From: Oceanimonas sp. GK1
GTDB lineage: Bacteria; Pseudomonadota; Gammaproteobacteria; Enterobacterales; Aeromonadaceae
Reading direction: 5' to 3'
DNA: 64,000 bases
Assembly: GCF_000243075.1 (NCBI RefSeq)
Contig: NC_016745.1
Location: 1,691,001-1,755,000 of the forward strand
Position 1 is the stretch's first letter, and each line of letters opens with the position of its first letter. The notes beneath the pieces are model-generated. The model had not been told where the DNA came from. It ran no database searches and saw only the letters and a program-made list of their open reading frames with translations. Below are positions 1 through 64,000 of the stretch, piece by piece. The position numbers and the translations under genes were made by a program.

Positions 1-1
1 C

Positions 2-202
2 GCCGTGCGCGGGGTGGAGGTCATTGACCGCATCATGCAGGGCGAGAGCCGGGACGCCAACCTGGCGCTGCTGGATGACCTCTGCGACACCATGATGCAG
101 GGCTCGCTGTGTGCCATGGGCGGCATGACCCCCTTCCCGGTGAAGAGCGCCATGACCCTGTTCCCCGAAGACTTTCAGCGCCAGAGAGGCGACCAGTCAT
201 GA
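2..202 (+). CDS. fdsB: NAD-dependent formate dehydrogenase, beta (diaphorase) subunit, C-terminal end only
   Basis: Only the last 66 codons are in the window; the gene begins upstream. The readable end includes the motif GSLCAMGGMTP, typical of the iron-sulfur tail of NuoF/FdsB-type NADH-binding flavoproteins, where the Cys is one of the 4Fe-4S ligands. The stop codon overlaps the ATG of the next gene (ATGA), which implies translational coupling with fdsA. The family subunit passes electrons from the formate-oxidising alpha subunit to NAD+ through FMN. The identification rests on this short tail and on its position before fdsA, as in fdsGBA operons. Confidence 0.8.
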   Translation, partial: AVRGVEVIDRIMQGESRDANLALLDDLCDTMMQGSLCAMGGMTPFPVKSAMTLFPEDFQRQRGDQS

Positions 203-3066
203 TTGAATATTGTTTCCCGGAAAAAGATCTGGGCACCCCGGCCAGGGAGTCGGAGGTGCACGTTACCCTCGTGATCGACGGGGTGGAAGTCACCGTGCCG
301 GAAGGCACCTCGGTGATGCGCGCTGCCGCCCTGGTGGACATCAACATTCCCAAGCTGTGCGCCAGCGACAACCTGGAGGCCTTTGGCTCCTGCCGGCTGT
401 GCACCGTGGAGATCGAAGGCCGGCGCGGCTATCACGCCTCCTGCACCACGCCGGTGGGCGAGGGCATGGTGGTGCGCAGCCAGACTCAAGGGCTGGCCAA
501 ACTGCGCCGCAACATCATGGAGCTGTATATCTCCGACCACCCCCTGGACTGCCTGACCTGCCCGGCCAACGGCGACTGCGAGCTGCAGGACATGGCCGGC
601 GACGTGGGCCTGCGCGAGGTGCGCTACGGCTTTGCCGGCGAAAACCACCTGAGCTTGGGCAAGGACGAGTCCAACCCCTATTTCACCTTTGACGCCAGCA
701 AGTGCATCGTCTGCTCCCGCTGCGTGCGCGCCTGCGGCGAAGTGCAGGGCACCTTTGCCCTGACCCTGGAAGGCCGGGGCTTTGACTCCAAGGTGTCCAC
801 CGGGCGGGACAACGACTTTTTAAGCTCCGACTGCGTGTCTTGCGGCGCCTGCGTACAGGCCTGCCCGACCGCCACCCTCACCGAAAAATCGGTGATCGAG
901 CAGGGCCAGCCGGAGCACAGCGTGGTGACCACCTGCGCCTATTGCGGCGTGGGCTGCTCGTTCAAGGCGGAGATGAAGGGCGACCAGCTGGTGCGCATGA
1001 CCCCCTACAAGGGCGGCCAGGCCAACCACGGCCACGCCTGCGTGAAGGGGCGCTTCGCCTTTGGGTACGCCACCCACAAGGACAGGCTGACTCAACCCAT
1101 GATCCGGGACGCCATCGATCAGCCCTGGCGCGAGGTGAGCTGGGACGAGGCCATCGGCTTTGCCGCCCGCCGTCTGCGCGAGGTGCAGCAGCAACACGGC
1201 AAGCACAGCGTGGGCGGCATTACCTCGTCCCGCTGTACCAACGAGGAAACCTACCTGGTGCAGAAGCTGGTGCGGGCCGCGCTCGGCACCAACAACACCG
1301 ACACCTGCGCCCGGGTCTGCCACAGCCCCACCGGCTATGGCCTCAAGATGACCCTGGGCGAGTCGGCGGGCACCCAGGACTTCGACTCCGTGCTGCAGTC
1401 CGACTGTATTCTGGTGATCGGCGCCAACCCCACCGACGCCCACCCGGTGTTCGGATCCCTGCTGCGCAAGCGGCTGCGCCAGGGCGCTCAATTGATCGTG
1501 GCGGATCCGCGCCATATCGATCTGCTGGACACCCCGCACACCGCCGAGGCCCTGCACCTGCCCCTGCGCCCCGGCGCCAACGTGGCCCTGGTGAACGCCC
1601 TGGCCCACGTGATCGTGACCGAGGGGCTGGAAGACCAGGACTTTATCGCCGCGCGCTGCGCCCCCGAGGACTACGCCGCCTGGCACGAGTTCATTGCCGA
1701 TCCGCGCCATGCCCCCGAGGTCATGAGCGATGTGATTGGCGTGCCCGCCGAGCGCATTCGTGAGGCCGCCCGGCGCTATGCCGGCGCCGGCAACGGCGCC
1801 ATCTATTACGGCCTGGGCGTGACCGAGCACAGCCAGGGCTCCACCACCGTCATGGGCATTGCCAACCTGGCCCTGGCCACCGGCAACATCGGCCGGCCCG
1901 GCGTGGGGGTAAACCCGCTGCGGGGCCAGAACAACGTGCAGGGCTCCTGCGACATGGGCTCCTTCCCCCACGAGCTGCCGGGTTACCAGCCGGTGACCGA
2001 CGCCGCCGTGCGGGCCAGTTTTGAGCGGGCCTGGGGCGCCGAGCTGCACGCCGAGCCGGGGCTGCGCATTCCGGGCATGTTCGACGCCGCCATCGAAGGC
2101 CGCTTCAAGGCCCTGTATGTGCAGGGGGAGGACATCGCCCAGTCGGATCCCAACACCCAGCATGTGGAGGCGGCGCTGCGTGCCCTCGATCTGCTGATTG
2201 TGCAGGACATCTTCCTCAACGAAACCGCCAAGTTCGCCCATGTGATTTTGCCCGGCGCCACCTTCCTCGAGAAGAACGGCACCTTCACCAACGCCGAGCG
2301 GCGCATCAACCGGGTGCGCAAGGTAATGGCGCCCCTGGCGGGCAAGGAAGACTGGCAGGTGACCCAGGAGCTGGCGCAGGCATTGGGCTACCCCATGCAC
2401 TATGAGCATCCGTCGGAGATCATGGCGGAGATTGCCTCGGTCACGCCGTCCTTTGCCGGGGTCAGCTACGCCAAGCTGGAGGAGCTGGGCAGCATTCAGT
2501 GGCCCTGCAACGACGAGCACCCCACCGGCATGCCGGTGATGCACGGCGACAGCTTCCCCATCGGCCTGGGCCGCATGGTGGTGACCGAGTTTATGCCCAC
2601 CAGCGAGCGGGTGAGCGAGGCGTTCCCGCTGCTGCTGACCACGGGGCGCATTCTCTGCCAGTACAACGTGGGGGCCCAGACCCGGCGCACCCAGAACAAC
2701 GTTTGGCATGGGGAAGACGTGCTGGAAATTCACCCTCACGACGCCGCCGCCCGCGGCATTGTTGACGGCCAGGCGGTGACCATTGCCAGCCGCACCGGCA
2801 ATACGGTGCTGCGGGCGAAACACAGCCAGCGCATGCAGCCGGGGGTGGTGTACACCACCTTCCACTTCCCCCACAGCGGCGCTAACGTGATCACCACCGA
2901 CAACTCGGACTGGGCCACCAACTGCCCGGAATACAAGGTGACGGCGGTGCAGGTGAGCGGCACCAGCGACCGGGCCCTGTCGGACTGGCAGCGCCGTTTC
3001 GAGGCCTTTACCGAGCAGCAACTGGCCTTTGCGGAGCAGGCCCACCACTCCGTGAAGGAGCACTAA
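199..3066 (+). CDS. fdsA: NAD-dependent formate dehydrogenase, molybdenum catalytic (alpha) subunit
   Basis: 955-residue cytoplasmic subunit that oxidises formate to CO2 at a molybdenum (bis-MGD) centre. From the N terminus it shows a plant-type 2Fe-2S domain (about residues 15-95, GSCRLC), a His-Cys 4Fe-4S segment (HPLDCLTCPANGDC), two ferredoxin-type 4Fe-4S motifs (CIVCSRCVRAC and CVSCGACVQACP), the molybdopterin-family 4Fe-4S motif CAYCGVGC, then the large Mo-cofactor and dinucleotide-binding domains. The Mo ligand is Cys374 in ARVCHSPTG, so this is a cysteine and not a selenocysteine enzyme. The ATG at 199 is preferred because it overlaps the fdsB stop and opens the conserved N terminus. 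A terminator follows directly, so no fdsD-type small subunit gene is attached downstream. Confidence 0.95.
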   Translation: MIEYCFPEKDLGTPARESEVHVTLVIDGVEVTVPEGTSVMRAAALVDINIPKLCASDNLEAFGSCRLCTVEIEGRRGYHASCTTPVGEGMVVRSQTQGLAKLRRNIMELYISDHPLDCLTCPANGDCELQDMAGDVGLREVRYGFAGENHLSLGKDESNPYFTFDASKCIVCSRCVRACGEVQGTFALTLEGRGFDSKVSTGRDNDFLSSDCVSCGACVQACPTATLTEKSVIEQGQPEHSVVTTCAYCGVGCSFKAEMKGDQLVRMTPYKGGQANHGHACVKGRFAFGYATHKDRLTQPMIRDAIDQPWREVSWDEAIGFAARRLREVQQQHGKHSVGGITSSRCTNEETYLVQKLVRAALGTNNTDTCARVCHSPTGYGLKMTLGESAGTQDFDSVLQSDCILVIGANPTDAHPVFGSLLRKRLRQGAQLIVADPRHIDLLDTPHTAEALHLPLRPGANVALVNALAHVIVTEGLEDQDFIAARCAPEDYAAWHEFIADPRHAPEVMSDVIGVPAERIREAARRYAGAGNGAIYYGLGVTEHSQGSTTVMGIANLALATGNIGRPGVGVNPLRGQNNVQGSCDMGSFPHELPGYQPVTDAAVRASFERAWGAELHAEPGLRIPGMFDAAIEGRFKALYVQGEDIAQSDPNTQHVEAALRALDLLIVQDIFLNETAKFAHVILPGATFLEKNGTFTNAERRINRVRKVMAPLAGKEDWQVTQELAQALGYPMHYEHPSEIMAEIASVTPSFAGVSYAKLEELGSIQWPCNDEHPTGMPVMHGDSFPIGLGRMVVTEFMPTSERVSEAFPLLLTTGRILCQYNVGAQTRRTQNNVWHGEDVLEIHPHDAAARGIVDGQAVTIASRTGNTVLRAKHSQRMQPGVVYTTFHFPHSGANVITTDNSDWATNCPEYKVTAVQVSGTSDRALSDWQRRFEAFTEQQLAFAEQAHHSVKEH

Positions 3067-3072
3067 CGGAAG

Positions 3073-3098
3073 ACGCCGGCGCAAGCCGGCGTTTTTTT
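3073..3098 (+). terminator. Rho-independent terminator after fdsA
   Basis: Perfect 8-bp stem ACGCCGGC / GCCGGCGT with a GCAA loop, followed by a run of seven T. It lies 7 bases after the fdsA stop and ends the formate dehydrogenase operon. Confidence 0.9.
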
Positions 3099-3143
3099 GC
3101 GTGCGGCTCCACGGCGCCGAGCCGGCATGACGCAACCTGGCCC

Positions 3144-3172
3144 TGAGCATCGACGCTCCCGAATGATATAAT
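3144..3172 (+). promoter_or_regulatory. Possible sigma70 promoter upstream of the sensor kinase gene
   Basis: A perfect -10 hexamer TATAAT lies at 3167-3172. The best -35 at 17 bp spacing is only TGAGCA (3 of 6). This roughly 300-base gap between fdsA and the kinase holds no other visible signal. The call is weak and based on the -10 alone. Confidence 0.3.
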
Positions 3173-3365
3173 GCCGCGAACATCGGCCAGCAGGTGGCCG
3201 CACGCCGTATTGCTGAGCCGGGGGCATGAACATGGGAAACACAATGGCTAGAAGAGTTGTTTTACCGGGGCCAGGGCCTTGCCTGACTACGAGCCCTGCT
3301 CTGGCCAGCCTTCAGCCGGTGCGACCCCGCCGGCCACTTGGTATCCAAGGCCTGTGCCACAGATC

Positions 3366-5096
3366 ATGCCTTTGAAAGTGGCAGCCAGAGGGTGGCAGCA
3401 TGGGCGTAGCCGTAGTGTTGTGAAGTCGCTTTGGGTATGCATGCTGCTGTGGGGGCTGTTGGCTCTGAATGGTGCCCAGGCGGCACCACAAGACGATGCC
3501 ATCATTCGGGTGGGGGGCGATCACGACTATCCGCCCTATGAGTTTATCAACCAGGACGGTGAGCCCGACGGTTTCAATGTGGAGCTGACCCGCGCCATCG
3601 CCGAAGTGATGGGCATGGAAGTCGAGATCCGCCTGGGGGACTGGAGCCGCATGCGCCGGGCCCTGGAAGCGGGCGAGCTGGATGTGTTGCAGGGCCTCAC
3701 TTTTTCCGACGAACGCAGCCGTGATTACCGCTTTTCCCCCTCCCATGCCATCGTGCACCAGTCCATTTTTGCCCGTAAGGGCGAGGAGGAGGCCACTGAG
3801 CTGGCCGACCTGCGCGGCAAGGAGGTGATTGTGCAGCGGGGCGGCATTATGCACGATCAGCTGTTGCACAACGACGTGGGCGCCAGCCTGGTGCTGGTGG
3901 ACACCCATGCCACCGGACTGCGGTTGCTGGCGGCGGGCAATCACGACTATGCCCTGGTGGCCAACCTGCCGGGCTTGTATCTGGGCCGGGAGCTGGAGCT
4001 GTCCAACATTGTGCCGGTGGGCCAGCCCTTTCAGCCCCAGCGTTATGGCTATGCGGTCATGAAAGGCAACGAGGCCCTGCTGGCGCGGTTCAGCGAGGGG
4101 CTGGCCATTCTCAAGAACACCGGGCGCCACCAGCAAATTTACGACAAGTGGCTGGGGCCGCTGGAGCAGGACGGCTGGCCCTGGAAGAAAATCGGGCTGG
4201 CCGCCGGCCTGGTATCGGCGGTATTGCTGGTGGTGCTGGGCGGCATTGTCATCTGGAACCGTATGCTGGCCCGGGAAGTAGCCCGGCGCAGTGAGGCACT
4301 GCAATTGCAGCACCAGCAACTGATCCAGGCCGACAAAATGTCCTCCCTGGGCATACTGGTGTCCGGGGTGGCCCACGAAATCAACAACCCCAGCAGCCTG
4401 CTGCTGCTGAACCTGCCGGTGTTGAAGGATGCCTTTCAGGACATGGAAGAGCTGCTGGAGGCGCACTACGAGCAGCAGGGCGACTTCTATCTGGCCGGGT
4501 TGCCCTACAGCCGTATGCGCGAAGAGCTGCCCGCCATGCTCGACGACATGCAGGCCAGCGCCGGCCGCATTCGGCGCATTGTGGACGATCTGCGGGACTT
4601 TGCCCGCCAGGGGCCGGCGGAGCTGACCGAAACCGTGGATCTCAACGTCCTGGTGGCCACGGTGACTCGCCTGGTCGACAACACCCTTCGCCAGTCCAGC
4701 CACCGGGTGGAGGTGCACTGCGAGCCCGGGCTGCCACGCTTTCGGGGCAACGGCCAGCGCATTGAGCAGGTGGTGATCAACCTGATCGTCAATGCCTGTC
4801 AGGCCCTGACCAGCCCGGAGCAGGGGCTGTCCATTACCACCGGATACCGGGCTCGCAGCCACGAACTGACCCTCGACATCATCGATCAGGGCTGCGGCAT
4901 CGACCCTCACAACCTGTCCCGCCTGAAAGACCCGTTTTTTACCACCAAACGGGAGCAGGGCGGCATCGGGCTGGGCCTGTCGGTGTCCGCCGGCATCGTG
5001 CAGGAGCATGGCGGCCGGCTGGAGTATGAGTCCGAGCCGGGCAGGGGAACCCGCGCCACCCTGATCCTTCCCGCGATTAAAGGAACCCCATCGTGA
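3366..5096 (+). CDS. Sensor histidine kinase with periplasmic solute-binding (SBP_bac_3-like) input domain
   Basis: About 576 residues. After a signal segment (hydrophobic stretch LWVCMLLWGLLALNGAQA) comes an SBP_bac_3-type domain (IRVGGDHDYPPYEF onward) that should bind an amino acid or organic acid in the periplasm. One membrane helix follows (about residues 280-302), then the kinase: phospho-acceptor His337 in AHEINNP, N-box NLIVNACQAL, DQGCGID, DPFFTTK and GGIGLGLS. The start is uncertain: ATG 3366 is given, but GTG 3420 would leave a more compact signal peptide, and neither has a strong ribosome site. The stop overlaps the response regulator start, so the two form a DctB/DctD-like pair. 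Together with the sigma54-promoter transporter downstream, this suggests it senses that transporter's substrate. Confidence 0.88.
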   Translation: MPLKVAARGWQHGRSRSVVKSLWVCMLLWGLLALNGAQAAPQDDAIIRVGGDHDYPPYEFINQDGEPDGFNVELTRAIAEVMGMEVEIRLGDWSRMRRALEAGELDVLQGLTFSDERSRDYRFSPSHAIVHQSIFARKGEEEATELADLRGKEVIVQRGGIMHDQLLHNDVGASLVLVDTHATGLRLLAAGNHDYALVANLPGLYLGRELELSNIVPVGQPFQPQRYGYAVMKGNEALLARFSEGLAILKNTGRHQQIYDKWLGPLEQDGWPWKKIGLAAGLVSAVLLVVLGGIVIWNRMLAREVARRSEALQLQHQQLIQADKMSSLGILVSGVAHEINNPSSLLLLNLPVLKDAFQDMEELLEAHYEQQGDFYLAGLPYSRMREELPAMLDDMQASAGRIRRIVDDLRDFARQGPAELTETVDLNVLVATVTRLVDNTLRQSSHRVEVHCEPGLPRFRGNGQRIEQVVINLIVNACQALTSPEQGLSITTGYRARSHELTLDIIDQGCGIDPHNLSRLKDPFFTTKREQGGIGLGLSVSAGIVQEHGGRLEYESEPGRGTRATLILPAIKGTPS

Positions 5097-6511
5097 TCAA
5101 GAACACTCTCTATCCCGGTTTCGGCGTGCTGCTGGTGGACGATGAGGCGCCGTTTTTGCGCAGCCTCAGCATCGCCCTGGAGCGGCGGGGCGGCATTAAC
5201 CATATTTATCGCTGCGAAGACAGCCGGGAGGTCATGGGCATCATTGCCCGGGAGCCCATCGGGCTGGTGCTGCTGGACTTGACCATGCCCCATCTGTCGG
5301 GGGAGGCCCTGCTGCAACAGATAGTAGAAGAATACCCCGAGATTGCCGTGATCATCGTCAGCGGGCTGAACCAGCTGGAAACGGCGGTGAACTGCATTCG
5401 CCTCGGCGCCTATGACTATTTCGTCAAGACCACGGAAGAAGACCGCCTGATCGGCGGCATTCGCCGGGCCATCGCCAGCCAGGAAATGCGGCTGGAAAAC
5501 CAGGAAATGCGCCGGCGCTTTCTGACCGACACCCTGGAGCGCCCCGAGGTGTTCGCCGGCATCATTACCCAGGACAAGGGCATGCGCTCGGTGTTTCAGT
5601 ATCTGGAGGCGATCTCGGCCAGCAGCCAGCCGGTGTTGATCTGCGGCGAGAGCGGGGTGGGCAAGGAGCTGATTGCTCATGCCATTCATACCCTGGGCAA
5701 CCGCGACGGGCCCGTGGTCAGCGTGAACGTGGCGGGGCTGGACGACAATGTGTTTGCCGACACCCTGTTCGGTCATCACAAGGGTGCCTTTACCGGGGCC
5801 GATCGGGCCAGGGCTGGCATGATAGAGCAGGCCGCGGGCGGCACTTTGTTTCTGGATGAAATCGGCGATCTCAGCCTCACCTCTCAGGTCAAGCTGCTGC
5901 GGCTGCTGCAGGAAGGGGAGTATTACCCCCTGGGCAGCGACAGGCCCAAACGACTTCGTGCCCGGGTGGTGGTGGCCACCCATCAGGATCTGGCCCGCAA
6001 GCAGCAGGAAGGCGGCTTTCGCAAGGATCTCTACTACCGGCTGCGCACCCACCAGGTGGAAATTCCGCCGCTGCGCCAGCGCAAGGACGACATTCCCCTG
6101 TTGCTGGAGCACTTTCTGGCCGAGGCGGCGGCGGAGCTGGGCAAAACCGTGCCCACCCTGCCTGCTGAGCTGGGGGTGCTGCTGGCCAATTATGCCTTTC
6201 CCGGCAACGTGCGGGAGCTGCGGGCGTTGGCGTTCGATGCCATGAGCCGGCACAAGTCGAGAATGCTGTCGATGGAGGTGTTCCGCCAGGCCCTGGGCCA
6301 GCAGGCCGCGCCCCCGGTGGCGGAGGAAGAGGGGCCCGGCCCTTTCCGCCAAATGCAGACCCTGCCCAGGCTGGCGGAGGTGGGGGATCTGCTGGTGGCC
6401 GAGGCCATGCGCCGCTCTCGGGGCAACCAGTCGCTGGCCGCCCGCCTGCTGGGCATTTCCCAGCCGGCGCTGAGCAAGCGGCTGAAAAAGGCCGGCGGCG
6501 ACGAGAGCTGA
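5093..6511 (+). CDS. Sigma54-dependent response regulator (NtrC/DctD family)
   Basis: 472 residues starting at GTG 5093, which overlaps the kinase stop (GTGA) and follows the ribosome site AAAGGAACC. The receiver domain (about 1-125) carries phospho-acceptor Asp62 in LLDLTMP. The AAA+ domain has Walker A GESGVGKE, the sigma54-contacting GAFTGA loop (residues 231-236), Walker B TLFLDEIGD and FPGNVREL. A Fis-type HTH ends the protein (SLAARLLGISQPALSKRL). These features make it a phosphorylation-activated enhancer-binding protein. Its likely target is the symporter gene 318 bp downstream, which has palindromic sites and a -24/-12 promoter. It is unusual only in being paired with a solute-binding sensor kinase. 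Confidence 0.92.
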   Translation: MIKNTLYPGFGVLLVDDEAPFLRSLSIALERRGGINHIYRCEDSREVMGIIAREPIGLVLLDLTMPHLSGEALLQQIVEEYPEIAVIIVSGLNQLETAVNCIRLGAYDYFVKTTEEDRLIGGIRRAIASQEMRLENQEMRRRFLTDTLERPEVFAGIITQDKGMRSVFQYLEAISASSQPVLICGESGVGKELIAHAIHTLGNRDGPVVSVNVAGLDDNVFADTLFGHHKGAFTGADRARAGMIEQAAGGTLFLDEIGDLSLTSQVKLLRLLQEGEYYPLGSDRPKRLRARVVVATHQDLARKQQEGGFRKDLYYRLRTHQVEIPPLRQRKDDIPLLLEHFLAEAAAELGKTVPTLPAELGVLLANYAFPGNVRELRALAFDAMSRHKSRMLSMEVFRQALGQQAAPPVAEEEGPGPFRQMQTLPRLAEVGDLLVAEAMRRSRGNQSLAARLLGISQPALSKRLKKAGGDES

Positions 6512-6519
6512 CAACCCCT

Positions 6520-6620
6520 ATAACCCGGGTTATTGGTTATAACCCGGGAGTGGCAGTCTATCTCCATGAAAAATAAGCATTTATCCATTAAACGATGCGG
6601 CTTTTCATAACCCTGGTTAT
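6520..6620 (+). promoter_or_regulatory. Upstream activator sites: three copies of an ATAACCCxGGTTAT palindrome
   Basis: A perfect 14-bp palindrome ATAACCCGGGTTAT lies at 6520-6533. A half-conserved copy, ATAACCCGGGAG, lies at 6539-6550, and a near-perfect one, ATAACCCTGGTTAT, at 6607-6620. All are 80-180 bp upstream of the -24/-12 element, the usual place for enhancer sites of an NtrC-type activator. Binding by the adjacent response regulator is inferred. Confidence 0.75.
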
Positions 6621-6700
6621 ACCCCTTTGCTGCTGTGGCGGCTGCTGGCTTTTATTAAAAATTAATTAAAAAACAGTTGCTTAATTGTTCCTCTCGAAGC

Positions 6701-6715
6701 TGGCATGGTGCTTGC
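6701..6715 (+). promoter_or_regulatory. Sigma54 (-24/-12) promoter of the symporter gene
   Basis: TGGCATGGTGCTTGC keeps the GG and GC dinucleotides with exact spacing of the TGGCAYG-N4-TTGC consensus. It is 114 bp upstream of the symporter ATG and downstream of the palindromic activator sites. Confidence 0.85.
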
Positions 6716-6828
6716 TCTTCTGTTCTCAGGAATTGGCGAGTGAACGCCAGATACCGATGGTCCGGACCGCCCCTGGTTGTGGTGGCATCCGGTTGCACTC
6801 CTCGACATCAAGCACCAAGGAACAGACG

Positions 6829-8106
6829 ATGGAACAGACAATGGCAGAGCAGGGCCGCACCGGCTTTTGGAGCGGATTGGCACTCTGGAAAAAAATTCTG
6901 GTGGGCATGGTACTGGGCGTGATCGCGGGCACCCTGATGGGCCCGGACGCCGAGCTGTTAAAGCCGATCGGCACCCTTTTTATCAACGCGATCAAAATGC
7001 TGATCGTGCCGCTGGTGTTTTGCTCCCTGGTGGTGGGGGTGACCTCCATGCAGGACACCCGAAAAATGGGGCGCATTGGCCTCAAGTCGGTGGTGCTCTA
7101 CCTGGGCACCACGGCGGTGGCCATCAGCATTGGTTTGGCGCTGGCGCTGCTGTTCACCCCGGGTACCGGCATGAACATGACCATCACCGAGCCGGTGGCG
7201 GCGAACGAAGCGCCGTCCATGGTGGAGACCCTGCTGGCGCTGATCCCCCAGAACCCCATCGGCGCCATGGCCGCGGGCAACATACTGCAAATCATCGTGT
7301 TCGCCCTGGGCCTGGGCATAGCCCTGACCCTCTGTGGCGAGAAGGCGCAGCCGGCCATCCGCCTGTTTGAAAGCCTGGCCGAGGGCATGTACAAGCTCAC
7401 CGAGCTCATCATGAAGCTGGCCCCTTACGGCGTGTTCGGCCTGATGGCCTGGGTGGCGGGCAAATATGGCCTGGAGGTGCTGCTGCCGCTGATCAAGGTG
7501 GTGGCCCTGGTGTATGTGGGCTCCCTGCTCCATGTGCTGGTGTTTTACAGCGGCCTGATCAGTATTCTGGGTCGTCTGAACCCGGTGCGTTACCTGAAGG
7601 GGCTGATCAACCCGGCCGCCGTGGCCTACACCACCACCAGCAGCTCCGGCACCCTGCCGGCCACCATCAAGGCGGCCCGGGAGGAAATGGGCGTATCCCA
7701 GGGCGTGTCCAGTTTTGTGCTGCCCCTGGGCGCCACCATCAACATGGACGGCACCGCCCTGTATCAGGGCATCTGCGCCGTGTTTGTGGCCCAGGCCTTT
7801 GGGGTTGATCTGGCCGCGTCCGATTATGTCCTGATCATCATGACCGCCACCCTGGGCTCCATCGGTACCGCCGGTGTGCCCGGCGCGGGCCTTATCATGC
7901 TGTCATTGGTGCTGACCACAGTGGGGCTGCCGCTGGAAGGTCTGGCGATCGTGGCCGGCATTGACCGCATCCTCGACATGGCCCGCACCAGCGTCAATGT
8001 GTGCGGGGATCTGATGGTGTCCGTGCTGATTGGCAAGAGCGAAAACGAGCTAGACGAAACCGTTTATAACCGTGCCACACCGGCAGGCGAGGCCCGTCAG
8101 GGCTGA
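6829..8106 (+). CDS. Dicarboxylate/amino acid:cation symporter (SDF/DAACS family, GltP/DctA-like)
   Basis: 425-residue inner-membrane carrier. The start ATG 6829 follows the ribosome site AAGGA by 7 bases. Conserved family features are visible: the serine-rich hairpin TTSSSGTLPATI, the NMDGTALYQ motif, the GTAGVPGAG hairpin, and a late segment DRILDMARTSVNVCGD where family members bind the substrate amino or carboxyl group. Known members move glutamate/aspartate or C4-dicarboxylates with H+ or Na+. The DRILDMARTSVN pattern does not by itself decide between the two. Expression should depend on sigma54 and the two-component system immediately upstream. A GC-rich hairpin follows the gene. Confidence 0.92.
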   Translation: MEQTMAEQGRTGFWSGLALWKKILVGMVLGVIAGTLMGPDAELLKPIGTLFINAIKMLIVPLVFCSLVVGVTSMQDTRKMGRIGLKSVVLYLGTTAVAISIGLALALLFTPGTGMNMTITEPVAANEAPSMVETLLALIPQNPIGAMAAGNILQIIVFALGLGIALTLCGEKAQPAIRLFESLAEGMYKLTELIMKLAPYGVFGLMAWVAGKYGLEVLLPLIKVVALVYVGSLLHVLVFYSGLISILGRLNPVRYLKGLINPAAVAYTTTSSSGTLPATIKAAREEMGVSQGVSSFVLPLGATINMDGTALYQGICAVFVAQAFGVDLAASDYVLIIMTATLGSIGTAGVPGAGLIMLSLVLTTVGLPLEGLAIVAGIDRILDMARTSVNVCGDLMVSVLIGKSENELDETVYNRATPAGEARQG

Positions 8107-8122
8107 GCCAGCAGCATCTCCC

Positions 8123-8151
8123 AAGGGGACGGAGGCCACCTCCGTCCCCTT
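8123..8151 (+). terminator. Hairpin after the symporter gene, probable terminator
   Basis: 11-bp perfect stem AAGGGGACGGA / TCCGTCCCCTT with a 7-base loop, 17 bases after the stop. The T-run is poor (CTTCGTG), so termination may be partial. Confidence 0.6.
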
Positions 8152-8292
8152 CGTGTCAACCGAGTCCATGTTGCCGGCTGACACAATCGCAATCCCCTTA
8201 CTTTCACGACGTCATTCTCTCCTGTCGCATACAGATACGCCCCGGGTCGTAATGGGCATATTCCGATACTTTCCTGCCTCTACAGTTATATG

Positions 8293-8312
8293 TTAATTGA
8301 ATGTTCAATTAA
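8293..8312 (+). promoter_or_regulatory. 20-bp palindrome, candidate BetI-type operator
   Basis: TTAATTGAATGTTCAATTAA is a perfect 9-bp inverted repeat with a 2-base centre, 93 bp upstream of the BCCT-like permease start. Its TTGA-N4-TCAA core resembles, from memory, the dyad bound by the choline-responsive TetR-type repressor BetI. The rest of the roughly 300-bp gap shows nothing else beyond the hairpin at 8123. Confidence 0.55.
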
Positions 8313-8404
8313 TTAAGGAGTCAAAGACCAGCAAGAAACGCGTGAAGGGTTATCATGCCGCTGGGCATGCATTGATTGATGGAACCAACAAAAGAGGATT
8401 CTCC

Positions 8405-9562
8405 ATGGATATGGTGTTGTCTGTTGCTATTGTGCTGACGCTGGCCACGTCGGCCTGGGTATTGCTGCGTTACGGCCGGGTGCCTTGCCGGGGCGAGATG
8501 CCCACCTCCCTGTTTACCTTTATTGCCATTCTGTTTACCTCGGGCCTGGACGTGGGCCTGGTGATGTTCCCGCTAACCGAATTTCCCGTTTATGCCAGTG
8601 AGCCGGAATACGGCTTTGCCAACCCGCTGGCCATCGAGTTCGGCTTCTGGGGCTTTCTGGTGTGGGCTTTTTACTTTCTGACCACCTTCTATTTCGTGCT
8701 GATTGAGCCCAGGGTACGCTTGTTTGAGCTGCCATTGGTCAAGTTCATCAACAACCTGGTGATCATCGGCACCTGTGCCTTCACCGGCTATCTGTTCCTG
8801 AGTTACCTGCCGGATTACGTGGACGGCATTCCCGCCGCCCTGCGCTACGGTCTGGTCGCCCTGGTGGTGCTGTGTGCCGTCTGGTCGAGCTCGGACGTGC
8901 GCTATGTGAAGTTTCTGAGCGTGGCCTCCACCTGGCTGTTTGTGGCGCTGATTGGCCTTATGGGGTGGAATTCGGGGACCAGCCTCGCGGAGCTGGGCGG
9001 CACCGTGGCCGGCATTGGCGAGTATTTTGCCAATATTCATGAATTTGTTACCCCCATCACCGATTATCACGCTTTTTACCTGTTCTGGTGGTTCTCCTGG
9101 AGCATCATGATTGGCCAGTTTGTGGCCCGCTTTGCCGGTGGTCTGCCGGCCTGGCAGTTGTGTCTTGCCATGCTGGTGGTGCCTTCCATTCCCATCGCCA
9201 TCTGGTTTTCGGTGCTGTATCTGCACTTCAGCGACGCCATTGCCATTGGCGGGCTGCTCAAGCTGGGCATGGTGGTGGTCGGGGTTATCTTTGTGATCAA
9301 CTCGCTCGACTCCCTGATCCGGCTGTACACCACCAACCTGAACCTGGAGCCCGACCGGGTGGGTCTGCCGCGTTATGTGATGGGCAACTGGACGCTGATG
9401 TTCGGTCTGGTGCTGCTGTTTCAGTTCACCCCGCTCAAGATAGAATGGATAGGCCTGGTGGTTATCGGCCTCTATGCCCTGGTGGCCGGCTTGCTGTGGC
9501 AGCGTCGGGCGCAATGCCGGGCTTTGGGGAAGGGGGCTGAGATGTCCGTCAGGGCCGGCTGA
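8405..9562 (+). CDS. Compact, divergent BCCT-family-like permease (possible choline/betaine carrier)
   Basis: 385 residues and very hydrophobic, with roughly 10-11 membrane segments. Three segments align by eye with BCCT carriers. TSGLDVGLVMFPLTEFP matches the SAGMGIGLVFWGVAEP glycine stretch. FWWFSWSIMIGQFVARFAGG matches the Trp-rich WWISWSPFVGMFIARISRG substrate helix. SLDSLIRLYTTNLNL matches SADSGTLVVTTILS. Ordinary BCCT proteins have 500 or more residues (the two others here have 532 and 565), so this is a shortened relative. Start ATG 8405 follows AGAGGA; an upstream extension is open but lacks a good ribosome site. The gene stands next to gbcB/gbcA and has a BetI-like palindrome upstream, suggesting choline or betaine uptake. 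The substrate is not proven. Confidence 0.75.
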   Translation: MDMVLSVAIVLTLATSAWVLLRYGRVPCRGEMPTSLFTFIAILFTSGLDVGLVMFPLTEFPVYASEPEYGFANPLAIEFGFWGFLVWAFYFLTTFYFVLIEPRVRLFELPLVKFINNLVIIGTCAFTGYLFLSYLPDYVDGIPAALRYGLVALVVLCAVWSSSDVRYVKFLSVASTWLFVALIGLMGWNSGTSLAELGGTVAGIGEYFANIHEFVTPITDYHAFYLFWWFSWSIMIGQFVARFAGGLPAWQLCLAMLVVPSIPIAIWFSVLYLHFSDAIAIGGLLKLGMVVVGVIFVINSLDSLIRLYTTNLNLEPDRVGLPRYVMGNWTLMFGLVLLFQFTPLKIEWIGLVVIGLYALVAGLLWQRRAQCRALGKGAEMSVRAG

Positions 9563-9584
9563 AGAAGAAAAAGGTGTTTACGAC

Positions 9585-9610
9585 AAGGGTCGCTGTGGCG
9601 GCCCTTTTTA
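9585..9610 (+). terminator. Terminator after the BCCT-like permease
   Basis: Stem AAGGGTCGC / GCGGCCCTT (one G-T pair) with loop TGTG, followed by TTTTTA. It begins 22 bases past the stop. Confidence 0.75.
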
Positions 9611-9644
9611 TATCGTCATGTTCGTGAAGACGTGCCTCGGTGTT

Positions 9645-9674
9645 TGTCATGCCCTCGAAGGAGGGCATCCAGAG
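9645..9674 (+). repeat. Dispersed hairpin repeat (REP-like), CCCTCGAAGGAGGG type
   Basis: The unit TCATGCCCTC-GAAG-GAGGGCATCCAG forms a short hairpin. Related units recur in intergenic DNA at 19397, 19510, 28746, 33055, 40611, 40668 and 54689. Confidence 0.7.
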
Positions 9675-9691
9675 AAGGGGTGGCAACAATG

Positions 9692-9724
9692 CAAAAAAGC
9701 CTGAGCCAGGATACCGGCTCAGGC
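9692..9724 (-). terminator. Terminator of gbcB
   Basis: Read on the minus strand: stem GCCTGAGCC / GGCTCAGGC with an 8-base loop, then six T. It lies about 90 bases beyond the gbcB stop. Confidence 0.85.
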
Positions 9725-9771
9725 AAAAACGGGCGGACCTGTAAGTCCTTACTTCCAACAGACCGACCAGC

Positions 9772-9815
9772 CGTACTTACCCTCGTACTTACAGCCGTAC
9801 TTACAGTCGTACTTA
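9772..9815 (-). repeat. Four 12-bp tandem repeats that place repeated in-frame stop codons at the end of gbcB
   Basis: CGTACTTAC recurs at 9772, 9784, 9796 and 9808 with an exact 12-bp period. On the minus strand each unit reads TAAGTACG. The first TAA is the gbcB stop and the later ones fall in the same frame. The unit length is a multiple of three. Confidence 0.8.
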
Positions 9816-10919
9816 AAACGCCACGTCCACATCTTCCTCGGGTACGCTGCAGCAGCTCAGCACATAGCCGTCGGCGATGTCTTCATCGGTAATGCCGCCG
9901 TTGTGCTCCATATTGACCCGGCCCTTGGCCACCTTCACCTTGCAGGTGCCACAAATGCCCATGCCGCAGGCCTTGGGAATATGCAGACCCACCTGGGCGG
10001 CGGCGCTGTGCAGGGTTTCCCCGGGCAGAATGCTGGCCTGCAAATCGCTTTCCAGAAACGACACGCTCAGGCGCTCTTCGGTGCGTTCCAGCTGCTCCGC
10101 CAGATCCGAGGCTTCCTGGGCCAGCAGCTCCACGTCCTCGATCACTTCCACCGGGGTGGCACCGAAGCTTTCCTCGTGGTAGTGGTCCATGTCGAAGCCG
10201 GCCTGTTGCAGTAGGTTACGCACCGCCTTCATGTAGGGGGCCGGGCCGCAACAGAACACTTCCCGCTCCATAAAGTCGGGGGAAAGCTGGGCCAGCATGG
10301 CGCTGTTCAAAAAGCCCCGGTAGCCGCTCCAGGTTTCGCCAATGTCGGTGCGTTCGCATATCAGGCTCAGCTGAATATTGGACAGCCGCGAGTCCATGTG
10401 CTGCAGCTCGCGGTGAAACACTAGATCCTTGGGCGTGCGGGCGCTGTGCACAAACTGAATGTCCACCTCGGCATTGGTGTCGAACCACCAGCGCAGCATC
10501 GACATCACCGGGGTGATGCCCACGCCGCCGGACAGCAGCAGCACCTTCTCATTGGGAAAATCGATGCAGTTGAAATTGCCCACCGGGCCGTGCACCGCCA
10601 GGGCGTCGCCTTCTTTCAGGTTGTCGTGCAGCCAGTTGGACACCACGCCGCCGGGCACCCGTTTCACGGTAATGGAAAAGCTGTAGGGCACGGAAGGCGA
10701 GGAGGCGATGGTGTAGCTGCGCATCACCGTCTGCTCGTCAATCTCCAGCTCCAGGGTCACGAACTGACCGGGTTTGAAGAAAAACAGCAGCGGGCTTTCT
10801 GCGCTGAAGCAGAAGGTGCGTACGTCCCAGGTTTCCTGGATCACGCGTACACAACGCACCGGATGGCGGCCATTGCTCCAGGTCTGGGTATTGATGGGGG
10901 ATAGGAAGTCCTGATTCAT
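9813..10919 (-). CDS. gbcB: Glycine betaine demethylase, ferredoxin-reductase component
   Basis: 368-residue electron-transfer partner of the GbcA oxygenase. The order is an FAD-binding fold (RSYTIASSPS), an NAD(P)-binding region (LLLSGGVGITPVMSML, FCCGPAPYM), then a C-terminal plant-type 2Fe-2S domain with CGMGICGTC and a later LSCC. This is the FNR plus ferredoxin layout of Rieske oxygenase reductases such as P. aeruginosa GbcB. Start ATG 10919 follows GGAGAA; upstream codons lack a ribosome site. It is transcribed away from gbcA across a 290-bp shared promoter region. A BCCT-like permease gene converges on it. Confidence 0.92.
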   Translation of the reverse strand: MNQDFLSPINTQTWSNGRHPVRCVRVIQETWDVRTFCFSAESPLLFFFKPGQFVTLELEIDEQTVMRSYTIASSPSVPYSFSITVKRVPGGVVSNWLHDNLKEGDALAVHGPVGNFNCIDFPNEKVLLLSGGVGITPVMSMLRWWFDTNAEVDIQFVHSARTPKDLVFHRELQHMDSRLSNIQLSLICERTDIGETWSGYRGFLNSAMLAQLSPDFMEREVFCCGPAPYMKAVRNLLQQAGFDMDHYHEESFGATPVEVIEDVELLAQEASDLAEQLERTEERLSVSFLESDLQASILPGETLHSAAAQVGLHIPKACGMGICGTCKVKVAKGRVNMEHNGGITDEDIADGYVLSCCSVPEEDVDVAF

Positions 10920-10998
10920 CGCAGTTCTCCGAGGCGCGTTGAGTGAATGACCTGCTGTCATTGAGTGGCTTCATTCTTGATGAGAACGGGGCGACGGA

Positions 10999-11110
10999 AT
11001 TGCCTGAAAACGACACCGACATATCCGTTCACCCCGCGTGGGGCCTGGCCTCAGGCCGTGCCGGCGGGGCAGGTCGGAAACAAGGGTGGCGGGCGTCGTT
11101 TTCAGGCAAT
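10999..11110. promoter_or_regulatory. Inverted 16-bp repeat in the gbcB-gbcA divergent promoter region (candidate GbdR sites)
   Basis: ATTGCCTGAAAACGAC at 10999-11014 is the exact reverse complement of GTCGTTTTCAGGCAAT at 11095-11110. Each copy lies about 80-115 bp upstream of the gene it faces: gbcB starts at 10919 and gbcA at 11210. The core GTCGTTTTCAG also occurs upstream of the dgc operon (19632). Assignment to the AraC-type regulator GbdR is inferred from the shared target set. Confidence 0.7.
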
Positions 11111-11209
11111 CCGCCCTTCATAACCTTGGTGACAATAAGGACAACCGTGACCCGGCGTTGTTGCCGGTGGCACTTCAGGTATTCATCAACTGACAAGGAA
11201 GCAAGACAG

Positions 11210-12478
11210 ATGGAGCAGACCAACACCACCCTTATCGGCACCAGCCTGGCAGAGACCGTTCAACTGCTGCGTGAGCGCCGGCCCGGCTATTCCCTGCCCC
11301 AGGCCTGCTACAACAGCCCCGAGGTCTTTGCCGCCGACATGGAGCAAATCTTCTGCAAGGAGTGGCTGTACGTGGGGCTGACCTGTGAAATTCCCCAGAT
11401 CGGCAATTTCATGACCCTGGACGTGGGCAACAATCCCATTACCATAGTGCGTAACAAGCATGGTATTCAGGCCTTCCACAACGTCTGTCGCCATCGTGGT
11501 TCACGTATCTGCATTCCGAAAAAAGGCAAGGTCGCCAAAATGGTCTGCCCCTATCACCAGTGGACCTACGAGCTGGACGGTGACCTCATTTATGCGGGCA
11601 ACGAGATGGGTGAGAGCTTTAACAAGGCCGACTTCCCGCTGAAGCAGGTGCATACCAAGACCGCCGGCGGTTACATCTTCATCAGCCTGGCGGACAACCC
11701 GCCCGAGATTGACGACTTCCTCGCCGAGCTGGCCCGTTACCTGGAGCCCTACGATCTGGAAAACGCCAAGGTGGCGGTGCAGTCCGAGATCCTGGAAGAC
11801 GCCAACTGGAAGCTGGTGATCGAAAACAACCGCGAGTGCTACCACTGCGCCGGCTCCCATCCGGAGCTGCTCAATACCCTGCTGGAGTGGGACGACACCA
11901 ACGATCCCCGTGCCACCGATGCCTTCAAGGCCCATGTGGCGCGCAAGGCGGCGGAGTGGGATGCGGAAGGCATTCCCCATGAGCATGTGTCGTTCGGCCT
12001 GCGCAACCGCATGGTGCGCATGCCCCTGGCCGAAGGCAAGGTGGCCATGACCATCGACGGCAGCCCCGGTTGCCAGAAAACCCTGGGCCGGGTACAGAAC
12101 CGGGATCTGGGCTCCCTGCGTATTCTGCACCTGCCCAACTCCTGGAACCACGGCCAGGGCGACCACCTGATCACCTTCCAGGTGATTCCGGTCGGCCCCC
12201 AGCAGACCAAGGTGATCACCAAGTGGGTGGTGCACAAGGACGCGGTGGAAGGCGTGGATTACGACGTGGAAAAACTGCGCCGGGTGTGGGACGCCACCAA
12301 TGCCCAGGACCGGGCCCTGGCCGAGGAAAACCAGCGCGGCATCAACTCCATGGCCTACGAGCCGGGCCCCTATTCACCCACCTACGAGTTCGGGGTGGTG
12401 AATTTCGTCAACTGGTACGCCGACACCTTTGTGGCCAATGCCGAGGGGCAGACCCTGTCGGTGAAACTGCCGGAATAA
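11210..12478 (+). CDS. gbcA: Glycine betaine demethylase, Rieske oxygenase component
   Basis: 422-residue cytoplasmic oxygenase that removes one methyl group of glycine betaine as formaldehyde, giving dimethylglycine. The Rieske 2Fe-2S site is CRHRG (Cys93, His95) with CPYHQW. The mononuclear iron site shows NNRECYHCAGSH (E-x2-H-x4-H pattern). Length and sequence match P. aeruginosa GbcA. Start ATG 11210 follows AAGGAA. It works with GbcB, encoded divergently, and is probably induced through GbdR. A weak hairpin with a T-run lies just downstream, separating it from the TRAP genes. Confidence 0.94.
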   Translation: MEQTNTTLIGTSLAETVQLLRERRPGYSLPQACYNSPEVFAADMEQIFCKEWLYVGLTCEIPQIGNFMTLDVGNNPITIVRNKHGIQAFHNVCRHRGSRICIPKKGKVAKMVCPYHQWTYELDGDLIYAGNEMGESFNKADFPLKQVHTKTAGGYIFISLADNPPEIDDFLAELARYLEPYDLENAKVAVQSEILEDANWKLVIENNRECYHCAGSHPELLNTLLEWDDTNDPRATDAFKAHVARKAAEWDAEGIPHEHVSFGLRNRMVRMPLAEGKVAMTIDGSPGCQKTLGRVQNRDLGSLRILHLPNSWNHGQGDHLITFQVIPVGPQQTKVITKWVVHKDAVEGVDYDVEKLRRVWDATNAQDRALAEENQRGINSMAYEPGPYSPTYEFGVVNFVNWYADTFVANAEGQTLSVKLPE

Positions 12479-12502
12479 GCAGTGGTCATCATCATGCCAG
12501 GG

Positions 12503-12527
12503 AAGGGGGCCGTCAGGCTCCCTTTTT
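12503..12527 (+). terminator. Probable terminator after gbcA
   Basis: Stem AAGGGGGCC / GGCTCCCTT with one mismatch, loop GTCA, then TTTTTG, 25 bases after the stop. Confidence 0.6.
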
Positions 12528-12674
12528 GCTGTTCCTGCACCGACGCCGCATTTGGCGCAAGGGCCGTCGCTATCGGGACAATGGCATATTCACCCATCCG
12601 TAGTATGGATATGCCCCTGCAGCCGACGCGCGGGCGCGGCGCCCCCCTGGGTTGCATACCGCCCGCCTGCGTTC

Positions 12675-12691
12675 TGCAAAAGGATTTTGCA
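12675..12691 (+). promoter_or_regulatory. Short palindrome upstream of the TRAP transporter operon
   Basis: TGCAAAA-GGA-TTTTGCA is a 7-bp perfect inverted repeat 38 bp before the dctP-like start. It may be an operator; no regulator is indicated. Confidence 0.35.
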
Positions 12692-12728
12692 CACCGTGAA
12701 TACGGCATCATATCGGGAAGGTAATCAC

Positions 12729-13736
12729 ATGAAGACAATCGGACTCAATCTCAAAACCCTGCTGGCCTCCGCCATTACCGCCGCCTGCCTGGTCAGTACC
12801 AGCGCCCAGGCGCTGACCCTGAAGCTCGCCACCGACTCCGGCACGCAAGGTTCGCCGGCCGGGGACGCCCTGAAAAAGTGGGGGGAGCTTATCGAGCAGA
12901 AGTCCGGCGGCGATATCGAGACCAAGGTGTACTACCAGAATGAACTGGGCGGCCAGCAGGAAGTGTTCGACCTGCACGTGGCCGGCGACGTGGACGTCAT
13001 GCTGAACTGGCCCATGACCTCCTACGACAAGCGCATTGGCGTGATTTACACCCCCTACATGACCTTGTCGTGGCAGGAAGCGCTGGACGCCTACAGCCCG
13101 GGCGGCTGGGTCAACAACCTGCTCGGCGGTGTCTATCAGGACATCGGCCTCAAGTTCTTCGGCCCCTGGCCCGAAGGGTTTAACGGCGTCGGCTCCCGCG
13201 ACAAATACGCCCTGAATATCAAGGATGCACAAGGGCTGAAGGTGCGCACCATGACGGTGTTCCCGGCACCCCAGACCATGCAGGCCCTGGGCTACCAGAC
13301 CGCCGCCATCGACTGGGGCGAAGTGTACACCGCGCTGCAGACCGGCGTGGTGGACGGCGAGGCCGGCAACGTCATCTACTGGGACTATGAATACTTCCGT
13401 GACTCCCTCGACTACTACGTGCAGACCAAACACTTTTTCATGACCGGGGTGCTGTCGATGAACCTGGATGTGTGGGAAAGCATGACCGAGGAGCAGCAGC
13501 AGGTGGTGCAGGAAGCGGCGGTGGAAATCATGAACGAGCAGTTCAAGGCCGCCAAGGAGCAGGACGAGTACTACATCAAGAAGGCCCAGGAAGCGGGCAT
13601 GAAGTATTTCGAGCCCAGCGACGAGCAACTGCGCGAGTTTGCCCGGGCCGCCCGCGAGCAGGTCTGGCCGCTGATGGACAAGGAAATTGGCAGCGACATC
13701 ATGAACACCATTCGGGCCAATGCCACCAAGCTGTAA
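12729..13736 (+). CDS. TRAP transporter substrate-binding protein (DctP family)
   Basis: 335 residues with a clear signal peptide (AITAACLVSTSAQA) followed by LKLATDSG, the typical start of a DctP fold. Family features include the GLKVRTM segment with the Arg that usually holds a substrate carboxylate, and VVDGEAG. It captures a small organic acid or zwitterion in the periplasm for the DctQM permease encoded next. Start ATG 12729 follows GGAAGG. Position inside the glycine betaine locus suggests a betaine-related or demethylation-linked ligand, but characterised TRAP ligands are mostly carboxylates and ectoine, so the substrate is open. Confidence 0.88.
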   Translation: MKTIGLNLKTLLASAITAACLVSTSAQALTLKLATDSGTQGSPAGDALKKWGELIEQKSGGDIETKVYYQNELGGQQEVFDLHVAGDVDVMLNWPMTSYDKRIGVIYTPYMTLSWQEALDAYSPGGWVNNLLGGVYQDIGLKFFGPWPEGFNGVGSRDKYALNIKDAQGLKVRTMTVFPAPQTMQALGYQTAAIDWGEVYTALQTGVVDGEAGNVIYWDYEYFRDSLDYYVQTKHFFMTGVLSMNLDVWESMTEEQQQVVQEAAVEIMNEQFKAAKEQDEYYIKKAQEAGMKYFEPSDEQLREFARAAREQVWPLMDKEIGSDIMNTIRANATKL

Positions 13737-13756
13737 CCGGCAGGCTGTTTCAACAC

Positions 13757-13779
13757 GACCGGCTCCCGGCGGGCCGGTC
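13757..13779 (+). promoter_or_regulatory. Intercistronic hairpin between dctP-like and dctQ-like genes
   Basis: GACCGGC / GCCGGTC stem without a T-run. Such hairpins can protect the upstream message and favour excess binding protein over permease. Confidence 0.5.
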
Positions 13780-13798
13780 CGTTCAGAGGGTGTAAAAC

Positions 13799-14329
13799 AT
13801 GGGCGGCAGATTCTTTTCCGAATTGGACAGGCGGGTGGGCTGGTTGCTGGAAGCGGCCGCCTTCACCTCCAGCCTGCTGGTGGTCGGACTGATGTTGTTT
13901 CTGGTGCTGGCGCGTTACGTGTTCGGCTGGTCGGTGGTCGGCCTGCTGGAGCTGATCATGCTGTTTGGCATGTGGCTGTATATGCTGGGGGCCCTGATCG
14001 CCAGCCGTCGCAACGAGCACCTGGTGGTGGACTTCGTGGAGCTGCAGATCACCGATGATCGCATCAAGCTGATGCACAAGGCGCTGGTTTCGCTGATCAC
14101 CTTTGTGATCTGCCTGTTTTTTGTGGTGCTGGCGTACCGCATGCTGGCCTGGGGCCTGCGCCGGCCCCAGTCTACGCCCGGCATGGGCATTCCGTTATGG
14201 CTGCCCCAGGCGTCCATCATGCTGGCGGCGGTGGGATGCAGCTGTTATTCGCTGCGGGATGTGCTGAAGGCCGTTGCCGGCCTGTGCGGCGTGGGCTGCG
14301 GCTCCCGCCAGCTGAAAGAGGAACACTGA
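13799..14329 (+). CDS. TRAP transporter small permease subunit (DctQ family)
   Basis: 176 residues with four predicted membrane helices (for example LLVVGLMLFLVLARYVFG and ALVSLITFVICLFFVVLAY), the usual size and layout for DctQ. It starts 62 bases after the binding-protein gene and ends one base before the large subunit ATG, which fits a dctPQM operon. It bridges the binding protein and the 12-helix DctM transporter. Confidence 0.88.
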   Translation: MGGRFFSELDRRVGWLLEAAAFTSSLLVVGLMLFLVLARYVFGWSVVGLLELIMLFGMWLYMLGALIASRRNEHLVVDFVELQITDDRIKLMHKALVSLITFVICLFFVVLAYRMLAWGLRRPQSTPGMGIPLWLPQASIMLAAVGCSCYSLRDVLKAVAGLCGVGCGSRQLKEEH

Positions 14330-14330
14330 C

Positions 14331-15629
14331 ATGGAAGGTTTGATGGCCGTAGGGCTGCTGATGTTGCTGATGATCATCGGCGTGCCGGTGGCCTGGTCCT
14401 TTGCCGGCGTGCTGGCTTATCTGGTGTATGTGTACGACGCCAACCTCAATACCCTGATGCTGCAGGGCTACCGCTCGGTAGATTCGGTGATCCTGATTGC
14501 CCTGCCGCTGTTCGTGCTGACCGGCTACATGATGCAGAGTGGCGGCATTGCCAAGCGGCTGGTGGACTTTATCGAGGTGATGATCGGCAAACGCAAGGGC
14601 GGCATGGGCGCCTCCATGGTCATGGCCTCGGGCATTTTCGGCGCCATTGCCGGCACCGCCACCGCCGCAGTGGCTTCAATTGGCACTATCATGATCGGGC
14701 CGCTGGAGCAGCGCGGCTACCCGCGCAGTTATTCCTCGGCGCTGCTGGGCATTTCGTCGCTGCTGGGCATTCTGATCCCGCCATCGATCACCATGATTTT
14801 GTTTGCCGTGGTGACCCGTCAGTCGGTGGCAGCCTGTTTTGCCGCCTCGGTGGGACCGGCCATTCTGCTGATAGTGGGGCTGATCCTCGCCAACCGGTTT
14901 GGCGTGGGCCGCTTTTTTCACGAGGTAAGCAGCGCCGCCGGCAACGGCCTGGAAAAACTGCCGAGCAAGGGCCGGGCCACCCTCAAGGCCTTTCCGGCGC
15001 TGTCGCTGCCGGTGATCATTCTCGGCGGCATTTATGGCGGCGTCTTTACCCCCACCGAAGCGGCGGCGGTGGCGGCGTTTTCGGCCATGCTGATCGGGTT
15101 TTTCATCTATCGTGACATGAACCTGAAAAGCTTTGCCAAAAGCGTGGTGGCGGCGGCGGAAACCACCGGCACCGTGATCCTGATCCTGCTGTTCAGCTTT
15201 ATGATCGGGCGCATTCTGGCGTCGGAGCGCATTCCCCAGGATTTAACCGAGCTGGTCAGCACCTTTATTCAGAACCCGTTGCTGATCCTGATTGCAGTCA
15301 ACCTGTTCCTGATCGTCGCCGGCATGATCATGGATGATGTGTCGGTCACCGTGGTGGTGGCGCCGCTGTTCCTGCCGCTGATGGTGGATACCGGCATTCA
15401 TCCGGTACACTTTGCCTCCATCGTGGCCTGCTCGGTGGTGATCGGGGCCAACAGCCCGCCGGTGGCACCCATTCTCTACATGGCCTGTCGCATCGGGCGG
15501 GTGTCTATCCATAAAACGGTGAAACCCGCCCTGGCGCTGATGGCCTTTGTGGCCATGCCGGTGATGCTGGTGACCACCTTTGTACCGGAGCTGTCGCTGT
15601 TCCTGCCCAGATGGCTTGGGTTTGTGTGA
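14331..15629 (+). CDS. TRAP transporter large permease subunit (DctM family)
   Basis: 432 residues with about 11-12 membrane helices. Typical DctM stretches are visible: PLFVLTGYMMQSGGIAKRL, GMGASMVMASGIFGAIAGTATAAVASIG, GILIPPSI and FTPTEAAAVAAFSA. It performs Na+- or H+-driven uptake of the ligand delivered by the periplasmic binding protein. It is tightly coupled to the DctQ gene (ATG two bases after the stop) and closed by a strong terminator. Confidence 0.92.
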   Translation: MEGLMAVGLLMLLMIIGVPVAWSFAGVLAYLVYVYDANLNTLMLQGYRSVDSVILIALPLFVLTGYMMQSGGIAKRLVDFIEVMIGKRKGGMGASMVMASGIFGAIAGTATAAVASIGTIMIGPLEQRGYPRSYSSALLGISSLLGILIPPSITMILFAVVTRQSVAACFAASVGPAILLIVGLILANRFGVGRFFHEVSSAAGNGLEKLPSKGRATLKAFPALSLPVIILGGIYGGVFTPTEAAAVAAFSAMLIGFFIYRDMNLKSFAKSVVAAAETTGTVILILLFSFMIGRILASERIPQDLTELVSTFIQNPLLILIAVNLFLIVAGMIMDDVSVTVVVAPLFLPLMVDTGIHPVHFASIVACSVVIGANSPPVAPILYMACRIGRVSIHKTVKPALALMAFVAMPVMLVTTFVPELSLFLPRWLGFV

Positions 15630-15651
15630 GGCCGGGAATGAAATGAATGGA

Positions 15652-15677
15652 AAGGGGAGCCGACGGCTCCCCTTTTT
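15652..15677 (+). terminator. Terminator of the TRAP operon
   Basis: 11-bp stem AAGGGGAGCCG / CGGCTCCCCTT with a 1-base centre (the loop opens to about 5) and TTTTT after it, 23 bases after the dctM-like stop. Confidence 0.85.
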
Positions 15678-15753
15678 GTTTTGGCTGTCCCGCGTTGTGC
15701 CTCGTCACTCCCGCGTCCATTTCCCGTAGGGCACCTAGGTGACGGAAACCCCG

Positions 15754-15975
15754 TTAGCGCAAACTTTGCTCCACCAGAGCCAGCACCTCCGGGTGCAGCA
15801 ATGTCCGCTGGGCCAGCAGGGCTTCCAGTCGCGTCCGCCACAGTTCCCCGTCGGGGCCGGCCAGCAACCCGGCCAGCAGGGGAGTGCAGTCGGCCAGTCG
15901 CTCCGGGGGCGTCAGGCCCCAGTCCCGCAGCCGGGCCAGAAAATCCTGCTGATCGATAAGCTCGGTGATCATCAT
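15754..15975 (-). CDS. Small hypothetical protein (73 aa)
   Basis: Opens with ATGATG after GAGGG and reads MMITELIDQQDFLARLRDWG... It is rich in Leu, Arg and Glu, with no signal peptide or membrane helix, and codon use is like the neighbours. It lies alone on the minus strand between the TRAP operon and the BCCT gene. I recognise no family. It could be a small soluble helical protein; a chance ORF is possible. Confidence 0.5.
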   Translation of the reverse strand: MMITELIDQQDFLARLRDWGLTPPERLADCTPLLAGLLAGPDGELWRTRLEALLAQRTLLHPEVLALVEQSLR

Positions 15976-16039
15976 GGCGTGAACCCTCTTGTACCGAAAA
16001 GCTCAGGCTAAAACGTGGCGCGAACGGCGGCAAGACCGT

Positions 16040-16110
16040 TTGCGACATGCTGTCGCAATGAAAACAGAATATGACGCTCGAGACGGAACTGGTTAATACC
16101 GTGTCGCATT
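16040..16110 (+). promoter_or_regulatory. Candidate operators upstream of the BCCT carrier gene
   Basis: TTGCGACA-TGC-TGTCGCAA (16040-16058) is a perfect 8-bp inverted repeat. A third half-site, TGTCGCATT, lies at 16102-16110. They are 170-240 bp upstream of the start and differ from the GTCGTTTTCAG motif. The rest of the roughly 300-bp gap shows nothing clear. Confidence 0.5.
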
Positions 16111-16279
16111 GAACAAGTTTCCGCCGGCGGTTAGCTGTTGTTATAGGGGGCGGTACTTAACCGGTGAGCGTCTGCAACAGACGTCCGGTTATCACCTGCA
16201 CAGCCGCGACCAGGGCCTTGGGGATGAGGAGGCCCGAGTGGCGGCTGGCTCACAATTAATCCGACGGAGATCTCTTGCT

Positions 16280-17878
16280 ATGGTTGGCAAAGATGGAATT
16301 TTAAAAGGAATGAACCCGGCGGCGACAATCAGTTCCATGATTATCGTTACCCTCTTTGTGGTGGGCGGCGCCTTGTTTCCCGAAGAGGCGGCCACACTGT
16401 TTGACGGTATCTCGGGAGGCCTGCTTACCCACTTCAAATGGTATTACATCGCCATATTGTCGTTGATGCTGGTGTTCTGCGTGATATTGGTCTTCAGCCG
16501 TTTCGGCGCTCTGCGCCTGGGTGCCGATGATTGTCGCCCGGAATACAGCCTGTATTCCTGGTTTGCCATGCTGTTCAGTGCCGGCATGGGCACCGGTCTG
16601 GTGTTCTGGGCCATTGCCGAGCCCATTTACCACTTTCAGAGCAACCCCTTTATTACCGAAGGGCTGACACCGGAAGCGGCGGAAGTGGCCATGCGCATCA
16701 CCTTCTTTCACTGGGGCCTGCATCCCTGGGCCATTTATGTGGTAGTGGGGCTGTCGCTGGCGTACTTTTCCTACCGAGGCGGGCTGCCGCTGACCATTCG
16801 CTCGGCGCTTTATCCGCTGATCGGCAAACGCATTTACGGCTGGATGGGCCATGCCGCCGATACCCTGGCGGTTTTCGGCACCATCTTTGGGGTGGCGACC
16901 TCCCTTGGCTTTGGGGTGACGCAGATCAACACCGGCCTGAACCACCTGTTTGGCATGGAAGTCGGTACCGGCAGCCAGCTTATCCTGATCACCGTTATCT
17001 CGCTGATTGCCACCCTGTCGGTGCTGTCCGGCCTGGGCCGGGGCGTGAAATGGCTGTCGGTGATCAACATGTGGCTGACCGCGGCCATCCTGCTGTTCCT
17101 GCTGGTCTATGGCCCCACCCGTTATCTGTTGCTGAGCTATGTCCAGGGCATTGGTGACTACCTGACCCACGTGGTGGGCCTGAGCACCTGGACCGATGCC
17201 ACCAAGGACAGCCAGTGGCAGTCCTGGTGGACCGTGTTCTACTGGGCCTGGTGGATGTCCTGGTCACCTTTTGTGGGCATGTTTATTGCGCGCATCTCCA
17301 AGGGGCGGACCATTCGAGAATTTATCTGCGGCGTGCTGCTGGTGCCGACCCTGCTGGGTATGCTGTGGCTCACCCTGTTTGGTGGCTCGGCCCTGCATCT
17401 GGAGCTGACCAACACCGTGACCAATGCCGCGGGAGAAGTGGTGGCCGCGGTCGGTCAGGCCGGCATCGTGGAAGCGGTGGCCGCGGACGTAACCACGTCG
17501 CTGTATGCGACCCTGGAACTGCTGGATGGCGGTGCCATGGGTACCCTGGCGTCGGTGCTGGCCACCATACTGGTGGCGCTCTACTTCATTACCTCCGCCG
17601 ACTCCGGCACCCTGGTGGTGACCACCATTCTGTCGCTGGGCAATGAACATCCGCCCCGCATGCAGCGGGTGCTGTGGGGCATGGCGGTGGCCGCCGTGGC
17701 GGCCATACTGTTGCTGGCGGGCGGCCTCAAGGCCGTGCAGACCGCCGCTATTATTGCCGCCTTTCCCTTCTCGTTCGTGATCCTGGTGATGATGTGGGGC
17801 CTGTTCCGGGCCCTGCATCAGGAAATGCCGGTGGAGGAGCCCGTTACCGTGCCGGTGAAGCTGCCACCTTCGGTCTGA
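16280..17878 (+). CDS. BCCT-family betaine/choline/carnitine transporter
   Basis: 532 residues with 12 predicted membrane helices. Diagnostic BCCT stretches are SAGMGTGLVFWAIAEP (glycine-rich helix), GFGVTQINTGLNHLFG, the Trp box WWMSWSPFVGMFIARISKGRTIREF, and FITSADSGTLVVTTI. Start ATG 16280 follows CGGAGA; a longer reading frame upstream has no better ribosome site. Length is typical of OpuD/BetS-like proteins without a long regulatory tail. Standing between gbcAB/TRAP and gbdR, it most likely imports glycine betaine with Na+ for catabolism, though choline or carnitine cannot be excluded. Confidence 0.92.
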   Translation: MVGKDGILKGMNPAATISSMIIVTLFVVGGALFPEEAATLFDGISGGLLTHFKWYYIAILSLMLVFCVILVFSRFGALRLGADDCRPEYSLYSWFAMLFSAGMGTGLVFWAIAEPIYHFQSNPFITEGLTPEAAEVAMRITFFHWGLHPWAIYVVVGLSLAYFSYRGGLPLTIRSALYPLIGKRIYGWMGHAADTLAVFGTIFGVATSLGFGVTQINTGLNHLFGMEVGTGSQLILITVISLIATLSVLSGLGRGVKWLSVINMWLTAAILLFLLVYGPTRYLLLSYVQGIGDYLTHVVGLSTWTDATKDSQWQSWWTVFYWAWWMSWSPFVGMFIARISKGRTIREFICGVLLVPTLLGMLWLTLFGGSALHLELTNTVTNAAGEVVAAVGQAGIVEAVAADVTTSLYATLELLDGGAMGTLASVLATILVALYFITSADSGTLVVTTILSLGNEHPPRMQRVLWGMAVAAVAAILLLAGGLKAVQTAAIIAAFPFSFVILVMMWGLFRALHQEMPVEEPVTVPVKLPPSV

Positions 17879-17892
17879 GGCTGCCTCATTCC

Positions 17893-17918
17893 GGGGCAGG
17901 GCGCCATGGCCCTGCCCC
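17893..17918 (+). terminator. GC-rich hairpin after the BCCT gene
   Basis: Stem GGGGCAGGGC / GCCCTGCCCC with a 6-base loop, 14 bases after the stop and without a T-run. A canonical terminator follows at 17995. Confidence 0.5.
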
Positions 17919-17994
17919 CAAACCGGGCGCGGTGATCACAAGGTTGTTGTTATTTGACTCCTAACCGCCGGCAGGTTTGTCTTTTCGCCTACCC

Positions 17995-18019
17995 AAATCG
18001 CCCTTTCAGGGCGATTTTT
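17995..18019 (+). terminator. Rho-independent terminator upstream of gbdR
   Basis: Stem AAATCGCCCT / AGGGCGATTT with loop TTC and a following T-run. It isolates gbdR from the BCCT gene. The 18061-18333 stretch up to gbdR is AT-rich and holds GCCTT-GCC-AAGGC near 18103 but no gene. Confidence 0.85.
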
Positions 18020-18045
18020 CTGTTGTTTATTCGCATCTTCTACAC

Positions 18046-18060
18046 TGGCATGAAACTTGC
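18046..18060 (+). promoter_or_regulatory. Sigma54-type promoter upstream of gbdR
   Basis: TGGCATGAAACTTGC fits the -24/-12 consensus TGGCAYG-N4-TTGC with exact GG/GC spacing. It lies 274 bp upstream of the gbdR ATG, giving a long AT-rich leader. Dependence on an NtrC-family activator is inferred. Confidence 0.65.
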
Positions 18061-18333
18061 CCTGATTAACGCTAACTCAATGTGATATAGGGTGTTTTTT
18101 TGCCTTGCCAAGGCGGCGGAAAAACCTTGAAACCTGCACTTTCTGAGCGTGGTCACATTTCGTTCACCGGACATGCAAAATTCCGATTTAATCAATATGT
18201 GATGTTGGCTTTTTGTTATATATTTTTTAAATGTTAGCATTGGTGGTGTAAATGTTCCCTTAGGGCGGCGCTGGATGGCCAGCAACAGCACAGGGCACAA
18301 GCCTGGTGGCTCCGCAGGGGCAGGAGGAAGAAA

Positions 18334-19386
18334 ATGAGTCAGCCACAACGAGTTGGTTTTCTGCTGGTGGACAACTTCACCATGATCTCCCTGGCGTCGG
18401 CTATTGAGCCGCTGCGCATGGCCAATCAGCTGTCGGGCAAAACCCTGTATGAATGGGTGATGCTGACCGAGACCGGCCAGCCGGTAAGGGCCAGTGATGG
18501 CATTCAGGTCACGCCGGATCATGCCACCGACGACTGCGGTCATCTCGACATGATGCTGCTCTGTGGCGGCGTGGGGGTGGCCAATGCCCGCAGCCGCCAT
18601 CTGCGTGCCTGGCTGCAGCAGCTGGCCCATCGCAAGGTCAAGTTGGGGGCGCTGTGCACCGGCAGTTATTTGCTGGCCGATGCCGGTGTGCTCGATGGCT
18701 ACCGCTGTACCCTGCACTGGGAATACATGGCGGCCTTCAAGGAGGCTTTTCCCCGCCTGGAAACCAGCAATGCCCTCTATTGCATCGACCGTGACCGGTT
18801 GACCAGCAGCGGCGGCACTGCCCCCATGGACATGATGATGCACCTGATCGAGAAGGAGCACTCCAGTGCCCTCAGCACCGCCATTTGCGACATGTTCCTG
18901 TGCGAACGCATTCGCGACGGCCAGGAGGAGCAGAAGGTATTGCTGCGCCATCTGGTGGGGCCGGCCCAGCCCAAGCTGGCGGAAGTGGTGGCGCTGATGG
19001 AGGCGAACCTGGAAGAGCCCATTACCCTGGACGAGCTGGCTCATTATGTGGGGCTGTCCCGCCGCCAGGTAGAGCGGCTGTTTCAGCGCCACGTTAAATG
19101 CTCGCCCTCGCGCTACTACCTCAACCTTCGTCTCAAGCGGGCGCGTCAGCTGCTGCGCCAGACGTCGCTGGCGATCATCGACATCGCCACCGCCTGCGGC
19201 TTTGTGTCCATGCCCCATTTCAGCAAATGCTACCGGGAGTGTTTCGGCGTCCCGCCCCGGGATGACCGCTGTGGCCGGCTGGTTCCCAAAGCCCCGGATG
19301 CCGCGCCCCTCGTGCCCGAGCTGGCCTTTAATGCCCGCCTCGATACGGCCCGCAGCGAGCCCACTTTTGCCTCGGTGATCCTCTGA
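18334..19386 (+). CDS. gbdR: AraC-family glycine betaine/dimethylglycine-responsive regulator
   Basis: 350 residues: an N-terminal DJ-1/PfpI-like (GATase-1) sensor domain (VGFLLVDNFTMISLASAIEPLRMAN, CGGVGVAN, GALCTGSYLLADAG) and a C-terminal AraC double HTH (LDELAHYVGLSRRQVERLFQ and IDIATACGFVSMPHFSKCYR). This layout, and a position between gbc and dgc genes, match P. aeruginosa GbdR, which activates gbcAB and dgcAB in response to glycine betaine or dimethylglycine. The ribosome site AGGAGGAAG precedes ATG. A sigma54-like promoter lies upstream. Candidate operators lie before gbcB, gbcA and the dipeptidase gene. Confidence 0.9.
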   Translation: MSQPQRVGFLLVDNFTMISLASAIEPLRMANQLSGKTLYEWVMLTETGQPVRASDGIQVTPDHATDDCGHLDMMLLCGGVGVANARSRHLRAWLQQLAHRKVKLGALCTGSYLLADAGVLDGYRCTLHWEYMAAFKEAFPRLETSNALYCIDRDRLTSSGGTAPMDMMMHLIEKEHSSALSTAICDMFLCERIRDGQEEQKVLLRHLVGPAQPKLAEVVALMEANLEEPITLDELAHYVGLSRRQVERLFQRHVKCSPSRYYLNLRLKRARQLLRQTSLAIIDIATACGFVSMPHFSKCYRECFGVPPRDDRCGRLVPKAPDAAPLVPELAFNARLDTARSEPTFASVIL

Positions 19387-19396
19387 TATTACCCGC

Positions 19397-19536
19397 CATG
19401 CCCTCGAAGGAGGGCATTCAAGGGCTGGGCGCACTGACCTGACGCCCCTGTGTTGTCTACAGATCCGCACTGGACCCCCGTCTGCGCGGGAGCGACGGCC
19501 CTTTTCTTGTCATGCCCGTGAAAACGGGCATTCAAG
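19397..19536. repeat. Cluster of three dispersed hairpin repeats downstream of gbdR
   Basis: CATGCCCTCGAAGGAGGGCA (19397), an opposite-facing CCCCCGTCTGCGCGGGAG unit (about 19470-19495) and CATGCCCGTGAAAACGGGCA (19511). They are REP-like units of the family also seen at 9645 and 33055, in a 347-bp gap without a gene. Confidence 0.7.
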
Positions 19537-19610
19537 AACAGGCAGCGCAGCCTCGACCACAGCGTCTCATCCGCAGAACTGCACCCCCTCCCGTATTCCA
19601 TACAAACCAT

Positions 19611-19643
19611 GACGTTTTTGAGCATGCCTCTGTCGTTTTCAGC
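19611..19643 (+). promoter_or_regulatory. Candidate GbdR operator of the dgc operon
   Basis: GTCGTTTTCAGCC (19632) repeats the core found in the gbcA-gbcB region. A degenerate copy, GACGTTTTTGAGC, begins 21 bp earlier (19611). A 21-bp direct-repeat spacing suits AraC-type proteins, which bind one face of the helix. The site is about 100 bp before the first gene. Confidence 0.65.
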
Positions 19644-19733
19644 CACAGCACCCCCCCAAGCGCGGGATAGACTGCCCCTGAATCCGGTGAACCCTGGGTC
19701 ACCGTTTAACCGAATGCAAGGAAGGGCAGGCTT

Positions 19734-20714
19734 ATGCAAAACGCAGCAGAATTACACCAGCAGTCGATCGTGATTGACGGCCTGATTATCGCCAACTGGG
19801 GGCGGGAACTGTTTGAAGACATGCGCCGTGGCGGCCTGACCGCCGCCAACTGTACCGTGTCGGTGTGGGAAGGCTTTCAGGCCACGGTAAACAACATTGC
19901 CGAGTTCAACCGCCATTACCGCGAGCACGGCGATCTCATTCGCCCGGTGCGCACCACCGCCGACATTCTGGCCGCGAAGAAGGAAGGCCGCACCGGCATC
20001 ATCCTCGGTTTCCAGAACGCCCATGCCTTTGAAGACCAGCTCGGCTACGTGGAAATCTTCAAGCAACTGGGCGTGGGCATCGTGCAGATGGCCTACAACA
20101 CCCAGAACCTGGTGGGCACCGGTTGCTACGAGCGCGACGGCGGCCTGTCCGGCTTCGGCCGCGAGGTGGTGGCCGAGATGAACCGGGTCGGCATCATGTG
20201 CGACCTGTCCCACGTGGGCGCCAAAACCTCGGAAGAGGTGATCCTCGAGTCCAAAAAACCGGTGTGCTACTCCCACTGCCTGCCTGCCGGGCTCAAGGAT
20301 CACCCGCGCAACAAGTCGGACGAAGAGCTGCGCTTTATCGCCGAACACGGCGGCTTTGTGGGCGTGACCATGTTTGCCCCCTTCCTGAAGAAGGGCATCG
20401 AGTCCACCGTCGACGACTACGTGGAAGCCATTGGCTATGTGCTGGATCTGGTGGGTGAAGACGCCATCGGCATCGGCACCGACTTCACGCAAGGACACGA
20501 TCAGAATTTCTTTGAATGGCTGACCCACGACAAGGGCTATGCCCGCCGGCTGACCCGCTTTGGCGAGATCATCAACCCGGAAGGCATTCGCACTATTGGC
20601 GAGTTCCCCAACCTGACCGAGGCCCTGCTGCGCAACGGCTATTCACCGCGGCTGATCGAGAAAATCATGGGCGGTAACTGGGTCCGCGTCCTCAAGGACG
20701 TCTGGGGCGAATAA
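19734..20714 (+). CDS. Membrane dipeptidase (renal dipeptidase, M19) family protein of the dgc operon
   Basis: 326 residues of the amidohydrolase-fold M19 family: VIDGLIIANWG near the start, GFQNAHAFED, DLSHVG, YSHCLPAGL and IGIGTDFTQGHD. The usual His-x-Asp near the N terminus reads IDGLI here, so the metal site may differ from true dipeptidases. The ortholog PA5396 heads the dgc gene group in P. aeruginosa with no proven reaction. It is first in an operon with the DUF5943 gene and dgcAB-etfAB, and is likely GbdR-activated. A role in dimethylglycine use is inferred from context. Confidence 0.82.
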   Translation: MQNAAELHQQSIVIDGLIIANWGRELFEDMRRGGLTAANCTVSVWEGFQATVNNIAEFNRHYREHGDLIRPVRTTADILAAKKEGRTGIILGFQNAHAFEDQLGYVEIFKQLGVGIVQMAYNTQNLVGTGCYERDGGLSGFGREVVAEMNRVGIMCDLSHVGAKTSEEVILESKKPVCYSHCLPAGLKDHPRNKSDEELRFIAEHGGFVGVTMFAPFLKKGIESTVDDYVEAIGYVLDLVGEDAIGIGTDFTQGHDQNFFEWLTHDKGYARRLTRFGEIINPEGIRTIGEFPNLTEALLRNGYSPRLIEKIMGGNWVRVLKDVWGE

Positions 20715-20743
20715 CAAGATTAAGGAAGCAAGGGAGAATCACA

Positions 20744-21274
20744 ATGTCAGTACATGCACCCGAAATGCCGATTGAAGTGGACGCCGACACCGGCGTCTGG
20801 ACCACCGACGCCCTGCCCATGCTCTATGTGCCGCGTCACTTTTTCGTTAACAACCACATGGCCATTGAGGAAGAGCTGGGCCCGGAGCGCTACGCCGAGA
20901 TCCTGTACAAGGCCGGTTACAAGTCGGCCTGGCACTGGTGTGAAAAAGAGGCCGAGTGCCACGGCATCAGCGGCGAGGCGGTCTTTGAGCACTACATGAA
21001 GCGCCTGTCCCAGCGCGGCTGGGGTCTGTTCACCATTGAGCAACTGGACATTCCCGCCGGCACCGCCCGGGTGCGGCTGGATCACTCCGCCTTTGTGTAC
21101 CAGTACGGCAAGGTGGAGCGGATGGTGGATTACATGTTCACCGGCTGGTTTGCCGGCGCCATGGATCAGATTGCCCAGAGCCTGGGCTACCCGGTGCGTA
21201 CCCAGGCCCGTCAGGTGCAGAGTGGCGCCCAGAGCGGCTGCGATTACGGTTTGTTCGAGGTGAGCCCGCTGTAA
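20744..21274 (+). CDS. DUF5943 / 4-vinyl-reductase-like protein of the dgc operon
   Basis: 176 residues, soluble, matching in size and position the PA5397-type protein found before dgcA in pseudomonads. The C-terminal part (MVDYMFTGWFAGAMDQIAQSLGY ... CDYGLFEV) resembles V4R small-molecule-binding domains. The ribosome site AGGGAG precedes ATG. No catalytic motif is visible. It could be an accessory or ligand-binding factor for dimethylglycine demethylation; this is inferred only from its conserved place in the operon. Confidence 0.75.
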   Translation: MSVHAPEMPIEVDADTGVWTTDALPMLYVPRHFFVNNHMAIEEELGPERYAEILYKAGYKSAWHWCEKEAECHGISGEAVFEHYMKRLSQRGWGLFTIEQLDIPAGTARVRLDHSAFVYQYGKVERMVDYMFTGWFAGAMDQIAQSLGYPVRTQARQVQSGAQSGCDYGLFEVSPL

Positions 21275-21347
21275 GGCGCGTTCCCGGCAAGTATTAATTT
21301 TCGGCGGGCCGGAACAGGGCCCGCAGCATGTACAAGAGGATTCCAGG

Positions 21348-23411
21348 ATGGGACAGTTCGACGCCTTGTTTCAACCCATGAACATCAACAAGCTCACCAT
21401 TCGCAACCGGGTGGTGAGCACGGCCCATGCCGAGGTGTATGCCACCGACGGCGGCATGACCACCGAGCGCTACGTCAAGTACTACGAGGAAAAGGCCAAG
21501 GGCGGCCTGGGCCTGGCCATTTGCGGCGGCTCCAGCGTGGTGTCGATCGACAGTCCCCAGGCCTGGTGGAGTTCGGTGAACCTGTCCACCGACCGCATCA
21601 TTCCCCATTTCCAGAACCTGGCCGACGCCATGCACAAGCACGGCGCCAAGATCATGATTCAGATCACCCACATGGGCCGCCGCTCCCGCTGGGACGGCTA
21701 CAACTGGAGCACCCTGGTGTCGCCTTCCGGCATTCGTGAGCCGGTGCACCGCGCCACCTGTAAAACCATCGAGCCGGAAGACATTCAGCGCATTATCGCC
21801 GACTACGCCCAGGCGGCCCGCCGGGCCAAGGAAGGCGGCCTGGACGGCGTGGAACTGTCCGCCGTGCACCAGCACCTGATCGATCAGTTCTGGAGCCCGC
21901 GGGTCAACAAGCGTACCGACGAATGGGGTGGCAGCTTCGAGGGCCGCATGAAGTTCGGCCTGGAAGTGCTCAAGGCCGTGCGCGCCGAAGTGGGTCCCGA
22001 CTTTGCCGTGGGTATGCGCATCTGTGGCGACGAGTTCCACCCCGACGGCCTCAGCCACGACGACATGAAGCAGATCGCCAAATACTACGATGACACCGGC
22101 ATGGTGGACTTCTTTGGCGTCATTGGCTCCGGCTGCGACACCCACAACACCCTGGCCAACGTCATCCCGAACATGAGCTATCCGCCGGAGCCCTTCCTGC
22201 ACCTGGCGGCGGGCATCAAGGAAGTGGTGAAGGTGCCGGTGATCCACGCCCAGAACATCAAGGATCCGAACCAGGCTCAGCGCATTCTCGAAGGCGGCTA
22301 TGTCGACTTCGTGGGCATGACCCGGGCGCACATGGCCGACCCGCACCTGATCACCAAGATCAAGCTGGGTCAGGTGGACCAAATCAAGCAGTGCGTGGGC
22401 GCCAACTACTGTATCGACCGCCAGTATCAGGGCCTGGACGTGCTCTGCATTCAGAACGCGGCCACCTCCCGCGAGCACCTGGGCATGCCCCATATCATCG
22501 AAAAAACCGACGGCCCCATCCGCAAGGTAGTGGTGGTGGGCGGCGGCCCCGGCGGCATGGAGGCGGCCCGGGTGGCGGCCGAGCGCGGCCACAAGGTGGT
22601 GCTGTTTGAAAAGGCCCCCGAGCTCGGTGGCCAGATCACCCTGGCGGGCAAGGCGCCCCAGCGTGACCAGATAGCCGGCATTACCCGCTGGTACGCCCTG
22701 GAGCTTGCCCGCCTCAAGGTGGATCTGCGCCTGGACACCGCCGCCGACCTGCCGGCCATTATGGGCGAGCAGCCCGACGTGGTGATCCTGGCGGTGGGCG
22801 GCACCCCCTTCCTGGAGCAGAACCCCGAGTGGGGCGCGGAAGAAGGCCTGGTGGTGAGCACCTGGGACATTCTCTCCGGCAAGGTGGAGCCAGGCAAAAA
22901 CGTGCTGGTGTACGACACCATTTGCGAGTTTTCCGGCATGTCGGCCGCTGATTACCTGGCGTCGAAGGGCAGCCTGGTGGAAATCGTGACCGACGACATC
23001 AAGCCCGGCGCGGCCATTGGCGGCACCACCTTCCCCACCTATTACCGTTCGCTCTATGAGCGCGAGGTGATCATGACCTCCGACATGGCGCTGCACAAGG
23101 TGTACCGCGAGGGCGACAAGCTGGTGGCGGTGCTGGAAAACGAATACACCGGCCAGAAAGAGGAGCGGGTGGTGGATCAAATCGTGGTGGAGAACGGCAT
23201 TCGTCCCGACGAGCGTCTCTACTACGAGCTGAAGGGCGACGCGGTGAACAAGGGCCAGATCGATCTGGAAGCCCTCTACGATGCCAAGCCTCAGCCGGCG
23301 CTGGCCCAGCACGGCCAGGGCTATTTGCTCTACCGCCTGGGCGACTGTGTGTCCCAGCGCAACACCCACGCCGCCATCTACGACGCCCTGCGTCTGTGTA
23401 AAGACTTCTGA
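21348..23411 (+). CDS. dgcA: Dimethylglycine demethylase subunit A (old-yellow-enzyme/TMADH-like)
   Basis: 687 residues: an FMN-binding TIM barrel of the trimethylamine dehydrogenase type (RNRVVSTAHAE; DGVELSAVHQHLIDQFWSPRVNKRTDEWGG), then an FAD/NAD-binding domain (VVVVGGGPGGMEAARVAAERGH). It should demethylate dimethylglycine to sarcosine with DgcB and an ETF. The iron-sulfur motif reads C349-VG-A352-NY-C355 ... C367; TMADH has four cysteines at these spacings, so the second ligand is Ala here. No cysteine is present where TMADH covalently holds FMN. The gene is 73 bases after the DUF5943 gene, with ribosome site AGAGG. Confidence 0.92.
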   Translation: MGQFDALFQPMNINKLTIRNRVVSTAHAEVYATDGGMTTERYVKYYEEKAKGGLGLAICGGSSVVSIDSPQAWWSSVNLSTDRIIPHFQNLADAMHKHGAKIMIQITHMGRRSRWDGYNWSTLVSPSGIREPVHRATCKTIEPEDIQRIIADYAQAARRAKEGGLDGVELSAVHQHLIDQFWSPRVNKRTDEWGGSFEGRMKFGLEVLKAVRAEVGPDFAVGMRICGDEFHPDGLSHDDMKQIAKYYDDTGMVDFFGVIGSGCDTHNTLANVIPNMSYPPEPFLHLAAGIKEVVKVPVIHAQNIKDPNQAQRILEGGYVDFVGMTRAHMADPHLITKIKLGQVDQIKQCVGANYCIDRQYQGLDVLCIQNAATSREHLGMPHIIEKTDGPIRKVVVVGGGPGGMEAARVAAERGHKVVLFEKAPELGGQITLAGKAPQRDQIAGITRWYALELARLKVDLRLDTAADLPAIMGEQPDVVILAVGGTPFLEQNPEWGAEEGLVVSTWDILSGKVEPGKNVLVYDTICEFSGMSAADYLASKGSLVEIVTDDIKPGAAIGGTTFPTYYRSLYEREVIMTSDMALHKVYREGDKLVAVLENEYTGQKEERVVDQIVVENGIRPDERLYYELKGDAVNKGQIDLEALYDAKPQPALAQHGQGYLLYRLGDCVSQRNTHAAIYDALRLCKDF

Positions 23412-23453
23412 GTCAGGGGCCGGGGGCAACCCCGGCCCTGCGAGGTGCCCGCT

Positions 23454-25391
23454 ATGTTCGAGCCTGTGATCCCTTATTTGTTAACCCTGGCCTTTGCCCT
23501 GGCCGCCATCGGTGCCGCGCGCCGGGTGCGGCTGTGGCGTCGGGGCCAGGTCAGCCCCGTGGCCTTCTGGCAGGGGCTGGCCGCCATGCCGCGCCGCTAC
23601 CTGGTGGATTTGCACCATGTGGTGGCGCGGGACAAGTACATGTCCAACACCCACGTGGCCACCGGCGGCGGCTTTGTGCTGGCGCTGGTACTGGTGGTGC
23701 TGGTGCACGGCCTGGGCCTGCACAGCGCCTGGCTGGTATGGCCGTTGCTGGGAGCCTGCCTGCTGATGACGGTGGGGGCGCTGTTTGTATGGAAGCGTCG
23801 CCGCAAGCCCGCCAGTGAACTGCCCAACTCGCGGCTGTCGCGCGGACCCTGGCAGCGGCTGCCGAAAAGCCTGCTGGCGTTCTCCCTGGGCTTTTTTATC
23901 GCCACCCTGCCGGCCGCCGGCATTCTGCCCGAGGGCACCGGCAGCGCCCTGCTGGCACTGGTGCTGTTGGCGGTGTGCGCCTGGGGCCTGGGCGAGCTGG
24001 TGTTCGGCATGACCTGGGGCGGCCCCATGAAGCACGCCTTTGCCGGTGCCCTGCACCTGGCTTTTCACCGCCGTCCGGCCCGCTTTGGCGGCGGCCGCGA
24101 TACCGGCCTGAAGGCCATTGATCTTACCGCCGACAAGCTGGGGGTGGAGAAGGTCACTGATTTTAAATGGAACCAGCTGCTGGGCTTTGATGCCTGCGTG
24201 CAGTGCGGCCGCTGCGAGAGCAAGTGCCCGGCCTTTGCCGCCGGTCAGCCGCTCAACCCCAAGAAGCTGATCCAGGACATGGTAATAAGCCTCGCCGCCC
24301 AAGAAGAAGTGATCTACCGTGGCAGCCCGCACCCGGGCCAGGAAAACGCCGCTCGTACCGGTTGCCCCGACAAGCCGCTGGTAGAGAGCATGCTCGACAG
24401 CCAGACATTGTGGTCCTGCACCACCTGCCGCGCCTGTGTGGAAGAGTGCCCCATGATGATTGAGCACGTGGACGCCGTGGTGGATCTGCGTCGCCACCTC
24501 ACCCTGGAGCGGGGCCAGACCCCGGGCAAGGGCCAGGAAGTGCTGGAAAACCTGATTGCCACCGACAACCCTAATGGCCTGTCTCCGGCCAGCCGCAGCC
24601 ACTGGGCCGCCGATCTCAATATTCCGCTGATGAAGGAAGTGGGCGAGGTGGACGTGCTGCTGTGGGCCGGCGACGGTGCCTTTGACATGCGCAACCAGCG
24701 CACCCTGCGTGCCCTGGTGCAGTTGCTGCGCGCCGGTGGCGTGGACTTTGCTTACCTCGGCAACGAGGAGCTGGACTCGGGCGATCTGGCCCGCCGGCTG
24801 GGCGATGAAGCCACCTTCCAGCGTCTGGCCAGGGCCAATATCAAAACGCTCGGCAAGTACCGCTTCAACCGCATCGTCACCGCCGACCCTCATGCGCTGC
24901 AGTGCCTGGGCACCGAATATGTCGAGCTGGGCGGGGATTACACCGTGCTGCACCACAGCGAGCTGCTGGCAGAGCTGCACCAGCGGGGCAAACTGGCGTT
25001 CAGCAATGGCCAGAGCGGCAAGCTCACCTACCACGATCCCTGCTACCTGGGCCGTTACAACGGCGTCTATGACGCGCCGCGCTACCTGCTCGACCAGCTG
25101 GGCTTTGCCCGCACCGAGATGGAGCGCAGCGGTTTCCGCTCCCGTTGCTGCGGCGGCGGCGGTGGGGCCCCGGTGACCGACATTCCCGGTGAGCGCCGCA
25201 TTGCCGACATGCGCATGGACGACGCCCGGGAAGTGGACGCCGAGCTGATGGCGGTGGCCTGTCCCCAGTGCACCCTGATGATGGAAGGGGTGGTGGAGCC
25301 GCGCCCAGAGGTGAAGGACATTGCCGAACTGCTGCTGGCCGCGCTGGTTCAGCCCGCCGAGCAGCCGGAGAAGGAGAAAGCCCATGTCTGA
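23454..25391 (+). CDS. dgcB: Dimethylglycine demethylase subunit B (membrane-anchored Fe-S oxidoreductase)
   Basis: 645 residues. About four hydrophobic segments fill the first 200 residues (for example VLALVLVVLVHGLGL, LLALVLLAVCAWGLG). Two 4Fe-4S ferredoxin motifs follow (CVQCGRCESKCP, CTTCRACVEECP), then heterodisulfide-reductase-type CCG domains (HDPCYLGRYNG, RCCGGGGG and CPQCTLMM). The build suggests transfer of electrons from DgcA toward ETF or the quinone pool at the membrane. Start ATG 23454 is preferred over GTG 23445 because GAGG is then suitably placed. It continues into etfA with an 8-base overlap. Confidence 0.9.
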   Translation: MFEPVIPYLLTLAFALAAIGAARRVRLWRRGQVSPVAFWQGLAAMPRRYLVDLHHVVARDKYMSNTHVATGGGFVLALVLVVLVHGLGLHSAWLVWPLLGACLLMTVGALFVWKRRRKPASELPNSRLSRGPWQRLPKSLLAFSLGFFIATLPAAGILPEGTGSALLALVLLAVCAWGLGELVFGMTWGGPMKHAFAGALHLAFHRRPARFGGGRDTGLKAIDLTADKLGVEKVTDFKWNQLLGFDACVQCGRCESKCPAFAAGQPLNPKKLIQDMVISLAAQEEVIYRGSPHPGQENAARTGCPDKPLVESMLDSQTLWSCTTCRACVEECPMMIEHVDAVVDLRRHLTLERGQTPGKGQEVLENLIATDNPNGLSPASRSHWAADLNIPLMKEVGEVDVLLWAGDGAFDMRNQRTLRALVQLLRAGGVDFAYLGNEELDSGDLARRLGDEATFQRLARANIKTLGKYRFNRIVTADPHALQCLGTEYVELGGDYTVLHHSELLAELHQRGKLAFSNGQSGKLTYHDPCYLGRYNGVYDAPRYLLDQLGFARTEMERSGFRSRCCGGGGGAPVTDIPGERRIADMRMDDAREVDAELMAVACPQCTLMMEGVVEPRPEVKDIAELLLAALVQPAEQPEKEKAHV

Positions 25392-26598
25392 CGTTATTCG
25401 CAAGGATCCGCGGCTGGCCTGGATTGCCCGCAACCGCCTGCATCCGCGCCACGGCGAGCTGAGTGGCCAGCCCCTGCGCGGCCCCACCGGGCTGCTGCGC
25501 AAGAACCCGCGGCCCCAGTGGCAGTACGGCCCCAGCGGCCTGCGCCGGCTGGACCGGGCCAACCTGCAGGCCGCCGGGGTGACCACCCTGGTGCGCCGGG
25601 CCAGCGAGCAGCCCCAGCTGCCGCTGCACCGCGTGGACAACCCGCAGCACTACATTGCGGTCTGGCTGCCGCTGTCCGGCGGCCGCCTTACCGCTCATGG
25701 CAAGGACGTGCTGGGCCTGGCCCAGCAACTGGCCACGGCCCAGCATCAGGCCACCGCCGTGCTGGGGCTGGTGTGCGGCGAGCTGAAGGAAAGCATTGAG
25801 GAAGCGGGCGTGGATCGGCTGCTGCAACTGGACGGAGTCGAGGGCTACCAGCCGGAAGCCTGGACCGAGCTGTGCCTGCAGGCAGACAGCGACTTTCAGC
25901 CGCTGCACTGGCTGTTCCCCGATGCCGGCGAGTCTGCCGAGCTGGGCCGGCGGCTGGCGGTGGTGCTGGGCGAACGGCCCGCCACCGGCGTATGGAAGTG
26001 GGAAGGCGAGCAGTTGATCGCCCGCAGCGGGGCAGGCCACCAGGACGTGACGCGTCCCCTGTGCCGGGTGCTGCTGCCGCTGGAGGAGTGCGCCATGCCC
26101 TGCACCGAATACCGCTACGAGGCGCAGCCGGTGAGCTTTGAGCCGGGCAGCCTGCCGGCCGCCCGGGTACAGGACCGGGGCCGGGTGGCGGTGGATCCCG
26201 CCGACATTCCATTGGGCGAGGCGGAGTTTATTCTCTCTGCCGGCAATGGCGTGCACGACTGGGAGCAGTTCCACCGGGCCGCCACCCTGCTGGGGGCCGC
26301 CGAGGGGGCCAGCCGGGTGGCGGTGGACGACGGCTTTATGCCGCGCAGCCGCCAGGTGGGTGCCACCGGCACCTGGGTGAGTGCCCGGGTGTATATTGCC
26401 GTGGGCATTTCCGGCGCCGTGCAGCATTTGCAGGGCCTGGGCAAGGTGGAAAAGGTGGTGGCCATCAACCAGGACGCCGACTGCGACATGGTAAAACGAG
26501 CAAGCTTGAGCGCCATTGGCGACAGCCATGAAATACTGGCGGCGCTGATGGCGCTGGCAGAGGAACAACCGGCCCGGGAGGTGAGTAATGCAGCCTGA
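25384..26598 (+). CDS. etfA: Electron transfer flavoprotein alpha subunit (dgc operon-specific, long N terminus)
   Basis: 404 residues. The C-terminal 140 residues carry the FAD-binding pattern of EtfA (FILSAGNGVHDW; RQVGATGTWVSARVYIAVGISGAVQHLQG; VVAINQDADCDM). An extra basic N-terminal segment of about 90 residues (RKDPRLAWIARNRLHPRHG) makes it longer than the usual 310. ATG 25384 overlaps the dgcB stop by 8 bases, and the gene overlaps etfB by 11. It probably accepts electrons from DgcAB rather than from fatty-acid dehydrogenases, as inferred for PA5400 and its neighbour. Confidence 0.88.
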   Translation: MSDVIRKDPRLAWIARNRLHPRHGELSGQPLRGPTGLLRKNPRPQWQYGPSGLRRLDRANLQAAGVTTLVRRASEQPQLPLHRVDNPQHYIAVWLPLSGGRLTAHGKDVLGLAQQLATAQHQATAVLGLVCGELKESIEEAGVDRLLQLDGVEGYQPEAWTELCLQADSDFQPLHWLFPDAGESAELGRRLAVVLGERPATGVWKWEGEQLIARSGAGHQDVTRPLCRVLLPLEECAMPCTEYRYEAQPVSFEPGSLPAARVQDRGRVAVDPADIPLGEAEFILSAGNGVHDWEQFHRAATLLGAAEGASRVAVDDGFMPRSRQVGATGTWVSARVYIAVGISGAVQHLQGLGKVEKVVAINQDADCDMVKRASLSAIGDSHEILAALMALAEEQPAREVSNAA

Positions 26599-27367
26599 AC
26601 AGTTGACGATTGCGGTGCTGGTGAGTGAAGGCCGCCACCCGGTATCGGGCCGCGCCCGTCGTGCCCTGCAGGACGCCTGCGCCCTGGAGCTGGCCTTTGC
26701 CCTGGGCGGCGAGCTGGAAGCCATCCACGCCGGCGATCCAACCCGGCCGGCATTGCAGGATTACCTGGGCATGGGCCTGGAGCGGCTGACGGTGCTGCGC
26801 CAGGGCCCGGACGACGACGCCCTGGCGGTGCTGGCACCCTACCTGGAAGAGCAGCAGCCAGACTTGTTGCTGACCGGCATTCACGCCGAGCAGGGCGAAG
26901 GCTCGGGCATGCTGCCCTATTTGCTGGCCGAGCACCTGGGCTGGCCGCTGGTGACCGGCATTGCCGCCATTGAGTCGATTGAGGGCGAGGAGGTCACCCT
27001 GTTGCAGGCCCTGCCAAGAGGCCAGCGCCGGCGCATTACGACCCGCCTGCCGCTGGTGGCCAGCGTGGACGAAGCCGCCGCCAGCCCGCGCCAGTTGGCC
27101 TTTGCCAAAGCACGGCGGGGGGCCATCAGCGAGCAGCAACCGGTGGCGCCCCGGCCCGATGTGGACAGTATCGGCTGGCAGTGGCAGGACGCCAGATCCC
27201 GGCCCAAGCGGCTGAAGGTGGCCCGGGCCAAAACCGCCGCCGACCGCTTCAAGCAGGCCACCGCCAAGGCTCAGGGGGGCAAGGGGCAGATCATTCGCAA
27301 TGATCCCCAGGCCGCCGCCCAGGCCATTTACGACCTGCTGGTGGAAGAGGGCGTACTGCGCAAATAA
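26588..27367 (+). CDS. etfB: Electron transfer flavoprotein beta subunit (dgc operon-specific)
   Basis: 259 residues with an EtfB-like fold: early VLVSEGRHPVSGRARRALQDA (nucleotide region), DLLLTGIHAEQGEGSGMLPYLLAEHLGWPLVTG, then a C-terminal tail of basic helices (KVARAKTAADRFKQ). It pairs with the preceding alpha subunit, whose gene it overlaps. The AMP-binding DLVLxG-type segment is recognisable as DLLLTG. It is the last gene of the operon, with a strong terminator 29 bases after its stop. Confidence 0.88.
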   Translation: MQPEQLTIAVLVSEGRHPVSGRARRALQDACALELAFALGGELEAIHAGDPTRPALQDYLGMGLERLTVLRQGPDDDALAVLAPYLEEQQPDLLLTGIHAEQGEGSGMLPYLLAEHLGWPLVTGIAAIESIEGEEVTLLQALPRGQRRRITTRLPLVASVDEAAASPRQLAFAKARRGAISEQQPVAPRPDVDSIGWQWQDARSRPKRLKVARAKTAADRFKQATAKAQGGKGQIIRNDPQAAAQAIYDLLVEEGVLRK

Positions 27368-27395
27368 CACTTGTCTTGGGGAAGACAACATAACC

Positions 27396-27419
27396 ACGCC
27401 GGCGGAAGCCGGCGTTTTT
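27396..27419 (+). terminator. Terminator of the dgc-etf operon
   Basis: Stem ACGCCGGC / GCCGGCGT, loop GGAA, then TTTTT. A second small hairpin TTGTCTT-GGGG-AAGACAA stands just before it (27371-27388). Confidence 0.9.
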
Positions 27420-27451
27420 ATTTTCTCATCTCTTATGAAAATGGAAGTCCA

Positions 27452-28696
27452 TCAACATTCGATGCTTTCTCTGTGTGCTGGGTTACCCTGTTTTTCTTCC
27501 TTGCGCAGTTGCCGGTACAGGGCCCAGCCCGCTACCAGGCCGCACAGCGCCAGGCCGTACCAGATGGCGGCGGGCGGGGTTGCCGCCGCATCCCCCAGCA
27601 GGGCGCCGATCAGCACGTTGCCGAGCAGGGCCACGCAACCGCCCAGGCTGGCGTAAAAGCCGTAATAGCCGCCCAGCGCCCGGTCGCCGGCGTAGTGGGG
27701 CAGGTGGGCGGCAAAGAGCGGAAAACAGAGGATAGATCCCAGCGACAGGCAGGCCGCCTGCGTCAGGCTGGCGGCCACCGGCCAGGGTTGCAGCCAGGGC
27801 AGGGCCAGGTAGCTCACCCCCATCAGCCCCAGGCCCAGCCCCATGCCCTGGGCCACGCCCAGGCGGCGCTGCACCAGCTGGCTGGCGGGCAGTTGCAGCA
27901 CCACCCCGATGATGGCGGTGAGGGTGAACACGCCGCTTAGCAGCCCGGTGGCCTGCTGCTGGCTGTTGATGTAGGCGGGCACGGCCAGGTACAGCTGGTG
28001 GAACAGCAGCTGGTAGGCGGCGGCCGTCAGGGTAAAGCGCAGGAAGGGGCCGTTGCCGATTAAATCCCGCCATTGTTCGCCCCAGGCGGGTGGCCGCTCC
28101 CGCACATGTTGGGGGCTGGGGGGCAGCATCCGCCATTGCAGGGCGGTCAGCAGTAGGAAGATGCCGCCGGACACCAGGCCGGTCACCATAAAGTCGATGT
28201 CGGTGAGCAGCATGCCGGCCAGGGGGCCCAGTAGCAACCCAAGCTGGCTGGCCAGGTTGTGCAGGGCAAAGGCCTGTTGGCGCTGGCGGCCGTCCAGGCA
28301 TTCCGACGCCAGGTAGGCCTGGGCGCAGGGGGTGAAGAGGGCGCCGGCAAAGCCGGTAAGAAAGGCGGCCAGCAGCAGCAGCGGCAGATCTCCGGCCCAG
28401 CCGAGCAGGGCAAAGCCCAGGCTGCGGACCAGGCAGCCCAACACGATGGCGGGCCGGTAGCCCAGCCGGTCACCCAGGGCACCGCCCAGCAGGAACAGGC
28501 CCTGCTGGCTGAACACCCGCATGCCCATCACCAGGCCGCTGGCCCAGCCGGTCAGCCCCAGGGTGCCACCCAGGTGAAAGGCCAGGTAGGGCAGGGTCAT
28601 GTAGAAGGCGAGGTTGAAGAAGAGGCCGTTGCACACCAGCAGGCGGGCCGCCGGGCTCAGCATCCGCCAGCTCTGGCGGTAGTGGGTTGTGGTCAC
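27452..28696 (-). CDS. MFS transporter (12-helix), possibly a siderophore exporter
   Basis: About 414 residues with 12 hydrophobic segments and MFS signatures such as GALGDRLGYRPAIVLG (the GxLaDrxGrr loop between helices 2 and 3) and GFAGALFTPCAQAYLA. The start is not certain: GTG 28696 is used, with GTG 28726 and ATG 28663 as alternatives. It follows the siderophore-type ABC genes on the same strand after 103 bases that contain a REP-like unit, so it may be the last gene of that group. Export of a siderophore or drug is plausible. Nothing in the sequence names the substrate. Confidence 0.8.
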   Translation of the reverse strand: MTTTHYRQSWRMLSPAARLLVCNGLFFNLAFYMTLPYLAFHLGGTLGLTGWASGLVMGMRVFSQQGLFLLGGALGDRLGYRPAIVLGCLVRSLGFALLGWAGDLPLLLLAAFLTGFAGALFTPCAQAYLASECLDGRQRQQAFALHNLASQLGLLLGPLAGMLLTDIDFMVTGLVSGGIFLLLTALQWRMLPPSPQHVRERPPAWGEQWRDLIGNGPFLRFTLTAAAYQLLFHQLYLAVPAYINSQQQATGLLSGVFTLTAIIGVVLQLPASQLVQRRLGVAQGMGLGLGLMGVSYLALPWLQPWPVAASLTQAACLSLGSILCFPLFAAHLPHYAGDRALGGYYGFYASLGGCVALLGNVLIGALLGDAAATPPAAIWYGLALCGLVAGWALYRQLRKEEKQGNPAHRESIEC

Positions 28697-28745
28697 GTGA
28701 TTATCCAAGCGGTGCCGGATGGGCACTGGGGTTGCGTGTTAAGCC

Positions 28746-28776
28746 ATGGTCCCCCGCCTTCGCGGGGGAGACGAAC
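28746..28776 (-). repeat. Dispersed hairpin repeat (REP-like)
   Basis: CCCCCGCCTTCGCGGGGGA forms a short hairpin between the ABC ATPase and MFS genes. It is a member of the family seen at 33055 and 40668, read on the opposite strand. Confidence 0.7.
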
Positions 28777-28799
28777 TCAGGGCTGGAGGAAGTCCCGGC

Positions 28800-29585
28800 C
28801 TAGCCGGCCGCCAGGGCAAAGGTGCGGCCCTGGCTGGCGATATCGTCCACGATCACATGGCCGAAGCCGCGGGAGCAGGACTCTACCCGCGCTTCCACCT
28901 GGTAGGTGTCGCGCAGCAGCGCCGGGGTGACGATGTCGGCGGTGGGGCCGCAGGCCACCTGGCGGCCGCCGGCGATCACCAGCGCCTGGTCGCAAAAGCG
29001 CAGCACGTGGTTGAGATCGTGCAGCGTCACCAGCACCAGCATGCCCTTTTCCCGCGCCAGGTCTTTCATGTGGCCGAGCACCTCCACCTGGCGCGACAGA
29101 TCCAGCGCCGAGGTGGGCTCGTCCATCAGCACGATGTCGGGCTCGCGCACCAGCACCTGGGCCAGGCTGACCAGCTGGCGCTGACCGCCCGAGAGCTCGC
29201 CGAGGTGGCGAAAAGCGAGGGAAGTAATGCCGAGCGCCGCCAGGGTGTGGTCGATGCGGGCCAGCTCCGCCTCGCTCACGCTCCAGCCGCCGCCCTGCTT
29301 ACAGGCCAGCAGCACCGACTCGTACACGCTGAGCGCGGCACTGGCGGCGCTGTCTTGCGGCATGTAGCTGATGCCGCCGCCTTCCGGCCGCAGGCCCTCT
29401 ACGTGTACCCGGCCGGGGCCGTCGATCAGGCCGCTGATGCGCTTGAACAGGGTGGACTTGCCGGCGGCGTTGGGGCCGATGATGGCCACCACCTCGCCCG
29501 CCTGGAAGGTGGGGGTGGAAATGCCCTGCAGCAGCAGCTGATTGCCGTAGCGGGCACCGAGTGCCTCGAGCCGGATGCTTACCAT
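28800..29585 (-). CDS. Iron-siderophore/cobalamin-type ABC transporter, ATP-binding protein
   Basis: 261 residues. Walker A GPNAAGKST, signature LSGGQRQLVSLA, Walker B DIVLMDEPTSALD, and the switch His in VTLHDLN are all intact. The sequence is of the FepC/FhuC/BtuD class. Its ATG overlaps the permease stop by 7 bases. It powers import of an iron chelate through the FecCD-type permease. Confidence 0.92.
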   Translation of the reverse strand: MVSIRLEALGARYGNQLLLQGISTPTFQAGEVVAIIGPNAAGKSTLFKRISGLIDGPGRVHVEGLRPEGGGISYMPQDSAASAALSVYESVLLACKQGGGWSVSEAELARIDHTLAALGITSLAFRHLGELSGGQRQLVSLAQVLVREPDIVLMDEPTSALDLSRQVEVLGHMKDLAREKGMLVLVTLHDLNHVLRFCDQALVIAGGRQVACGPTADIVTPALLRDTYQVEARVESCSRGFGHVIVDDIASQGRTFALAAG

Positions 29586-30640
29586 GAGCGCCTCGTCTGG
29601 GACAGGATAAGGGAAACGAAGAAGGGAATGCCAATCAGCGAGGTCACCACGCCGATGGGGAAGATGGTGCCGCTTACCAGCGACTTGCTCACCACCGAGC
29701 TGACCGAGAGGATCAGCGCCCCGGCCAGTGCCGAGGCCGGCAGAAAGAAGCGCTGATCCTCGCCGATGATCATGCGCGCGATATGGGGCCCGACCAGGCC
29801 GATAAAGCCGATGGTGCCGACGAAGGACACCGGAATGGCCGCCAGCAGGCTTACCAGCAGCAGGGTTTCCAGCCGCAGCCGGCCAACCTTGACGCCGAAG
29901 CTCGCCGCCTTGTCTTCACCCAGGCGCAGGGCGGTCAGCGCCCAGGCCCGGCGGACGAACACCGGCAGCACCAGCACCAGCGCCAGGGTGGTGATGGCCA
30001 GCTTGGGCCAGGTGGCCTTGCTGAGGCTGCCCATGGTCCAGAACACCACCGCTGACAGGGCCTCGGTCGAGGCGAAAAACTGCACCAGCGCCAACAGGGC
30101 GTTGAAGGTGAATACCAGGGCGATGCCGAGCAGCACTATGCTGTTGACCGTCATGCCGCGCCGGGCGCTGAGCAGGTGAATAAGCAGGGCTGCCAGCATG
30201 GCCATGATAAAGGCGTTGAGCGGCACCATCCAGGCGATGGCCGCCGGGATAAAGGCCACCCCGAAGGCCAGGGCCAGGGCCGCGCCGAAGCTGGCGGCGG
30301 CGGAAATGCCCAGGGTGAAGGGGCTGGCCAGCGGGTTGTTGAGGATGGTCTGCATCTGGGCGCCGGCCACCGCCAGCGCCGCGCCCACCACCACCGCCAT
30401 CAGTGCGATCGGCATGCGGATTTCCCACAGCACCACCCGTACCTGCAGCGGCACCGAGTCGGGCAGGAACAGCGCCCGTATCACCTCGCCCAGCTCGTAG
30501 CGGGCCGGGCCCAGGGCTAGGTCGGCGCACAGGCTGAGCAGCAGCGCGGCGGCCAGCCCCAGCAGGATCAGCTGCCGCCGCCAGACGATGGCCTTGTAAC
30601 GGCCGCTGCCGGCGGCCGGGGTCATGGCGTTACTCTGCAT
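29579..30640 (-). CDS. Iron-siderophore/cobalamin-type ABC transporter, permease (FecCD family)
   Basis: 353 residues with about ten membrane helices and FecCD features: RMPIALMAVVVGAALAVAGAQMQ, NNPLASPFTLGISAAASFGA, GLVGPHIARMIIGEDQR and the closing GTIFPIGVVTSLIGIPFF. A single permease gene implies a homodimer, as in BtuC. The start ATG 30640 overlaps the binding-protein stop; ATG 30625 is a close alternative. It forms an operon with the binding protein and ATPase. Confidence 0.92.
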   Translation of the reverse strand: MQSNAMTPAAGSGRYKAIVWRRQLILLGLAAALLLSLCADLALGPARYELGEVIRALFLPDSVPLQVRVVLWEIRMPIALMAVVVGAALAVAGAQMQTILNNPLASPFTLGISAAASFGAALALAFGVAFIPAAIAWMVPLNAFIMAMLAALLIHLLSARRGMTVNSIVLLGIALVFTFNALLALVQFFASTEALSAVVFWTMGSLSKATWPKLAITTLALVLVLPVFVRRAWALTALRLGEDKAASFGVKVGRLRLETLLLVSLLAAIPVSFVGTIGFIGLVGPHIARMIIGEDQRFFLPASALAGALILSVSSVVSKSLVSGTIFPIGVVTSLIGIPFFVSLILSQTRRSW

Positions 30641-31763
30641 CGGTCAGCGATACCCAATAGCCGGGACGGTAGTCGACGGGCAGGAAGCGCTGGTGCAGCT
30701 CCTTGAAGGTGGCCTCCGGGTCGAGTTCGGCGAACAGCTCGGGGTGCAGCCACTTGGCCATCTGCTGGATGCCCACGAACTGGTAGGGGCTGTTGTAGAA
30801 CTGGTGCCAGATGGCGTGCATTTGTCGGTGTTGTACCGCCGCAATGCCGGTCATGGCCGGACGATGGGTCAGCGCCTCGAGCTTGCGCCGGGCTTCGGCC
30901 TGATCCTGGCCCGGGCCCACGCCCACCCAGCCGCCGCCGGGCACGTAGGCTTCCCACATGCCGCCGGTCACGATGACGTGGTCGGGGTTGGAGGCGATGA
31001 TCTGCTCCGGGTTGAGGTTGCCGAAGGTGGCGGGAATGATGTCTTTGGCGATGTTCTCGCCGCCAGCCAGGGTCACGAACTTGCCGAAGTTGTCGTCGCC
31101 GAAGCTCATGCAGCACTCTTCCGAGTAGCCGCCGGCCCGGTCGATGAACACCTGGGGCCGCGTGGGCTGATGCTGCTCGAGCACCTCGGTCACCCTGGCG
31201 ATTTCGGCGGCGCGCCAGGCGATGAATTCCTCGGCCTTTTCCTCTTCGCCGAACAGCTGGCCGTAAAGGCGCAGGCTGGGCTCGGTGTGGGTGAAGGGAT
31301 GCTCACGAAAATCCACGTACACCAGGGGGATGCCGGCGGCGGCCAGCTTCTCGATGTACTTGGCGTCCTCGGTGGCCTGCTTGGACTCGATGTTCATGAT
31401 GATGACATCGGGGTTGAGCGACACCGCTTGCTCCACGTCGAAGGTGCCGTCCTTGAAGCCGCCGAAGGTGGGGATCTTCGCCATTTCGGGGAATTTTTCC
31501 AGGTAGGCGGCGTAGTTGTCCGGATCGGCGCTGGCGAAGTCGTCCCGCCAGCCGACGATGCGCTGGAAGGGATTGTCCCGGTCGAGCACGGCGGTGAGGT
31601 AAACCTGGCGGCCTTCGCCCAGGATGACGCGTTGCACCGGCACCTCAATCTCCACCTGGCGGTTGGCGATATCGGTAACGGTAATGGTTTCGGCGGACAA
31701 GGCCAGCGACCAGAGGGCCGCCACAACAGTGAGTGCCTTGGTCAGAAGGGGGCTGCGTTGCAT
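30630..31763 (-). CDS. Iron-siderophore-type ABC transporter, periplasmic binding protein
   Basis: 377 residues with a signal peptide (LTKALTVVAALWSLALSAETI) and a type III (FecB/BtuF-like) periplasmic fold: VTDIANRQVEIEVPVQRVIL, VVGWRDDF-like region, NPDVIIMN and the two-lobed repeat around ENIAKDIIPATFG. Its length is slightly above FepB/BtuF. Start ATG 31763 follows GAGA. It is the first gene of an importer operon with a Fur-box-like site about 45 bp upstream, so iron repression is likely. The ligand, possibly a ferric chelate, is not determinable here. Confidence 0.88.
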   Translation of the reverse strand: MQRSPLLTKALTVVAALWSLALSAETITVTDIANRQVEIEVPVQRVILGEGRQVYLTAVLDRDNPFQRIVGWRDDFASADPDNYAAYLEKFPEMAKIPTFGGFKDGTFDVEQAVSLNPDVIIMNIESKQATEDAKYIEKLAAAGIPLVYVDFREHPFTHTEPSLRLYGQLFGEEEKAEEFIAWRAAEIARVTEVLEQHQPTRPQVFIDRAGGYSEECCMSFGDDNFGKFVTLAGGENIAKDIIPATFGNLNPEQIIASNPDHVIVTGGMWEAYVPGGGWVGVGPGQDQAEARRKLEALTHRPAMTGIAAVQHRQMHAIWHQFYNSPYQFVGIQQMAKWLHPELFAELDPEATFKELHQRFLPVDYRPGYWVSLTDAE

Positions 31764-31802
31764 GGCATTCTCGTTTGATTATTAGGATGGCAGATGATAC
31801 TA

Positions 31803-31821
31803 CAAACAATTCTCATTTTGT
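31803..31821 (-). promoter_or_regulatory. Fur-box-like operator of the siderophore ABC operon
   Basis: On the minus strand ACAAAATGAGAATTGTTTG resembles the 19-bp Fur consensus around its AATGAGAAT core. It is AT-rich and lies 40-58 bp before the first gene, where a repressor site is expected. Confidence 0.65.
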
Positions 31822-31942
31822 AAGTGGGTATTTATGTGAACACTATCCTCATCATACTTTTGGTTGAGCAATGAACCATGGCCCGGCATGCTCATCATCA
31901 CCGATCAGACAAAGCCAGCATTGGCAACATGGGGAAATCGAC

Positions 31943-32710
31943 ATGACCATGCCCACCCTCGGCATTTTAGGCGTAGGCCACCTGGCCACTTACACCGTCA
32001 CCGGACTGCGCAACGGCGGAGATCAACGGCGTATTATCCTGAGCCCGCGCAATGCCGAGGCGGCGAGCCGGCTGGCCGGGCAGTGCCGGTGCGACATTGC
32101 CGGCTCCAACCAGGCCGTGGTGGAGGGCAGCGACATCATTCTGCTGGCGGTACGGCCGCAGAGCCTGAGCACGCTGTTGCGAGGGCTGACCTTTAAACCC
32201 GGCCAGCTGGTGATCTCGGCCATGGCAGGCGTGTCGCTGCAGCAGTTGCGGCAATACTCAGGGTTGCAGGCCACCACCCTGGTGCGTGCCCTGCCGCCGG
32301 CCAGTGTGGAAGTGGGCGCCGGACCGGTGCCGCTGTTTCCGGCCAACGCCGCCGCCGAAACCCTGTTTGGCACCATGGGCAAGGTGATTGTGCTGGAGTC
32401 GGAGGCCCTGTTTAACGTGGCCCTGGCCCACGGTTGCCTGCATGGCTGGAGCTATTTTCTGGTGCAGCAGCTCATTGACTGGAGCATGGACCAGGGCATG
32501 AGCAAAGAGGCCGCCCGGCAGATGGTGGTGCACTCCATCAGCAGCGCCATGGCGCTTGCCGAGTCCCGCCCCGATCTGGACTATGGCGACATTGGCAAGG
32601 CCATTGCGACCCCCGGCACCTTTACCCTGAAAGGCCTGGAGCACATTAAAGCGGGCAATGGTTTGCAGGCCTGGAGTGACGCCATGGATGCGGTGAGCAA
32701 AGAGAAGTAA
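31943..32710 (+). CDS. Pyrroline-5-carboxylate reductase family protein (ProC-like)
   Basis: 255 residues: an N-terminal NAD(P) fold starting LGILGVGHLATYTVTGL (GxGxxA variant), SDIILLAVRPQ, SAMAGVSLQQL, and a ProC-like C-terminal dimerisation helix bundle (ATPGTFTLKGLEHIK). True ProC has a GxMGxA motif and a GGxT site; here they read GVGHLA and ATPGTF, so it is a relative and may not be the proline enzyme. ATG 31943 follows GGGGAAA. It stands alone, divergent from the siderophore operon, with no clear terminator. Confidence 0.78.
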   Translation: MTMPTLGILGVGHLATYTVTGLRNGGDQRRIILSPRNAEAASRLAGQCRCDIAGSNQAVVEGSDIILLAVRPQSLSTLLRGLTFKPGQLVISAMAGVSLQQLRQYSGLQATTLVRALPPASVEVGAGPVPLFPANAAAETLFGTMGKVIVLESEALFNVALAHGCLHGWSYFLVQQLIDWSMDQGMSKEAARQMVVHSISSAMALAESRPDLDYGDIGKAIATPGTFTLKGLEHIKAGNGLQAWSDAMDAVSKEK

Positions 32711-32776
32711 GCTTGGTGGTGTGGTTGTTCTAACCCCCGGGCTAAGCTGCCGGAACGTGATAATGAGGAGCTACCG

Positions 32777-32935
32777 ATGGATTTAATCAGAATACTTATC
32801 GCCATCCTGTTGCCGCCCCTGGGCGTGTTTTTGCAGGTGGGCCTTGGCAAGCACTTCTGGATCAATATCATTCTTACCCTGCTGGGCTACATTCCCGGCA
32901 TAGTGCACGCCGTGTGGGTGATCGCCAAAAAGTGA
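32777..32935 (+). CDS. YqaE/Pmp3-family small membrane protein (52 aa)
   Basis: 52 residues with two hydrophobic segments, starting MDLIRILIAILLPPLGVFLQ and ending with LGYIPGIVHAVWVIAKK. This is the complete UPF0057/Pmp3 pattern (PPLGVFL; LGYIPGIIHA). Family members are stress-linked proteolipids; loss of yeast Pmp3 hyperpolarises the membrane under salt stress. The ribosome site GAGGAG precedes ATG 32777. A monocistronic unit is likely. Confidence 0.9.
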   Translation: MDLIRILIAILLPPLGVFLQVGLGKHFWINIILTLLGYIPGIVHAVWVIAKK

Positions 32936-33010
32936 GGTTTGGTAAAGTTATTGCTGCCGTCTGACCGCCGCAAGTACCTGCGCCGGATTTTGCCATTCCT
33001 GCCGTTTGCC

Positions 33011-33085
33011 TCATCATTCCCACGGCCTGTTTTGTCACTCCCGTGGCCTGTTTTTGTCACTCCCGCGAAGGCGGGAGTCCAGAAC
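33011..33085 (+). repeat. Tandem set of dispersed hairpin repeats
   Basis: TCATTCCCACGGCC, TCACTCCCGTGGCC and TCACTCCCGCGAAGGCGGGA follow one another before the first DUF4112 gene. The last is the full hairpin form, the first two are half units. Confidence 0.65.
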
Positions 33086-33122
33086 AGACGCCACTGTTCT
33101 CACTTTGACCACAAGAACCTCC

Positions 33123-33476
33123 ATGCCAGCAAATGACCAAAACCACACCCAACAAACCCGCGAAAAACTCAACCGCCTGGCCTGGCTGCTGGACAGCGCC
33201 ATTCGCCTGCCCGGCGGCTTTCGCATTGGCCTGGATGGCATCATGGGGCTGGTGCCCGGGGCAGGGGACCTGGCCGGCGCCGTTTTCTCGGGCTACATAC
33301 TGCTGCAGGCGGTAAAAATGAAACTGCCCGCCAGCGTACTGGCGCGCATGGGCTTTAACATAGTGCTGGAAGTGCTGATCGGCAGCATTCCCATACTGGG
33401 CGACCTGTTCGACTTTGCCTTCAAGGCCAACCGGCGCAATATGCGGCTGATGGAGAAGTATTTCGAGTCTACCTGA
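33123..33476 (+). CDS. DUF4112 family protein, copy 1
   Basis: 117 residues with the DUF4112 core: LLDSAIRLPGGFRIGLDGI, LVPGAGDLAGAVFSGYILLQA and IPILGDLFDFAFKANRRN. Two hydrophobic stretches suggest a small membrane-associated protein. Function is unknown in the family. ATG 33123 is chosen because the following codons match copy 2 at 35548. From residue 15 to 115 the two copies differ at only 11 of 101 positions, so they are a recent duplication. It converges on the DOPA-dioxygenase-like gene, overlapping it by 8 bases. Confidence 0.85.
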   Translation: MPANDQNHTQQTREKLNRLAWLLDSAIRLPGGFRIGLDGIMGLVPGAGDLAGAVFSGYILLQAVKMKLPASVLARMGFNIVLEVLIGSIPILGDLFDFAFKANRRNMRLMEKYFEST

Positions 33477-33819
33477 ATTGGCGTAAATCCAGCGCTACCG
33501 CATCACCCAGCCAGTAGGCATGGGTGGTATGGTCGGCCAGATCATCGCCGGTATCGGCATGCACCAGCACACTCAGCTCGCCACGATGTTGATCCAGCCA
33601 GGGAATAAAGCGGTCAAAGTCGTCATGAGTGAACTTCACCTGACAGCTCCACAGGGTATGCGGCCCTACCGGCTTTTGATGAATGCGCCCCACTTCCAGT
33701 GAAAACTCATCGGCAATGCGCTGGCACAGTGCAGTGGCAAAGGCTAGGGTGTTGGCATCGAAATAAATGTGGGCATGGTAGGCGTTGTGGATATTGATTG
33801 GGCGTTTGGGATGGGGCAT
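33469..33819 (-). CDS. DOPA 4,5-dioxygenase family protein
   Basis: 116 residues. The His-rich motifs YHAHIYFD, HQKPVGPHTLW, LVHADTGDD and HTTHAYWLG are those of the small DOPA-4,5-dioxygenase family, extradiol enzymes that use Fe(II) bound by histidines to open catechol-like rings. ATG 33819 follows AGGAG. The natural substrate of bacterial members is generally unknown. The gene lies between the two DUF4112 copies. Confidence 0.85.
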   Translation of the reverse strand: MPHPKRPINIHNAYHAHIYFDANTLAFATALCQRIADEFSLEVGRIHQKPVGPHTLWSCQVKFTHDDFDRFIPWLDQHRGELSVLVHADTGDDLADHTTHAYWLGDAVALDLRQFR

Positions 33820-34027
33820 GAGAGAACTCCTTGACTGGGATATGGGCAACAAGCCTTAGGCTCACCGTCTATGCCAAAGAAAAGTGCCCGGTGCATAAAA
33901 AAAATTGCCTTAATCTGTCTTTGCATGAAAAATGTTGGCTACGTAATAAAAATTTTCAGCAGCCCCTCACTTTCATGTGCATCATGGCCATGATGCGGAC
34001 GATGAGGGGCAGCAGGGGAGATGTACT

Positions 34028-35521
34028 TTGACCTTTGTTGGTTACGCCCACCTTATTCGCTCCTTACCCATTCATGCCATGGAGCCGGTCACAACGGCAG
34101 AGGTGCGCACGGTCACGCGCAAAGAGGTGATAGGCACCACTCTGGCCATTCCTGCCAGGCTGGCACCGGAGCCTGATGATATTCTCGGTCACGTACTGTT
34201 TGCGCTCAAAAACGAGGGCGTTAACCTTCAGGTGTTGTCCCAGGTATTACCCCTTGTTCCCGAGCCCGAACTGGCTGCCGCCGTTGCCGCCTCACCCAAT
34301 AGTCAGTATCTGCGCAAGGCCTGTTACCTGTGGGAGCACTACACCGGGCAGACGATCTCATCGGCTCAGGAAAACAGCAGACAGAACTATGTACCGCTGT
34401 TTGATCCCGGCCAGTACATTACCGCCAAGGCGGGTACTCGCAATGCCCGCTGGCGGATCACCTTCAACGGCTTTGGCAGTCTGAATTACTGCATCAGTGT
34501 GCGAAAAAACCCCGAGCTGGAAGCTTTGCTGGCCAAAAACCTGTTGCGCCAGGTCAGTGAATTTACCGAGTCGCTGCCCAAAGACATTCTCAACCGCACC
34601 CTGGCCTGGGCCTACCTGCACGAAACCCGGGACTCCTACGCCATTGAGAAAGAGCTGCCTTCCGAAGACAAGGCCACCCGCTTTGTTAATCTGCTTAAAC
34701 AGGCCCACACCCCCCGGGAGCTGGACGAGGATTATCTGGTAGAGCTGCAAAATGCGGTGATCAGTAATGTGTTTGCCCTGGCGGCGTCGTTCCGCATTGA
34801 GCAAAACTACCTGAGCAATGGCCTGCGCGGTGCCTTGGGGGTGACCTATCTGCCGCCGGATCCACAGCTTGGCAGGGAGCTGATGGAAGAGCTGATGACC
34901 CTGGCCAACCATCCGCCTGAGGGAACCGATCCGCTGGTGCTGGCCAGCCTGGTGTCGTTTGCCTTTGTGTTTATTCATCCCTTTATGGATGGCAACGGAC
35001 GCTTGTCCCGCTTTTTGTTTCATCAGGTACTGTGCCAGCAAGGGGCGTTGCAAAATGGCCTGGTGCTGCCGGTCTCCATTGTGCTTCGCCAGAACGAAGG
35101 GGAATACCTGTCTGTGTTACAGGAGTTCTCGGAAAAAGCCCGCCGTTTCTGGGATGTGACCTTTGTGGACGAGGCCCAGTATCTGTTTGACTTCAAGGGC
35201 CACGAGGCGATTTACCGCTTCTGGGATGGCACCCGCTGCGTGGAGTTTATGGCCAGGGCCGCCGAGCAGGCTATTGAGCAGCACTTGAAAGATGAAACCA
35301 TTTTTCTGCACCGGTACGATCAAATCTACCGTCTGATAGACAGAGAGTTTGACGTAATGAACAGTGATCTCTCCCGGCTGGTGATGTTTTGCCTGGATCA
35401 GCATGGCCGCATATCAAGCAACCGGCGCAAACAATATCAGTACCGGGTGCCGGAAGAAGTATTTGATGCTCTGGAGCGGGCCTACCGTCAGGTGGTGGCC
35501 GAAGACGCACCGCCGGAGTGA
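34028..35521 (+). CDS. Fic-domain protein (probable AMP-transferase), TTG start
   Basis: About 497 residues. The Fic core is complete: HPFMDGNGRLSRFLFH (HPFxxGNGR), which binds nucleotide and transfers AMP to target side chains. SYAIEKE, near residues 205-211, resembles the inhibitory (S/T)xxxE(G/N) helix, with Lys at the last place, so self-inhibition of the class II type is possible. A winged-helix-like C terminus (DLSRLVMFCLDQHGRISSNRRKQY) follows. TTG 34028 is preferred because AGGGGAG lies 7 bases upstream; ATG 34079 is the alternative. No separate antitoxin gene is next to it. Confidence 0.85.
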   Translation: MTFVGYAHLIRSLPIHAMEPVTTAEVRTVTRKEVIGTTLAIPARLAPEPDDILGHVLFALKNEGVNLQVLSQVLPLVPEPELAAAVAASPNSQYLRKACYLWEHYTGQTISSAQENSRQNYVPLFDPGQYITAKAGTRNARWRITFNGFGSLNYCISVRKNPELEALLAKNLLRQVSEFTESLPKDILNRTLAWAYLHETRDSYAIEKELPSEDKATRFVNLLKQAHTPRELDEDYLVELQNAVISNVFALAASFRIEQNYLSNGLRGALGVTYLPPDPQLGRELMEELMTLANHPPEGTDPLVLASLVSFAFVFIHPFMDGNGRLSRFLFHQVLCQQGALQNGLVLPVSIVLRQNEGEYLSVLQEFSEKARRFWDVTFVDEAQYLFDFKGHEAIYRFWDGTRCVEFMARAAEQAIEQHLKDETIFLHRYDQIYRLIDREFDVMNSDLSRLVMFCLDQHGRISSNRRKQYQYRVPEEVFDALERAYRQVVAEDAPPE

Positions 35522-35547
35522 AGATACCCCCGACTACAAGGACTGCC

Positions 35548-35907
35548 ATGCCCACCCGTAACTCAAGCCACAGTCAGGAAATCCGCGCCAAACTAAACCG
35601 CCTGGCCTGGCTGCTGGACAGCGCCATACGTCTGCCCGGTGGCTTTCGCATTGGCCTGGATGGCATTATCGGACTGGTGCCCGGGGTAGGGGATCTGGCC
35701 GGCGCTGCACTCTCAAGCTACATACTGCTGCAGGCCGCCCGTATGAAGCTGCCGGTCACCCTGCTGGCGCGCATGGGGTTCAATATTTTGCTGGAAGTGC
35801 TGATCGGCAGCATTCCCATACTGGGCGATCTGTTCGACTTTGCCTTCAAGGCCAACCGGCGCAATATGCGGCTGATGGAGAAGTATTTTGAGCGGGTGGG
35901 GCAATAG
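35548..35907 (+). CDS. DUF4112 family protein, copy 2
   Basis: 119 residues, near-identical to copy 1 at 33123 over the core (about 89 percent by my count) but with a different first 14 residues and last few residues. ATG 35548 follows AAGGA, 27 bases after the Fic gene stop, so it may be co-transcribed with Fic. A terminator follows. Function is unknown. A third, decayed copy lies at 37355. Confidence 0.85.
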   Translation: MPTRNSSHSQEIRAKLNRLAWLLDSAIRLPGGFRIGLDGIIGLVPGVGDLAGAALSSYILLQAARMKLPVTLLARMGFNILLEVLIGSIPILGDLFDFAFKANRRNMRLMEKYFERVGQ

Positions 35908-35917
35908 CGGAGAGTAA

Positions 35918-35944
35918 AAACACCGGCGAAGGCCGGCGTTTTTA
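35918..35944 (+). terminator. Terminator after DUF4112 copy 2
   Basis: Stem ACACCGGC / GCCGGCGT with one mismatch, loop of GAAG, then TTTTT. Confidence 0.75.
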
Positions 35945-35996
35945 CTGAGTGATACAGGGTATGATGCGTCATCACATCATGGATGAACCGGCTGTT

Positions 35997-36443
35997 TTAA
36001 AACCCGTAATCTTTCAAGTGCAGACCAAAGAACGGGATGAGTATTTCTTCTTCAAACATATTCAGTTCAGACTCGGGAACCTTGATAAAGGTCGAGTTAT
36101 CATTCGGAGACCACCATTTTTTCTCTCCGGAATAGTTGTCCTTTGTCTTAGCGCGAGCAATCACGCGGAACGGTCTGTCAGACCAGCCTTCTCCCATGTT
36201 AGAAAAGAAGTTTGCCGGTCCGGTAAACTGTCCAAGAATGTACACGCCTTTATTGCCATGGGTCAGGTAGAAGTAGTCGCCTATATCGGCATTTTTGAAG
36301 GCTTGACCTTGTGTGATGCTTGACTGCCCTTTGGCCGGTGTGTCTTTGTGGACGTAAACCAGACGATCTTCAATGGATTGAAGAATGTCTTCGAATGAAA
36401 AGTAGTCAGCACCTTGAGAGAGTTTCCAAAACACGGGTTTCAT
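35997..36443 (-). CDS. Hypothetical protein, possibly EVE/PUA-like domain
   Basis: 148 residues, soluble. The block GDYFYLTHGNKGVYILGQFTGPA ... RPFRVIARA ... KKWWSPNDNSTFIKVP is reminiscent of EVE/PUA-like folds that bind modified bases and often sit in defence loci, but I cannot assign a family firmly. Base composition is lower in GC than the flanks. It faces the Fic/DUF4112 genes and lies 210 bases from the GIY-YIG gene on the same strand. The intervening 36444-36653 stretch shows no gene. Confidence 0.65.
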   Translation of the reverse strand: MKPVFWKLSQGADYFSFEDILQSIEDRLVYVHKDTPAKGQSSITQGQAFKNADIGDYFYLTHGNKGVYILGQFTGPANFFSNMGEGWSDRPFRVIARAKTKDNYSGEKKWWSPNDNSTFIKVPESELNMFEEEILIPFFGLHLKDYGF

Positions 36444-36653
36444 TTAATTATTCCTTTAATGTGACGGTATTAAGTCGCGGATGACGTTCTTATCTATTTG
36501 AGCCCATTCTTGTCGCATGTAACCGGAAAAAGCAACGAAAAAGGCAGCGACCCTGACTTCTACTCACGCTAAGCAACCAGTACACGTTGGCAAGTCTGGT
36601 TGCTGGGCAATCGCATTTTGCTGTTTCGTATTTTTACATTGGTTTTGTCGGCA

Positions 36654-37121
36654 TTATGCGCGTGGCGCTCTTGTGGATCTTACCTTGTTGTATGGCGTTT
36701 CGAATTCACGAAGCAGATAAGCTTCCAGCGCATATGCCAGGTAGGCGTAATCCTGGCTGAAGCCCAGAGTGACGATGTTGGAGAGATCGCGCTCGGCCCA
36801 TTCTCCCTTGGGCTCATACTTGCGACGGTCCAGGGGAACACCTCTCTGTCCGTCGGCCATACGAATGTAGTTGTTTACTCGGGAGCCAATGCCATGGCCG
36901 GTATAGGTTCCACCACCGATGGAAGCCCCCACACCAATGTAGATAACCTCATGATCACCGTTCAACAGCAGGTATACGCCCTGCGTGTCTCCACCGGGCA
37001 GCCCTCCGATAAAGTTCCAGGGCTCATTCCAGCCGGGAGTTGCGGCGTCAGTGATGTTCCAGTGTTTTTCAAAAAATGTGGTTGTTAGCTGTTTGACCGA
37101 GTCGATGCTGATTTTTTTCAT
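36654..37121 (-). CDS. GIY-YIG domain protein (putative endonuclease)
   Basis: 155 residues. GVYLLLNGDHEVIYIGVG supplies the GIY (GVY) and YIG (YIG) strands about 13 residues apart. GHGIGSRVNNYIR has the conserved Arg, and ALEAYLLREFETPYNK the metal-binding Glu and the Asn. This matches a standalone GIY-YIG nuclease domain, with an N-terminal extension of about 40 residues. It may serve repair, restriction or mobility; the context is an accessory patch next to an EVE-like gene. Confidence 0.75.
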   Translation of the reverse strand: MKKISIDSVKQLTTTFFEKHWNITDAATPGWNEPWNFIGGLPGGDTQGVYLLLNGDHEVIYIGVGASIGGGTYTGHGIGSRVNNYIRMADGQRGVPLDRRKYEPKGEWAERDLSNIVTLGFSQDYAYLAYALEAYLLREFETPYNKVRSTRAPRA

Positions 37122-37354
37122 TGTGTTTCCTTAGCGAAACTTGACCTATGGTATTGAAAAATATGGGGTTAAATTCATCTTTTGCGTATCAGTTGACTGC
37201 TACCCAAAACCACTCGGGCAAAGCCGTTTTACAAGGCTTTTTCAGAGAAGATCTTTTTGGTCAGACCAGTAGGTTGGACTTCAGCGACACAGTGCCGGGC
37301 TGAGCCATATCTTCATCATTGCTTTTCGGCTCTTACCGCGGGTTAACTTGCACT

Positions 37355-37426
37355 GGGGATCTGGTTGGCGCCGGGCTCGCATACTACACATTGGTGCAGG
37401 CCGAGTGCATAAAGTTACATTTGTAG
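37355..37426 (+). pseudogene. Decayed fragment of a third DUF4112 gene
   Basis: In frame this reads GDLVGAGLAYYTLVQAECIK and then a stop, aligning with GDLAGAALSSYILLQAARMK of copy 2. By hand, about 45 of 63 bases match copy 2. Surrounding bases are not alignable by eye. The rest of the 379-base gap 37122-37501 shows no gene or strong signal. Confidence 0.6.
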
Positions 37427-37501
37427 TTGCTAAGCTACTTATTTTTATATATTAATTTAAATTTTCCATCTTTATTTATTGTGATATTCTTTGTTGTTCT
37501 T

Positions 37502-37843
37502 TTAAGAGGTTTTTTCAATCATGCTGATGATTGAGTATTCATCTCTATATGTCTCTTTTATATCTTCTATAACATCTTCTAAAGTTTTACTATTCATTTC
37601 CTCGTCCCTTGTTGATGCAATCTTTCTTTCAATTATTACATTGTCTGGGTTTAATTTAAAAACTTCCTTCTCAATTTTTTCCACAAACCCTGTCAAAATG
37701 AAAATCATACCAATCTTGTGGCTTCCGAGGGGCGTGGTTATTAAGAAAACAAGAGCTGATTTTCTGCAGGGATCAAAATCTTCACCTTCAATTTCAAACT
37801 CAATTTTGAATGATTCAGGGCCGCAATTAAGTATGTTATGCAT
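37502..37843 (-). CDS. Hypothetical protein, probably 5'-truncated by the adjacent IS
   Basis: 113 residues from ATG 37843, AT-rich and acidic, ending SIISMIEKTS. No ribosome site precedes this ATG. The same frame stays open and coding-like for about 30 more codons upstream (QLFKLIQKFDIYDTIYISHE), up to a TAG at the edge of the IS630 element. This suggests the true start was lost on insertion. It may be the C-terminal piece of the gene on the other side of the IS (39085-40221), which runs the same way. No family recognised. Confidence 0.5.
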   Translation of the reverse strand: MHNILNCGPESFKIEFEIEGEDFDPCRKSALVFLITTPLGSHKIGMIFILTGFVEKIEKEVFKLNPDNVIIERKIASTRDEEMNSKTLEDVIEDIKETYRDEYSIISMIEKTS

Positions 37844-37945
37844 TTGGATTATTTTTAAACCATACTGAGATATTTCCTCGTGTGAAATATATATGGTGTC
37901 ATAAATGTCAAATTTTTGGATTAGTTTAAATAACTGATCCTAATA

Positions 37946-39072
37946 GTGCTACATTTTGGCGATTCCATAACCACTGCCGGGAAAGGGTGAAACCGTGTCC
38001 ATAAAGTGCCTGACTCGTTTCAGTAGTGACACCATGCTGTGGCACTGGTGATTACGGGTCACCGTTTCATGCAGCTTGTGCCACAGCAGCTCTATCTTGT
38101 TTATCCAGGGTGAGTAAACCGGCTGGAAGATAAGGATGAACTTGGGGTTGTCTGCCAGCCAGCTTTGAACCAGCCGACTCTTGTGGATCACGTAGTTATC
38201 CAGGATCAGCGTGATGTTCCGGGCTCGTCGGTAGCGCCGCCGTAGCGTTTCTAGCAGCGAAATGAACAGGACCGAGTTCTTCTTATAGCCTGCAACGTAC
38301 GTCACCTGACCCGTTGTCGCATGCAGGGCTCCGGCCAGGTAGTGCTTTTCATTGATACCCGGTGTCACGACTTTCTTTTGCTGGCCTCGACGCGTCCAGT
38401 CCGCTCCCAGCTTGGGGTTAAGATCGATATCAACCTCGTCGGCGTAAAGCACAGGATTATCCTGGCAGCAGTCGGCAAGTGCCTGTTTTACTTGCTCAAC
38501 CTTGACGTCATAGTCCGGGTCCCTGATGCGCAAGGTAGGTACAACACGACGCCAGACAATGCCTTCACGCGGCAGCCAGCGGCGAAGCGTGGAGGCTGCC
38601 ATGTTGAGGCTCAACAAGCGATTGACCTCGATGGCAAATAACTCAGTAGACCAGCGGCTGCGCTGGTAACCCAGGTCTTGCGGTGAAAACTGAATCAGCA
38701 CCTGAAGCACTCGAATAATATGTCGAATCGGCAAAGAAGGTGGTCGCCCCGGTCGCTGCGAACGTAACGCCTCAAGTCCGCCTTCGTGATACCAGTTGAG
38801 CCAACGACCCAGTGTTGAACGGGCGGCACCGGTCAGCTGGTGAATTTTCTTGAGCGTGCAGCCTTCGTAACGCAGCAGAATGGCCATGACTCGACGGGCA
38901 TGCTGCTTGTCGCGCGTGGTCTGAATAATCTTGTGCATTCGGCGTCGCTCTGAGCGAGGCAGGGATGGTAAGATCGGCATGAACTCAGTCCTTTGGGTGT
39001 CGTTTTTGGTTTTGTTTGGCGACTGATCAGATCGCACAAACTGGACTGAGTTCCCTTCCTTCAGTGATCTAC
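37946..39072 (-). mobile_element. IS630-family insertion sequence (approximate ends)
   Basis: A single transposase fills about 1.1 kb, with its stop codon at the very left end. Flanking TA dinucleotides (37944-37945 and 39073-39074) would suit the TA target of IS630/Tc1-type elements. Terminal similarity is weak (inward GTGCTACA on the left, GTAGATCA on the right), so the ends are a best guess. It sits in AT-rich DNA between two gene pieces of the same orientation. Confidence 0.7.
37949..38980 (-). CDS. IS630-family transposase
   Basis: 343 residues: N-terminal helix-turn-helix pair (LKKIHQLTGAARSTLGRWLNWYHEGGL; RPGRPPSLP linker), then a DDE domain with VLYADEVDIDL (first Asp/Glu region), NITLILDNYVIHKS (second Asp) and YSPWINKIELLWHKLH (final Glu). 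The catalytic segments look intact, so the element may be active. ATG 38980 follows AAGGA; an open extension to 39037 lacks a ribosome site. Confidence 0.92.
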   Translation of the reverse strand: MPILPSLPRSERRRMHKIIQTTRDKQHARRVMAILLRYEGCTLKKIHQLTGAARSTLGRWLNWYHEGGLEALRSQRPGRPPSLPIRHIIRVLQVLIQFSPQDLGYQRSRWSTELFAIEVNRLLSLNMAASTLRRWLPREGIVWRRVVPTLRIRDPDYDVKVEQVKQALADCCQDNPVLYADEVDIDLNPKLGADWTRRGQQKKVVTPGINEKHYLAGALHATTGQVTYVAGYKKNSVLFISLLETLRRRYRRARNITLILDNYVIHKSRLVQSWLADNPKFILIFQPVYSPWINKIELLWHKLHETVTRNHQCHSMVSLLKRVRHFMDTVSPFPGSGYGIAKM

Positions 39073-39084
39073 TATTCGGAACAG

Positions 39085-40221
39085 CTATTTAATAGCATTA
39101 TCCAGAATGATTAACTCATTACTGAAATGGAATTCATTGTTTGAGCATCCCACATGGAAATCTAATTTTGGCAATCCATCAAAAATAAATTCTGCAAATA
39201 TTTTCTCGCCCGATGAACTTAATAACTCAAGTAGCCTTAATGCATTTCTGAATTTATGTATCTCTAATTTAGAGTCTTCCTCAAATGAGAATGAATAACT
39301 AGCGGATTTAGTGAATGGGTTTAATTGAAAATCAAAAAAATCCCCCTCAACTCTTAGTTTTTTTAGTTCATCTGGAATCATTGCGTTAAGTGCTGAGTTG
39401 TATAGCTTTGCTTCAAATGACAGGCCTGTAGTCAATTTGTTTATTTTGAACCTTATTATTCCAGTTGCAGTAGGCTGTATGTCTGGCATTTCTAAGGTTC
39501 CATTTTTAGTATCTATGAATGGAAGTTTGCTTGGTATTCCAAAGCGGGTGTGAAATCCTTTTAACTTTGAAATGCTAACTTGATCTTTTATCCCAAGAGA
39601 TATATCAATTAGCGTTTTCAAATCTTCTTCACCTTCTGTCGTGAAAGTAAAATTTCCGACACCATCTTCATATCCTGTGGACTTAAGATGAGATCTTTTT
39701 GTTTCTATATACTCACTAATATCATTACCGATGTAATTTAATAGACATTTCTTTAAATTCTCCCCATTTGCTTTTTTTAGTAAGTGAGTGTCATTATAAT
39801 GAACAGTCATGGTTCTCTTGTTGAAATTATTATTTGTTTCGCTTTGCTCTAGCTGATGAAGTCTTCTTAATACTTTTGATATCAGTTCCTTGTCTACGTG
39901 TACAACAAAAACTCTTTCAGCAGAGGCTTTTCCATCAAATTCAATGAAAACAAAAAATGACGGTAACTGTGCAGTAATTAACCTTCTTAGGTTTGATAGG
40001 CTTATAGATAGCTTTCGTTTATTATGATCAGTTGCTTTCACTTGGACTTTGCACTCTAGTGCTGCTTTATGAATGTTATGAGGGGATACTTCTGTAAAGA
40101 ATGGGAATTCGACCAAGAAGTCCCAGCCAGTTCTATCTACTTGCGAGCCATTCGGTATTAAACCCGCTTCGGCGCACCAAAAAGTAAATGCGCTTTCTCC
40201 CATTAATCCTAGATCTCTCAT
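39085..40221 (-). CDS. DUF4365-like (PD-(D/E)xK nuclease-like) protein, possibly interrupted by the IS
   Basis: 378 residues and AT-rich. The first 150 residues look like DUF4365: GESAFTFWCAEAGLIPN, DRTGWDFLVEF, and ALECKVQVKAT, giving D ... E/Q-x-K residues typical of PD-(D/E)xK nucleases. The remaining 230 residues (FRNALRLLELLSSSGEKIF and so on) are unassigned. The stop lies about 10 bases from the IS edge, and an orphan coding stretch resumes beyond the IS in the same orientation, so the C terminus may be cut off. Nuclease-like proteins of this kind often sit in defence islands. Confidence 0.7.
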   Translation of the reverse strand: MRDLGLMGESAFTFWCAEAGLIPNGSQVDRTGWDFLVEFPFFTEVSPHNIHKAALECKVQVKATDHNKRKLSISLSNLRRLITAQLPSFFVFIEFDGKASAERVFVVHVDKELISKVLRRLHQLEQSETNNNFNKRTMTVHYNDTHLLKKANGENLKKCLLNYIGNDISEYIETKRSHLKSTGYEDGVGNFTFTTEGEEDLKTLIDISLGIKDQVSISKLKGFHTRFGIPSKLPFIDTKNGTLEMPDIQPTATGIIRFKINKLTTGLSFEAKLYNSALNAMIPDELKKLRVEGDFFDFQLNPFTKSASYSFSFEEDSKLEIHKFRNALRLLELLSSSGEKIFAEFIFDGLPKLDFHVGCSNNEFHFSNELIILDNAIK

Positions 40222-40610
40222 AGTGGCCTTTTTATGCTTTAATAAAGTTCACGTCTGTTCTTTTAGTTTAGAAATAAATTCAGTGGTTAGTTTTTGTTTT
40301 TTATTTGGTCTATTCTTATTTATATTTCTCAAAAATGAATATGTGGGTTTCTGCTAAATTAATTTAGAGTTACAACATTGAAAATTATGTTTTTTATACG
40401 TGTAAATGCTACCGCCCTTCACTGTTGCTGAGGCGTAAGCGCATGCCTGAATACCTTGTTGAAAGATCATATTTTGTCGTATGAGTCCGAAAAGGCAATC
40501 TGAAAGTGCGTTTTGCGAGGCGAGTGTGTGAGTTTGGTGGGTTTGTGGGCGGTTTTTGTTGATGTGTGGCAGTCGGGGCTGGATGTCCGGGGGAGTTTGG
40601 TGTCGTCTGT

Positions 40611-40696
40611 ACTGGGCTCCCGCCTTCGCGAGAATGACGGATAACCGCCGGATTTGTTGGTGTCTGCACTGGGCTCCCGCCTTCGCGGGAGCGACA
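40611..40696 (-). repeat. Two dispersed hairpin repeats
   Basis: ACTGGGCTCCCGCCTTCGCG occurs at 40611 and again at 40669, each continuing as a GAATGAC/GAGCGAC end. They are REP-like units in opposite orientation to the one at 33055. They lie in the 563-base gap 40222-40785, whose other part (40222-40560) is AT-rich and shows no gene. Confidence 0.75.
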
Positions 40697-40750
40697 AATA
40701 AGGGTGCGGGAATGACAAGCAAGGGGCGGGAACGATGAGGAAGACAGTAA

Positions 40751-40777
40751 AAAGCCGGCCACTATGGCCGGCTTTGA
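40751..40777 (-). terminator. Terminator of the DEAD-box helicase gene
   Basis: Read on the minus strand: stem AAAGCCGGCCA / TGGCCGGCTTT with a TAG loop, then TTTTT. It begins 9 bases after the stop. Confidence 0.85.
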
Positions 40778-40785
40778 TATGACGG

Positions 40786-42165
40786 TTACCGCGAATACTG
40801 CTCGGCGCGTTTGCCGCGCAGTTTCTTTTTCTTCGGGCCGGCTTTTTCGGTGGTGGTCTTTTTCAGGCGCACCGGGCTCGGGCTGCGCTTTTTGCCGCTG
40901 TCGGTGCGGTTGGCTTTCGGCTTGTTGTGGCCGTCCGCGTTGCCTTCCAGCTCTATGATGGTGGCCGTGCTCTTGTTGGAGCGGCCGGTGAGCACCTTGC
41001 GGGAGATCTTTTTCAAGAGCACATCCCGGTTGGAGACTTCATAGCCCGGTTTGTTAATGCGCTTGATGGGGGCGCCAATCAGCTTCTCAATGCGCGCCAG
41101 GGTCTGCTCTTCTTCCCGGCTTACAAAGGAAATGGCCTTGCCCGGGGCGCCGGCGCGGCCGGTGCGGCCAATGCGGTGCACATAGTCTTCCGGCAGGTAG
41201 GGCAGGTTGAAGTTCACCACATGGTCCAGGCCCTGAATGTCCAGGCCGCGGGCGGCCACTTCGGTGGCAATCAGCACCTGCAGCTTGGCGGACTTGAAGT
41301 CGGCAATGGCCCGGCGGCGGTTGCCCTGACTCTTGTCGCCGTGGCAAACGGCGGCTTCAACCTTGTTCTTTTTCAGCCCCGCCTGCAGGCGGTCGGCCTG
41401 CTCCTTGGTGCTGGTGAACACCAGCACCTGAAACCAGTTTTGCTCGGCCAGCAGCTGTTCAAACAGCTCAATCTTGCGGCTTTCTTCCACCGGATACACC
41501 GCATGGCGCACGGTGTCGGCGGTGCTGTTCACCCGGGTTACGCGAATTTGCTGGTGGTTGTGCAGCACCTTGTGGGCCAGCTCGTTCACCGCCGGCGAGG
41601 TGGTGGCGGAAAACAGCAGGGTCTGGCGCTTGGGCGCGGTGAGCTGCATCAGCTTGAGCACGTCGGCAATAAAGCCCATGTCGAGCATGCGGTCGGCTTC
41701 GTCCAGCACCACAAATTCCACGTCGCTCAGGGCCACGTTACCCAGCGTGATGTGCTCCATCAGCCGGCCGGGAGTGGCAATCACCAGATCGGTGCCCGCC
41801 TGTAGCTTGTTGGCCTGGCCGCCCATTTTCACGCCGCCGTAGAGGGCGGTCACGCTCAGGGGCAGGTATTTGGCATAGCCGCTGATGTTGTCGGCCAGCT
41901 GTTCGGCCAGCTCCCGGGTGGGGGTGAGGATCAGCGCGCGGGGGCGGCGCTCCACCGTGGCCTTGGGGTTGTCGACCATGCGCTGCAGCACGGGCAGGGC
42001 GAAGGCGGCGGTTTTGCCGGTGCCGGTTTGCGCGGTTACCTGCAGATCCTTGCCGCGGCGGGCGGGCACAATGGCCTGCATTTGTACCGGAGTCATTGCA
42101 CTGTAGCCACAATCTGCCAGCGCGCGTTGCAGCTCGGGGGCCAGATCCAGAGATGAAAATTGCAT
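40786..42165 (-). CDS. DEAD-box ATP-dependent RNA helicase, RhlE-like
   Basis: 459 residues. All helicase motifs are present: Q motif (FSSLDLAPELQRAL ... TPVQMQAI), AQTGTGKT, PTRELAEQ, TPGRL, VLDEADRMLDMGF, LFSATT, VLVFTSTKEQAD, ATEVAARGLDIQGL and HRIGRTGRAG. A basic Lys/Arg/Ser-rich tail (KKRSPSPVRLKKTTTEK) follows, as in RhlE-type proteins that work on ribosome assembly and RNA turnover. ATG 42165 begins the conserved Q-motif region. The 5' leader has a CTGTAG-N5-CTACAG inverted repeat (42176-42192). Which E. coli paralog it matches is not certain. Confidence 0.92.
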   Translation of the reverse strand: MQFSSLDLAPELQRALADCGYSAMTPVQMQAIVPARRGKDLQVTAQTGTGKTAAFALPVLQRMVDNPKATVERRPRALILTPTRELAEQLADNISGYAKYLPLSVTALYGGVKMGGQANKLQAGTDLVIATPGRLMEHITLGNVALSDVEFVVLDEADRMLDMGFIADVLKLMQLTAPKRQTLLFSATTSPAVNELAHKVLHNHQQIRVTRVNSTADTVRHAVYPVEESRKIELFEQLLAEQNWFQVLVFTSTKEQADRLQAGLKKNKVEAAVCHGDKSQGNRRRAIADFKSAKLQVLIATEVAARGLDIQGLDHVVNFNLPYLPEDYVHRIGRTGRAGAPGKAISFVSREEEQTLARIEKLIGAPIKRINKPGYEVSNRDVLLKKISRKVLTGRSNKSTATIIELEGNADGHNKPKANRTDSGKKRSPSPVRLKKTTTEKAGPKKKKLRGKRAEQYSR

Positions 42166-42402
42166 GATAAGTCCTCTGTAGTGTCGCTACAGTCCAAAAA
42201 ATGAGGGCAGAATATACCGTATTTTACCGCCCTTGGGCAGCGGCGTGAGCAAGGGAGTGCATGGCCCTCACCGGCAGGGGCGTATCGCCGGTTATTCGCT
42301 TTGCCAATAGGAGCCATTCAAATATTTAATTTTTCAATAATCAGGCCGGCTTCTACCATGCAGGGGTTACCTTACGCTCAAATCGGTCAGAAGGAGCAGC
42401 CT

Positions 42403-43071
42403 GTGTTGCGTTCATCCTTATTCGTTCACCTGGTGTGGTTGGGGGCCCTGCTGATGTCTGCAATAGCGAATGCCGGCGAGCCGGAGCAAGAGCTGCGGGC
42501 GGCGGCCATGGAAGGCGATGCTGCGCGCATTATGACCCTGCTGGAACAGGGCGCCGGGCTGGAAAGCCGGGACGGCGACGGCCGCACGGCGCTGATGCTG
42601 GCCACCCGCCATAACCGGGTGGAGGCGGCCCGGGTGCTGATTGACGCCGGCGCCGACGTCAACGCCAAAGATCGTATTCACGACAGCCCTTACCTCTATG
42701 CCGGTGCCAGCGGCTTTAACGACATTCTGGCGCTCACCCTGGCCCACGGCGCCGATCTCGCCAGTACCAACCGCTACGGCGGCACCGCGCTGATCCCCGC
42801 CGCCGAGCGCGGTCATGTGGACACCGTAAACATGCTGATTGCCGCCGGGGTAAACGTGAATCACATCAACCGGCTGCACTGGACCGCCCTTATGGAGGCC
42901 ATCGTGCTGGGGCAGGGCGGGCCGGCGCACACGCGCATTGTGGCGCTGTTGCTGGACGCCGGGGCCGATCCGAACATTGCCGACGCCGACGGCATTACTC
43001 CGCTGCAACATGCCCGCCAGCGGGGCTACACCAAAATGGTGAGCCTGCTGGAGCAGGCCGGCGGCCGCTGA
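42403..43071 (+). CDS. Secreted/periplasmic ankyrin-repeat protein
   Basis: 222 residues. GTG 42403 follows AAGGAG at ideal distance and begins a signal peptide (SSLFVHLVWLGALLMSAIANAGE). About five ankyrin repeats follow, with DGRTALMLATRHNRVEAARVLIDAGADVNAKD as the clearest, then TALIPAAERGHVDTVNMLI and DADGITPLQHARQRGYTKMVSLL. Such periplasmic ankyrin proteins bind partner proteins; the partner is unknown. It lies between the helicase (opposite strand) and the CynX-like gene, which starts 33 bases later. Confidence 0.85.
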   Translation: MLRSSLFVHLVWLGALLMSAIANAGEPEQELRAAAMEGDAARIMTLLEQGAGLESRDGDGRTALMLATRHNRVEAARVLIDAGADVNAKDRIHDSPYLYAGASGFNDILALTLAHGADLASTNRYGGTALIPAAERGHVDTVNMLIAAGVNVNHINRLHWTALMEAIVLGQGGPAHTRIVALLLDAGADPNIADADGITPLQHARQRGYTKMVSLLEQAGGR

Positions 43072-43104
43072 CACGTCTTTTTATTGCTTAACCGGAATCC
43101 ATAG

Positions 43105-44295
43105 ATGACCGCTCAATCCCGCTCTTTTGCCCGTGAGCAGGGCGCCATGCTGCTGCTGGTGGTGCTCGTTGGCCTGAACCTGCGCCCCTTTATTACCGGC
43201 CCGGGCCCGGTGATGGAGATGATCCGCACCGGCACCGGCCTCAGCTACGTGGGCATGTCGCTGATCACCCTGCTGCCGTTTTTGCTGATGGGAGTGGGGG
43301 CTTTTGTCTCACCGCACTTGCAGGCTAAATGGGGCACCCGCCGGGGCCTACTCACCGCCCTGGCGCTGCTGATGCTGGGCTCGGCATTGCGACTGGTGGT
43401 GCCTAATGGTGTTTCGCTGCTGGTCACCGCCCTGCTCTGCGGCATGGGCGTGGCCTTTGTGCAGTCGGTGTTTCCCGGCATCATCAAGCAGCACTTTCCG
43501 GGGCGCATGGCCATGGTCACCGGCCTCTATTCGGCGATGATCATGGGCGGCGGCGCCATCGGCGCCCAGCTGACGCCCTGGCTGGCGGGCACCGAGCAGC
43601 ACTGGCAGCAGGCGCTGGCCTGGCTGGCGCTGCCGGTGGCATTGGCCTGGCTGTGCGCCCGCAAGGTACTGGTCGAGCAGGGCGGCAACCGGCCCGAGCC
43701 GGGGCTGGCGAGCCGGCTGCTGGCCCGGCCCCGCACCTGGCAGTTGATGCTGTGCTTTGGCTTTGTGAACGCCGGTTACTCCACCATGGTCACCTGGCTG
43801 GCGCCTTATTATCAGCAACTGGGCTGGAGTGCCGCCAGCAGCGCCGGCCTGGTGTCGGTCATGGCGGTGGCCCAGGCGGTGTCGGCGGTGGGCATTACCC
43901 TGCTGGCCCGGGGCCAGGACCGACGCCCCTGGCTGTGGCTCACCCTGCTGCTGCAACTCACCGGCTTTGCCGGCCTGCTGCTGCAGCCGGAGCTCGCCCC
44001 TTGGCTGTGGGTGGCGGTGTGCGGCATGGGGCTTGGGGGCAATTTTTCCATGTCGCTGGTGACGGCGCTGGATCACCTGCCCGAGCCCCGCCAGGCGGGG
44101 GTGCTCACCGCCCTCATGCAGGGGGGCGGCTTTTTGCTGGCGGCATTGGGGCCATTGGCGGTGTCGCTGCTGCTGGAAAGCACCGGCACTTTTGCCGCCG
44201 GCTGGACCCTGCACCTGGGGCTGGTGAGCGTGGTGCTGCTGACCACCCTGCGCTTTAACCCGCGCCGCTACGGCCAGGCCATGGCCACCCCCTGA
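43105..44295 (+). CDS. MFS transporter, CynX/NimT (YeaN) family
   Basis: 396 residues with 12 hydrophobic segments. NLRPFITGPGPVMEMI near the start is characteristic of the CynX/NimT branch (2-nitroimidazole and cyanate-type carriers), as are KWGTRRGLLTALALLMLGSALRL and GMGVAFVQSVFPGIIKQHFPGRMAMVTGLYSAMIMGGGA. ATG 43105 is near the end of the ankyrin gene and may be co-transcribed. The substrate is not evident. Confidence 0.88.
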   Translation: MTAQSRSFAREQGAMLLLVVLVGLNLRPFITGPGPVMEMIRTGTGLSYVGMSLITLLPFLLMGVGAFVSPHLQAKWGTRRGLLTALALLMLGSALRLVVPNGVSLLVTALLCGMGVAFVQSVFPGIIKQHFPGRMAMVTGLYSAMIMGGGAIGAQLTPWLAGTEQHWQQALAWLALPVALAWLCARKVLVEQGGNRPEPGLASRLLARPRTWQLMLCFGFVNAGYSTMVTWLAPYYQQLGWSAASSAGLVSVMAVAQAVSAVGITLLARGQDRRPWLWLTLLLQLTGFAGLLLQPELAPWLWVAVCGMGLGGNFSMSLVTALDHLPEPRQAGVLTALMQGGGFLLAALGPLAVSLLLESTGTFAAGWTLHLGLVSVVLLTTLRFNPRRYGQAMATP

Positions 44296-44458
44296 ATGGC
44301 GGCCGAAGGTGGCTGGCCTTGCACGTTGTGTAATATTTACGGTGAGGATGCGCGCGATCACAGGGCGATTTGATATCGCTGGAGGCGCGCAAAAACAATG
44401 ATAGAGTGCGCTCGGAAACGGACAGGAGCCGTTTGTCCCAACACCGTCAGGAGCGACC

Positions 44459-45394
44459 ATGAAGATCAAGCCACTGCCGCCCATGAACAGCCTTATCGTG
44501 TTCGAGGCGGCGGCCCGTCACCTCAGTTTTACTCTGGCTGCCAACGAACTTAGCGTGACCCAGGGCGCCATCAGCCGGCAAATTCGCCAGCTGGAGGAAT
44601 ACCTGGGCAAGGATCTGTTTGTGCGGGCCAACCGCAACATCTCCCTGACCCCCACCGGCATGCAGTATTACCAGACCATTTACCGTGCCCTGCTGGACGT
44701 GGCCCAGGCCACTGGCGAGATCAAAAAGTGGCAGGGAGAGCAGCAAATTACCGTGGCCACCACCAATGCCATGGCGGCACTGTGGCTGCTGCCCAAGGTG
44801 GCGGAATTTCAGCAACAGCATGAAGAGGTGGATCTGCGCATTCTCGCCTCCGATCAGGTCACGGACTTTCGCCGGCTGGATTGCGACATTGCGCTGTTTT
44901 ACTGCCGGCTGCCGCCGGCGGAGATGAAGGTGACCAGGCTGTTCCCTGAAGAGGTGTTTCCGGTGTGCAGCCCCGCTTACCTGGAGCGCACCAAGGAGTG
45001 GGGCACGCCGGAAGAGCTGTTTGGCAGAACATTGCTGTATCTTGATGAATCCCAGCGCGACTGGGTGAGCTGGCCGGAGTGGTTTGAGCAGGTCGGCTGG
45101 CCCAATATCACGCCCCGCAACCGGGTGAACATCAACAATTACCCCATGTTGTTGCAGGCCGCCATTAACGGCCAGGGCATTGCCCTGGCCTGGGGATCCC
45201 TGGTGGATGAATACCTGGAAAGCGGCGCCCTGGTGCGGCCGGTGGATACGGTGCTGCGCACTCCGGCCAGCTTTTGCATGCTCGAACCCCTGAACCGGGG
45301 TGTGGTGCCCAACAGCGTTAAACTGTTCCGCACCTGGCTGCTGGAGCAGTTACCGGGACAGGTGGGCGAAAAAGGCCTGCATAACGGCGCCTGA
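44459..45394 (+). CDS. LysR-family transcriptional regulator (GcvA-like branch)
   Basis: 311 residues: N-terminal winged HTH (MNSLIVFEAAARHLSFTLAANELSVTQGAISRQIRQLEEYLGKDLFVR) and a LysR effector domain. AGGAG precedes ATG. It is followed by a bidirectional terminator and then, convergently, the BCCT carrier of the Rieske cluster, so it is the best candidate local regulator. Two 18-bp direct repeats between the BCCT and Rieske genes are its candidate sites. The effector would be the unknown substrate or a breakdown product. Confidence 0.88.
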   Translation: MKIKPLPPMNSLIVFEAAARHLSFTLAANELSVTQGAISRQIRQLEEYLGKDLFVRANRNISLTPTGMQYYQTIYRALLDVAQATGEIKKWQGEQQITVATTNAMAALWLLPKVAEFQQQHEEVDLRILASDQVTDFRRLDCDIALFYCRLPPAEMKVTRLFPEEVFPVCSPAYLERTKEWGTPEELFGRTLLYLDESQRDWVSWPEWFEQVGWPNITPRNRVNINNYPMLLQAAINGQGIALAWGSLVDEYLESGALVRPVDTVLRTPASFCMLEPLNRGVVPNSVKLFRTWLLEQLPGQVGEKGLHNGA

Positions 45395-45432
45395 GCAGAG
45401 AAGGAAGCGTCACTCTCGCGCAGACGGAAAGC

Positions 45433-45465
45433 AAAAAAACCGGCATGTCACCATGCCGGTTTTTG
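45433..45465. terminator. Bidirectional terminator between the LysR and BCCT genes
   Basis: Stem ACCGGCATG / CATGCCGGT, loop TCAC, with A7 before and T5 after, so it can stop transcription from both sides. Confidence 0.9.
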
Positions 45466-45488
45466 TTTTTAACGCCGGTGGTGGCGGC

Positions 45489-47186
45489 TTATTTGCCTAC
45501 GACCGGGTTGTTCCAGGCCACGGCGGGGGCCGGCTCGTTGGTCAGCGGTTCAACCGGACCATCCAGCTTGGCGGCTTCCGGACGCACATGATCCGGCAGC
45601 ATGGCCCAGGGCTGGGGCTCGCGGCGAATGCTGTGGAACAGGGTCAGGCTCATCACCGCAATAAAGATAGCAATGGGGAAACCGGCAATAATGGACGCGG
45701 TCTGCATGGCCTTGAGCCCGCCGGCGTATAGCAGCACGGCGGCAATGGCGGCAATGATCACGCCCCACAACACCCGTATCATGGTGGGCGGCTCGGTGGC
45801 GCCGGCGGCATCCAGGGTGCACAGCACCAGGGTGCCGGAGTCGGCGGAGGTAATGAAGTAGGTGCCCAGCAGCACGCAGGCCAGTATGCTCAGCAGCTTG
45901 CCCAGGGTGCCGGTGTCCAGGTTGTCAAACAGGGTGAACAGGGCCTTGGTGGTGTCCTGCTTGGTGGCCGCCAGAATGGGGCCGCCGGCAAAATCGGCCT
46001 GGGGCGCCTGCCCGGATTCGGCCAGTACCACCGCCTGCTGCTCGTACGCCACGCGCACATCCTGCTCCACCTTCAAGGCCGAGCCGCCGAACACCGACAT
46101 CCACAGAAAGGTGATCAGGGTGGGCACGATCAGGGCGCCGCCAATCAGCTCGCGAATGGTGCGGCCCTTGGAGATGCGCGCCACAAACATGCCGACAAAG
46201 GGCGCCCAGGTCATCCACCAGGGCCAGTAGTAGGCGGTCCACCAGTTCTGCCAACCGGAATCATTCTGGGCGTCGCTCCACAGGCTCATGCCGACGATGT
46301 TCTGCACATAGCTGCCGCTGCTTTCCAGCAGGGTGTTGAGAATGTAGCGGGTGGGGCCAACGTAGAGCACGATCAGCACCAGTACCAGCGACAGCAGCAT
46401 GTTCCATTCCGACAGCCGGCGAATGCCCCGGCCCACCCCCGACAGCACCGAGGCCACGGCGCAGGTGCACAGCACTACTATGATCAGCAACTGAACCCCC
46501 AGGCCGATATCGACACCGAACACCAGGTTCAGGCCGGTATTGATCTGAATGACCCCCATGCCCAGCGTCTGGGAAATGCCAAAGGCGGTAATGGCTACGG
46601 TGAGAATGTCCACCGCATGACCGATGGGGCCATAGATGCGATCACCGATCAGCGGATACAGGATGGATCTCAGGGTAAAGGGCAGATCCTTGCGGTAGGC
46701 AAAATAGGCCAGCGCCAGGGCCACGATGATAAACACCGACCAGGGGTGCAGGCCCCAGTGGAAGAAGGCTAGCTGCATGGCACTGCCGGCCGCTTCCTGG
46801 GTCAGCCCGGTGCTGAACGGATTGTCGGCGTAGTGCCACATGGGCTCGGCCACCGACCAGAAAATAAGGCCGATGCCCATGCCACCCGAAAACAGCATGG
46901 CCACCCAAGACAGGTAGCTGAATTCGGGCTTTTCATTGTCTTTGCCCAGACGGATGTGGCCGTAGCGGCTGACCATCAGATAGAGCAAAAAGCCGACCAC
47001 CAGCGTGACCAGCCCCAGATAAAACCACTTCATGTTTTGCAGCAAAATGCCGGAAACGGTTTCAAAGTATTGCCCGGCCTGATTGGCCAGAATGGCACAG
47101 AATAGTACAAAGCCGATGACCAGCACCTTGGAGGCGATGGTCACCGTTGGATTAAGTCCTTTCAAAATCCCGGATGTAGCACGCAT
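45489..47186 (-). CDS. BCCT-family quaternary-amine transporter of the Rieske cluster
   Basis: 565 residues, 12 predicted helices: SGGMGIGLIFWSVAEPMWHY (glycine helix), GMGVIQINTGLNLVFG, WWMTWAPFVGMFVARISKGRTIREL (Trp box) and FITSADSGTLVLCTL. It has the same architecture as the carrier at 16280 but is clearly a separate paralog, with a longer C-terminal tail (PLTNEPAPAVAWNNP). It is transcribed divergently from the Rieske oxygenase gene across 331 bp. The pairing says the oxygenase substrate is a betaine-, choline- or carnitine-like compound. Confidence 0.92.
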   Translation of the reverse strand: MRATSGILKGLNPTVTIASKVLVIGFVLFCAILANQAGQYFETVSGILLQNMKWFYLGLVTLVVGFLLYLMVSRYGHIRLGKDNEKPEFSYLSWVAMLFSGGMGIGLIFWSVAEPMWHYADNPFSTGLTQEAAGSAMQLAFFHWGLHPWSVFIIVALALAYFAYRKDLPFTLRSILYPLIGDRIYGPIGHAVDILTVAITAFGISQTLGMGVIQINTGLNLVFGVDIGLGVQLLIIVVLCTCAVASVLSGVGRGIRRLSEWNMLLSLVLVLIVLYVGPTRYILNTLLESSGSYVQNIVGMSLWSDAQNDSGWQNWWTAYYWPWWMTWAPFVGMFVARISKGRTIRELIGGALIVPTLITFLWMSVFGGSALKVEQDVRVAYEQQAVVLAESGQAPQADFAGGPILAATKQDTTKALFTLFDNLDTGTLGKLLSILACVLLGTYFITSADSGTLVLCTLDAAGATEPPTMIRVLWGVIIAAIAAVLLYAGGLKAMQTASIIAGFPIAIFIAVMSLTLFHSIRREPQPWAMLPDHVRPEAAKLDGPVEPLTNEPAPAVAWNNPVVGK

Positions 47187-47215
47187 AACTCCTCCCTCTT
47201 CCCCTTTGCGTATTA

Positions 47216-47242
47216 CGTTAATTGGTTAACGTTCTGTTAACG
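47216..47242 (-). promoter_or_regulatory. Repeated GTTAAC sequences before the BCCT gene
   Basis: CGTTAAT, GTTAACG and GTTAACG follow one another within 27 bases, 30-56 bp upstream of the BCCT start. They could be an operator overlapping its promoter. Confidence 0.4.
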
Positions 47243-47298
47243 GCGTGAGGTTAGGGATAGTGGAATACAGGCTCAAGTTATTTTTTCTCATCCATGAG

Positions 47299-47394
47299 TG
47301 ACGCCAGCTCATGCGTCGCCCCTCGTAAGCCTCGCAGGGCATGGGGTGGTTACATTTGGAGCGTATTTTTGACGGATGACGAAAGCTCATCCGT
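47299..47394. promoter_or_regulatory. Two 18-bp direct repeats between the divergent BCCT and Rieske genes
   Basis: TGACGCCAGCTCATGCGT (47299-47316) and TGACGAAAGCTCATCCGT (47377-47394) agree at 15 of 18 bases. The second is also inside a perfect inverted repeat, ACGGATGA-N7-TCATCCGT. A 78-bp separation suits two regulator dimers acting on both promoters. Confidence 0.65.
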
Positions 47395-47517
47395 ACCCGG
47401 CGAAAAAGTCGTTTGTTTGTTGCCACCTTGTTAACCAGAATCCACCCCATCGGCACAGACGAGTGCCAACGACAAGGAACCACGCAGCCAACACTGCGTC
47501 ACTGTGGAGAAAGCAAC

Positions 47518-48705
47518 ATGAGCAACGTCAGCCAAACCATTATTCCTGTACAGCAGGTAGACAGCGTCCTGAATCCGATTGTGGAAGCCAGCGGCATGCC
47601 CAATACCGCTTACACCAGCCAGGAATATTTTGCCTTTGAGCGCGACAAGGTGATCGGCAACACCTGGGCCTGCGTCGGCTTTGCGTCCGACCTGATCAAA
47701 AACGGCTACGTCATGCCGGTCAGCTTTATGAAAATGCCGCTGCTGATGATGCGCAACAAAGACGGTGAAGTGCAGGTGTTCCACAACGTCTGCAGCCACC
47801 GCGGCATGCAGCTGGTGCATGAGCCCGGCGAAGTGCAGGGCATGATCCGCTGCCCCTACCATTCCTGGACCTATGATCTGAACGGCAACCTCAAGGGCAC
47901 CCCGCACATCGGCGGCATTGCCAAGCACAAGGACGAGCGCTTCAAGTGCGAAAAGCACGGTCTCAAGCCGCTGCGCTCCGCGGTATGGATGGACATGGTG
48001 TTCGTCAACCTGTCCGGCGATGCCCCTTCCTTTGAAGAGCACATCGCTCCCTTGGAAAGCCGCTGGAACGAATTCCTGGGCAACGATGGCCTGAGCCTGC
48101 TGCGCCGGGTCAACATGGGTGGCCACCTGGAAATTGAAGTGGAAAGCAACTGGAAGCTGACCGTGGAAAACTACTGCGAAGCCTACCATCTGCCCTGGGT
48201 GCACCCGGCGCTGAACACCTATTCCAAGCTGGAAGATCACTACAACATCATGTTTGAAGACCGCTTTGCGGGGCAGGGCAGCTACAAATACGACCTGTCC
48301 GGCACCGCCGGCACTCATCTGCCCATGTTCCCGAGCTGGCCCAAAGACAAGCTGCGCCATGCGGAATACGTGGCCCTGTTCCCCAACGTGCTGCTGGGCA
48401 TTCAGGCGGATCATGCCTTCGCCATGATGATTGACCCCATTCACGCGGAAAAAACCATTGAGCGCCTGCGTTTGTTCTATGTGGGCGACGAAGCCACCCG
48501 CGATGAATACGCCGCCTGCCGAACCGCTACCCTGGAGTCCTGGCGCGTGGTGTTCGGCGAAGACATCGGTGCCGTGGAAGGCATGCAGCGTGGCCGCCAT
48601 TCCCCCGGTTTTGGCGGTGGCGTGTTCTCCCCCGAAATGGACCTGCCCACTCACTTCTTCCAGAAGTGGCTGGCCACCCAGACCAAGGCCGCGATGGAGG
48701 ACTGA
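47518..48705 (+). CDS. Rieske non-heme iron oxygenase, alpha subunit, substrate unknown
   Basis: 395 residues. The Rieske cluster is CSHRG ... CPYHSW. The catalytic iron site is NYCEAYHLPWVH (E-x2-H-x4-H). It is a distinct sequence from GbcA in this window. Related proteins include choline-monooxygenase-like and carnitine-oxygenase-like enzymes that attack an N-alkyl carbon. ATG 47518 follows GGAGA. The downstream aldehyde dehydrogenase suggests the product is an aldehyde, and the divergent BCCT carrier suggests a quaternary-amine substrate. Choline, carnitine-type compounds or a pyridinium betaine such as homarine are candidates; the sequence does not decide. Confidence 0.85.
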   Translation: MSNVSQTIIPVQQVDSVLNPIVEASGMPNTAYTSQEYFAFERDKVIGNTWACVGFASDLIKNGYVMPVSFMKMPLLMMRNKDGEVQVFHNVCSHRGMQLVHEPGEVQGMIRCPYHSWTYDLNGNLKGTPHIGGIAKHKDERFKCEKHGLKPLRSAVWMDMVFVNLSGDAPSFEEHIAPLESRWNEFLGNDGLSLLRRVNMGGHLEIEVESNWKLTVENYCEAYHLPWVHPALNTYSKLEDHYNIMFEDRFAGQGSYKYDLSGTAGTHLPMFPSWPKDKLRHAEYVALFPNVLLGIQADHAFAMMIDPIHAEKTIERLRLFYVGDEATRDEYAACRTATLESWRVVFGEDIGAVEGMQRGRHSPGFGGGVFSPEMDLPTHFFQKWLATQTKAAMED

Positions 48706-48707
48706 CC

Positions 48708-50135
48708 GTGCAACATTATCTGAACTATATCGATGGCCAGTGGCTGAACGCCGAGCGTCGGCTCACCGTGATGAACCCGGGCACCGGCGAGCCCCATGCC
48801 ACCATTGCCCAGGCCAGCATTGAAGATGCCGACCTGGCCATGGCCGCCGCCCGCCGCTGTGTGAACAGCGGCGCCCTCAGCGAGGTGCGCCCGGCCCGGC
48901 GCACCACCTGGATGCTGAAGGCCGCTGAGGCCATTCGCGCCATCGCCGACGAAGGGGCCCTGGTGGCCTGCCGGGAAAACGGCAAGAGCCTGAACGATGC
49001 CCGCGACGAGTTTATCGAGGCGGCCCGTTATTTCGAATATTACGCCGGCATGGCCGACAAGATTGAGGGCATTTCGGTGCCGCTCGGCAAGGACTACGTT
49101 GACTTCACCCAGTATGTGCCCTTTGGTGTGTCGGTGCAGATTGTGCCCTGGAACTTTCCGGTGTCCATCTGCGCCCGCTCCCTGGCCCCGGCGCTGGCCG
49201 CCGGCAATGCGGTGGTGATCAAGTCGCCGGAGATCTCGCCCCTGGCCATGACCCTGCTGGTCAAGGCGGTGGAGCAGGCCGGTTTCCCCCAGGGCGCGAT
49301 TAACCTGCTGTGCGGCAAGGGCTCGGAGGTGGGCAGCCACCTGGTCAAACACCCCGACGCCAACCAGATCGTGTTCACCGGCTCGGTGCCCACCGGCCAG
49401 CGCATCCTGAAGGATGCCGCCGAGCGCGCCACCCCCTCGGTGATGGAGCTGGGCGGCAAGTCCGCCGCCATCGCCCTGGCGGACGCGGATCTCGACACCC
49501 TGCTGGCCAGTGTGAAAGTCGGCATTTTCTTCAACGCCGGCCAGGTGTGCTCGGCCATGTCCCGCCTGCTGGTGCAGCGTAGCCGCTACGACGAGGTCAA
49601 GGCCGCCGTGGTGGCCCTGGCCGAAAGCCTGAGCATGGGCCAGGGCGAGAGCAATCCGGATCTCACCCCTGTGGTGTCCGAAGGGCAGCAGCGGCAGGTG
49701 CTGGCGATGATCGAGCAGGCCCGGGCCGAGGGCGCGACCGTGCTCACCGGCGGCGTGGCCCCGGACTTGTCCGGCTACTTTGTGGCGCCCACCGTGATTG
49801 AGGCGACCCCGGACATGCGCATTGCTCAAGAAGAAGTGTTTGGCCCCGTGCTGGTGATCATGCCCTTCGACGATGAAGACGAGGCGGTGGCCCTGGCCAA
49901 CGGCACCGACTTCGGCCTGGTGGCCGGGGTGTTCGGTGAAGGCCTGAGTCAGACTCTGCGGGTGGCCAACCGGCTGCGCGGCGGTCAGGTGTTCATCAAC
50001 GAATGGTTCGCCGGCGGCATTGAAACCCCCTTCGGCGGGGTGGGGCTGTCGGGCTTTGGCCGCGAGAAAGGACAGGAAGCCATCTACAGCTATGTCCAGA
50101 CCCGCAATATCGGCATTCGCCTGAGCCGGGGCTGA
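48708..50135 (+). CDS. NAD(P)-dependent aldehyde dehydrogenase of the Rieske cluster
   Basis: 475 residues. Catalytic Cys in NAGQVCSAMSRLLV, Glu in SVMELGGKSAAI, cofactor stretch VQIVPWNFP and FTGSVPTGQRI, and EEVFGPVL near the end. The overall pattern is betaine-aldehyde/aminoaldehyde dehydrogenase-like. GTG 48708 is two bases after the oxygenase stop and follows GGAGG, so the pair is translationally coupled. It should oxidise the aldehyde released by the oxygenase or oxidase to an acid. Confidence 0.88.
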   Translation: MQHYLNYIDGQWLNAERRLTVMNPGTGEPHATIAQASIEDADLAMAAARRCVNSGALSEVRPARRTTWMLKAAEAIRAIADEGALVACRENGKSLNDARDEFIEAARYFEYYAGMADKIEGISVPLGKDYVDFTQYVPFGVSVQIVPWNFPVSICARSLAPALAAGNAVVIKSPEISPLAMTLLVKAVEQAGFPQGAINLLCGKGSEVGSHLVKHPDANQIVFTGSVPTGQRILKDAAERATPSVMELGGKSAAIALADADLDTLLASVKVGIFFNAGQVCSAMSRLLVQRSRYDEVKAAVVALAESLSMGQGESNPDLTPVVSEGQQRQVLAMIEQARAEGATVLTGGVAPDLSGYFVAPTVIEATPDMRIAQEEVFGPVLVIMPFDDEDEAVALANGTDFGLVAGVFGEGLSQTLRVANRLRGGQVFINEWFAGGIETPFGGVGLSGFGREKGQEAIYSYVQTRNIGIRLSRG

Positions 50136-50207
50136 CAGCGAGTCAACAACGGGCCGGCGTTGAACCGGCCCGCAGCAAGGCAGTAACAGGGTAGTGGGGA
50201 GAGGAAG

Positions 50208-51596
50208 ATGAAAAAGTGGTTATGCATCATCTGCGGACTGATTTATGACGAAGCCAAGGGCTGGCCGGCGGACGACATTGCCCCGGGCACCCGTTGGGAA
50301 GACGTACCGGACGACTGGCTGTGCCCCGATTGCCTGGTGGGCAAGGCGGATTTCGAAATGATCGAAATCACCAACGACGAGCCCGCTCCGGTGGCGGCGG
50401 TGGCCGAGGTGGCTACCCCGGCGGCCGAGCCCGCGCTTGAGCCGGTGGTGATCATCGGCACCGGCCACGGTGGCTACCAGCTGGCGGTGGCGCTGCGGGC
50501 CCGTTCACCCGAGCTGCCCATTACCCTGTTTACCGCCGACGACGGCGCCCTTTACAGCAAGCCGGCGCTGTCCAACGCCCTGGCCCTGGGTAAGGACGGC
50601 GACGGCCTGGTGAGCGAGACCGCCCTGTCCTGGGAGCAGCGCCTGGGCGTGCGGGTTTACCCCCATACCCGGGTTGAGCGCATCGACCGGGAAAACAAGC
50701 GGCTGCACACCAGCATTGGCGAATATCCCTATGGCCGCCTGGTGCTGGCCACCGGCGCCTCGCCCATTCAAATTCCGGTGGCCGGCATCCCGGTGGCCGG
50801 CGAGCAAAGCGCCATGGTAAGCGTGAACGATTTGCTGGACTACCGCCGCTTTCGCGAACGGCTGGCCGGCAAACAGCACGTCACCATTCTGGGAGATGGC
50901 CTCATCGGCTGTGAGTTCGCCAACGATCTGGCGGCCCAGGGTATTGGCGTGACCGTGGTGGGGCTGGGCCAGTGGCCGATGGAGCGGCTTATTCCGCAAC
51001 CGCTGGGTGAAGCCCTGCAACGGGCCCTGAGCGGCCTGGGCGTGGAGTGGGCGCTGCAAGACAGCATCAGCCGCATCGACGCCGCCGACGAGGGCTATTG
51101 CCTGCAATTGCAGAGTGGCCGTGAGCTGGCCACCGATCTGGTGCTGAGCGCCGTGGGGCTTAGGCCCAACACCGGCCTGGCCCAGGCCGCGGGGCTGGCC
51201 ACCGGGCGCGGCATCAGTGTTGACCTGGCCCATGCCACCAGTGACCCCGCCATTTTCGCCCTGGGCGACTGTGCGGAAGTCGCCGGCCAGTGGGCCCCTT
51301 ATATTGCCCCCATCAACCAGGCTATTCCCGCCCTGGTGGAGACCCTGCTGGGCCGGCCCACCGAGGCGACCCTCAAGGCTTCGCCGGTGCTGGTGAAAAC
51401 CCCGGTGCTGCCGCTGTCGGTGCAACCGGCCATGGGCCCCGGGGAATGGCGGGTGGACGCCCACGGCGAAGAGCTGGCGGCGGGTTTTTACGGCGCCGAT
51501 GGCAGCCTGAGCGGTTTTGCACTACTGGGCCGCGAGCTGCAGAGTCAGCGCAGCCAGTGGCTGGAACAACTTAATCCGGCCCGGAACGTGGCCTGA
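50208..51596 (+). CDS. Rubredoxin fused to an NAD(P)H:rubredoxin reductase
   Basis: 462 residues. The first 52 form a rubredoxin: WLCIICGLIYDEAKGWP and DWLCPDCLVGK give the two CxxC iron ligands. An Ala/Pro/Glu-rich linker (about residues 55-80) leads to a FAD/NAD-dependent reductase (VVIIGTGHGGYQLAVALRARSP; LVLATGASP; VTILGDGLIGCEFANDL; FALGDCAEVAG). This is the AlkT/RubB type in one chain. It is the only electron-transfer gene in the cluster, so it presumably feeds the Rieske oxygenase. AGAGGAAG precedes ATG 50208. Confidence 0.9.
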   Translation: MKKWLCIICGLIYDEAKGWPADDIAPGTRWEDVPDDWLCPDCLVGKADFEMIEITNDEPAPVAAVAEVATPAAEPALEPVVIIGTGHGGYQLAVALRARSPELPITLFTADDGALYSKPALSNALALGKDGDGLVSETALSWEQRLGVRVYPHTRVERIDRENKRLHTSIGEYPYGRLVLATGASPIQIPVAGIPVAGEQSAMVSVNDLLDYRRFRERLAGKQHVTILGDGLIGCEFANDLAAQGIGVTVVGLGQWPMERLIPQPLGEALQRALSGLGVEWALQDSISRIDAADEGYCLQLQSGRELATDLVLSAVGLRPNTGLAQAAGLATGRGISVDLAHATSDPAIFALGDCAEVAGQWAPYIAPINQAIPALVETLLGRPTEATLKASPVLVKTPVLPLSVQPAMGPGEWRVDAHGEELAAGFYGADGSLSGFALLGRELQSQRSQWLEQLNPARNVA

Positions 51597-51606
51597 GGAC
51601 AGACCC

Positions 51607-52923
51607 ATGATTGCCTTACCGAACGACGACACCAGCTGCGGCTGGTACCAGGCGCTGCCCCAGGCAGCGCCGGCCACCCGGCTCAAGGGCCGGCAGCAGG
51701 CCGACTACGCGGTGCTGGGGGCGGGCTTTGCCGGCCTGGCCGCCGCCCGCCGGCTGGCCGAGCTCAAGCCCGAGGCGCGCATTGTGCTGGTGGATGCCCA
51801 ACGGGTGGCGGAAGGCGCCTCCGGGCGCAACTCCGGCTTTGTCATCGACCTGCCCCACAAGTTCGCCCTGGAACACCCGGATCCGGTGCACAAGCAGAAA
51901 CTGCTGGGCCTGAACCGGGCCGCCATCGCCCAGTTGCAGGGGCTGGTGGAGCGCCACGGCATTGATTGCCAGTGGTCCGCCGTGGGCAAGTACCAGGGGG
52001 CGGTGGGGGAGCGCGGCATCGCCTTTCTCGAGCACTTCGAGCACCTGATGAAGGACTTGGGCGAGCCCTACCACTGGGTGGACAAGGCCGAGCTGGGCAA
52101 GGTACTGGGTACCGGCTTTTACAGCCAGGCCATTTTCACCCCCGGTTGCTACCTGATGCAGCCGGCGGCCCTGGTGCGGGGCATGGCCGAGCACCTGCCG
52201 GAGAACGTGGAGTTGCTGGAGCAGTCGCCCATTCGTTCGCTGCGCCGCGAAGGCGGCCAGTGGCGGTTGCAGGGGGACGACGGCGAGATCCAGGCGCCAA
52301 CCCTGTTGCTGGGGGCCAGCATCTTTACCCGGGAGTTTGGTTACCTGAAAAACCGGCTGCTGCCGGTGATGACCTTCGCCAGCTGGACCCGACCGCTGAC
52401 CGACGACGAGCTGGCCCGCTACGGCGGCGAGCTGAACTGGGGCCTGACCCCGGCGGATCATGCCGGCACCACGCTGCGCATGACCGCCGACCGGCGCATT
52501 CTTATTCGCAACAGCTACAAGCACGTGCCCAAGTACGGTGCCAGTGTGAGTGATGGCATGCGCCGGAAAATTCGCGCCGATCATCGCCAGGCGTTTCTGG
52601 ACCGTTACCCCGAATTGGCCGAAGTGCCCTTTACCCATACCTGGGGCGGCGTTTACGCCATCTCCCGCAACTTCACCAACTTCTTTGGTGAGCTGGAAGA
52701 CGGCGTGTTTGCCAGCGCCTGTGACAACGGCGTGGGCGCGGCCTGGGGCACCATTTCCGGTACCCTGATGGCGGACATGGCGGTGGGCGCCGATTCCCAG
52801 GCGCTGCGGGACATTCGCCAGGTGACCGGCATGCCCAGCCTGAACCCGCCCGAGCCCTTGCTGGGGCTGGGAGTGAAAAGCCGGATTCGCCTCGCCAGGT
52901 GGCAGAGCAGGAGTGAACTGTGA
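51607..52923 (+). CDS. FAD-dependent amine/amino-acid oxidoreductase (DAO family)
   Basis: 438 residues: dinucleotide fold ADYAVLGAGFAGLAAARRLAE, GASGRNSGFVIDLPH (the GASGRNGG-type motif of gamma-glutamylputrescine oxidase and DadA relatives), and a C-terminal FAD segment DGVFASACDNGVGAAWGTISG. It should oxidise a secondary or primary amine, for instance an N-methyl amino acid left after ring opening or demethylation, releasing aldehyde or imine. It begins 10 bases after the rubredoxin reductase and overlaps the cupin gene by 4 bases. Confidence 0.85.
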   Translation: MIALPNDDTSCGWYQALPQAAPATRLKGRQQADYAVLGAGFAGLAAARRLAELKPEARIVLVDAQRVAEGASGRNSGFVIDLPHKFALEHPDPVHKQKLLGLNRAAIAQLQGLVERHGIDCQWSAVGKYQGAVGERGIAFLEHFEHLMKDLGEPYHWVDKAELGKVLGTGFYSQAIFTPGCYLMQPAALVRGMAEHLPENVELLEQSPIRSLRREGGQWRLQGDDGEIQAPTLLLGASIFTREFGYLKNRLLPVMTFASWTRPLTDDELARYGGELNWGLTPADHAGTTLRMTADRRILIRNSYKHVPKYGASVSDGMRRKIRADHRQAFLDRYPELAEVPFTHTWGGVYAISRNFTNFFGELEDGVFASACDNGVGAAWGTISGTLMADMAVGADSQALRDIRQVTGMPSLNPPEPLLGLGVKSRIRLARWQSRSEL

Positions 52924-53270
52924 AAGAAGTCAAACTCGTCGACAGCAAGGCTCTGGACTTTACCGTGCGGGGCGACTCGCCCGGCATGGCTTATGTCGCC
53001 CGGGCCCTGAGCCCGGACGTGTCGCCGAACATGGGCGTGGGCTTTGCCCGCTGGGAAGGGGCCGAAGTGGCCTGGACCGTACTTTACGACGAAGTGGTGT
53101 TCGTGATTGAAGGCTGCTTTGAGCTGACCGCCAATGGCAAAACGCACCAGGTTCGCCCCGGGCAGATGCTGTGGATCCCCGAAGGCACCGAGCTGGTGTA
53201 CGGCGGCCACGCGCTGTTCGGTTATGTGGTTCACCCCGGCAACTGGAAGGAGCTGCACGGCCTGGCCTGA
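52920..53270 (+). CDS. Cupin-domain protein (EutQ-like)
   Basis: 116 residues with GTG 52920 overlapping the previous stop (GTGA). One cupin barrel is visible: YDEVVFVIEGCFELTANGKTHQVRPGQMLWIPEGTEL. The first cupin motif lacks the usual HxH metal pair, so metal binding is doubtful, as in many EutQ/DUF861 members. It is the last gene of the Rieske operon and is followed by a terminator. It could be an enzyme, ligand sensor or isomerase in the pathway. Confidence 0.85.
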   Translation: MKEVKLVDSKALDFTVRGDSPGMAYVARALSPDVSPNMGVGFARWEGAEVAWTVLYDEVVFVIEGCFELTANGKTHQVRPGQMLWIPEGTELVYGGHALFGYVVHPGNWKELHGLA

Positions 53271-53296
53271 ACATTTATACGTCTCCAAGCACTACC

Positions 53297-53322
53297 TTGC
53301 CGGCCTTTTGGCCGGCTTTTTT
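53297..53322 (+). terminator. Terminator of the Rieske operon
   Basis: GCCGGCC-TTTT-GGCCGGC stem then T6. The same 26 bases recur exactly at 53620-53645. Confidence 0.9.
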
Positions 53323-53425
53323 ACCTTCAGGTAGCCGGGAACGGTGCTGCGGATCCACAGTGAATACCGCCTGCCCGGTACCGCAAAGACGACTCTGACG
53401 CCTCGGCATGCCGTTCGCGTAGCCA

Positions 53426-53590
53426 GTGCACCCAGGGGCGCGGTCTTCTGAGGCAACCGTGGTGGCGGTGCATATGGATGCCATCAACCATATGGGCCAG
53501 ACCCGTGACAAGCTCAGCGGTTATGTTCGGGAGCATGAACTGGAGAAGCGGGTTGAGATCCCGAAAGACGGCGAAACGCTGATATTTTAA
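53426..53590 (+). pseudogene. Remnant of an MBL-fold metallo-hydrolase gene (C-terminal end)
   Basis: A 54-codon stretch reads EATVVAVHMDAINHMGQTRD and, further on, VEIPKDGETLIF before TAA. AVHxEAxNHC..TR and IPxDGE are the closing motifs of UlaG-like MBL-fold hydrolases. The metal-binding HxHxDH part is missing and a stop precedes the fragment, so it is a 5'-deleted relic. The remaining bases of 53323-53742 hold no other gene. Confidence 0.7.
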
Positions 53591-53619
53591 TCTGAAGGGA
53601 GCCGCCTAGTTGACTGCTA

Positions 53620-53645
53620 TTGCCGGCCTTTTGGCCGGCTTTTTT
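53620..53645 (+). terminator. Terminator after the MBL-fold remnant, duplicate of the one at 53297
   Basis: Same GCCGGCC-TTTT-GGCCGGC hairpin with T6, identical over 26 bases to the upstream copy. Confidence 0.85.
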
Positions 53646-53742
53646 GTGCCTGACGGGCAGGACGGGAGAGAAGCTTACTGTTTGCACCAAGGTTGATACA
53701 TAACCTGAAGTTATTGATTTTGTGCATGCCGAGTTGTCAGTC

Positions 53743-54585
53743 TTACCCCGCGGCCAGTGCGGGCCGTAAACGGCGGCCCGGCAGGCGTTGCAGCAGCAGG
53801 GCGGCGAGCACCACTGAGCCTCCCAGCCAGGCTTGCTGGCTGGGGGCTTCGTTCAAAGCCATCCACACCCAGAGCGGACCCAGCAGCATTTCCAGTAGCA
53901 GCAGCAGGCTGACTTCCGCCGCCGGCAGGTAGCGGGGGCCCTGGCTTATCAGGGCATAGGCCAGAGGCACCACCACCAGGCCGAGCAGGCCCAGCCAGAG
54001 GGCATCGGAGGCCGGCACCACCAGCACCGGCGCCTGACTGAAGGCTACCAGGGCGATGACCAGGCCGGCCGGTACCAGGGAGGGGGCCATGTTGAGCGGA
54101 CGGGCGGCCCGATCGCACACCAGTTTGGCAGCCAGGCTGGCGGCACACAGCAGGGCGGTGAGATCGCCGGCCAGGTTGCCATCCCGGCTGCCCGACAGCA
54201 GCAGCATCAGTCCGGCCAGACACAGCCCCATGGCCAGCCAGGTGCGCGGCGCCACCTTTTCCTTCAGCAGCATGCGGCTCAACAGGGCGCCTATCAGCGG
54301 GGCGGCGGCGAGAATGATCAGGGTGTTGGCCACGCTGGTCAGGCGTACCGCCAGCACAAAGGTGATAGTGGTCACGGCATAGCACAGCGCCGAGCCCAGC
54401 ATCAGCCGGCGTGGCAGCCGCACGGTGGGTCGGCAAAACAGCGCCAGGCTCAGGCTGAGCAGCAGGCCGCGCCAGAACAGCAAAGTCCAGTGATCGGCAC
54501 TGATCAGGCGAATAAGCAGGGCGTCCAGGCTGAGCACGGCAACGCCGGCCAGGGTCAGGATAACGCCTTTGTGATGAGGGGACAT
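53743..54585 (-). CDS. EamA/DMT-family transporter
   Basis: 280 residues with ten membrane helices in two EamA repeats (GVILTLAGVAVLSLDALLIR; ALWLGLLGLVVVPLAYALISQGPRYLPAAEVSLLLLLEMLLGP). ATG 54585 follows CGGAGA; a longer open frame upstream overlaps a REP-like unit and is rejected. Such carriers often export amino acids or metabolites. It shares the strand of the XRE regulator upstream. Substrate is unknown. Confidence 0.88.
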   Translation of the reverse strand: MSPHHKGVILTLAGVAVLSLDALLIRLISADHWTLLFWRGLLLSLSLALFCRPTVRLPRRLMLGSALCYAVTTITFVLAVRLTSVANTLIILAAAPLIGALLSRMLLKEKVAPRTWLAMGLCLAGLMLLLSGSRDGNLAGDLTALLCAASLAAKLVCDRAARPLNMAPSLVPAGLVIALVAFSQAPVLVVPASDALWLGLLGLVVVPLAYALISQGPRYLPAAEVSLLLLLEMLLGPLWVWMALNEAPSQQAWLGGSVVLAALLLQRLPGRRLRPALAAG

Positions 54586-54688
54586 GCCGGTCTCCGCAGG
54601 ATGATAACTGCCGGCGAGCATGGCCTGTTTGCGGCGGCCGGACTGTGCTGAAAACGGCCTGATGAATGACGGAAACGACCTTCTTTCG

Positions 54689-54719
54689 CCACTCCCGTGA
54701 ATACGGGAGTCCAGGGCCG
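54689..54719 (+). repeat. Dispersed hairpin repeat (REP-like)
   Basis: CACTCCCGTGAATACGGGAG forms the same type of hairpin as the units at 33055 and 19511. It lies between the EamA and XRE genes. Confidence 0.7.
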
Positions 54720-54758
54720 GCGTGTTCGTGCTAGGCCACTCCCGCCCTGATGGCATGA

Positions 54759-55571
54759 TCAGAAATAATGCCGGGCCCGAAAGTGGTGTTCGCCCGGGGC
54801 CATGTCGTTGCTGATGGCATTGAGAATGGAACTGGAGATCTGGCCGCTGTCGGCGTCAAAGGTGCTGCACAGGGCCAGGGTTCGGCGAATATCCACGCGC
54901 TGGCCCAGGTATTCCAGCACCACCCGGGTGCAGCTGGGAATGCGCTCGCCACTGGCCGAGGCGCCCAGGCGCAGGCCGCTCAGCCGGCCCACCCGGCTTT
55001 TGAAGGTGGGGATCAGTATGGTCTGGGTGATCTGGTTGCCGGTGAGGGATTCATAATCCACCAGAAAAATGCGGTCCGCCAGCAGGTGGGCCATGCCCAG
55101 ATACTTGCTGTGATACACCCGCTCGCCCGGCGCCTGCTGCAGACGCTCGGTGCGCTGGTAATACACCCCGTTGCCCCGGCGCTCCAGGCACACCAGGTTG
55201 CGCAAAATCTTGCCCGGAAAGGCCATGGAATAATGGTATTCAAAGTAATAGCCCAGGTACTTTTCCAGCCCCTGGCAGTTGGCCTGCAGCAGGCTGATGT
55301 GGCTGGTTTCCGGGGGCGCTTCTTCGGTGGCCTGGGGTCTGGGCCTGACCTGGATCAGCAGCTCGAACTGGCTGTGGGGCATCAGTATTTCATGCTCTTC
55401 CACCCCGAAGAAATCACACAGCCGGCGCAGGCTGTGGGCCGACGGCTTGTAGCGGCCGCTCAGGTAGCGGTTGAACTGGGGGCGGTTGATCCTGAGCCGG
55501 CGACAGACCTCGGCCACCGACTTGTAGTAGCTGCAGAGCAGGCGCAGGTTTTTGGCAAAATCGTGGTGCAT
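54759..55571 (-). CDS. XRE-type HTH transcriptional regulator
   Basis: 270 residues. An N-terminal helix-turn-helix (SVAEVCRRLRINRPQFNRYLSGRYKPSAHSLRRLCDFFGV) is followed by about 190 residues of unknown sensor domain (LVCLERRGNGVYYQRTERLQQ and so on). GGGAG precedes ATG 55571. It is divergent from the aspartase gene. The intervening 191 bp contain tandem TGCAACAG units (55618 and 55628) and a GGTGCACC palindrome that could be its sites. Control of aspA or the ectoine genes is an inference. Confidence 0.82.
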   Translation of the reverse strand: MHHDFAKNLRLLCSYYKSVAEVCRRLRINRPQFNRYLSGRYKPSAHSLRRLCDFFGVEEHEILMPHSQFELLIQVRPRPQATEEAPPETSHISLLQANCQGLEKYLGYYFEYHYSMAFPGKILRNLVCLERRGNGVYYQRTERLQQAPGERVYHSKYLGMAHLLADRIFLVDYESLTGNQITQTILIPTFKSRVGRLSGLRLGASASGERIPSCTRVVLEYLGQRVDIRRTLALCSTFDADSGQISSSILNAISNDMAPGEHHFRARHYF

Positions 55572-55617
55572 AGGGGCTCCCTGAATCGGTGCTCAAGTGT
55601 ACCTAAAGTCACTTTTC

Positions 55618-55635
55618 TGCAACAGGGTGCAACAG
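55618..55635. promoter_or_regulatory. Tandem TGCAACAG repeat in the XRE-aspA intergenic region
   Basis: Two copies of TGCAACAG, ten bases apart (one helical turn), between the divergent regulator and aspartase starts. Candidate operator half-sites. Confidence 0.4.
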
Positions 55636-55762
55636 TCTCTTTTTGGTGCACCCAGTGCGCCATTTCGCATCAGTTTGAGCCAGGGCGTCAAATATTCAGC
55701 CCCCCGTGCCTGCTGCTGTAATAAGGCTCTTTACAGTAGATTGCCGACAGGGCAGGTAACCA

Positions 55763-57160
55763 ATGCAAACACGTATCGAAAAGGATTTACTGGGTGAACA
55801 GCCGGTGCCGGCCGAGGCCTGGTATGGCATTCAAACCCAGCGGGCGCAGCAGAATTTCACCATTACCGGGGTGCCCATCAGTCATTTTCCCGAGCTGATC
55901 CGCGCCCTGGCCATGGTCAAGGCCGCCGCCGCCCGGGCCAACCACCGGCTGGGCCTGCTGGCGCCCCACAAGGCCGAGGCCATTGAGGCCGCCTGCGCCG
56001 AGATCATGGACGGCGCCCTGCACGATCAATTTGTGGTGGATCTCATTCAGGGCGGGGCGGGTACCTCCACCAACATGAACGCCAACGAAGTGATCGCCAA
56101 CCTGGCGCTGACCAAGCTGGGCCATGAGCGGGGTGACTACCAACACCTGCACCCCAACAACGACGTCAACCGCTGCCAGTCCACCAACGATGCCTATCCC
56201 ACGGCGGCCCGGCTGGCCATTGTGTTTGCCGCCCAGCCGCTGAAGGCCGCCATTGCCGGGCTGCAGCAGAGCCTGGCCGACAAGGCCGGCGAGTTTGCCC
56301 ATATTCTTAAAATGGGCCGCACCCAGATGCAGGACGCGGTGCCCATGACCCTGGGCCAGGAATTCGAGGCCTTCGCGGTCAACCTGGGGGAAGAAGAAGC
56401 CCGCATCGACGATGCCTGCCGGCTGCTGTGCGAGGTGAACCTGGGCGGCACCGCCATCGGTACCGGCATTAATGCCCACCCCGATTATGCGGTGCTGGCG
56501 GTGAGCCACCTGGCCGAGGTGTCGGGCCAGCCGGTGAGCCTGGCCAGTAACCTGGTGGAAGCCACCTCCGACATGGGCGCCTTTGTCACCTTCTCCAGCG
56601 TGCTCAAGCGGCTGGCGGTGAAGCTGTCCAAGCTGAGCAACGATCTGCGTCTGCTGTCCAGCGGCCCGCGCACCGGCCTGGGCGAGATCCGGCTGCCCGC
56701 CATGCAGCCCGGCTCGTCCATCATGCCCGGCAAGGTGAACCCGGTGATCCCCGAGGCGATGAACCAGACCGCCTTTCAGGTGATCGGGGCCGATCTGGCG
56801 GTGACCCTGGCGGCAGAAGCCGGCCAGTTGCAGCTGAACGCCATGGAGCCGCTGATCATCTATAACCTGCTGAACTCCAGCCGCATGCTGGGGGAAGCCA
56901 TTCGCATGCTGGACACCCGCTGTGTGCAGGGCATTGAAGCCAACGAGGCCCAGTGTGCCGCCCATGTGCACAACAGCATCGGCATCATTACCGCCCTGGT
57001 GCCCCACATCGGTTACGACAATGCCAGCCGCATCGCCAACCAGGCGCTGATGAGCGGCGCCACCGTGGCCGAGCTGGTGCGGGAAGAGCAGCTGCTCAGT
57101 GAAGAGCACCTGGCGGCGGTGCTGAGCCCGGCCTCCATGCTGGCCCCCGGCCTGATCTGA
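55763..57160 (+). CDS. aspA: Aspartate ammonia-lyase
   Basis: 465 residues of the fumarase/aspartase superfamily, full length. The signature GSSIMPGKVNP is intact. Other conserved regions are GAGTSTNMNANEVIAN, HPNNDVNRCQSTNDAYPTA and GRTQMQDAVPMTLGQEF. It deaminates L-aspartate to fumarate. The aspartase rather than fumarase call rests on QSTNDAYPT and the LQDAVPM-like region, and on its place beside ectoine catabolism, whose end product is aspartate. A bidirectional hairpin terminator follows. Confidence 0.88.
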   Translation: MQTRIEKDLLGEQPVPAEAWYGIQTQRAQQNFTITGVPISHFPELIRALAMVKAAAARANHRLGLLAPHKAEAIEAACAEIMDGALHDQFVVDLIQGGAGTSTNMNANEVIANLALTKLGHERGDYQHLHPNNDVNRCQSTNDAYPTAARLAIVFAAQPLKAAIAGLQQSLADKAGEFAHILKMGRTQMQDAVPMTLGQEFEAFAVNLGEEEARIDDACRLLCEVNLGGTAIGTGINAHPDYAVLAVSHLAEVSGQPVSLASNLVEATSDMGAFVTFSSVLKRLAVKLSKLSNDLRLLSSGPRTGLGEIRLPAMQPGSSIMPGKVNPVIPEAMNQTAFQVIGADLAVTLAAEAGQLQLNAMEPLIIYNLLNSSRMLGEAIRMLDTRCVQGIEANEAQCAAHVHNSIGIITALVPHIGYDNASRIANQALMSGATVAELVREEQLLSEEHLAAVLSPASMLAPGLI

Positions 57161-57187
57161 GCCGCCACCAGGGTGTGACCCCAATAC

Positions 57188-57210
57188 AAAGCCGGTCGAT
57201 GACCGGCTTT
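57188..57210. terminator. Shared terminator between aspA and eutA
   Basis: AAAGCCGGTC-GAT-GACCGGCTTT, a symmetric 10-bp stem ending in TTT on both strands. It separates two converging genes. Confidence 0.75.
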
Positions 57211-57236
57211 GTGCTGTTTGAACAAGGGGCCCGGGT

Positions 57237-58034
57237 TCAGGCCACCAGCGGGTGTGCCGCCGGCTCTCGCAGCAGCCGGCCAAAGCCGGGGATCTGTGGC
57301 GGGTGGCCGGCCAGGTGCAGGGCATGCCAGAACATGGCCTGATTGGAGCTCACCACCGGCAGGTTAATGTGTTGTTCCAACTGCTCCAGCACCGAGAGCG
57401 CCCGCAGGTTGGTACAGGACAAAAAGACCCCGTCGGCGTCGCAACCACTCAGCAGGGCCGTCGTTGCCTCCATGATGGCGTCGGGATGAATGGCGGGAAT
57501 GTCCGTGTCCAGCGTCAGGGCAAAGGCACCGAAGGCCACCACCTCGAACCCGGCCTGTTGCAGGGCCAGATAGAGGGGCCGGTTCACCTCGGTGTTATAG
57601 GGGGTCAGCACCGCCAGGCGATGAATGCCCAGGTGGCGCAAGGCCGACAGGCTGGCCTGCCAGGGGTTGGTGGTGGGCAGCCCCGGACGCTCCCGGGTCA
57701 GGCGTTCGGCCACGGCGTCGTTGCCCAGCAGCATGCTGGCGGAGGTACAGCCAAAGGCCATCACATCCAGTGGCAGCCCTGGCGCCACCAGTCCGGCGGC
57801 ATCGGCAATGTGGTCGCCGGTGGCCTTGAGGGAGGTGGGGGTCATCAGGCTGTTGTAGGGCATGCGGGTGCTGTAAATTTCCACTCCGGGCCCGGCCAGC
57901 CGGTGCCAGTCGTTTTCCAGGGTGTAATCGCTCATTAACTGTACCAGGCCAATACGGACCTGTGCCCGGCGAACATCGTTGAAGAAGGGGTAAACCTGCT
58001 CCAGAGCAGTAAAGGTGTCGTGATCGTGACCCAT
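57237..58034 (-). CDS. eutA: Hydroxyectoine utilisation protein A (Asp/Glu racemase/maleate isomerase family)
   Basis: 265 residues with the two-cysteine layout of Asp/Glu racemase-fold enzymes: MAFGCTSASMLLG and VFLSCTNLRAL. It is similar to EutA proteins of hydroxyectoine degradation, thought to invert or isomerise an intermediate so that EutB and EutC can convert hydroxyectoine to ectoine. AAGGA precedes ATG 58034. It is last of the leftward series doeX, doeC, doeD, eutB, eutC, eutA. The exact reaction is not settled in the literature I know. Confidence 0.85.
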   Translation of the reverse strand: MGHDHDTFTALEQVYPFFNDVRRAQVRIGLVQLMSDYTLENDWHRLAGPGVEIYSTRMPYNSLMTPTSLKATGDHIADAAGLVAPGLPLDVMAFGCTSASMLLGNDAVAERLTRERPGLPTTNPWQASLSALRHLGIHRLAVLTPYNTEVNRPLYLALQQAGFEVVAFGAFALTLDTDIPAIHPDAIMEATTALLSGCDADGVFLSCTNLRALSVLEQLEQHINLPVVSSNQAMFWHALHLAGHPPQIPGFGRLLREPAAHPLVA

Positions 58035-58135
58035 GTGCGTATCCTTGCGCCATCACGGCCGAACAGGTTCGGCCAATCGCAGGTGGCCGGGGTGGCCACC
58101 TGTATATATTACGTCTGATGTTTGAGTGTTGTGGG

Positions 58136-59080
58136 TTAGCCGGCCAGGCGGTCGGCGGTGTAATTGGCGATGGCGGTATCCTGTACCCCGGTGCCGCTCA
58201 GATCGCACAGGGTGATCTGCTGCGGGCTGGTGCGCAACTGCCGCGCTTCGGCAATCACCTGGCCCAGTTCAAACACCGGCTTGGTAAAGGGGCCGGGGAA
58301 ATGGTGCAGCTCGCCAATCACCTCCGACTGGGCCCGCCGGTCCACCACCAGCACATCCGCATTGGCCAGAATGGCCGGCTCCAGCTCCTGCTTGTGGCTG
58401 TTGTCCGAGCCCATGGCGGTGACATGGGTGCCGGGACGCAGATCGGCCCAGTGCAGCACCGGGCTGGAGGCGGGGGTGGTGGTCACCACAATATCGGCGG
58501 CGGCACAGGCAGCGGCCGCGCTTTGGTGTACCGTCACCGGCAATCCGTATTGCTGGGCCATGCGCTTTTGGTAAGCGGCCATTTTGTCGGCGTTGCGGGC
58601 AAAGACGTGCACTTCCCGTATCGGACGGACCAGCCTCAGGGCGGCCACCTGCAGTTCGGCCTGCAGGCCGGCGCCGATCACCGCCACGGCATGGCTGTCT
58701 TGCCGGGACAGGTGTTTGGCGGCAATGGCGCCGGCCAGGGCGGTGCGGATGTCGGTGAGGTAGCCTTCGTCAAACAACACCGAGTCCACCAGGCCGGTTT
58801 TGGCCGAGAACAGCACCATCAGGCCGTTGAGGCTGGGCAGGCCGAGTTTGGGGTTGTCAAAAAAGCCGGGGCTTATCTTGATGGCGAATCTGTCCTTGCC
58901 GCGGATATGGGCGGTTTTGACATCCACTTCGCCGTTGCTCTCGCTGATATTCATGCTGAGCACCGGCGGCATGGTGACCTCGCCCCGGCCCAGGGCGGCA
59001 AAGCCGGCTTCCACCGCCGCCAGCGCATCCCCGGTCAGGCCGGTCACCTCGGCGATTTGTGCTCTGTGGTAAATCTTCAT
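58136..59080 (-). CDS. eutC: Hydroxyectoine utilisation protein C (ornithine cyclodeaminase family)
   Basis: 314 residues of the OCD/mu-crystallin family: RFAIKISPGFFDN, DIRTALAGAIAAKHLS, NAD fold VAVIGAGLQAELQVAAL, and GTHVTAMGSDNSHKQELEP. EutC is proposed to reduce or cyclise an imine product to ectoine during hydroxyectoine breakdown. ATG 59080 starts the conserved region. It lies 37 bases after eutB and 101 before eutA on the same strand, an arrangement seen in eutABC clusters. Confidence 0.87.
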   Translation of the reverse strand: MKIYHRAQIAEVTGLTGDALAAVEAGFAALGRGEVTMPPVLSMNISESNGEVDVKTAHIRGKDRFAIKISPGFFDNPKLGLPSLNGLMVLFSAKTGLVDSVLFDEGYLTDIRTALAGAIAAKHLSRQDSHAVAVIGAGLQAELQVAALRLVRPIREVHVFARNADKMAAYQKRMAQQYGLPVTVHQSAAAACAAADIVVTTTPASSPVLHWADLRPGTHVTAMGSDNSHKQELEPAILANADVLVVDRRAQSEVIGELHHFPGPFTKPVFELGQVIAEARQLRTSPQQITLCDLSGTGVQDTAIANYTADRLAG

Positions 59081-59117
59081 CTGTGGCTCCAACGCGGAAT
59101 GTTGCAAAAGGCGGTCG

Positions 59118-60128
59118 TTAACCAAGGCTGGCGGTGGCGATGACCCGGGCCTGGTCCAGGGTGTCCAGGGCCACATTATGGCCGCTGACCACAAACACCA
59201 CCTGCTGGCCGCGCACGTCCAGATGGTGTTGTTCGATGGCAGCCACCCCCACCACGGCGGCCCCTTCCACCAGCATTTTTTCCTGCTCGGCAAAGTGCAC
59301 CATGGCGCGGGCAATGGCGTCTTCGCTGACCAGGTAGGACTGGTCCATCACTCGGCGAACCACCTCAAAGCTGTATCGGTTAGTCAGGCCGATGCCCCCG
59401 CCCAGGCTGTCGGCAAAGGATTCGTATTCGGTCACCTGTACCGGCCGGCCTGCTTCCAGGCTGGCCACCATGGCCGCGCCCCTGTCCATGGTGACGCCGA
59501 TCAGTTCAACGGCGGGGTTCACGCTCTTGACCGCAATGCCGATGCCGCCCAGCAGGCCGCCTCCGGACAGGCCGGCAAAGATGGTGTTCACCTGTGGCAA
59601 GTCCTCCAGAATTTCCAGGCCGATGGTGCCCTGACCGGCAATAATGTCCGGATGGTCAAAGGGAGGCAGGTAGGTCATGCCCTGCTCCTCTACCAGGCGC
59701 AGGGCCTCTACCTCGGCCTCGTCCTGGGAATTACCGATAATGCGCACGTCGGCACCCAGGGCGCGAATGGCGGCGACCTTGTTGGCCGGCACCAGCCGGG
59801 ACAGGCAGATAATGGTGTTGACGCCGAGTTTGCTGCCGGCATAGGCGATGGCGCGGCCGTGGTTGCCGGTGGAGCAGGTGACCACGCCGCGCTGGCGTTG
59901 TTCGTCGGTCAGCTTGCTCATGGCAAAGGTGGCCCCCCGCAGCTTGAAGGCGCCGATGGGTTGCAGGGTTTCCAGCTTGAGCCAGGCCTCGCAGCCAAAG
60001 CGCCGGGACAGTGACTCGGAACGGATTAACGGGGTTCTGACCACTCGGCCCTGCAATGCCTGCCTGGCCAGGAAAACCTGATGTGGGCCGGGAATAAGGG
60101 AAGTTGCTGGCATGGGTGTGTTCTTCAT
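59118..60128 (-). CDS. eutB: Hydroxyectoine utilisation protein B (threonine dehydratase-like PLP enzyme)
   Basis: 336 residues of fold-type II PLP enzymes. The PLP lysine is in PIGAFKLRGA, the phosphate loop is GLSGGGLLGG, and STGNHGRAIAYA is the substrate loop. EutB is thought to remove water from the hydroxyectoine-derived intermediate, as threonine dehydratase does. ATG 60128 is used; ATG 60113 is possible. The ribosome site is weak for both. Distinguished from ordinary threonine dehydratase by lack of a regulatory domain and by neighbours eutA and eutC. Confidence 0.87.
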   Translation of the reverse strand: MKNTPMPATSLIPGPHQVFLARQALQGRVVRTPLIRSESLSRRFGCEAWLKLETLQPIGAFKLRGATFAMSKLTDEQRQRGVVTCSTGNHGRAIAYAGSKLGVNTIICLSRLVPANKVAAIRALGADVRIIGNSQDEAEVEALRLVEEQGMTYLPPFDHPDIIAGQGTIGLEILEDLPQVNTIFAGLSGGGLLGGIGIAVKSVNPAVELIGVTMDRGAAMVASLEAGRPVQVTEYESFADSLGGGIGLTNRYSFEVVRRVMDQSYLVSEDAIARAMVHFAEQEKMLVEGAAVVGVAAIEQHHLDVRGQQVVFVVSGHNVALDTLDQARVIATASLG

Positions 60129-60212
60129 GGGTTGCTACCGCAAAAGCGAGGATCGCTGGACGATCCTCGCTGGGTTGTGGTGTTACTGTGTTTCGGCTAA
60201 TGCCGCGCCGGA

Positions 60213-61619
60213 TTACTTGGCGTTCCAGTCACCGCTGCTGATCAGCTTGTCGGTCACCTTGTTGACCGCCCGCAGGGTGCGCTCAACAATGTCGTCCACT
60301 TCGCCCTTGGTCACCACCAGCGGCGGGGCAAAGCCCAGAATGTCGCCATGGGGCATGGCGCGGGCAATCAGGCCCTGCTCCAGACAGGCGGCGGCAATTT
60401 GCGGACCCACCTTGAGGTTGGGATCGAAGTGCTCGCGCTTGGCCTTGTTGCTGGAGAATTCCAGGGCGTGCAGCAGGCCCACACCGCGGCTTTCTCCTAC
60501 CAGCGGGTGGTCGGCAAAGGCTTGCTGCATGCGTTGCTGCAGGTAGGCACCGGTGTCACGGGCATTACCGACCAGGTTTTCACGGGCGATGATGTCCAGG
60601 TTGCACAGGGCGGAAGCGGCACCCATGGGGTGGCCGGAATAGGTGTAGCCGTGGCCGATGGCGCCCCACTGATCGGTACCCTGCTCCAGTACGCTCCATA
60701 CCTTTTCGCCCACGATCACGCCGGACAGCGGCTGATAGGCGGAGGTCAGGCCCTTGGCCACGGTCATCAGATCCGGCTTCATGTCGTAGTAGAGGGAGCC
60801 GAAATCGGCGCCCAGGCGACCGAAACCACACACCACTTCGTCGGCGATCAGCAGAATGTCGTACTTGTCGAGCACCTTGCGGATTTCGGTCCAGTAGCCC
60901 TCGGGCGGCGGCACGATACCGCCGGTACCCAGCACCGGCTCGCCGATCATGGCGGCAACGGTATCCGGACCCTCGGCCAGGATCATCTCTTCCAGCTTGG
61001 CGGCGCAGTACTTGGAGAACTCCAGCTCGCTCATGTTGTCATCGGGGCGGCGGTAGTAGACCGGCGCTATGGTGTGCTTGATGCGCTCCAGCGGCAGATC
61101 GAAGTGGGCATGGAACAGCGGCAGACCGGTCATGGAGCCGGACGCGATGCTGGAGCCATGGTAGCCGCGATCCCGGGAGATCACCTTTTTCTTCTGGGGC
61201 AGGCCGCGAGCGTTGTTGTAGTACCACACCAGCTTGAGCTGGGTCTCGTTGGCGTCGCTGCCGGACATGCCGTAGTACACCTTGCTCATGCCGGCGGGGG
61301 CCATCTTGATGATGCGGTCGGACAGCTCGATCAGCGCCTCGTTGGTGTGGCCCACATAGGTGTGGTAGTAGGCCAGCTTCTTGGCCTGCTCGTAGATGGC
61401 CTCGGCCATTTCGGTGCGGCCGTAGCCGATGTTCACGCAGTACAGGCCGGCAAAGGCATCGATCAGCTCCACACCTTCGGAGTCCTGGATGCGAATGCCC
61501 TGGGCGCCGGTGATGATGCGGCCGCCCACTTCACCATGAGCGTACTGCTTCAGGTGAGTGGAGGCGTGGAACACGGTGTTGCGGTCGATTTCGAGCAGCT
61601 TTTTGGTATCTATGGTCAT
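60213..61619 (-). CDS. doeD: Class III aminotransferase of ectoine catabolism (diaminobutyrate transaminase)
   Basis: 468 residues. The PLP-binding lysine is in DLMTVAKGLTSAYQP, preceded by LIADEVVCGFGRLG, both diagnostic of class III aminotransferases. GMSGSDANETQLKL holds the phosphate. The family also includes beta-alanine:pyruvate and taurine:pyruvate transaminases. Assignment to DoeD (L-2,4-diaminobutyrate to aspartate semialdehyde) comes from the order doeX, dehydrogenase, transaminase, eutBCA, as in ectoine clusters with asnC-ssd-atf. AGGAG precedes ATG 61619. Confidence 0.82.
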   Translation of the reverse strand: MTIDTKKLLEIDRNTVFHASTHLKQYAHGEVGGRIITGAQGIRIQDSEGVELIDAFAGLYCVNIGYGRTEMAEAIYEQAKKLAYYHTYVGHTNEALIELSDRIIKMAPAGMSKVYYGMSGSDANETQLKLVWYYNNARGLPQKKKVISRDRGYHGSSIASGSMTGLPLFHAHFDLPLERIKHTIAPVYYRRPDDNMSELEFSKYCAAKLEEMILAEGPDTVAAMIGEPVLGTGGIVPPPEGYWTEIRKVLDKYDILLIADEVVCGFGRLGADFGSLYYDMKPDLMTVAKGLTSAYQPLSGVIVGEKVWSVLEQGTDQWGAIGHGYTYSGHPMGAASALCNLDIIARENLVGNARDTGAYLQQRMQQAFADHPLVGESRGVGLLHALEFSSNKAKREHFDPNLKVGPQIAAACLEQGLIARAMPHGDILGFAPPLVVTKGEVDDIVERTLRAVNKVTDKLISSGDWNAK

Positions 61620-61674
61620 GTTAAATACTCCTGTAATCAGTACGTAAAGTGGCTATGTTGTTCCATTTGTGAGT

Positions 61675-63192
61675 TCAGCTGCCGCTGACGGTGGGCAAGG
61701 CCCCCAGGCAGTAATATTTGATCTGGCTGTATTCATCGAAGCCATGACGGCTGCCCTCACGGCCCAGGCCGGATTGCTTGACGCCGCCGAAGGGGATGGG
61801 GTGGCCGGTCATCTTTACCGAGTTGACCGAGACCATGCCAAACTCCAGGCCGCGCATCAGTTGCCAGATATGGCGAATGTCGTGGCCGTACACATAGGCG
61901 GCCAGGCCGTATTCGGTGTCGTTGGCCAGGGGGATCAGCTCGTCGATGCTGTCATAGGGCAGCACGCCGGCCACCGGACAGAAGTTCTCCTCACGGAACA
62001 CCTTCATGTCGGGAGTGACGTCGGCCAGCAGGGTGGGCATAAAGAAGTTCTCGCCCGGTGCCTGGCTCTGGTCGCCGGCGATCAGCCGGGCGCCTTTGGC
62101 GATGGCGTCGTCAACGATGTCCTGGGCCTTGATCACGGCCTGGCGGAAGATCAGCGGGCCCATGGTCACGCCGTCATCAAAGCCGTTGCCTACCTTGATG
62201 GTGGCCATTTCGGCGGCGAAGGCGGTGAGGAAGGCCTCATACTTGTCGCGCGGCACAAAAATGCGGTTGGCGGCCAGGCAGTCCTGACCGGCGGTCTGGA
62301 ACTTGGCATCCACGGCGGCCTTGGCGGCGGCGGTGATGTCCATGTCGGGCAGCACGATAAAGGGAGCGTTGCCGCCGAGCTCCATGGAGCATTTCTTGAC
62401 GGTGGACGCGGCCTGCTCCAGCAGCAGTTTGCCGACCCGGGTGGAGCCGGTGAAGGACAGCGCCTTGACCTTGTCGGACTGGCACAGCACGCCGCACACC
62501 TCGGCGCCGTCGCCGGGAATGACGTTATAGACCCCAGCCGGAAAACCGGCGCGCTCGGCCAGCTCCGCCAGCGCCAGCGCCGAAAACGGGGTTTCATTGG
62601 CGGGCTTGACCAGCACGGTACAGCCGATGGCCAGGGCTGCCGCCGCCTTGCGGGTGATCATGGCATGGGGGAAGTTCCAGGGCGTGATCAGTGCTGCTAC
62701 GCCGATAGGCTCGCGCAGGGTGGCCAGCTGGGCATTGGGAATATGGCTGGGAATGGTATCGCCATAGGCCCGGCGGGCCTCTTCGGCAAACCAGCGAATA
62801 AAGGAAGCACCATAGTTCACTTCACCGCGGGCATCCTCCAGGGACTTGCCCTGCTCCAGTACCATCAGGGTGGCCAGATCTTCCTTGTGCTCCAGGATCA
62901 GATCGTGCCAGCGCATCAGAATGGCGGCGCGTTCGTCGGCCATCAGCGCCCGCCAGGCGGGCATGGCCTGATCGGCGGCATCAATGGCCAGCCGGACTTG
63001 CTGTGGCTGCAGTTGGGTGCAGTGGCCAATCACGTCATTGGTGGCCGGATTCAGCACCGCCACGTCCTGAGTATCGGCGACCCATTTGCCGTTGACATAG
63101 GCCAGCTCGCGCACCAGACGGGGATCTTGCAGGTAAGGCATGATGGCTTCGGTGACCTTGCTGTCGAAGTTGTGCTGTAAGGAAAGACTCAT
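61675..63192 (-). CDS. doeC: Semialdehyde dehydrogenase of ectoine catabolism (aspartate-semialdehyde, GabD-like)
   Basis: 505 residues of the succinate-semialdehyde dehydrogenase branch: ITPWNFPHAMITRK, FTGSTRVGKLL, ELGGNAPFIV with the general base Glu, and catalytic Cys in TAGQDCLA. By synteny it is DoeC/Ssd, turning aspartate semialdehyde into aspartate. Ordinary GabD (GABA use) is the alternative, since no GABA gene is nearby to decide. ATG 63192 is chosen over the in-frame GTG at 63201. It is followed by doeD after 55 bases. Confidence 0.85.
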   Translation of the reverse strand: MSLSLQHNFDSKVTEAIMPYLQDPRLVRELAYVNGKWVADTQDVAVLNPATNDVIGHCTQLQPQQVRLAIDAADQAMPAWRALMADERAAILMRWHDLILEHKEDLATLMVLEQGKSLEDARGEVNYGASFIRWFAEEARRAYGDTIPSHIPNAQLATLREPIGVAALITPWNFPHAMITRKAAAALAIGCTVLVKPANETPFSALALAELAERAGFPAGVYNVIPGDGAEVCGVLCQSDKVKALSFTGSTRVGKLLLEQAASTVKKCSMELGGNAPFIVLPDMDITAAAKAAVDAKFQTAGQDCLAANRIFVPRDKYEAFLTAFAAEMATIKVGNGFDDGVTMGPLIFRQAVIKAQDIVDDAIAKGARLIAGDQSQAPGENFFMPTLLADVTPDMKVFREENFCPVAGVLPYDSIDELIPLANDTEYGLAAYVYGHDIRHIWQLMRGLEFGMVSVNSVKMTGHPIPFGGVKQSGLGREGSRHGFDEYSQIKYYCLGALPTVSGS

Positions 63193-63387
63193 AAACACCA
63201 CCGGTTTGTTATAGGGGTACGGGTTGTTGCTATGAGGTCATTCTAGGAGGGGAGCGGGAAGAATACTTTTTGTTGCCCGGGGTCAAAAGGGGCAATTTTT
63301 CTGGAGTTTGAAGTAAAAAATGGTGTTTTTGCTGGGGTTTGAACAGGACCGGTAAGCGGGAGGGGAATGCGCCGGTCCGGTGCTGGC

Positions 63388-63867
63388 TCAGGCCAGCATG
63401 TTGGGCAGAAATTCCAGCTTAAAGGCTTGCTGCTTGATGGTTTTGGTGACGATATAGGTGAAATAGCGTTCAATGCCGAGGTCGGACACCAGCCAGCTGT
63501 CCATCAGGCGCTGGTAGTGATCGATGCCTTCGCTCATGACCCGAAGCATGTAATCCACACCGCCGCCGGTGGCGTAGCAGTCCACCACTTCGTCGCACTG
63601 CATCATGGCTTTTTCGAAACGCTGAAAGGCGTCGGCATTGTGCTGCTTGAGGGTCACTTCCACCATGACCGGGGTGCGTTTGAACAAGGCTTCGGTATTG
63701 ATGCGGGCGCCGTAACCCTGAATGATGCCGGCATCTTCCAGTCGCTTGACCCGCTCCCAGCAAGGACTGACCGACAGGTTGATGGCTTCGGCCAGGCCCG
63801 ATTTGGTGATTCGGCCCTGCTCATGCAGTATGTGCAGAATTTTGATGTCGTAGCGATCCAGACGCAT
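63388..63867 (-). CDS. doeX: Lrp/AsnC-family regulator of ectoine catabolism
   Basis: 159 residues: an N-terminal HTH (LDRYDIKILHILHEQGRITKSGLAEAINLSVSPCWERVKRLEDAGII) and a C-terminal RAM-type effector domain (VMVEVTLKQHNADAFQRFEKA). ATG 63867 starts the conserved HTH; a longer open frame continues upstream without similarity. DoeX/AsnC-type regulators head or flank ectoine degradation genes and respond to pathway intermediates such as acetyl-diaminobutyrate. It precedes doeC by 195 bases. The last 130 bases of the window beyond it show no gene. Confidence 0.85.
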   Translation of the reverse strand: MRLDRYDIKILHILHEQGRITKSGLAEAINLSVSPCWERVKRLEDAGIIQGYGARINTEALFKRTPVMVEVTLKQHNADAFQRFEKAMMQCDEVVDCYATGGGVDYMLRVMSEGIDHYQRLMDSWLVSDLGIERYFTYIVTKTIKQQAFKLEFLPNMLA

Positions 63868-64000
63868 TGTTACTACCTGTTTACGTTTTTGAAGACTTTC
63901 CGCAGTATACAAAGGGCTGCCGGTCGTCACTAGCAGCCCCTGCAGGATTAATTGTAAACTTTTTTTAACAAGCGACTTCAACCGCCAGGACGGCGAAGGT

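Follow-up and report, generated by a model that had tools for sequence, protein, structure and literature searches.

Seven genes of Oceanimonas sp. GK1, lying in the 64,000-nucleotide stretch of DNA analysed here (hereafter the window), probably constitute a conserved and so far uncharacterised catabolic module for a second nitrogen-methylated osmolyte, the most likely substrate being proline betaine (stachydrine) or a hydroxylated relative of it. Sea water and plant exudates contain betaines as large pools of organic nitrogen, and each of these compounds needs its own opening enzyme; a defined substrate would make the genes of the unit a marker for the turnover of that compound. An earlier note had described a self-contained set of seven genes, all of which were found in place (Table 1), the reading frame of the cupin overlapping the stop of the DAO gene. 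In a family-model search, the BCCT carrier scores 561.6 bits on the glycine-betaine equivalog, below the 650 bits required.

Table 1. Features of the unit, with positions in the window.
Feature	Position	Strand	Support
LysR-type regulator (GcvA-like)	44459..45394	+	NF008352 292 bits, cut-off 288
BCCT carrier	45489..47186	-	Pfam BCCT 590.9 bits; TIGR00842 478 bits, over cut-off
Operator-like palindrome ATGACGAAAGCTCAT (ATGA-N7-TCAT)	47376..47390		Between the BCCT and oxygenase genes
Rieske non-haem iron oxygenase, quaternary-ammonium type, own clade	47518..48705	+	Pfam Rieske and Ring_hydroxyl_A
Aldehyde dehydrogenase (ALDH), BADH-like, GTG start	48708..50135	+	Pfam Aldedh 501 bits
Rubredoxin fused to NADH:rubredoxin reductase	50208..51596	+	Pfam Rubredoxin, Pyr_redox_2, Rbx_binding
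DAO-family FAD amine oxidase, probable N-demethylase	51607..52923	+	Pfam DAO 161 bits
EutQ-like small cupin, GTG start	52920..53270	+	Pfam EutQ 57.4 bits

The earlier note had held that a lack of co-conservation in other genomes would speak against the unit; across the best 80 relatives kept as the locus set, the genes instead travel together. The order Rieske oxygenase, ALDH, rubredoxin-reductase, DAO and cupin is kept in 73 of the 80 loci, LysR and BCCT genes being present at at least 50% identity in 74 and 64 of them, respectively. The ALDH directly follows the oxygenase in 80/80 loci (the L079 copy is cut by the contig end), the rubredoxin fusion is absent from L030, L058 and L155, and four Psychrobacter loci show the five genes and then the LysR. 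In 73/80 loci, the palindrome ATGA-N7-TCAT occurs ahead of the oxygenase gene, at most 350 nt upstream, in a region that sits in a block aligned between loci, where about 0.03 would be expected (background of 0.033 per 350 nt), and its strict pattern has one match in the whole window for 0.00 expected. This palindrome is predicted to be, and probably is, the LysR site. Taken together, the five-gene order and the conserved operator-like palindrome place the unit beyond chance. Its carriers include Vibrio, Pseudoalteromonas, Halomonas, Acinetobacter, Psychrobacter and Pseudomonas, and it was seen too in Rahnella, Massilia and Cupriavidus. They are marine, soil and host-associated Proteobacteria, Acinetobacter venetianus RAG-1 (locus L034) among them. 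Neither a description of this gene order nor a substrate assigned to the unit was found in the portions of the literature searched.

The oxygenase resembles, in sequence and in fold, the quaternary-ammonium Rieske oxygenases, yet it is neither GbcA, CntA nor Stc2. Its best solved relatives are CntA, then Stc2 (the latter by profile and fold searches); as the structure models are of moderate quality (mean pLDDT of 76 and 78), only the fold class was read from them. In a 35-row alignment, C92, H94, C112 and H115 are invariant, and we take them to be the C-x-H and C-x-x-H ligands of the Rieske cluster; equally invariant are H224, H229 and D349, presumably the two histidines and the carboxylate at the mononuclear iron, also by alignment with CntA. 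All 35 aligned sequences carry E221, the bridging glutamate equivalent to CntA E205, as well as an aromatic residue (Y/F) at the position of CntA Y203, which, along with the top structural matches, supports an oxygenase of the quaternary-ammonium type, predicted, as in the earlier note, to act on a second quaternary amine. According to PMC7948474, an aromatic residue at CntA position 203 marks group Va, as opposed to the demethylating group Vb, and group Va holds CntA and the choline monooxygenases, OxyBAC being also placed there. The Asn that marks group Vb at this position is absent from 35/35 sequences, and is present in the GbcA of the window and in both Agrobacterium relatives. Besides, the Cys206-x-x-Cys209 pair of CntA, stated for some group V members only, is replaced by A/S and L in 35/35.

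The earlier note had rightly set the enzyme apart from GbcA: both are Rieske oxygenases of the quaternary-amine kind, but it scores 122.9 bits on the GbcA model NF058607 (cut-off 670) and shares 25% identity with the GbcA of the window itself (10943-12478), which reaches 744.8 bits on that model. In the tree, it forms a separate starred clade, outside the GbcA/Stc2-type clade and apart from proven CntA, so that no proven substrate is shared by the clade in which it falls; a position inside a clade of proven substrate and identical gene order is what the earlier note had named as speaking against its reading. When the tree is midpoint-rooted, CntA branches beside these oxygenases, but its branch is very long and its placement flagged as unsafe.

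Among the other enzymes, the ALDH is nearest to BADH (403 of the 668.6 bits needed) and reaches no family cut-off among the 25 families listed. The fusion contains rubredoxin, NADH/FAD reductase and rubredoxin-binding C-terminal domains (PF00301, PF07992 and PF18113), and its two halves match solved structures, 2v3a (267.5 bits) for the rubredoxin reductase and 2v3b_B (82 bits) for the rubredoxin; in the unit, however, both are joined in one chain, and a Rieske oxygenase is encoded in the same operon. The rubredoxin seems to supply electrons to the oxygenase, which would be unusual for this enzyme class and, if true, would widen its known electron supply. The predicted fold of the DAO is nearest to glycine oxidase, followed by D-arginine dehydrogenase, proline dehydrogenase, DMGDH and sarcosine oxidase. 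The ALDH also follows the oxygenase at loci where this DAO does not adjoin it, namely in Leisingera, Phaeobacter, L122 and L123; in Phaeobacter, a folate/DMGDH-type protein (DAO + GCV_T) takes the place of the DAO, in line with the succession of oxygenase, aldehyde dehydrogenase and amine oxidase suggested in the earlier note.

The unit shares several traits with the CntA/CntB carnitine module (CAR) of Acinetobacter and Psychrobacter, namely a LysR, a BCCT, a semialdehyde dehydrogenase and a group V Rieske oxygenase with the pi-cation aromatic residue and the bridging Glu. However, its oxygenase is only 23-24% identical to CntA in the structural match and lacks the Cys pair, a rubredoxin-reductase replaces the CntB-type [2Fe-2S] reductase (family and Pfam searches found no CntB-type gene in the unit of the window), and the DAO and cupin are extra. 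The two systems lie side by side in L042.

With limited confidence, we propose that the unit breaks down a proline-type betaine by a route other than the Stc2/HpbA demethylation. The BCCT would import the betaine, and the LysR, bound at the palindrome, would turn the operon on. Electrons would flow from NADH through the rubredoxin-reductase fusion to the oxygenase, the fusion being the sole redox partner encoded in the operon. The oxygenase would grip the quaternary nitrogen by a CntA-like pi-cation contact and hydroxylate the ring carbon adjacent to it, thereby breaking the C-N bond; because the substrate is a ring, no amine would be released and an N,N-dimethyl amino-acid semialdehyde would result. 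The aldehyde dehydrogenase would then yield an N,N-dimethyl amino diacid, such as N,N-dimethylglutamate, from which the DAO oxidase could strip the N-methyl groups to give glutamate and formaldehyde. The cupin fills none of these putative steps.

The genomic context is what narrows the list of candidates given in the earlier note: choline and carnitine are disfavoured, and proline-type betaines are favoured, though not conclusively. HpbA, Stc2, BetA and GbcA were looked for in 41 genomes, that is, the own genome of the window and those of 40 loci from the set of 80. Proteins annotated as the N-methyl-L-proline N-demethylase HpbA share 72% identity with the product of a gene that is found at at least 72% in 5/41 of them; in three of these five, its distance to the oxygenase is 3.9, 5.0 and 10.2 kb, HpbA being near the cluster in Halomonas and Pseudomonas karstica. 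In H. organivorans, the cluster stands beside an island of HpbA, P5CR-like, MR/MLE, DHDPS-type, DAO and Stc2-type genes. In addition, six Pseudomonas loci have PutA and PutP as neighbours, and a Pyr2C/Pip2C reductase follows the Rieske-ALDH pair in L123 (338.9 bits for a cut-off of 322) and, as an 88% identical copy, in L122. The DAO has a relative at 53% in an Agrobacterium locus from alfalfa, which also contains a Stc2 relative and genes of HpbA-like and P5CR-like type. The stachydrine/hydroxyproline betaine pathway (Stc2, HpbA) resembles the unit by its proline-type context, with HpbA, P5CR-like and TetR neighbours in some loci, and by this DAO relative, but it differs in that the unit has a dedicated ALDH and a rubredoxin partner. 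Overall, a gene of the proline set lies near 11/80 loci, compared to 1/40 and 2/20 control stretches, the set having been picked after the neighbours were seen and the controls having been placed by hand at arbitrary coordinates rather than randomly generated (for the majority of gamma genomes, about 70-100 kb away from a match of the BetA or GbcA search within that contig). Six of the 11 loci are near-relative PutA/PutP cases, probably one Pseudomonas event, four are Halomonas/P. karstica loci, and one, L069, has a generic match at 31%. This broad count is barely above the controls, and no significance is claimed for it.

These neighbours could also serve a Stc2-type chemistry on the same class of substrate, in which the oxygenase demethylates proline betaine to N-methylproline and formaldehyde and the DAO oxidises N-methylproline, either to proline or, via the ring imine, to a semialdehyde that is passed to the ALDH. 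Since the substrates of HpbA and PutA have the proline ring intact, demethylation fits them better than ring opening; H. nitroreducens has HpbA near its cluster and no Stc2-type oxygenase in its genome, and the best NCBIfam match of the DAO is the L-pipecolate oxidase AmaA, albeit at 123 bits for a cut-off of 600. This route is nevertheless considered unlikely, as the oxygenase lacks the Vb Asn and falls outside the GbcA/Stc2-type clade, and as the invariable ALDH after the oxygenase, also where this DAO is missing, is left unexplained. The proposed ring-opening route, for its part, has against it that 6/41 cluster genomes already possess a relative of Stc2 at 53-56%, where it would duplicate an existing path for that betaine, that three loci lack the rubredoxin fusion, and that the ALDH is not constant outside the clade.

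Other substrates were weighed against proline-type betaines. Oxidation of choline to betaine aldehyde and glycine betaine, or of carnitine to malic semialdehyde and trimethylamine, would agree with a BADH-like ALDH and with the membership of group Va as given in PMC7948474. Four Psychrobacter strains have genes homologous to parts of the carnitine module, according to PMC6514802, and L039 and L041 are, by accession, two of those loci, L046 being a same-named strain in another assembly. Both options are yet highly improbable: BetA is over its cut-off in 33/41 cluster genomes, making a second choline route redundant, and GbcA in only 21/41, so that the remaining genomes would need another way of demethylating glycine betaine, whereas against carnitine, a true CntA (814 bits to 6y8j), accompanied by genes for an ALDH and a reductase, adjoins the cluster in Acinetobacter silvestris. 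Degradation of homarine or of another aromatic pyridinium betaine to N-methylglutamate, followed by demethylation, would give an end point suited to the DAO or to a folate-linked N-demethylase. The homarine operon, reportedly named homABCDER, is said to comprise five genes plus a regulator, an arrangement shared by the four Psychrobacter loci. This reading appears rather improbable, in view of the presence of the unit in Rahnella, Massilia and Cupriavidus and of HpbA, PutA and P5CR-like neighbours that would not be expected. PMC13390433, which cites a 2026 paper on homarine catabolism, states that Mgd takes part in it.

The strongest neighbour beyond the core, which the proline-betaine model leaves unexplained, is a DddP-like M24 gene, adjoining 23/80 loci in at least 3 gene arrangements and 0/60 control stretches. 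Two copies, from Oceanimonas and Oceanisphaera, were tested and score above the DddP cut-off of 600 (629.5 and 631.8). That a DMSP-like or beta-betaine osmolyte is the compound handled by the unit, with the DddP-family neighbour in the same pathway, is nonetheless very unlikely, given that no DddP-like gene is found within the flanks of 57/80 loci nor in the genome of the window (best match at 22% identity), and that, with a sulfonium substrate, neither the amine oxidase nor the folate-linked N-demethylases would have a function. Returning to the proposed ring opening, a stronger version, in which this rubredoxin-fed, intramolecular variant of the CntA reaction is a new pathway apart from Stc2/HpbA and shared by the DddP-family enzymes next to it in several lineages, seems rather implausible; if true, DMSP cleavage by DddP would be a side branch of a nitrogen-betaine pathway.

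Finally, homologues outside the class are of limited use as a guide to function. At 18 such loci (about 43-52% identity, probably from roseobacters and other alphaproteobacteria), the oxygenase is accompanied by a conserved protein of about 79 residues in 14, by an adjoining ALDH in one, by a DMGDH-type gene (DAO + GCV_T) in three and by an adjacent SoxB-like gene in one; no ALDH adjoins it in the other 17 nor in either Ruegeria locus, and a proline-type gene occurs in one of the 18, with no excess over controls (2/20). In Ruegeria, sarcosine-oxidase-type genes lie on the opposite strand, a GlxA gene intervening. For a large unannotated protein beside DUF3726 in L011 and L098, aconitase X was suspected and then dropped, Pfam giving no match. 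The divergent gamma relatives (12 loci, 44-61% identity) are mostly lone oxygenases, three of the 12 loci having a Pyr2C-reductase-type gene.

The seven genes assigned to the unit in the earlier note were all borne out at their coordinates by gene calls and family matches: a LysR regulator, a BCCT carrier encoded on the strand opposite to the Rieske oxygenase, an aldehyde dehydrogenase (ALDH) that begins 2 bases after the oxygenase stop, a rubredoxin fused to rubredoxin reductase (RubRed), a DAO-family FAD oxidase, and a small EutQ-like cupin whose GTG start overlaps the DAO stop. The oxygenase is indeed not GbcA, as had been claimed, scoring 122.9 bits in the GbcA model (cut-off 670), and its own genome holds three matches to it at E <= 0.001, itself included.

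Coordinates of features in the window and in homologous loci of other genomes (L-numbers)
Location	Feature	Detail
Window 10943-12478	GbcA (glycine betaine monooxygenase)	744.8 bits (cut-off 670)
Window 31871-32710	Pyrroline-5-carboxylate-reductase-like gene	145.7 of 254 bits, under the family cut-off
Window 44459-53270	Seven-gene unit	
Window 47376-47390	Palindrome ATGA-N7-TCAT	Inside the conserved BCCT-Rieske block
Window 47518	Start of the Rieske oxygenase	
Window 48708	Start of the ALDH	GTG
L030:7157-8501	DddP-like gene of Marinobacter sp. X15-166B	Split across two overlapping reading frames
L168:9110-10509	Related Rieske oxygenase, then a conserved protein of ~79 residues	Example from outside the class
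L011:532-2999	DUF3726 protein and ~565-residue partner	Pseudomonas MPC6
L098:16545-18883	DUF3726 protein and ~565-residue partner	Phaeobacter

A pattern-based scan of 84,980 species genomes, which can overlook distant members, confirmed 271 relatives. Among the best 80 of these 271, the order Rieske-ALDH-RubRed-DAO-cupin is kept on a single strand in 73 loci, thereby bearing out the co-conservation in other genomes called for by the earlier note; in one of the 73 (L078), other genes are inserted ahead of RubRed. Three of the seven exceptions are contig ends (L021, L073, L079), while L030 is devoid of RubRed and cupin, L058 of RubRed, and L053 and L068 of the cupin; RubRed is likewise missing from L155, outside the 80-locus set. 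LysR and BCCT are found at 50% identity or more in 74/80 and 64/80 loci, respectively. The nearest named relative is Oceanimonas (97%). Among the hosts are Oceanisphaera, Zobellella, Vibrio, Photobacterium, Pseudoalteromonas, Marinobacter, Acinetobacter, Psychrobacter, Halomonas, Colwellia, Rahnella, Massilia and Pseudomonas, and copies on plasmids were seen in Oceanisphaera, Pseudomonas and Cupriavidus. The distribution is patchy: counting its own genome, matches to the oxygenase were obtained in 7/295 genomes of the order (E <= 1e-40; three distant, 29-33%), in 13/369 of the class (E <= 1e-80; the other 12 just 44-61% identical) and, with a broader model, in 22/398 of the phylum (E <= 1e-90; the majority outside the class). 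Besides, two Acinetobacter baumannii records filed as plasmids (NZ_CP077849.1 and NZ_CP064203.1), chromosome-like in size at 3.7-4.0 Mb, have no fewer than three of the cluster's genes, those for the oxygenase, DAO and cupin.

By sequence and by predicted fold (structure model, pLDDT 78), the solved proteins nearest to the oxygenase are the carnitine oxygenase CntA and the stachydrine demethylase Stc2. A tree of 40 proteins groups the cluster oxygenases in a single clade (support 96/94) that includes neither CntA nor the GbcA/Stc2-type rows; the exact position of CntA is unsafe because its branch is very long. All 35 aligned members have Glu as the bridging residue, lack the CntA Cys pair, and carry Tyr or Phe at the position of CntA Y203, whereas the GbcA of the window and two Agrobacterium relatives carry Asn there. 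As described in PMC7948474, an aromatic residue at 203 is the mark of group Va (carnitine, choline, benzalkonium), and Asn that of the demethylating group Vb (glycine betaine, stachydrine). The unit belongs to none of the characterised quaternary-amine Rieske modules compared here.

The ALDH follows the oxygenase in 80/80 loci, and the Rieske-ALDH pair recurs in Leisingera, Phaeobacter, L122 and L123, there without this DAO alongside; the oxygenase product in this group is therefore probably an aldehyde larger than formaldehyde. More distantly the pairing is lost: 17/18 loci from outside the class, and both Ruegeria loci, show no ALDH next to the oxygenase. By predicted fold (pLDDT 76), the DAO is nearest to glycine oxidase, then to D-arginine dehydrogenase, L-proline dehydrogenase, DMGDH and sarcosine oxidase. 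DMGDH-type and sarcosine-oxidase-type enzymes demethylate N-methyl amino acids. Next in line in Phaeobacter is a DMGDH-type protein (DAO + FAO_M + GCV_T); such a gene is found again in 3/18 outside-class loci, an adjacent SoxB-like gene in 1/18, and sarcosine-oxidase-type genes lie near the Ruegeria oxygenases, but on the other strand.

Taking both chemistries together, the balance leans slightly towards a proline-type betaine as the substrate class. C-N cleavage, opening the ring to a dimethylamino semialdehyde, is put forward tentatively and may well not hold; demethylation of the Stc2 type is considered unlikely. Ring opening is preferred on two grounds, namely that the oxygenase bears the marker of group Va and that the ALDH is a constant companion inside the clade. 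The case for proline rests on HpbA, the N-methylproline demethylase, and on an island in H. organivorans. An HpbA-like gene, 72% identical to proteins annotated as N-methyl-L-proline N-demethylase, occurs at 72% or more in 5/41 tested cluster genomes (the own genome and those of 40 loci); none of the 60 control stretches has HpbA. In three of the five it lies near the oxygenase, at 3.9 kb in H. nitroreducens (which has GbcA only, without an Stc2-type oxygenase), 5.0 kb in P. karstica and 10.2 kb in H. organivorans. The remaining two genomes have it ~9 and ~16 kb from an Stc2 relative, away from the cluster. A relative at 53% is present in a sixth genome, all other matches being at 41-44%, and an HpbA-like gene likewise adjoins the cluster of H. 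maura (L057). The H. organivorans island continues from the cluster with HpbA, P5CR-like, Ldh2-family, MR/MLE, DAO and DHDPS-type genes and an Stc2 relative, the MR/MLE protein having cis-3-hydroxyproline dehydratase as its best family (260 of 500 bits). In Leisingera, the Rieske-ALDH pair is flanked by an MR/MLE protein of that same family (317 of 500 bits) on one side and by a DHDPS-ALDH-DAO set on the other. Six Pseudomonas loci carry PutA and PutP upstream. A Pyr2C/Pip2C reductase stands behind the Rieske-ALDH pair in L123 (338.9 bits, cut-off 322), L122 having a counterpart 88% identical to it, and the best solved relative of the Phaeobacter Ldh2-family gene is Pip2C reductase (197 bits). 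Leaving full clusters aside, the DAO has its closest relative in a plasmid collection (53%) on an Agrobacterium plasmid from alfalfa; the locus also has HpbA-like and P5CR-like genes, genes for handling formaldehyde, and an Stc2 relative (527 bits to 3vca).

Some of the data weigh against this preference for a proline-type betaine. Any of ten labelled proline-type genes, picked once the neighbouring genes were known, was found within the flanks of 11/80 cluster loci, 3/12 divergent gammaproteobacterial and 1/18 outside-class loci, and in the controls in 1/40 gammaproteobacterial stretches and 2/20 others (19 outside the class, one gammaproteobacterial); this count alone is weak, since six of the 11 are the one Pseudomonas group with PutA and PutP, and one is generic. 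An Stc2 relative (53-56%) is already present in 6/41 genomes, where it argues against there being two routes to one compound. In addition, a DddP-like M24 gene adjoins 23/80 loci, in at least three arrangements, versus 0/60 controls, a link numerically stronger than that to proline and unexplained by it. The two Oceanimonas and Oceanisphaera copies tested (L016, L019) exceed the DddP cut-off, whereas those tested from Acinetobacter, Wohlfahrtiimonas, Pseudomonas and Halomonas fall under it: the divergent DddP-like M24 proteins of these genera, which adjoin the cluster at differing positions, reach 295-498 bits (cut-off 600) in L037, L050, L060 and L074. In sister Oceanimonas/Oceanisphaera genomes, the gene lies between MFS and LysR (L016, L017) or before LysR (L019, L021); it is not at window 44296-44458, and the best match anywhere in the genome is 22% identical. 

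Carnitine and choline are disfavoured as substrates: Acinetobacter silvestris (L042) has a true CntA (814 bits to 6y8j) with ALDH and reductase genes adjoining the cluster, and BetA and GbcA are over cut-off in 33/41 and 21/41 genomes, respectively. PMC6514802 describes Psychrobacter loci homologous to parts of the carnitine module; these correspond to L039, L041 and L046 (two by accession, one as a same-named strain), which are the present cluster, different from that module. Homarine, whose pathway is the subject of a 2026 paper cited by PMC13390433, remains a candidate substrate.

The unit encodes a single redox partner, the rubredoxin-reductase fusion (267.5 bits to 2v3a, 82 bits to 2v3b_B), which, judging from gene order, would feed electrons to the oxygenase; three loci do without it. 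The unit is proposed to work as quaternary-amine Rieske modules do, but with a rubredoxin partner. CntA is served by CntB, an FMN reductase that contains a [2Fe-2S] centre (PMC7948474). A reductase of this general type accompanies the Ruegeria and Phaeobacter homologues, and no paper naming both 'rubredoxin reductase' and 'Rieske oxygenase' was among the literature matches listed.

The divergent BCCT-Rieske region contains a strongly conserved block, whose palindrome is most naturally read as a putative LysR site. Its strict form has one match in the window versus 0.00 expected, and in 73/80 loci a loose form is present in the 350 nt upstream of the oxygenase (background 0.033).

The Rieske pair with the ~79-residue protein occurs in 14/18 outside-class loci (L156-L173); the one copy of this protein tested, from L098, had no Pfam match. 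By eye, the pair has in several loci a similar place beside apparent acetolactate synthase genes. The ~565-residue partner of the DUF3726 protein matches no Pfam family, and both DUF3726 pairs lie near a second BCCT gene and a dipeptidase gene.
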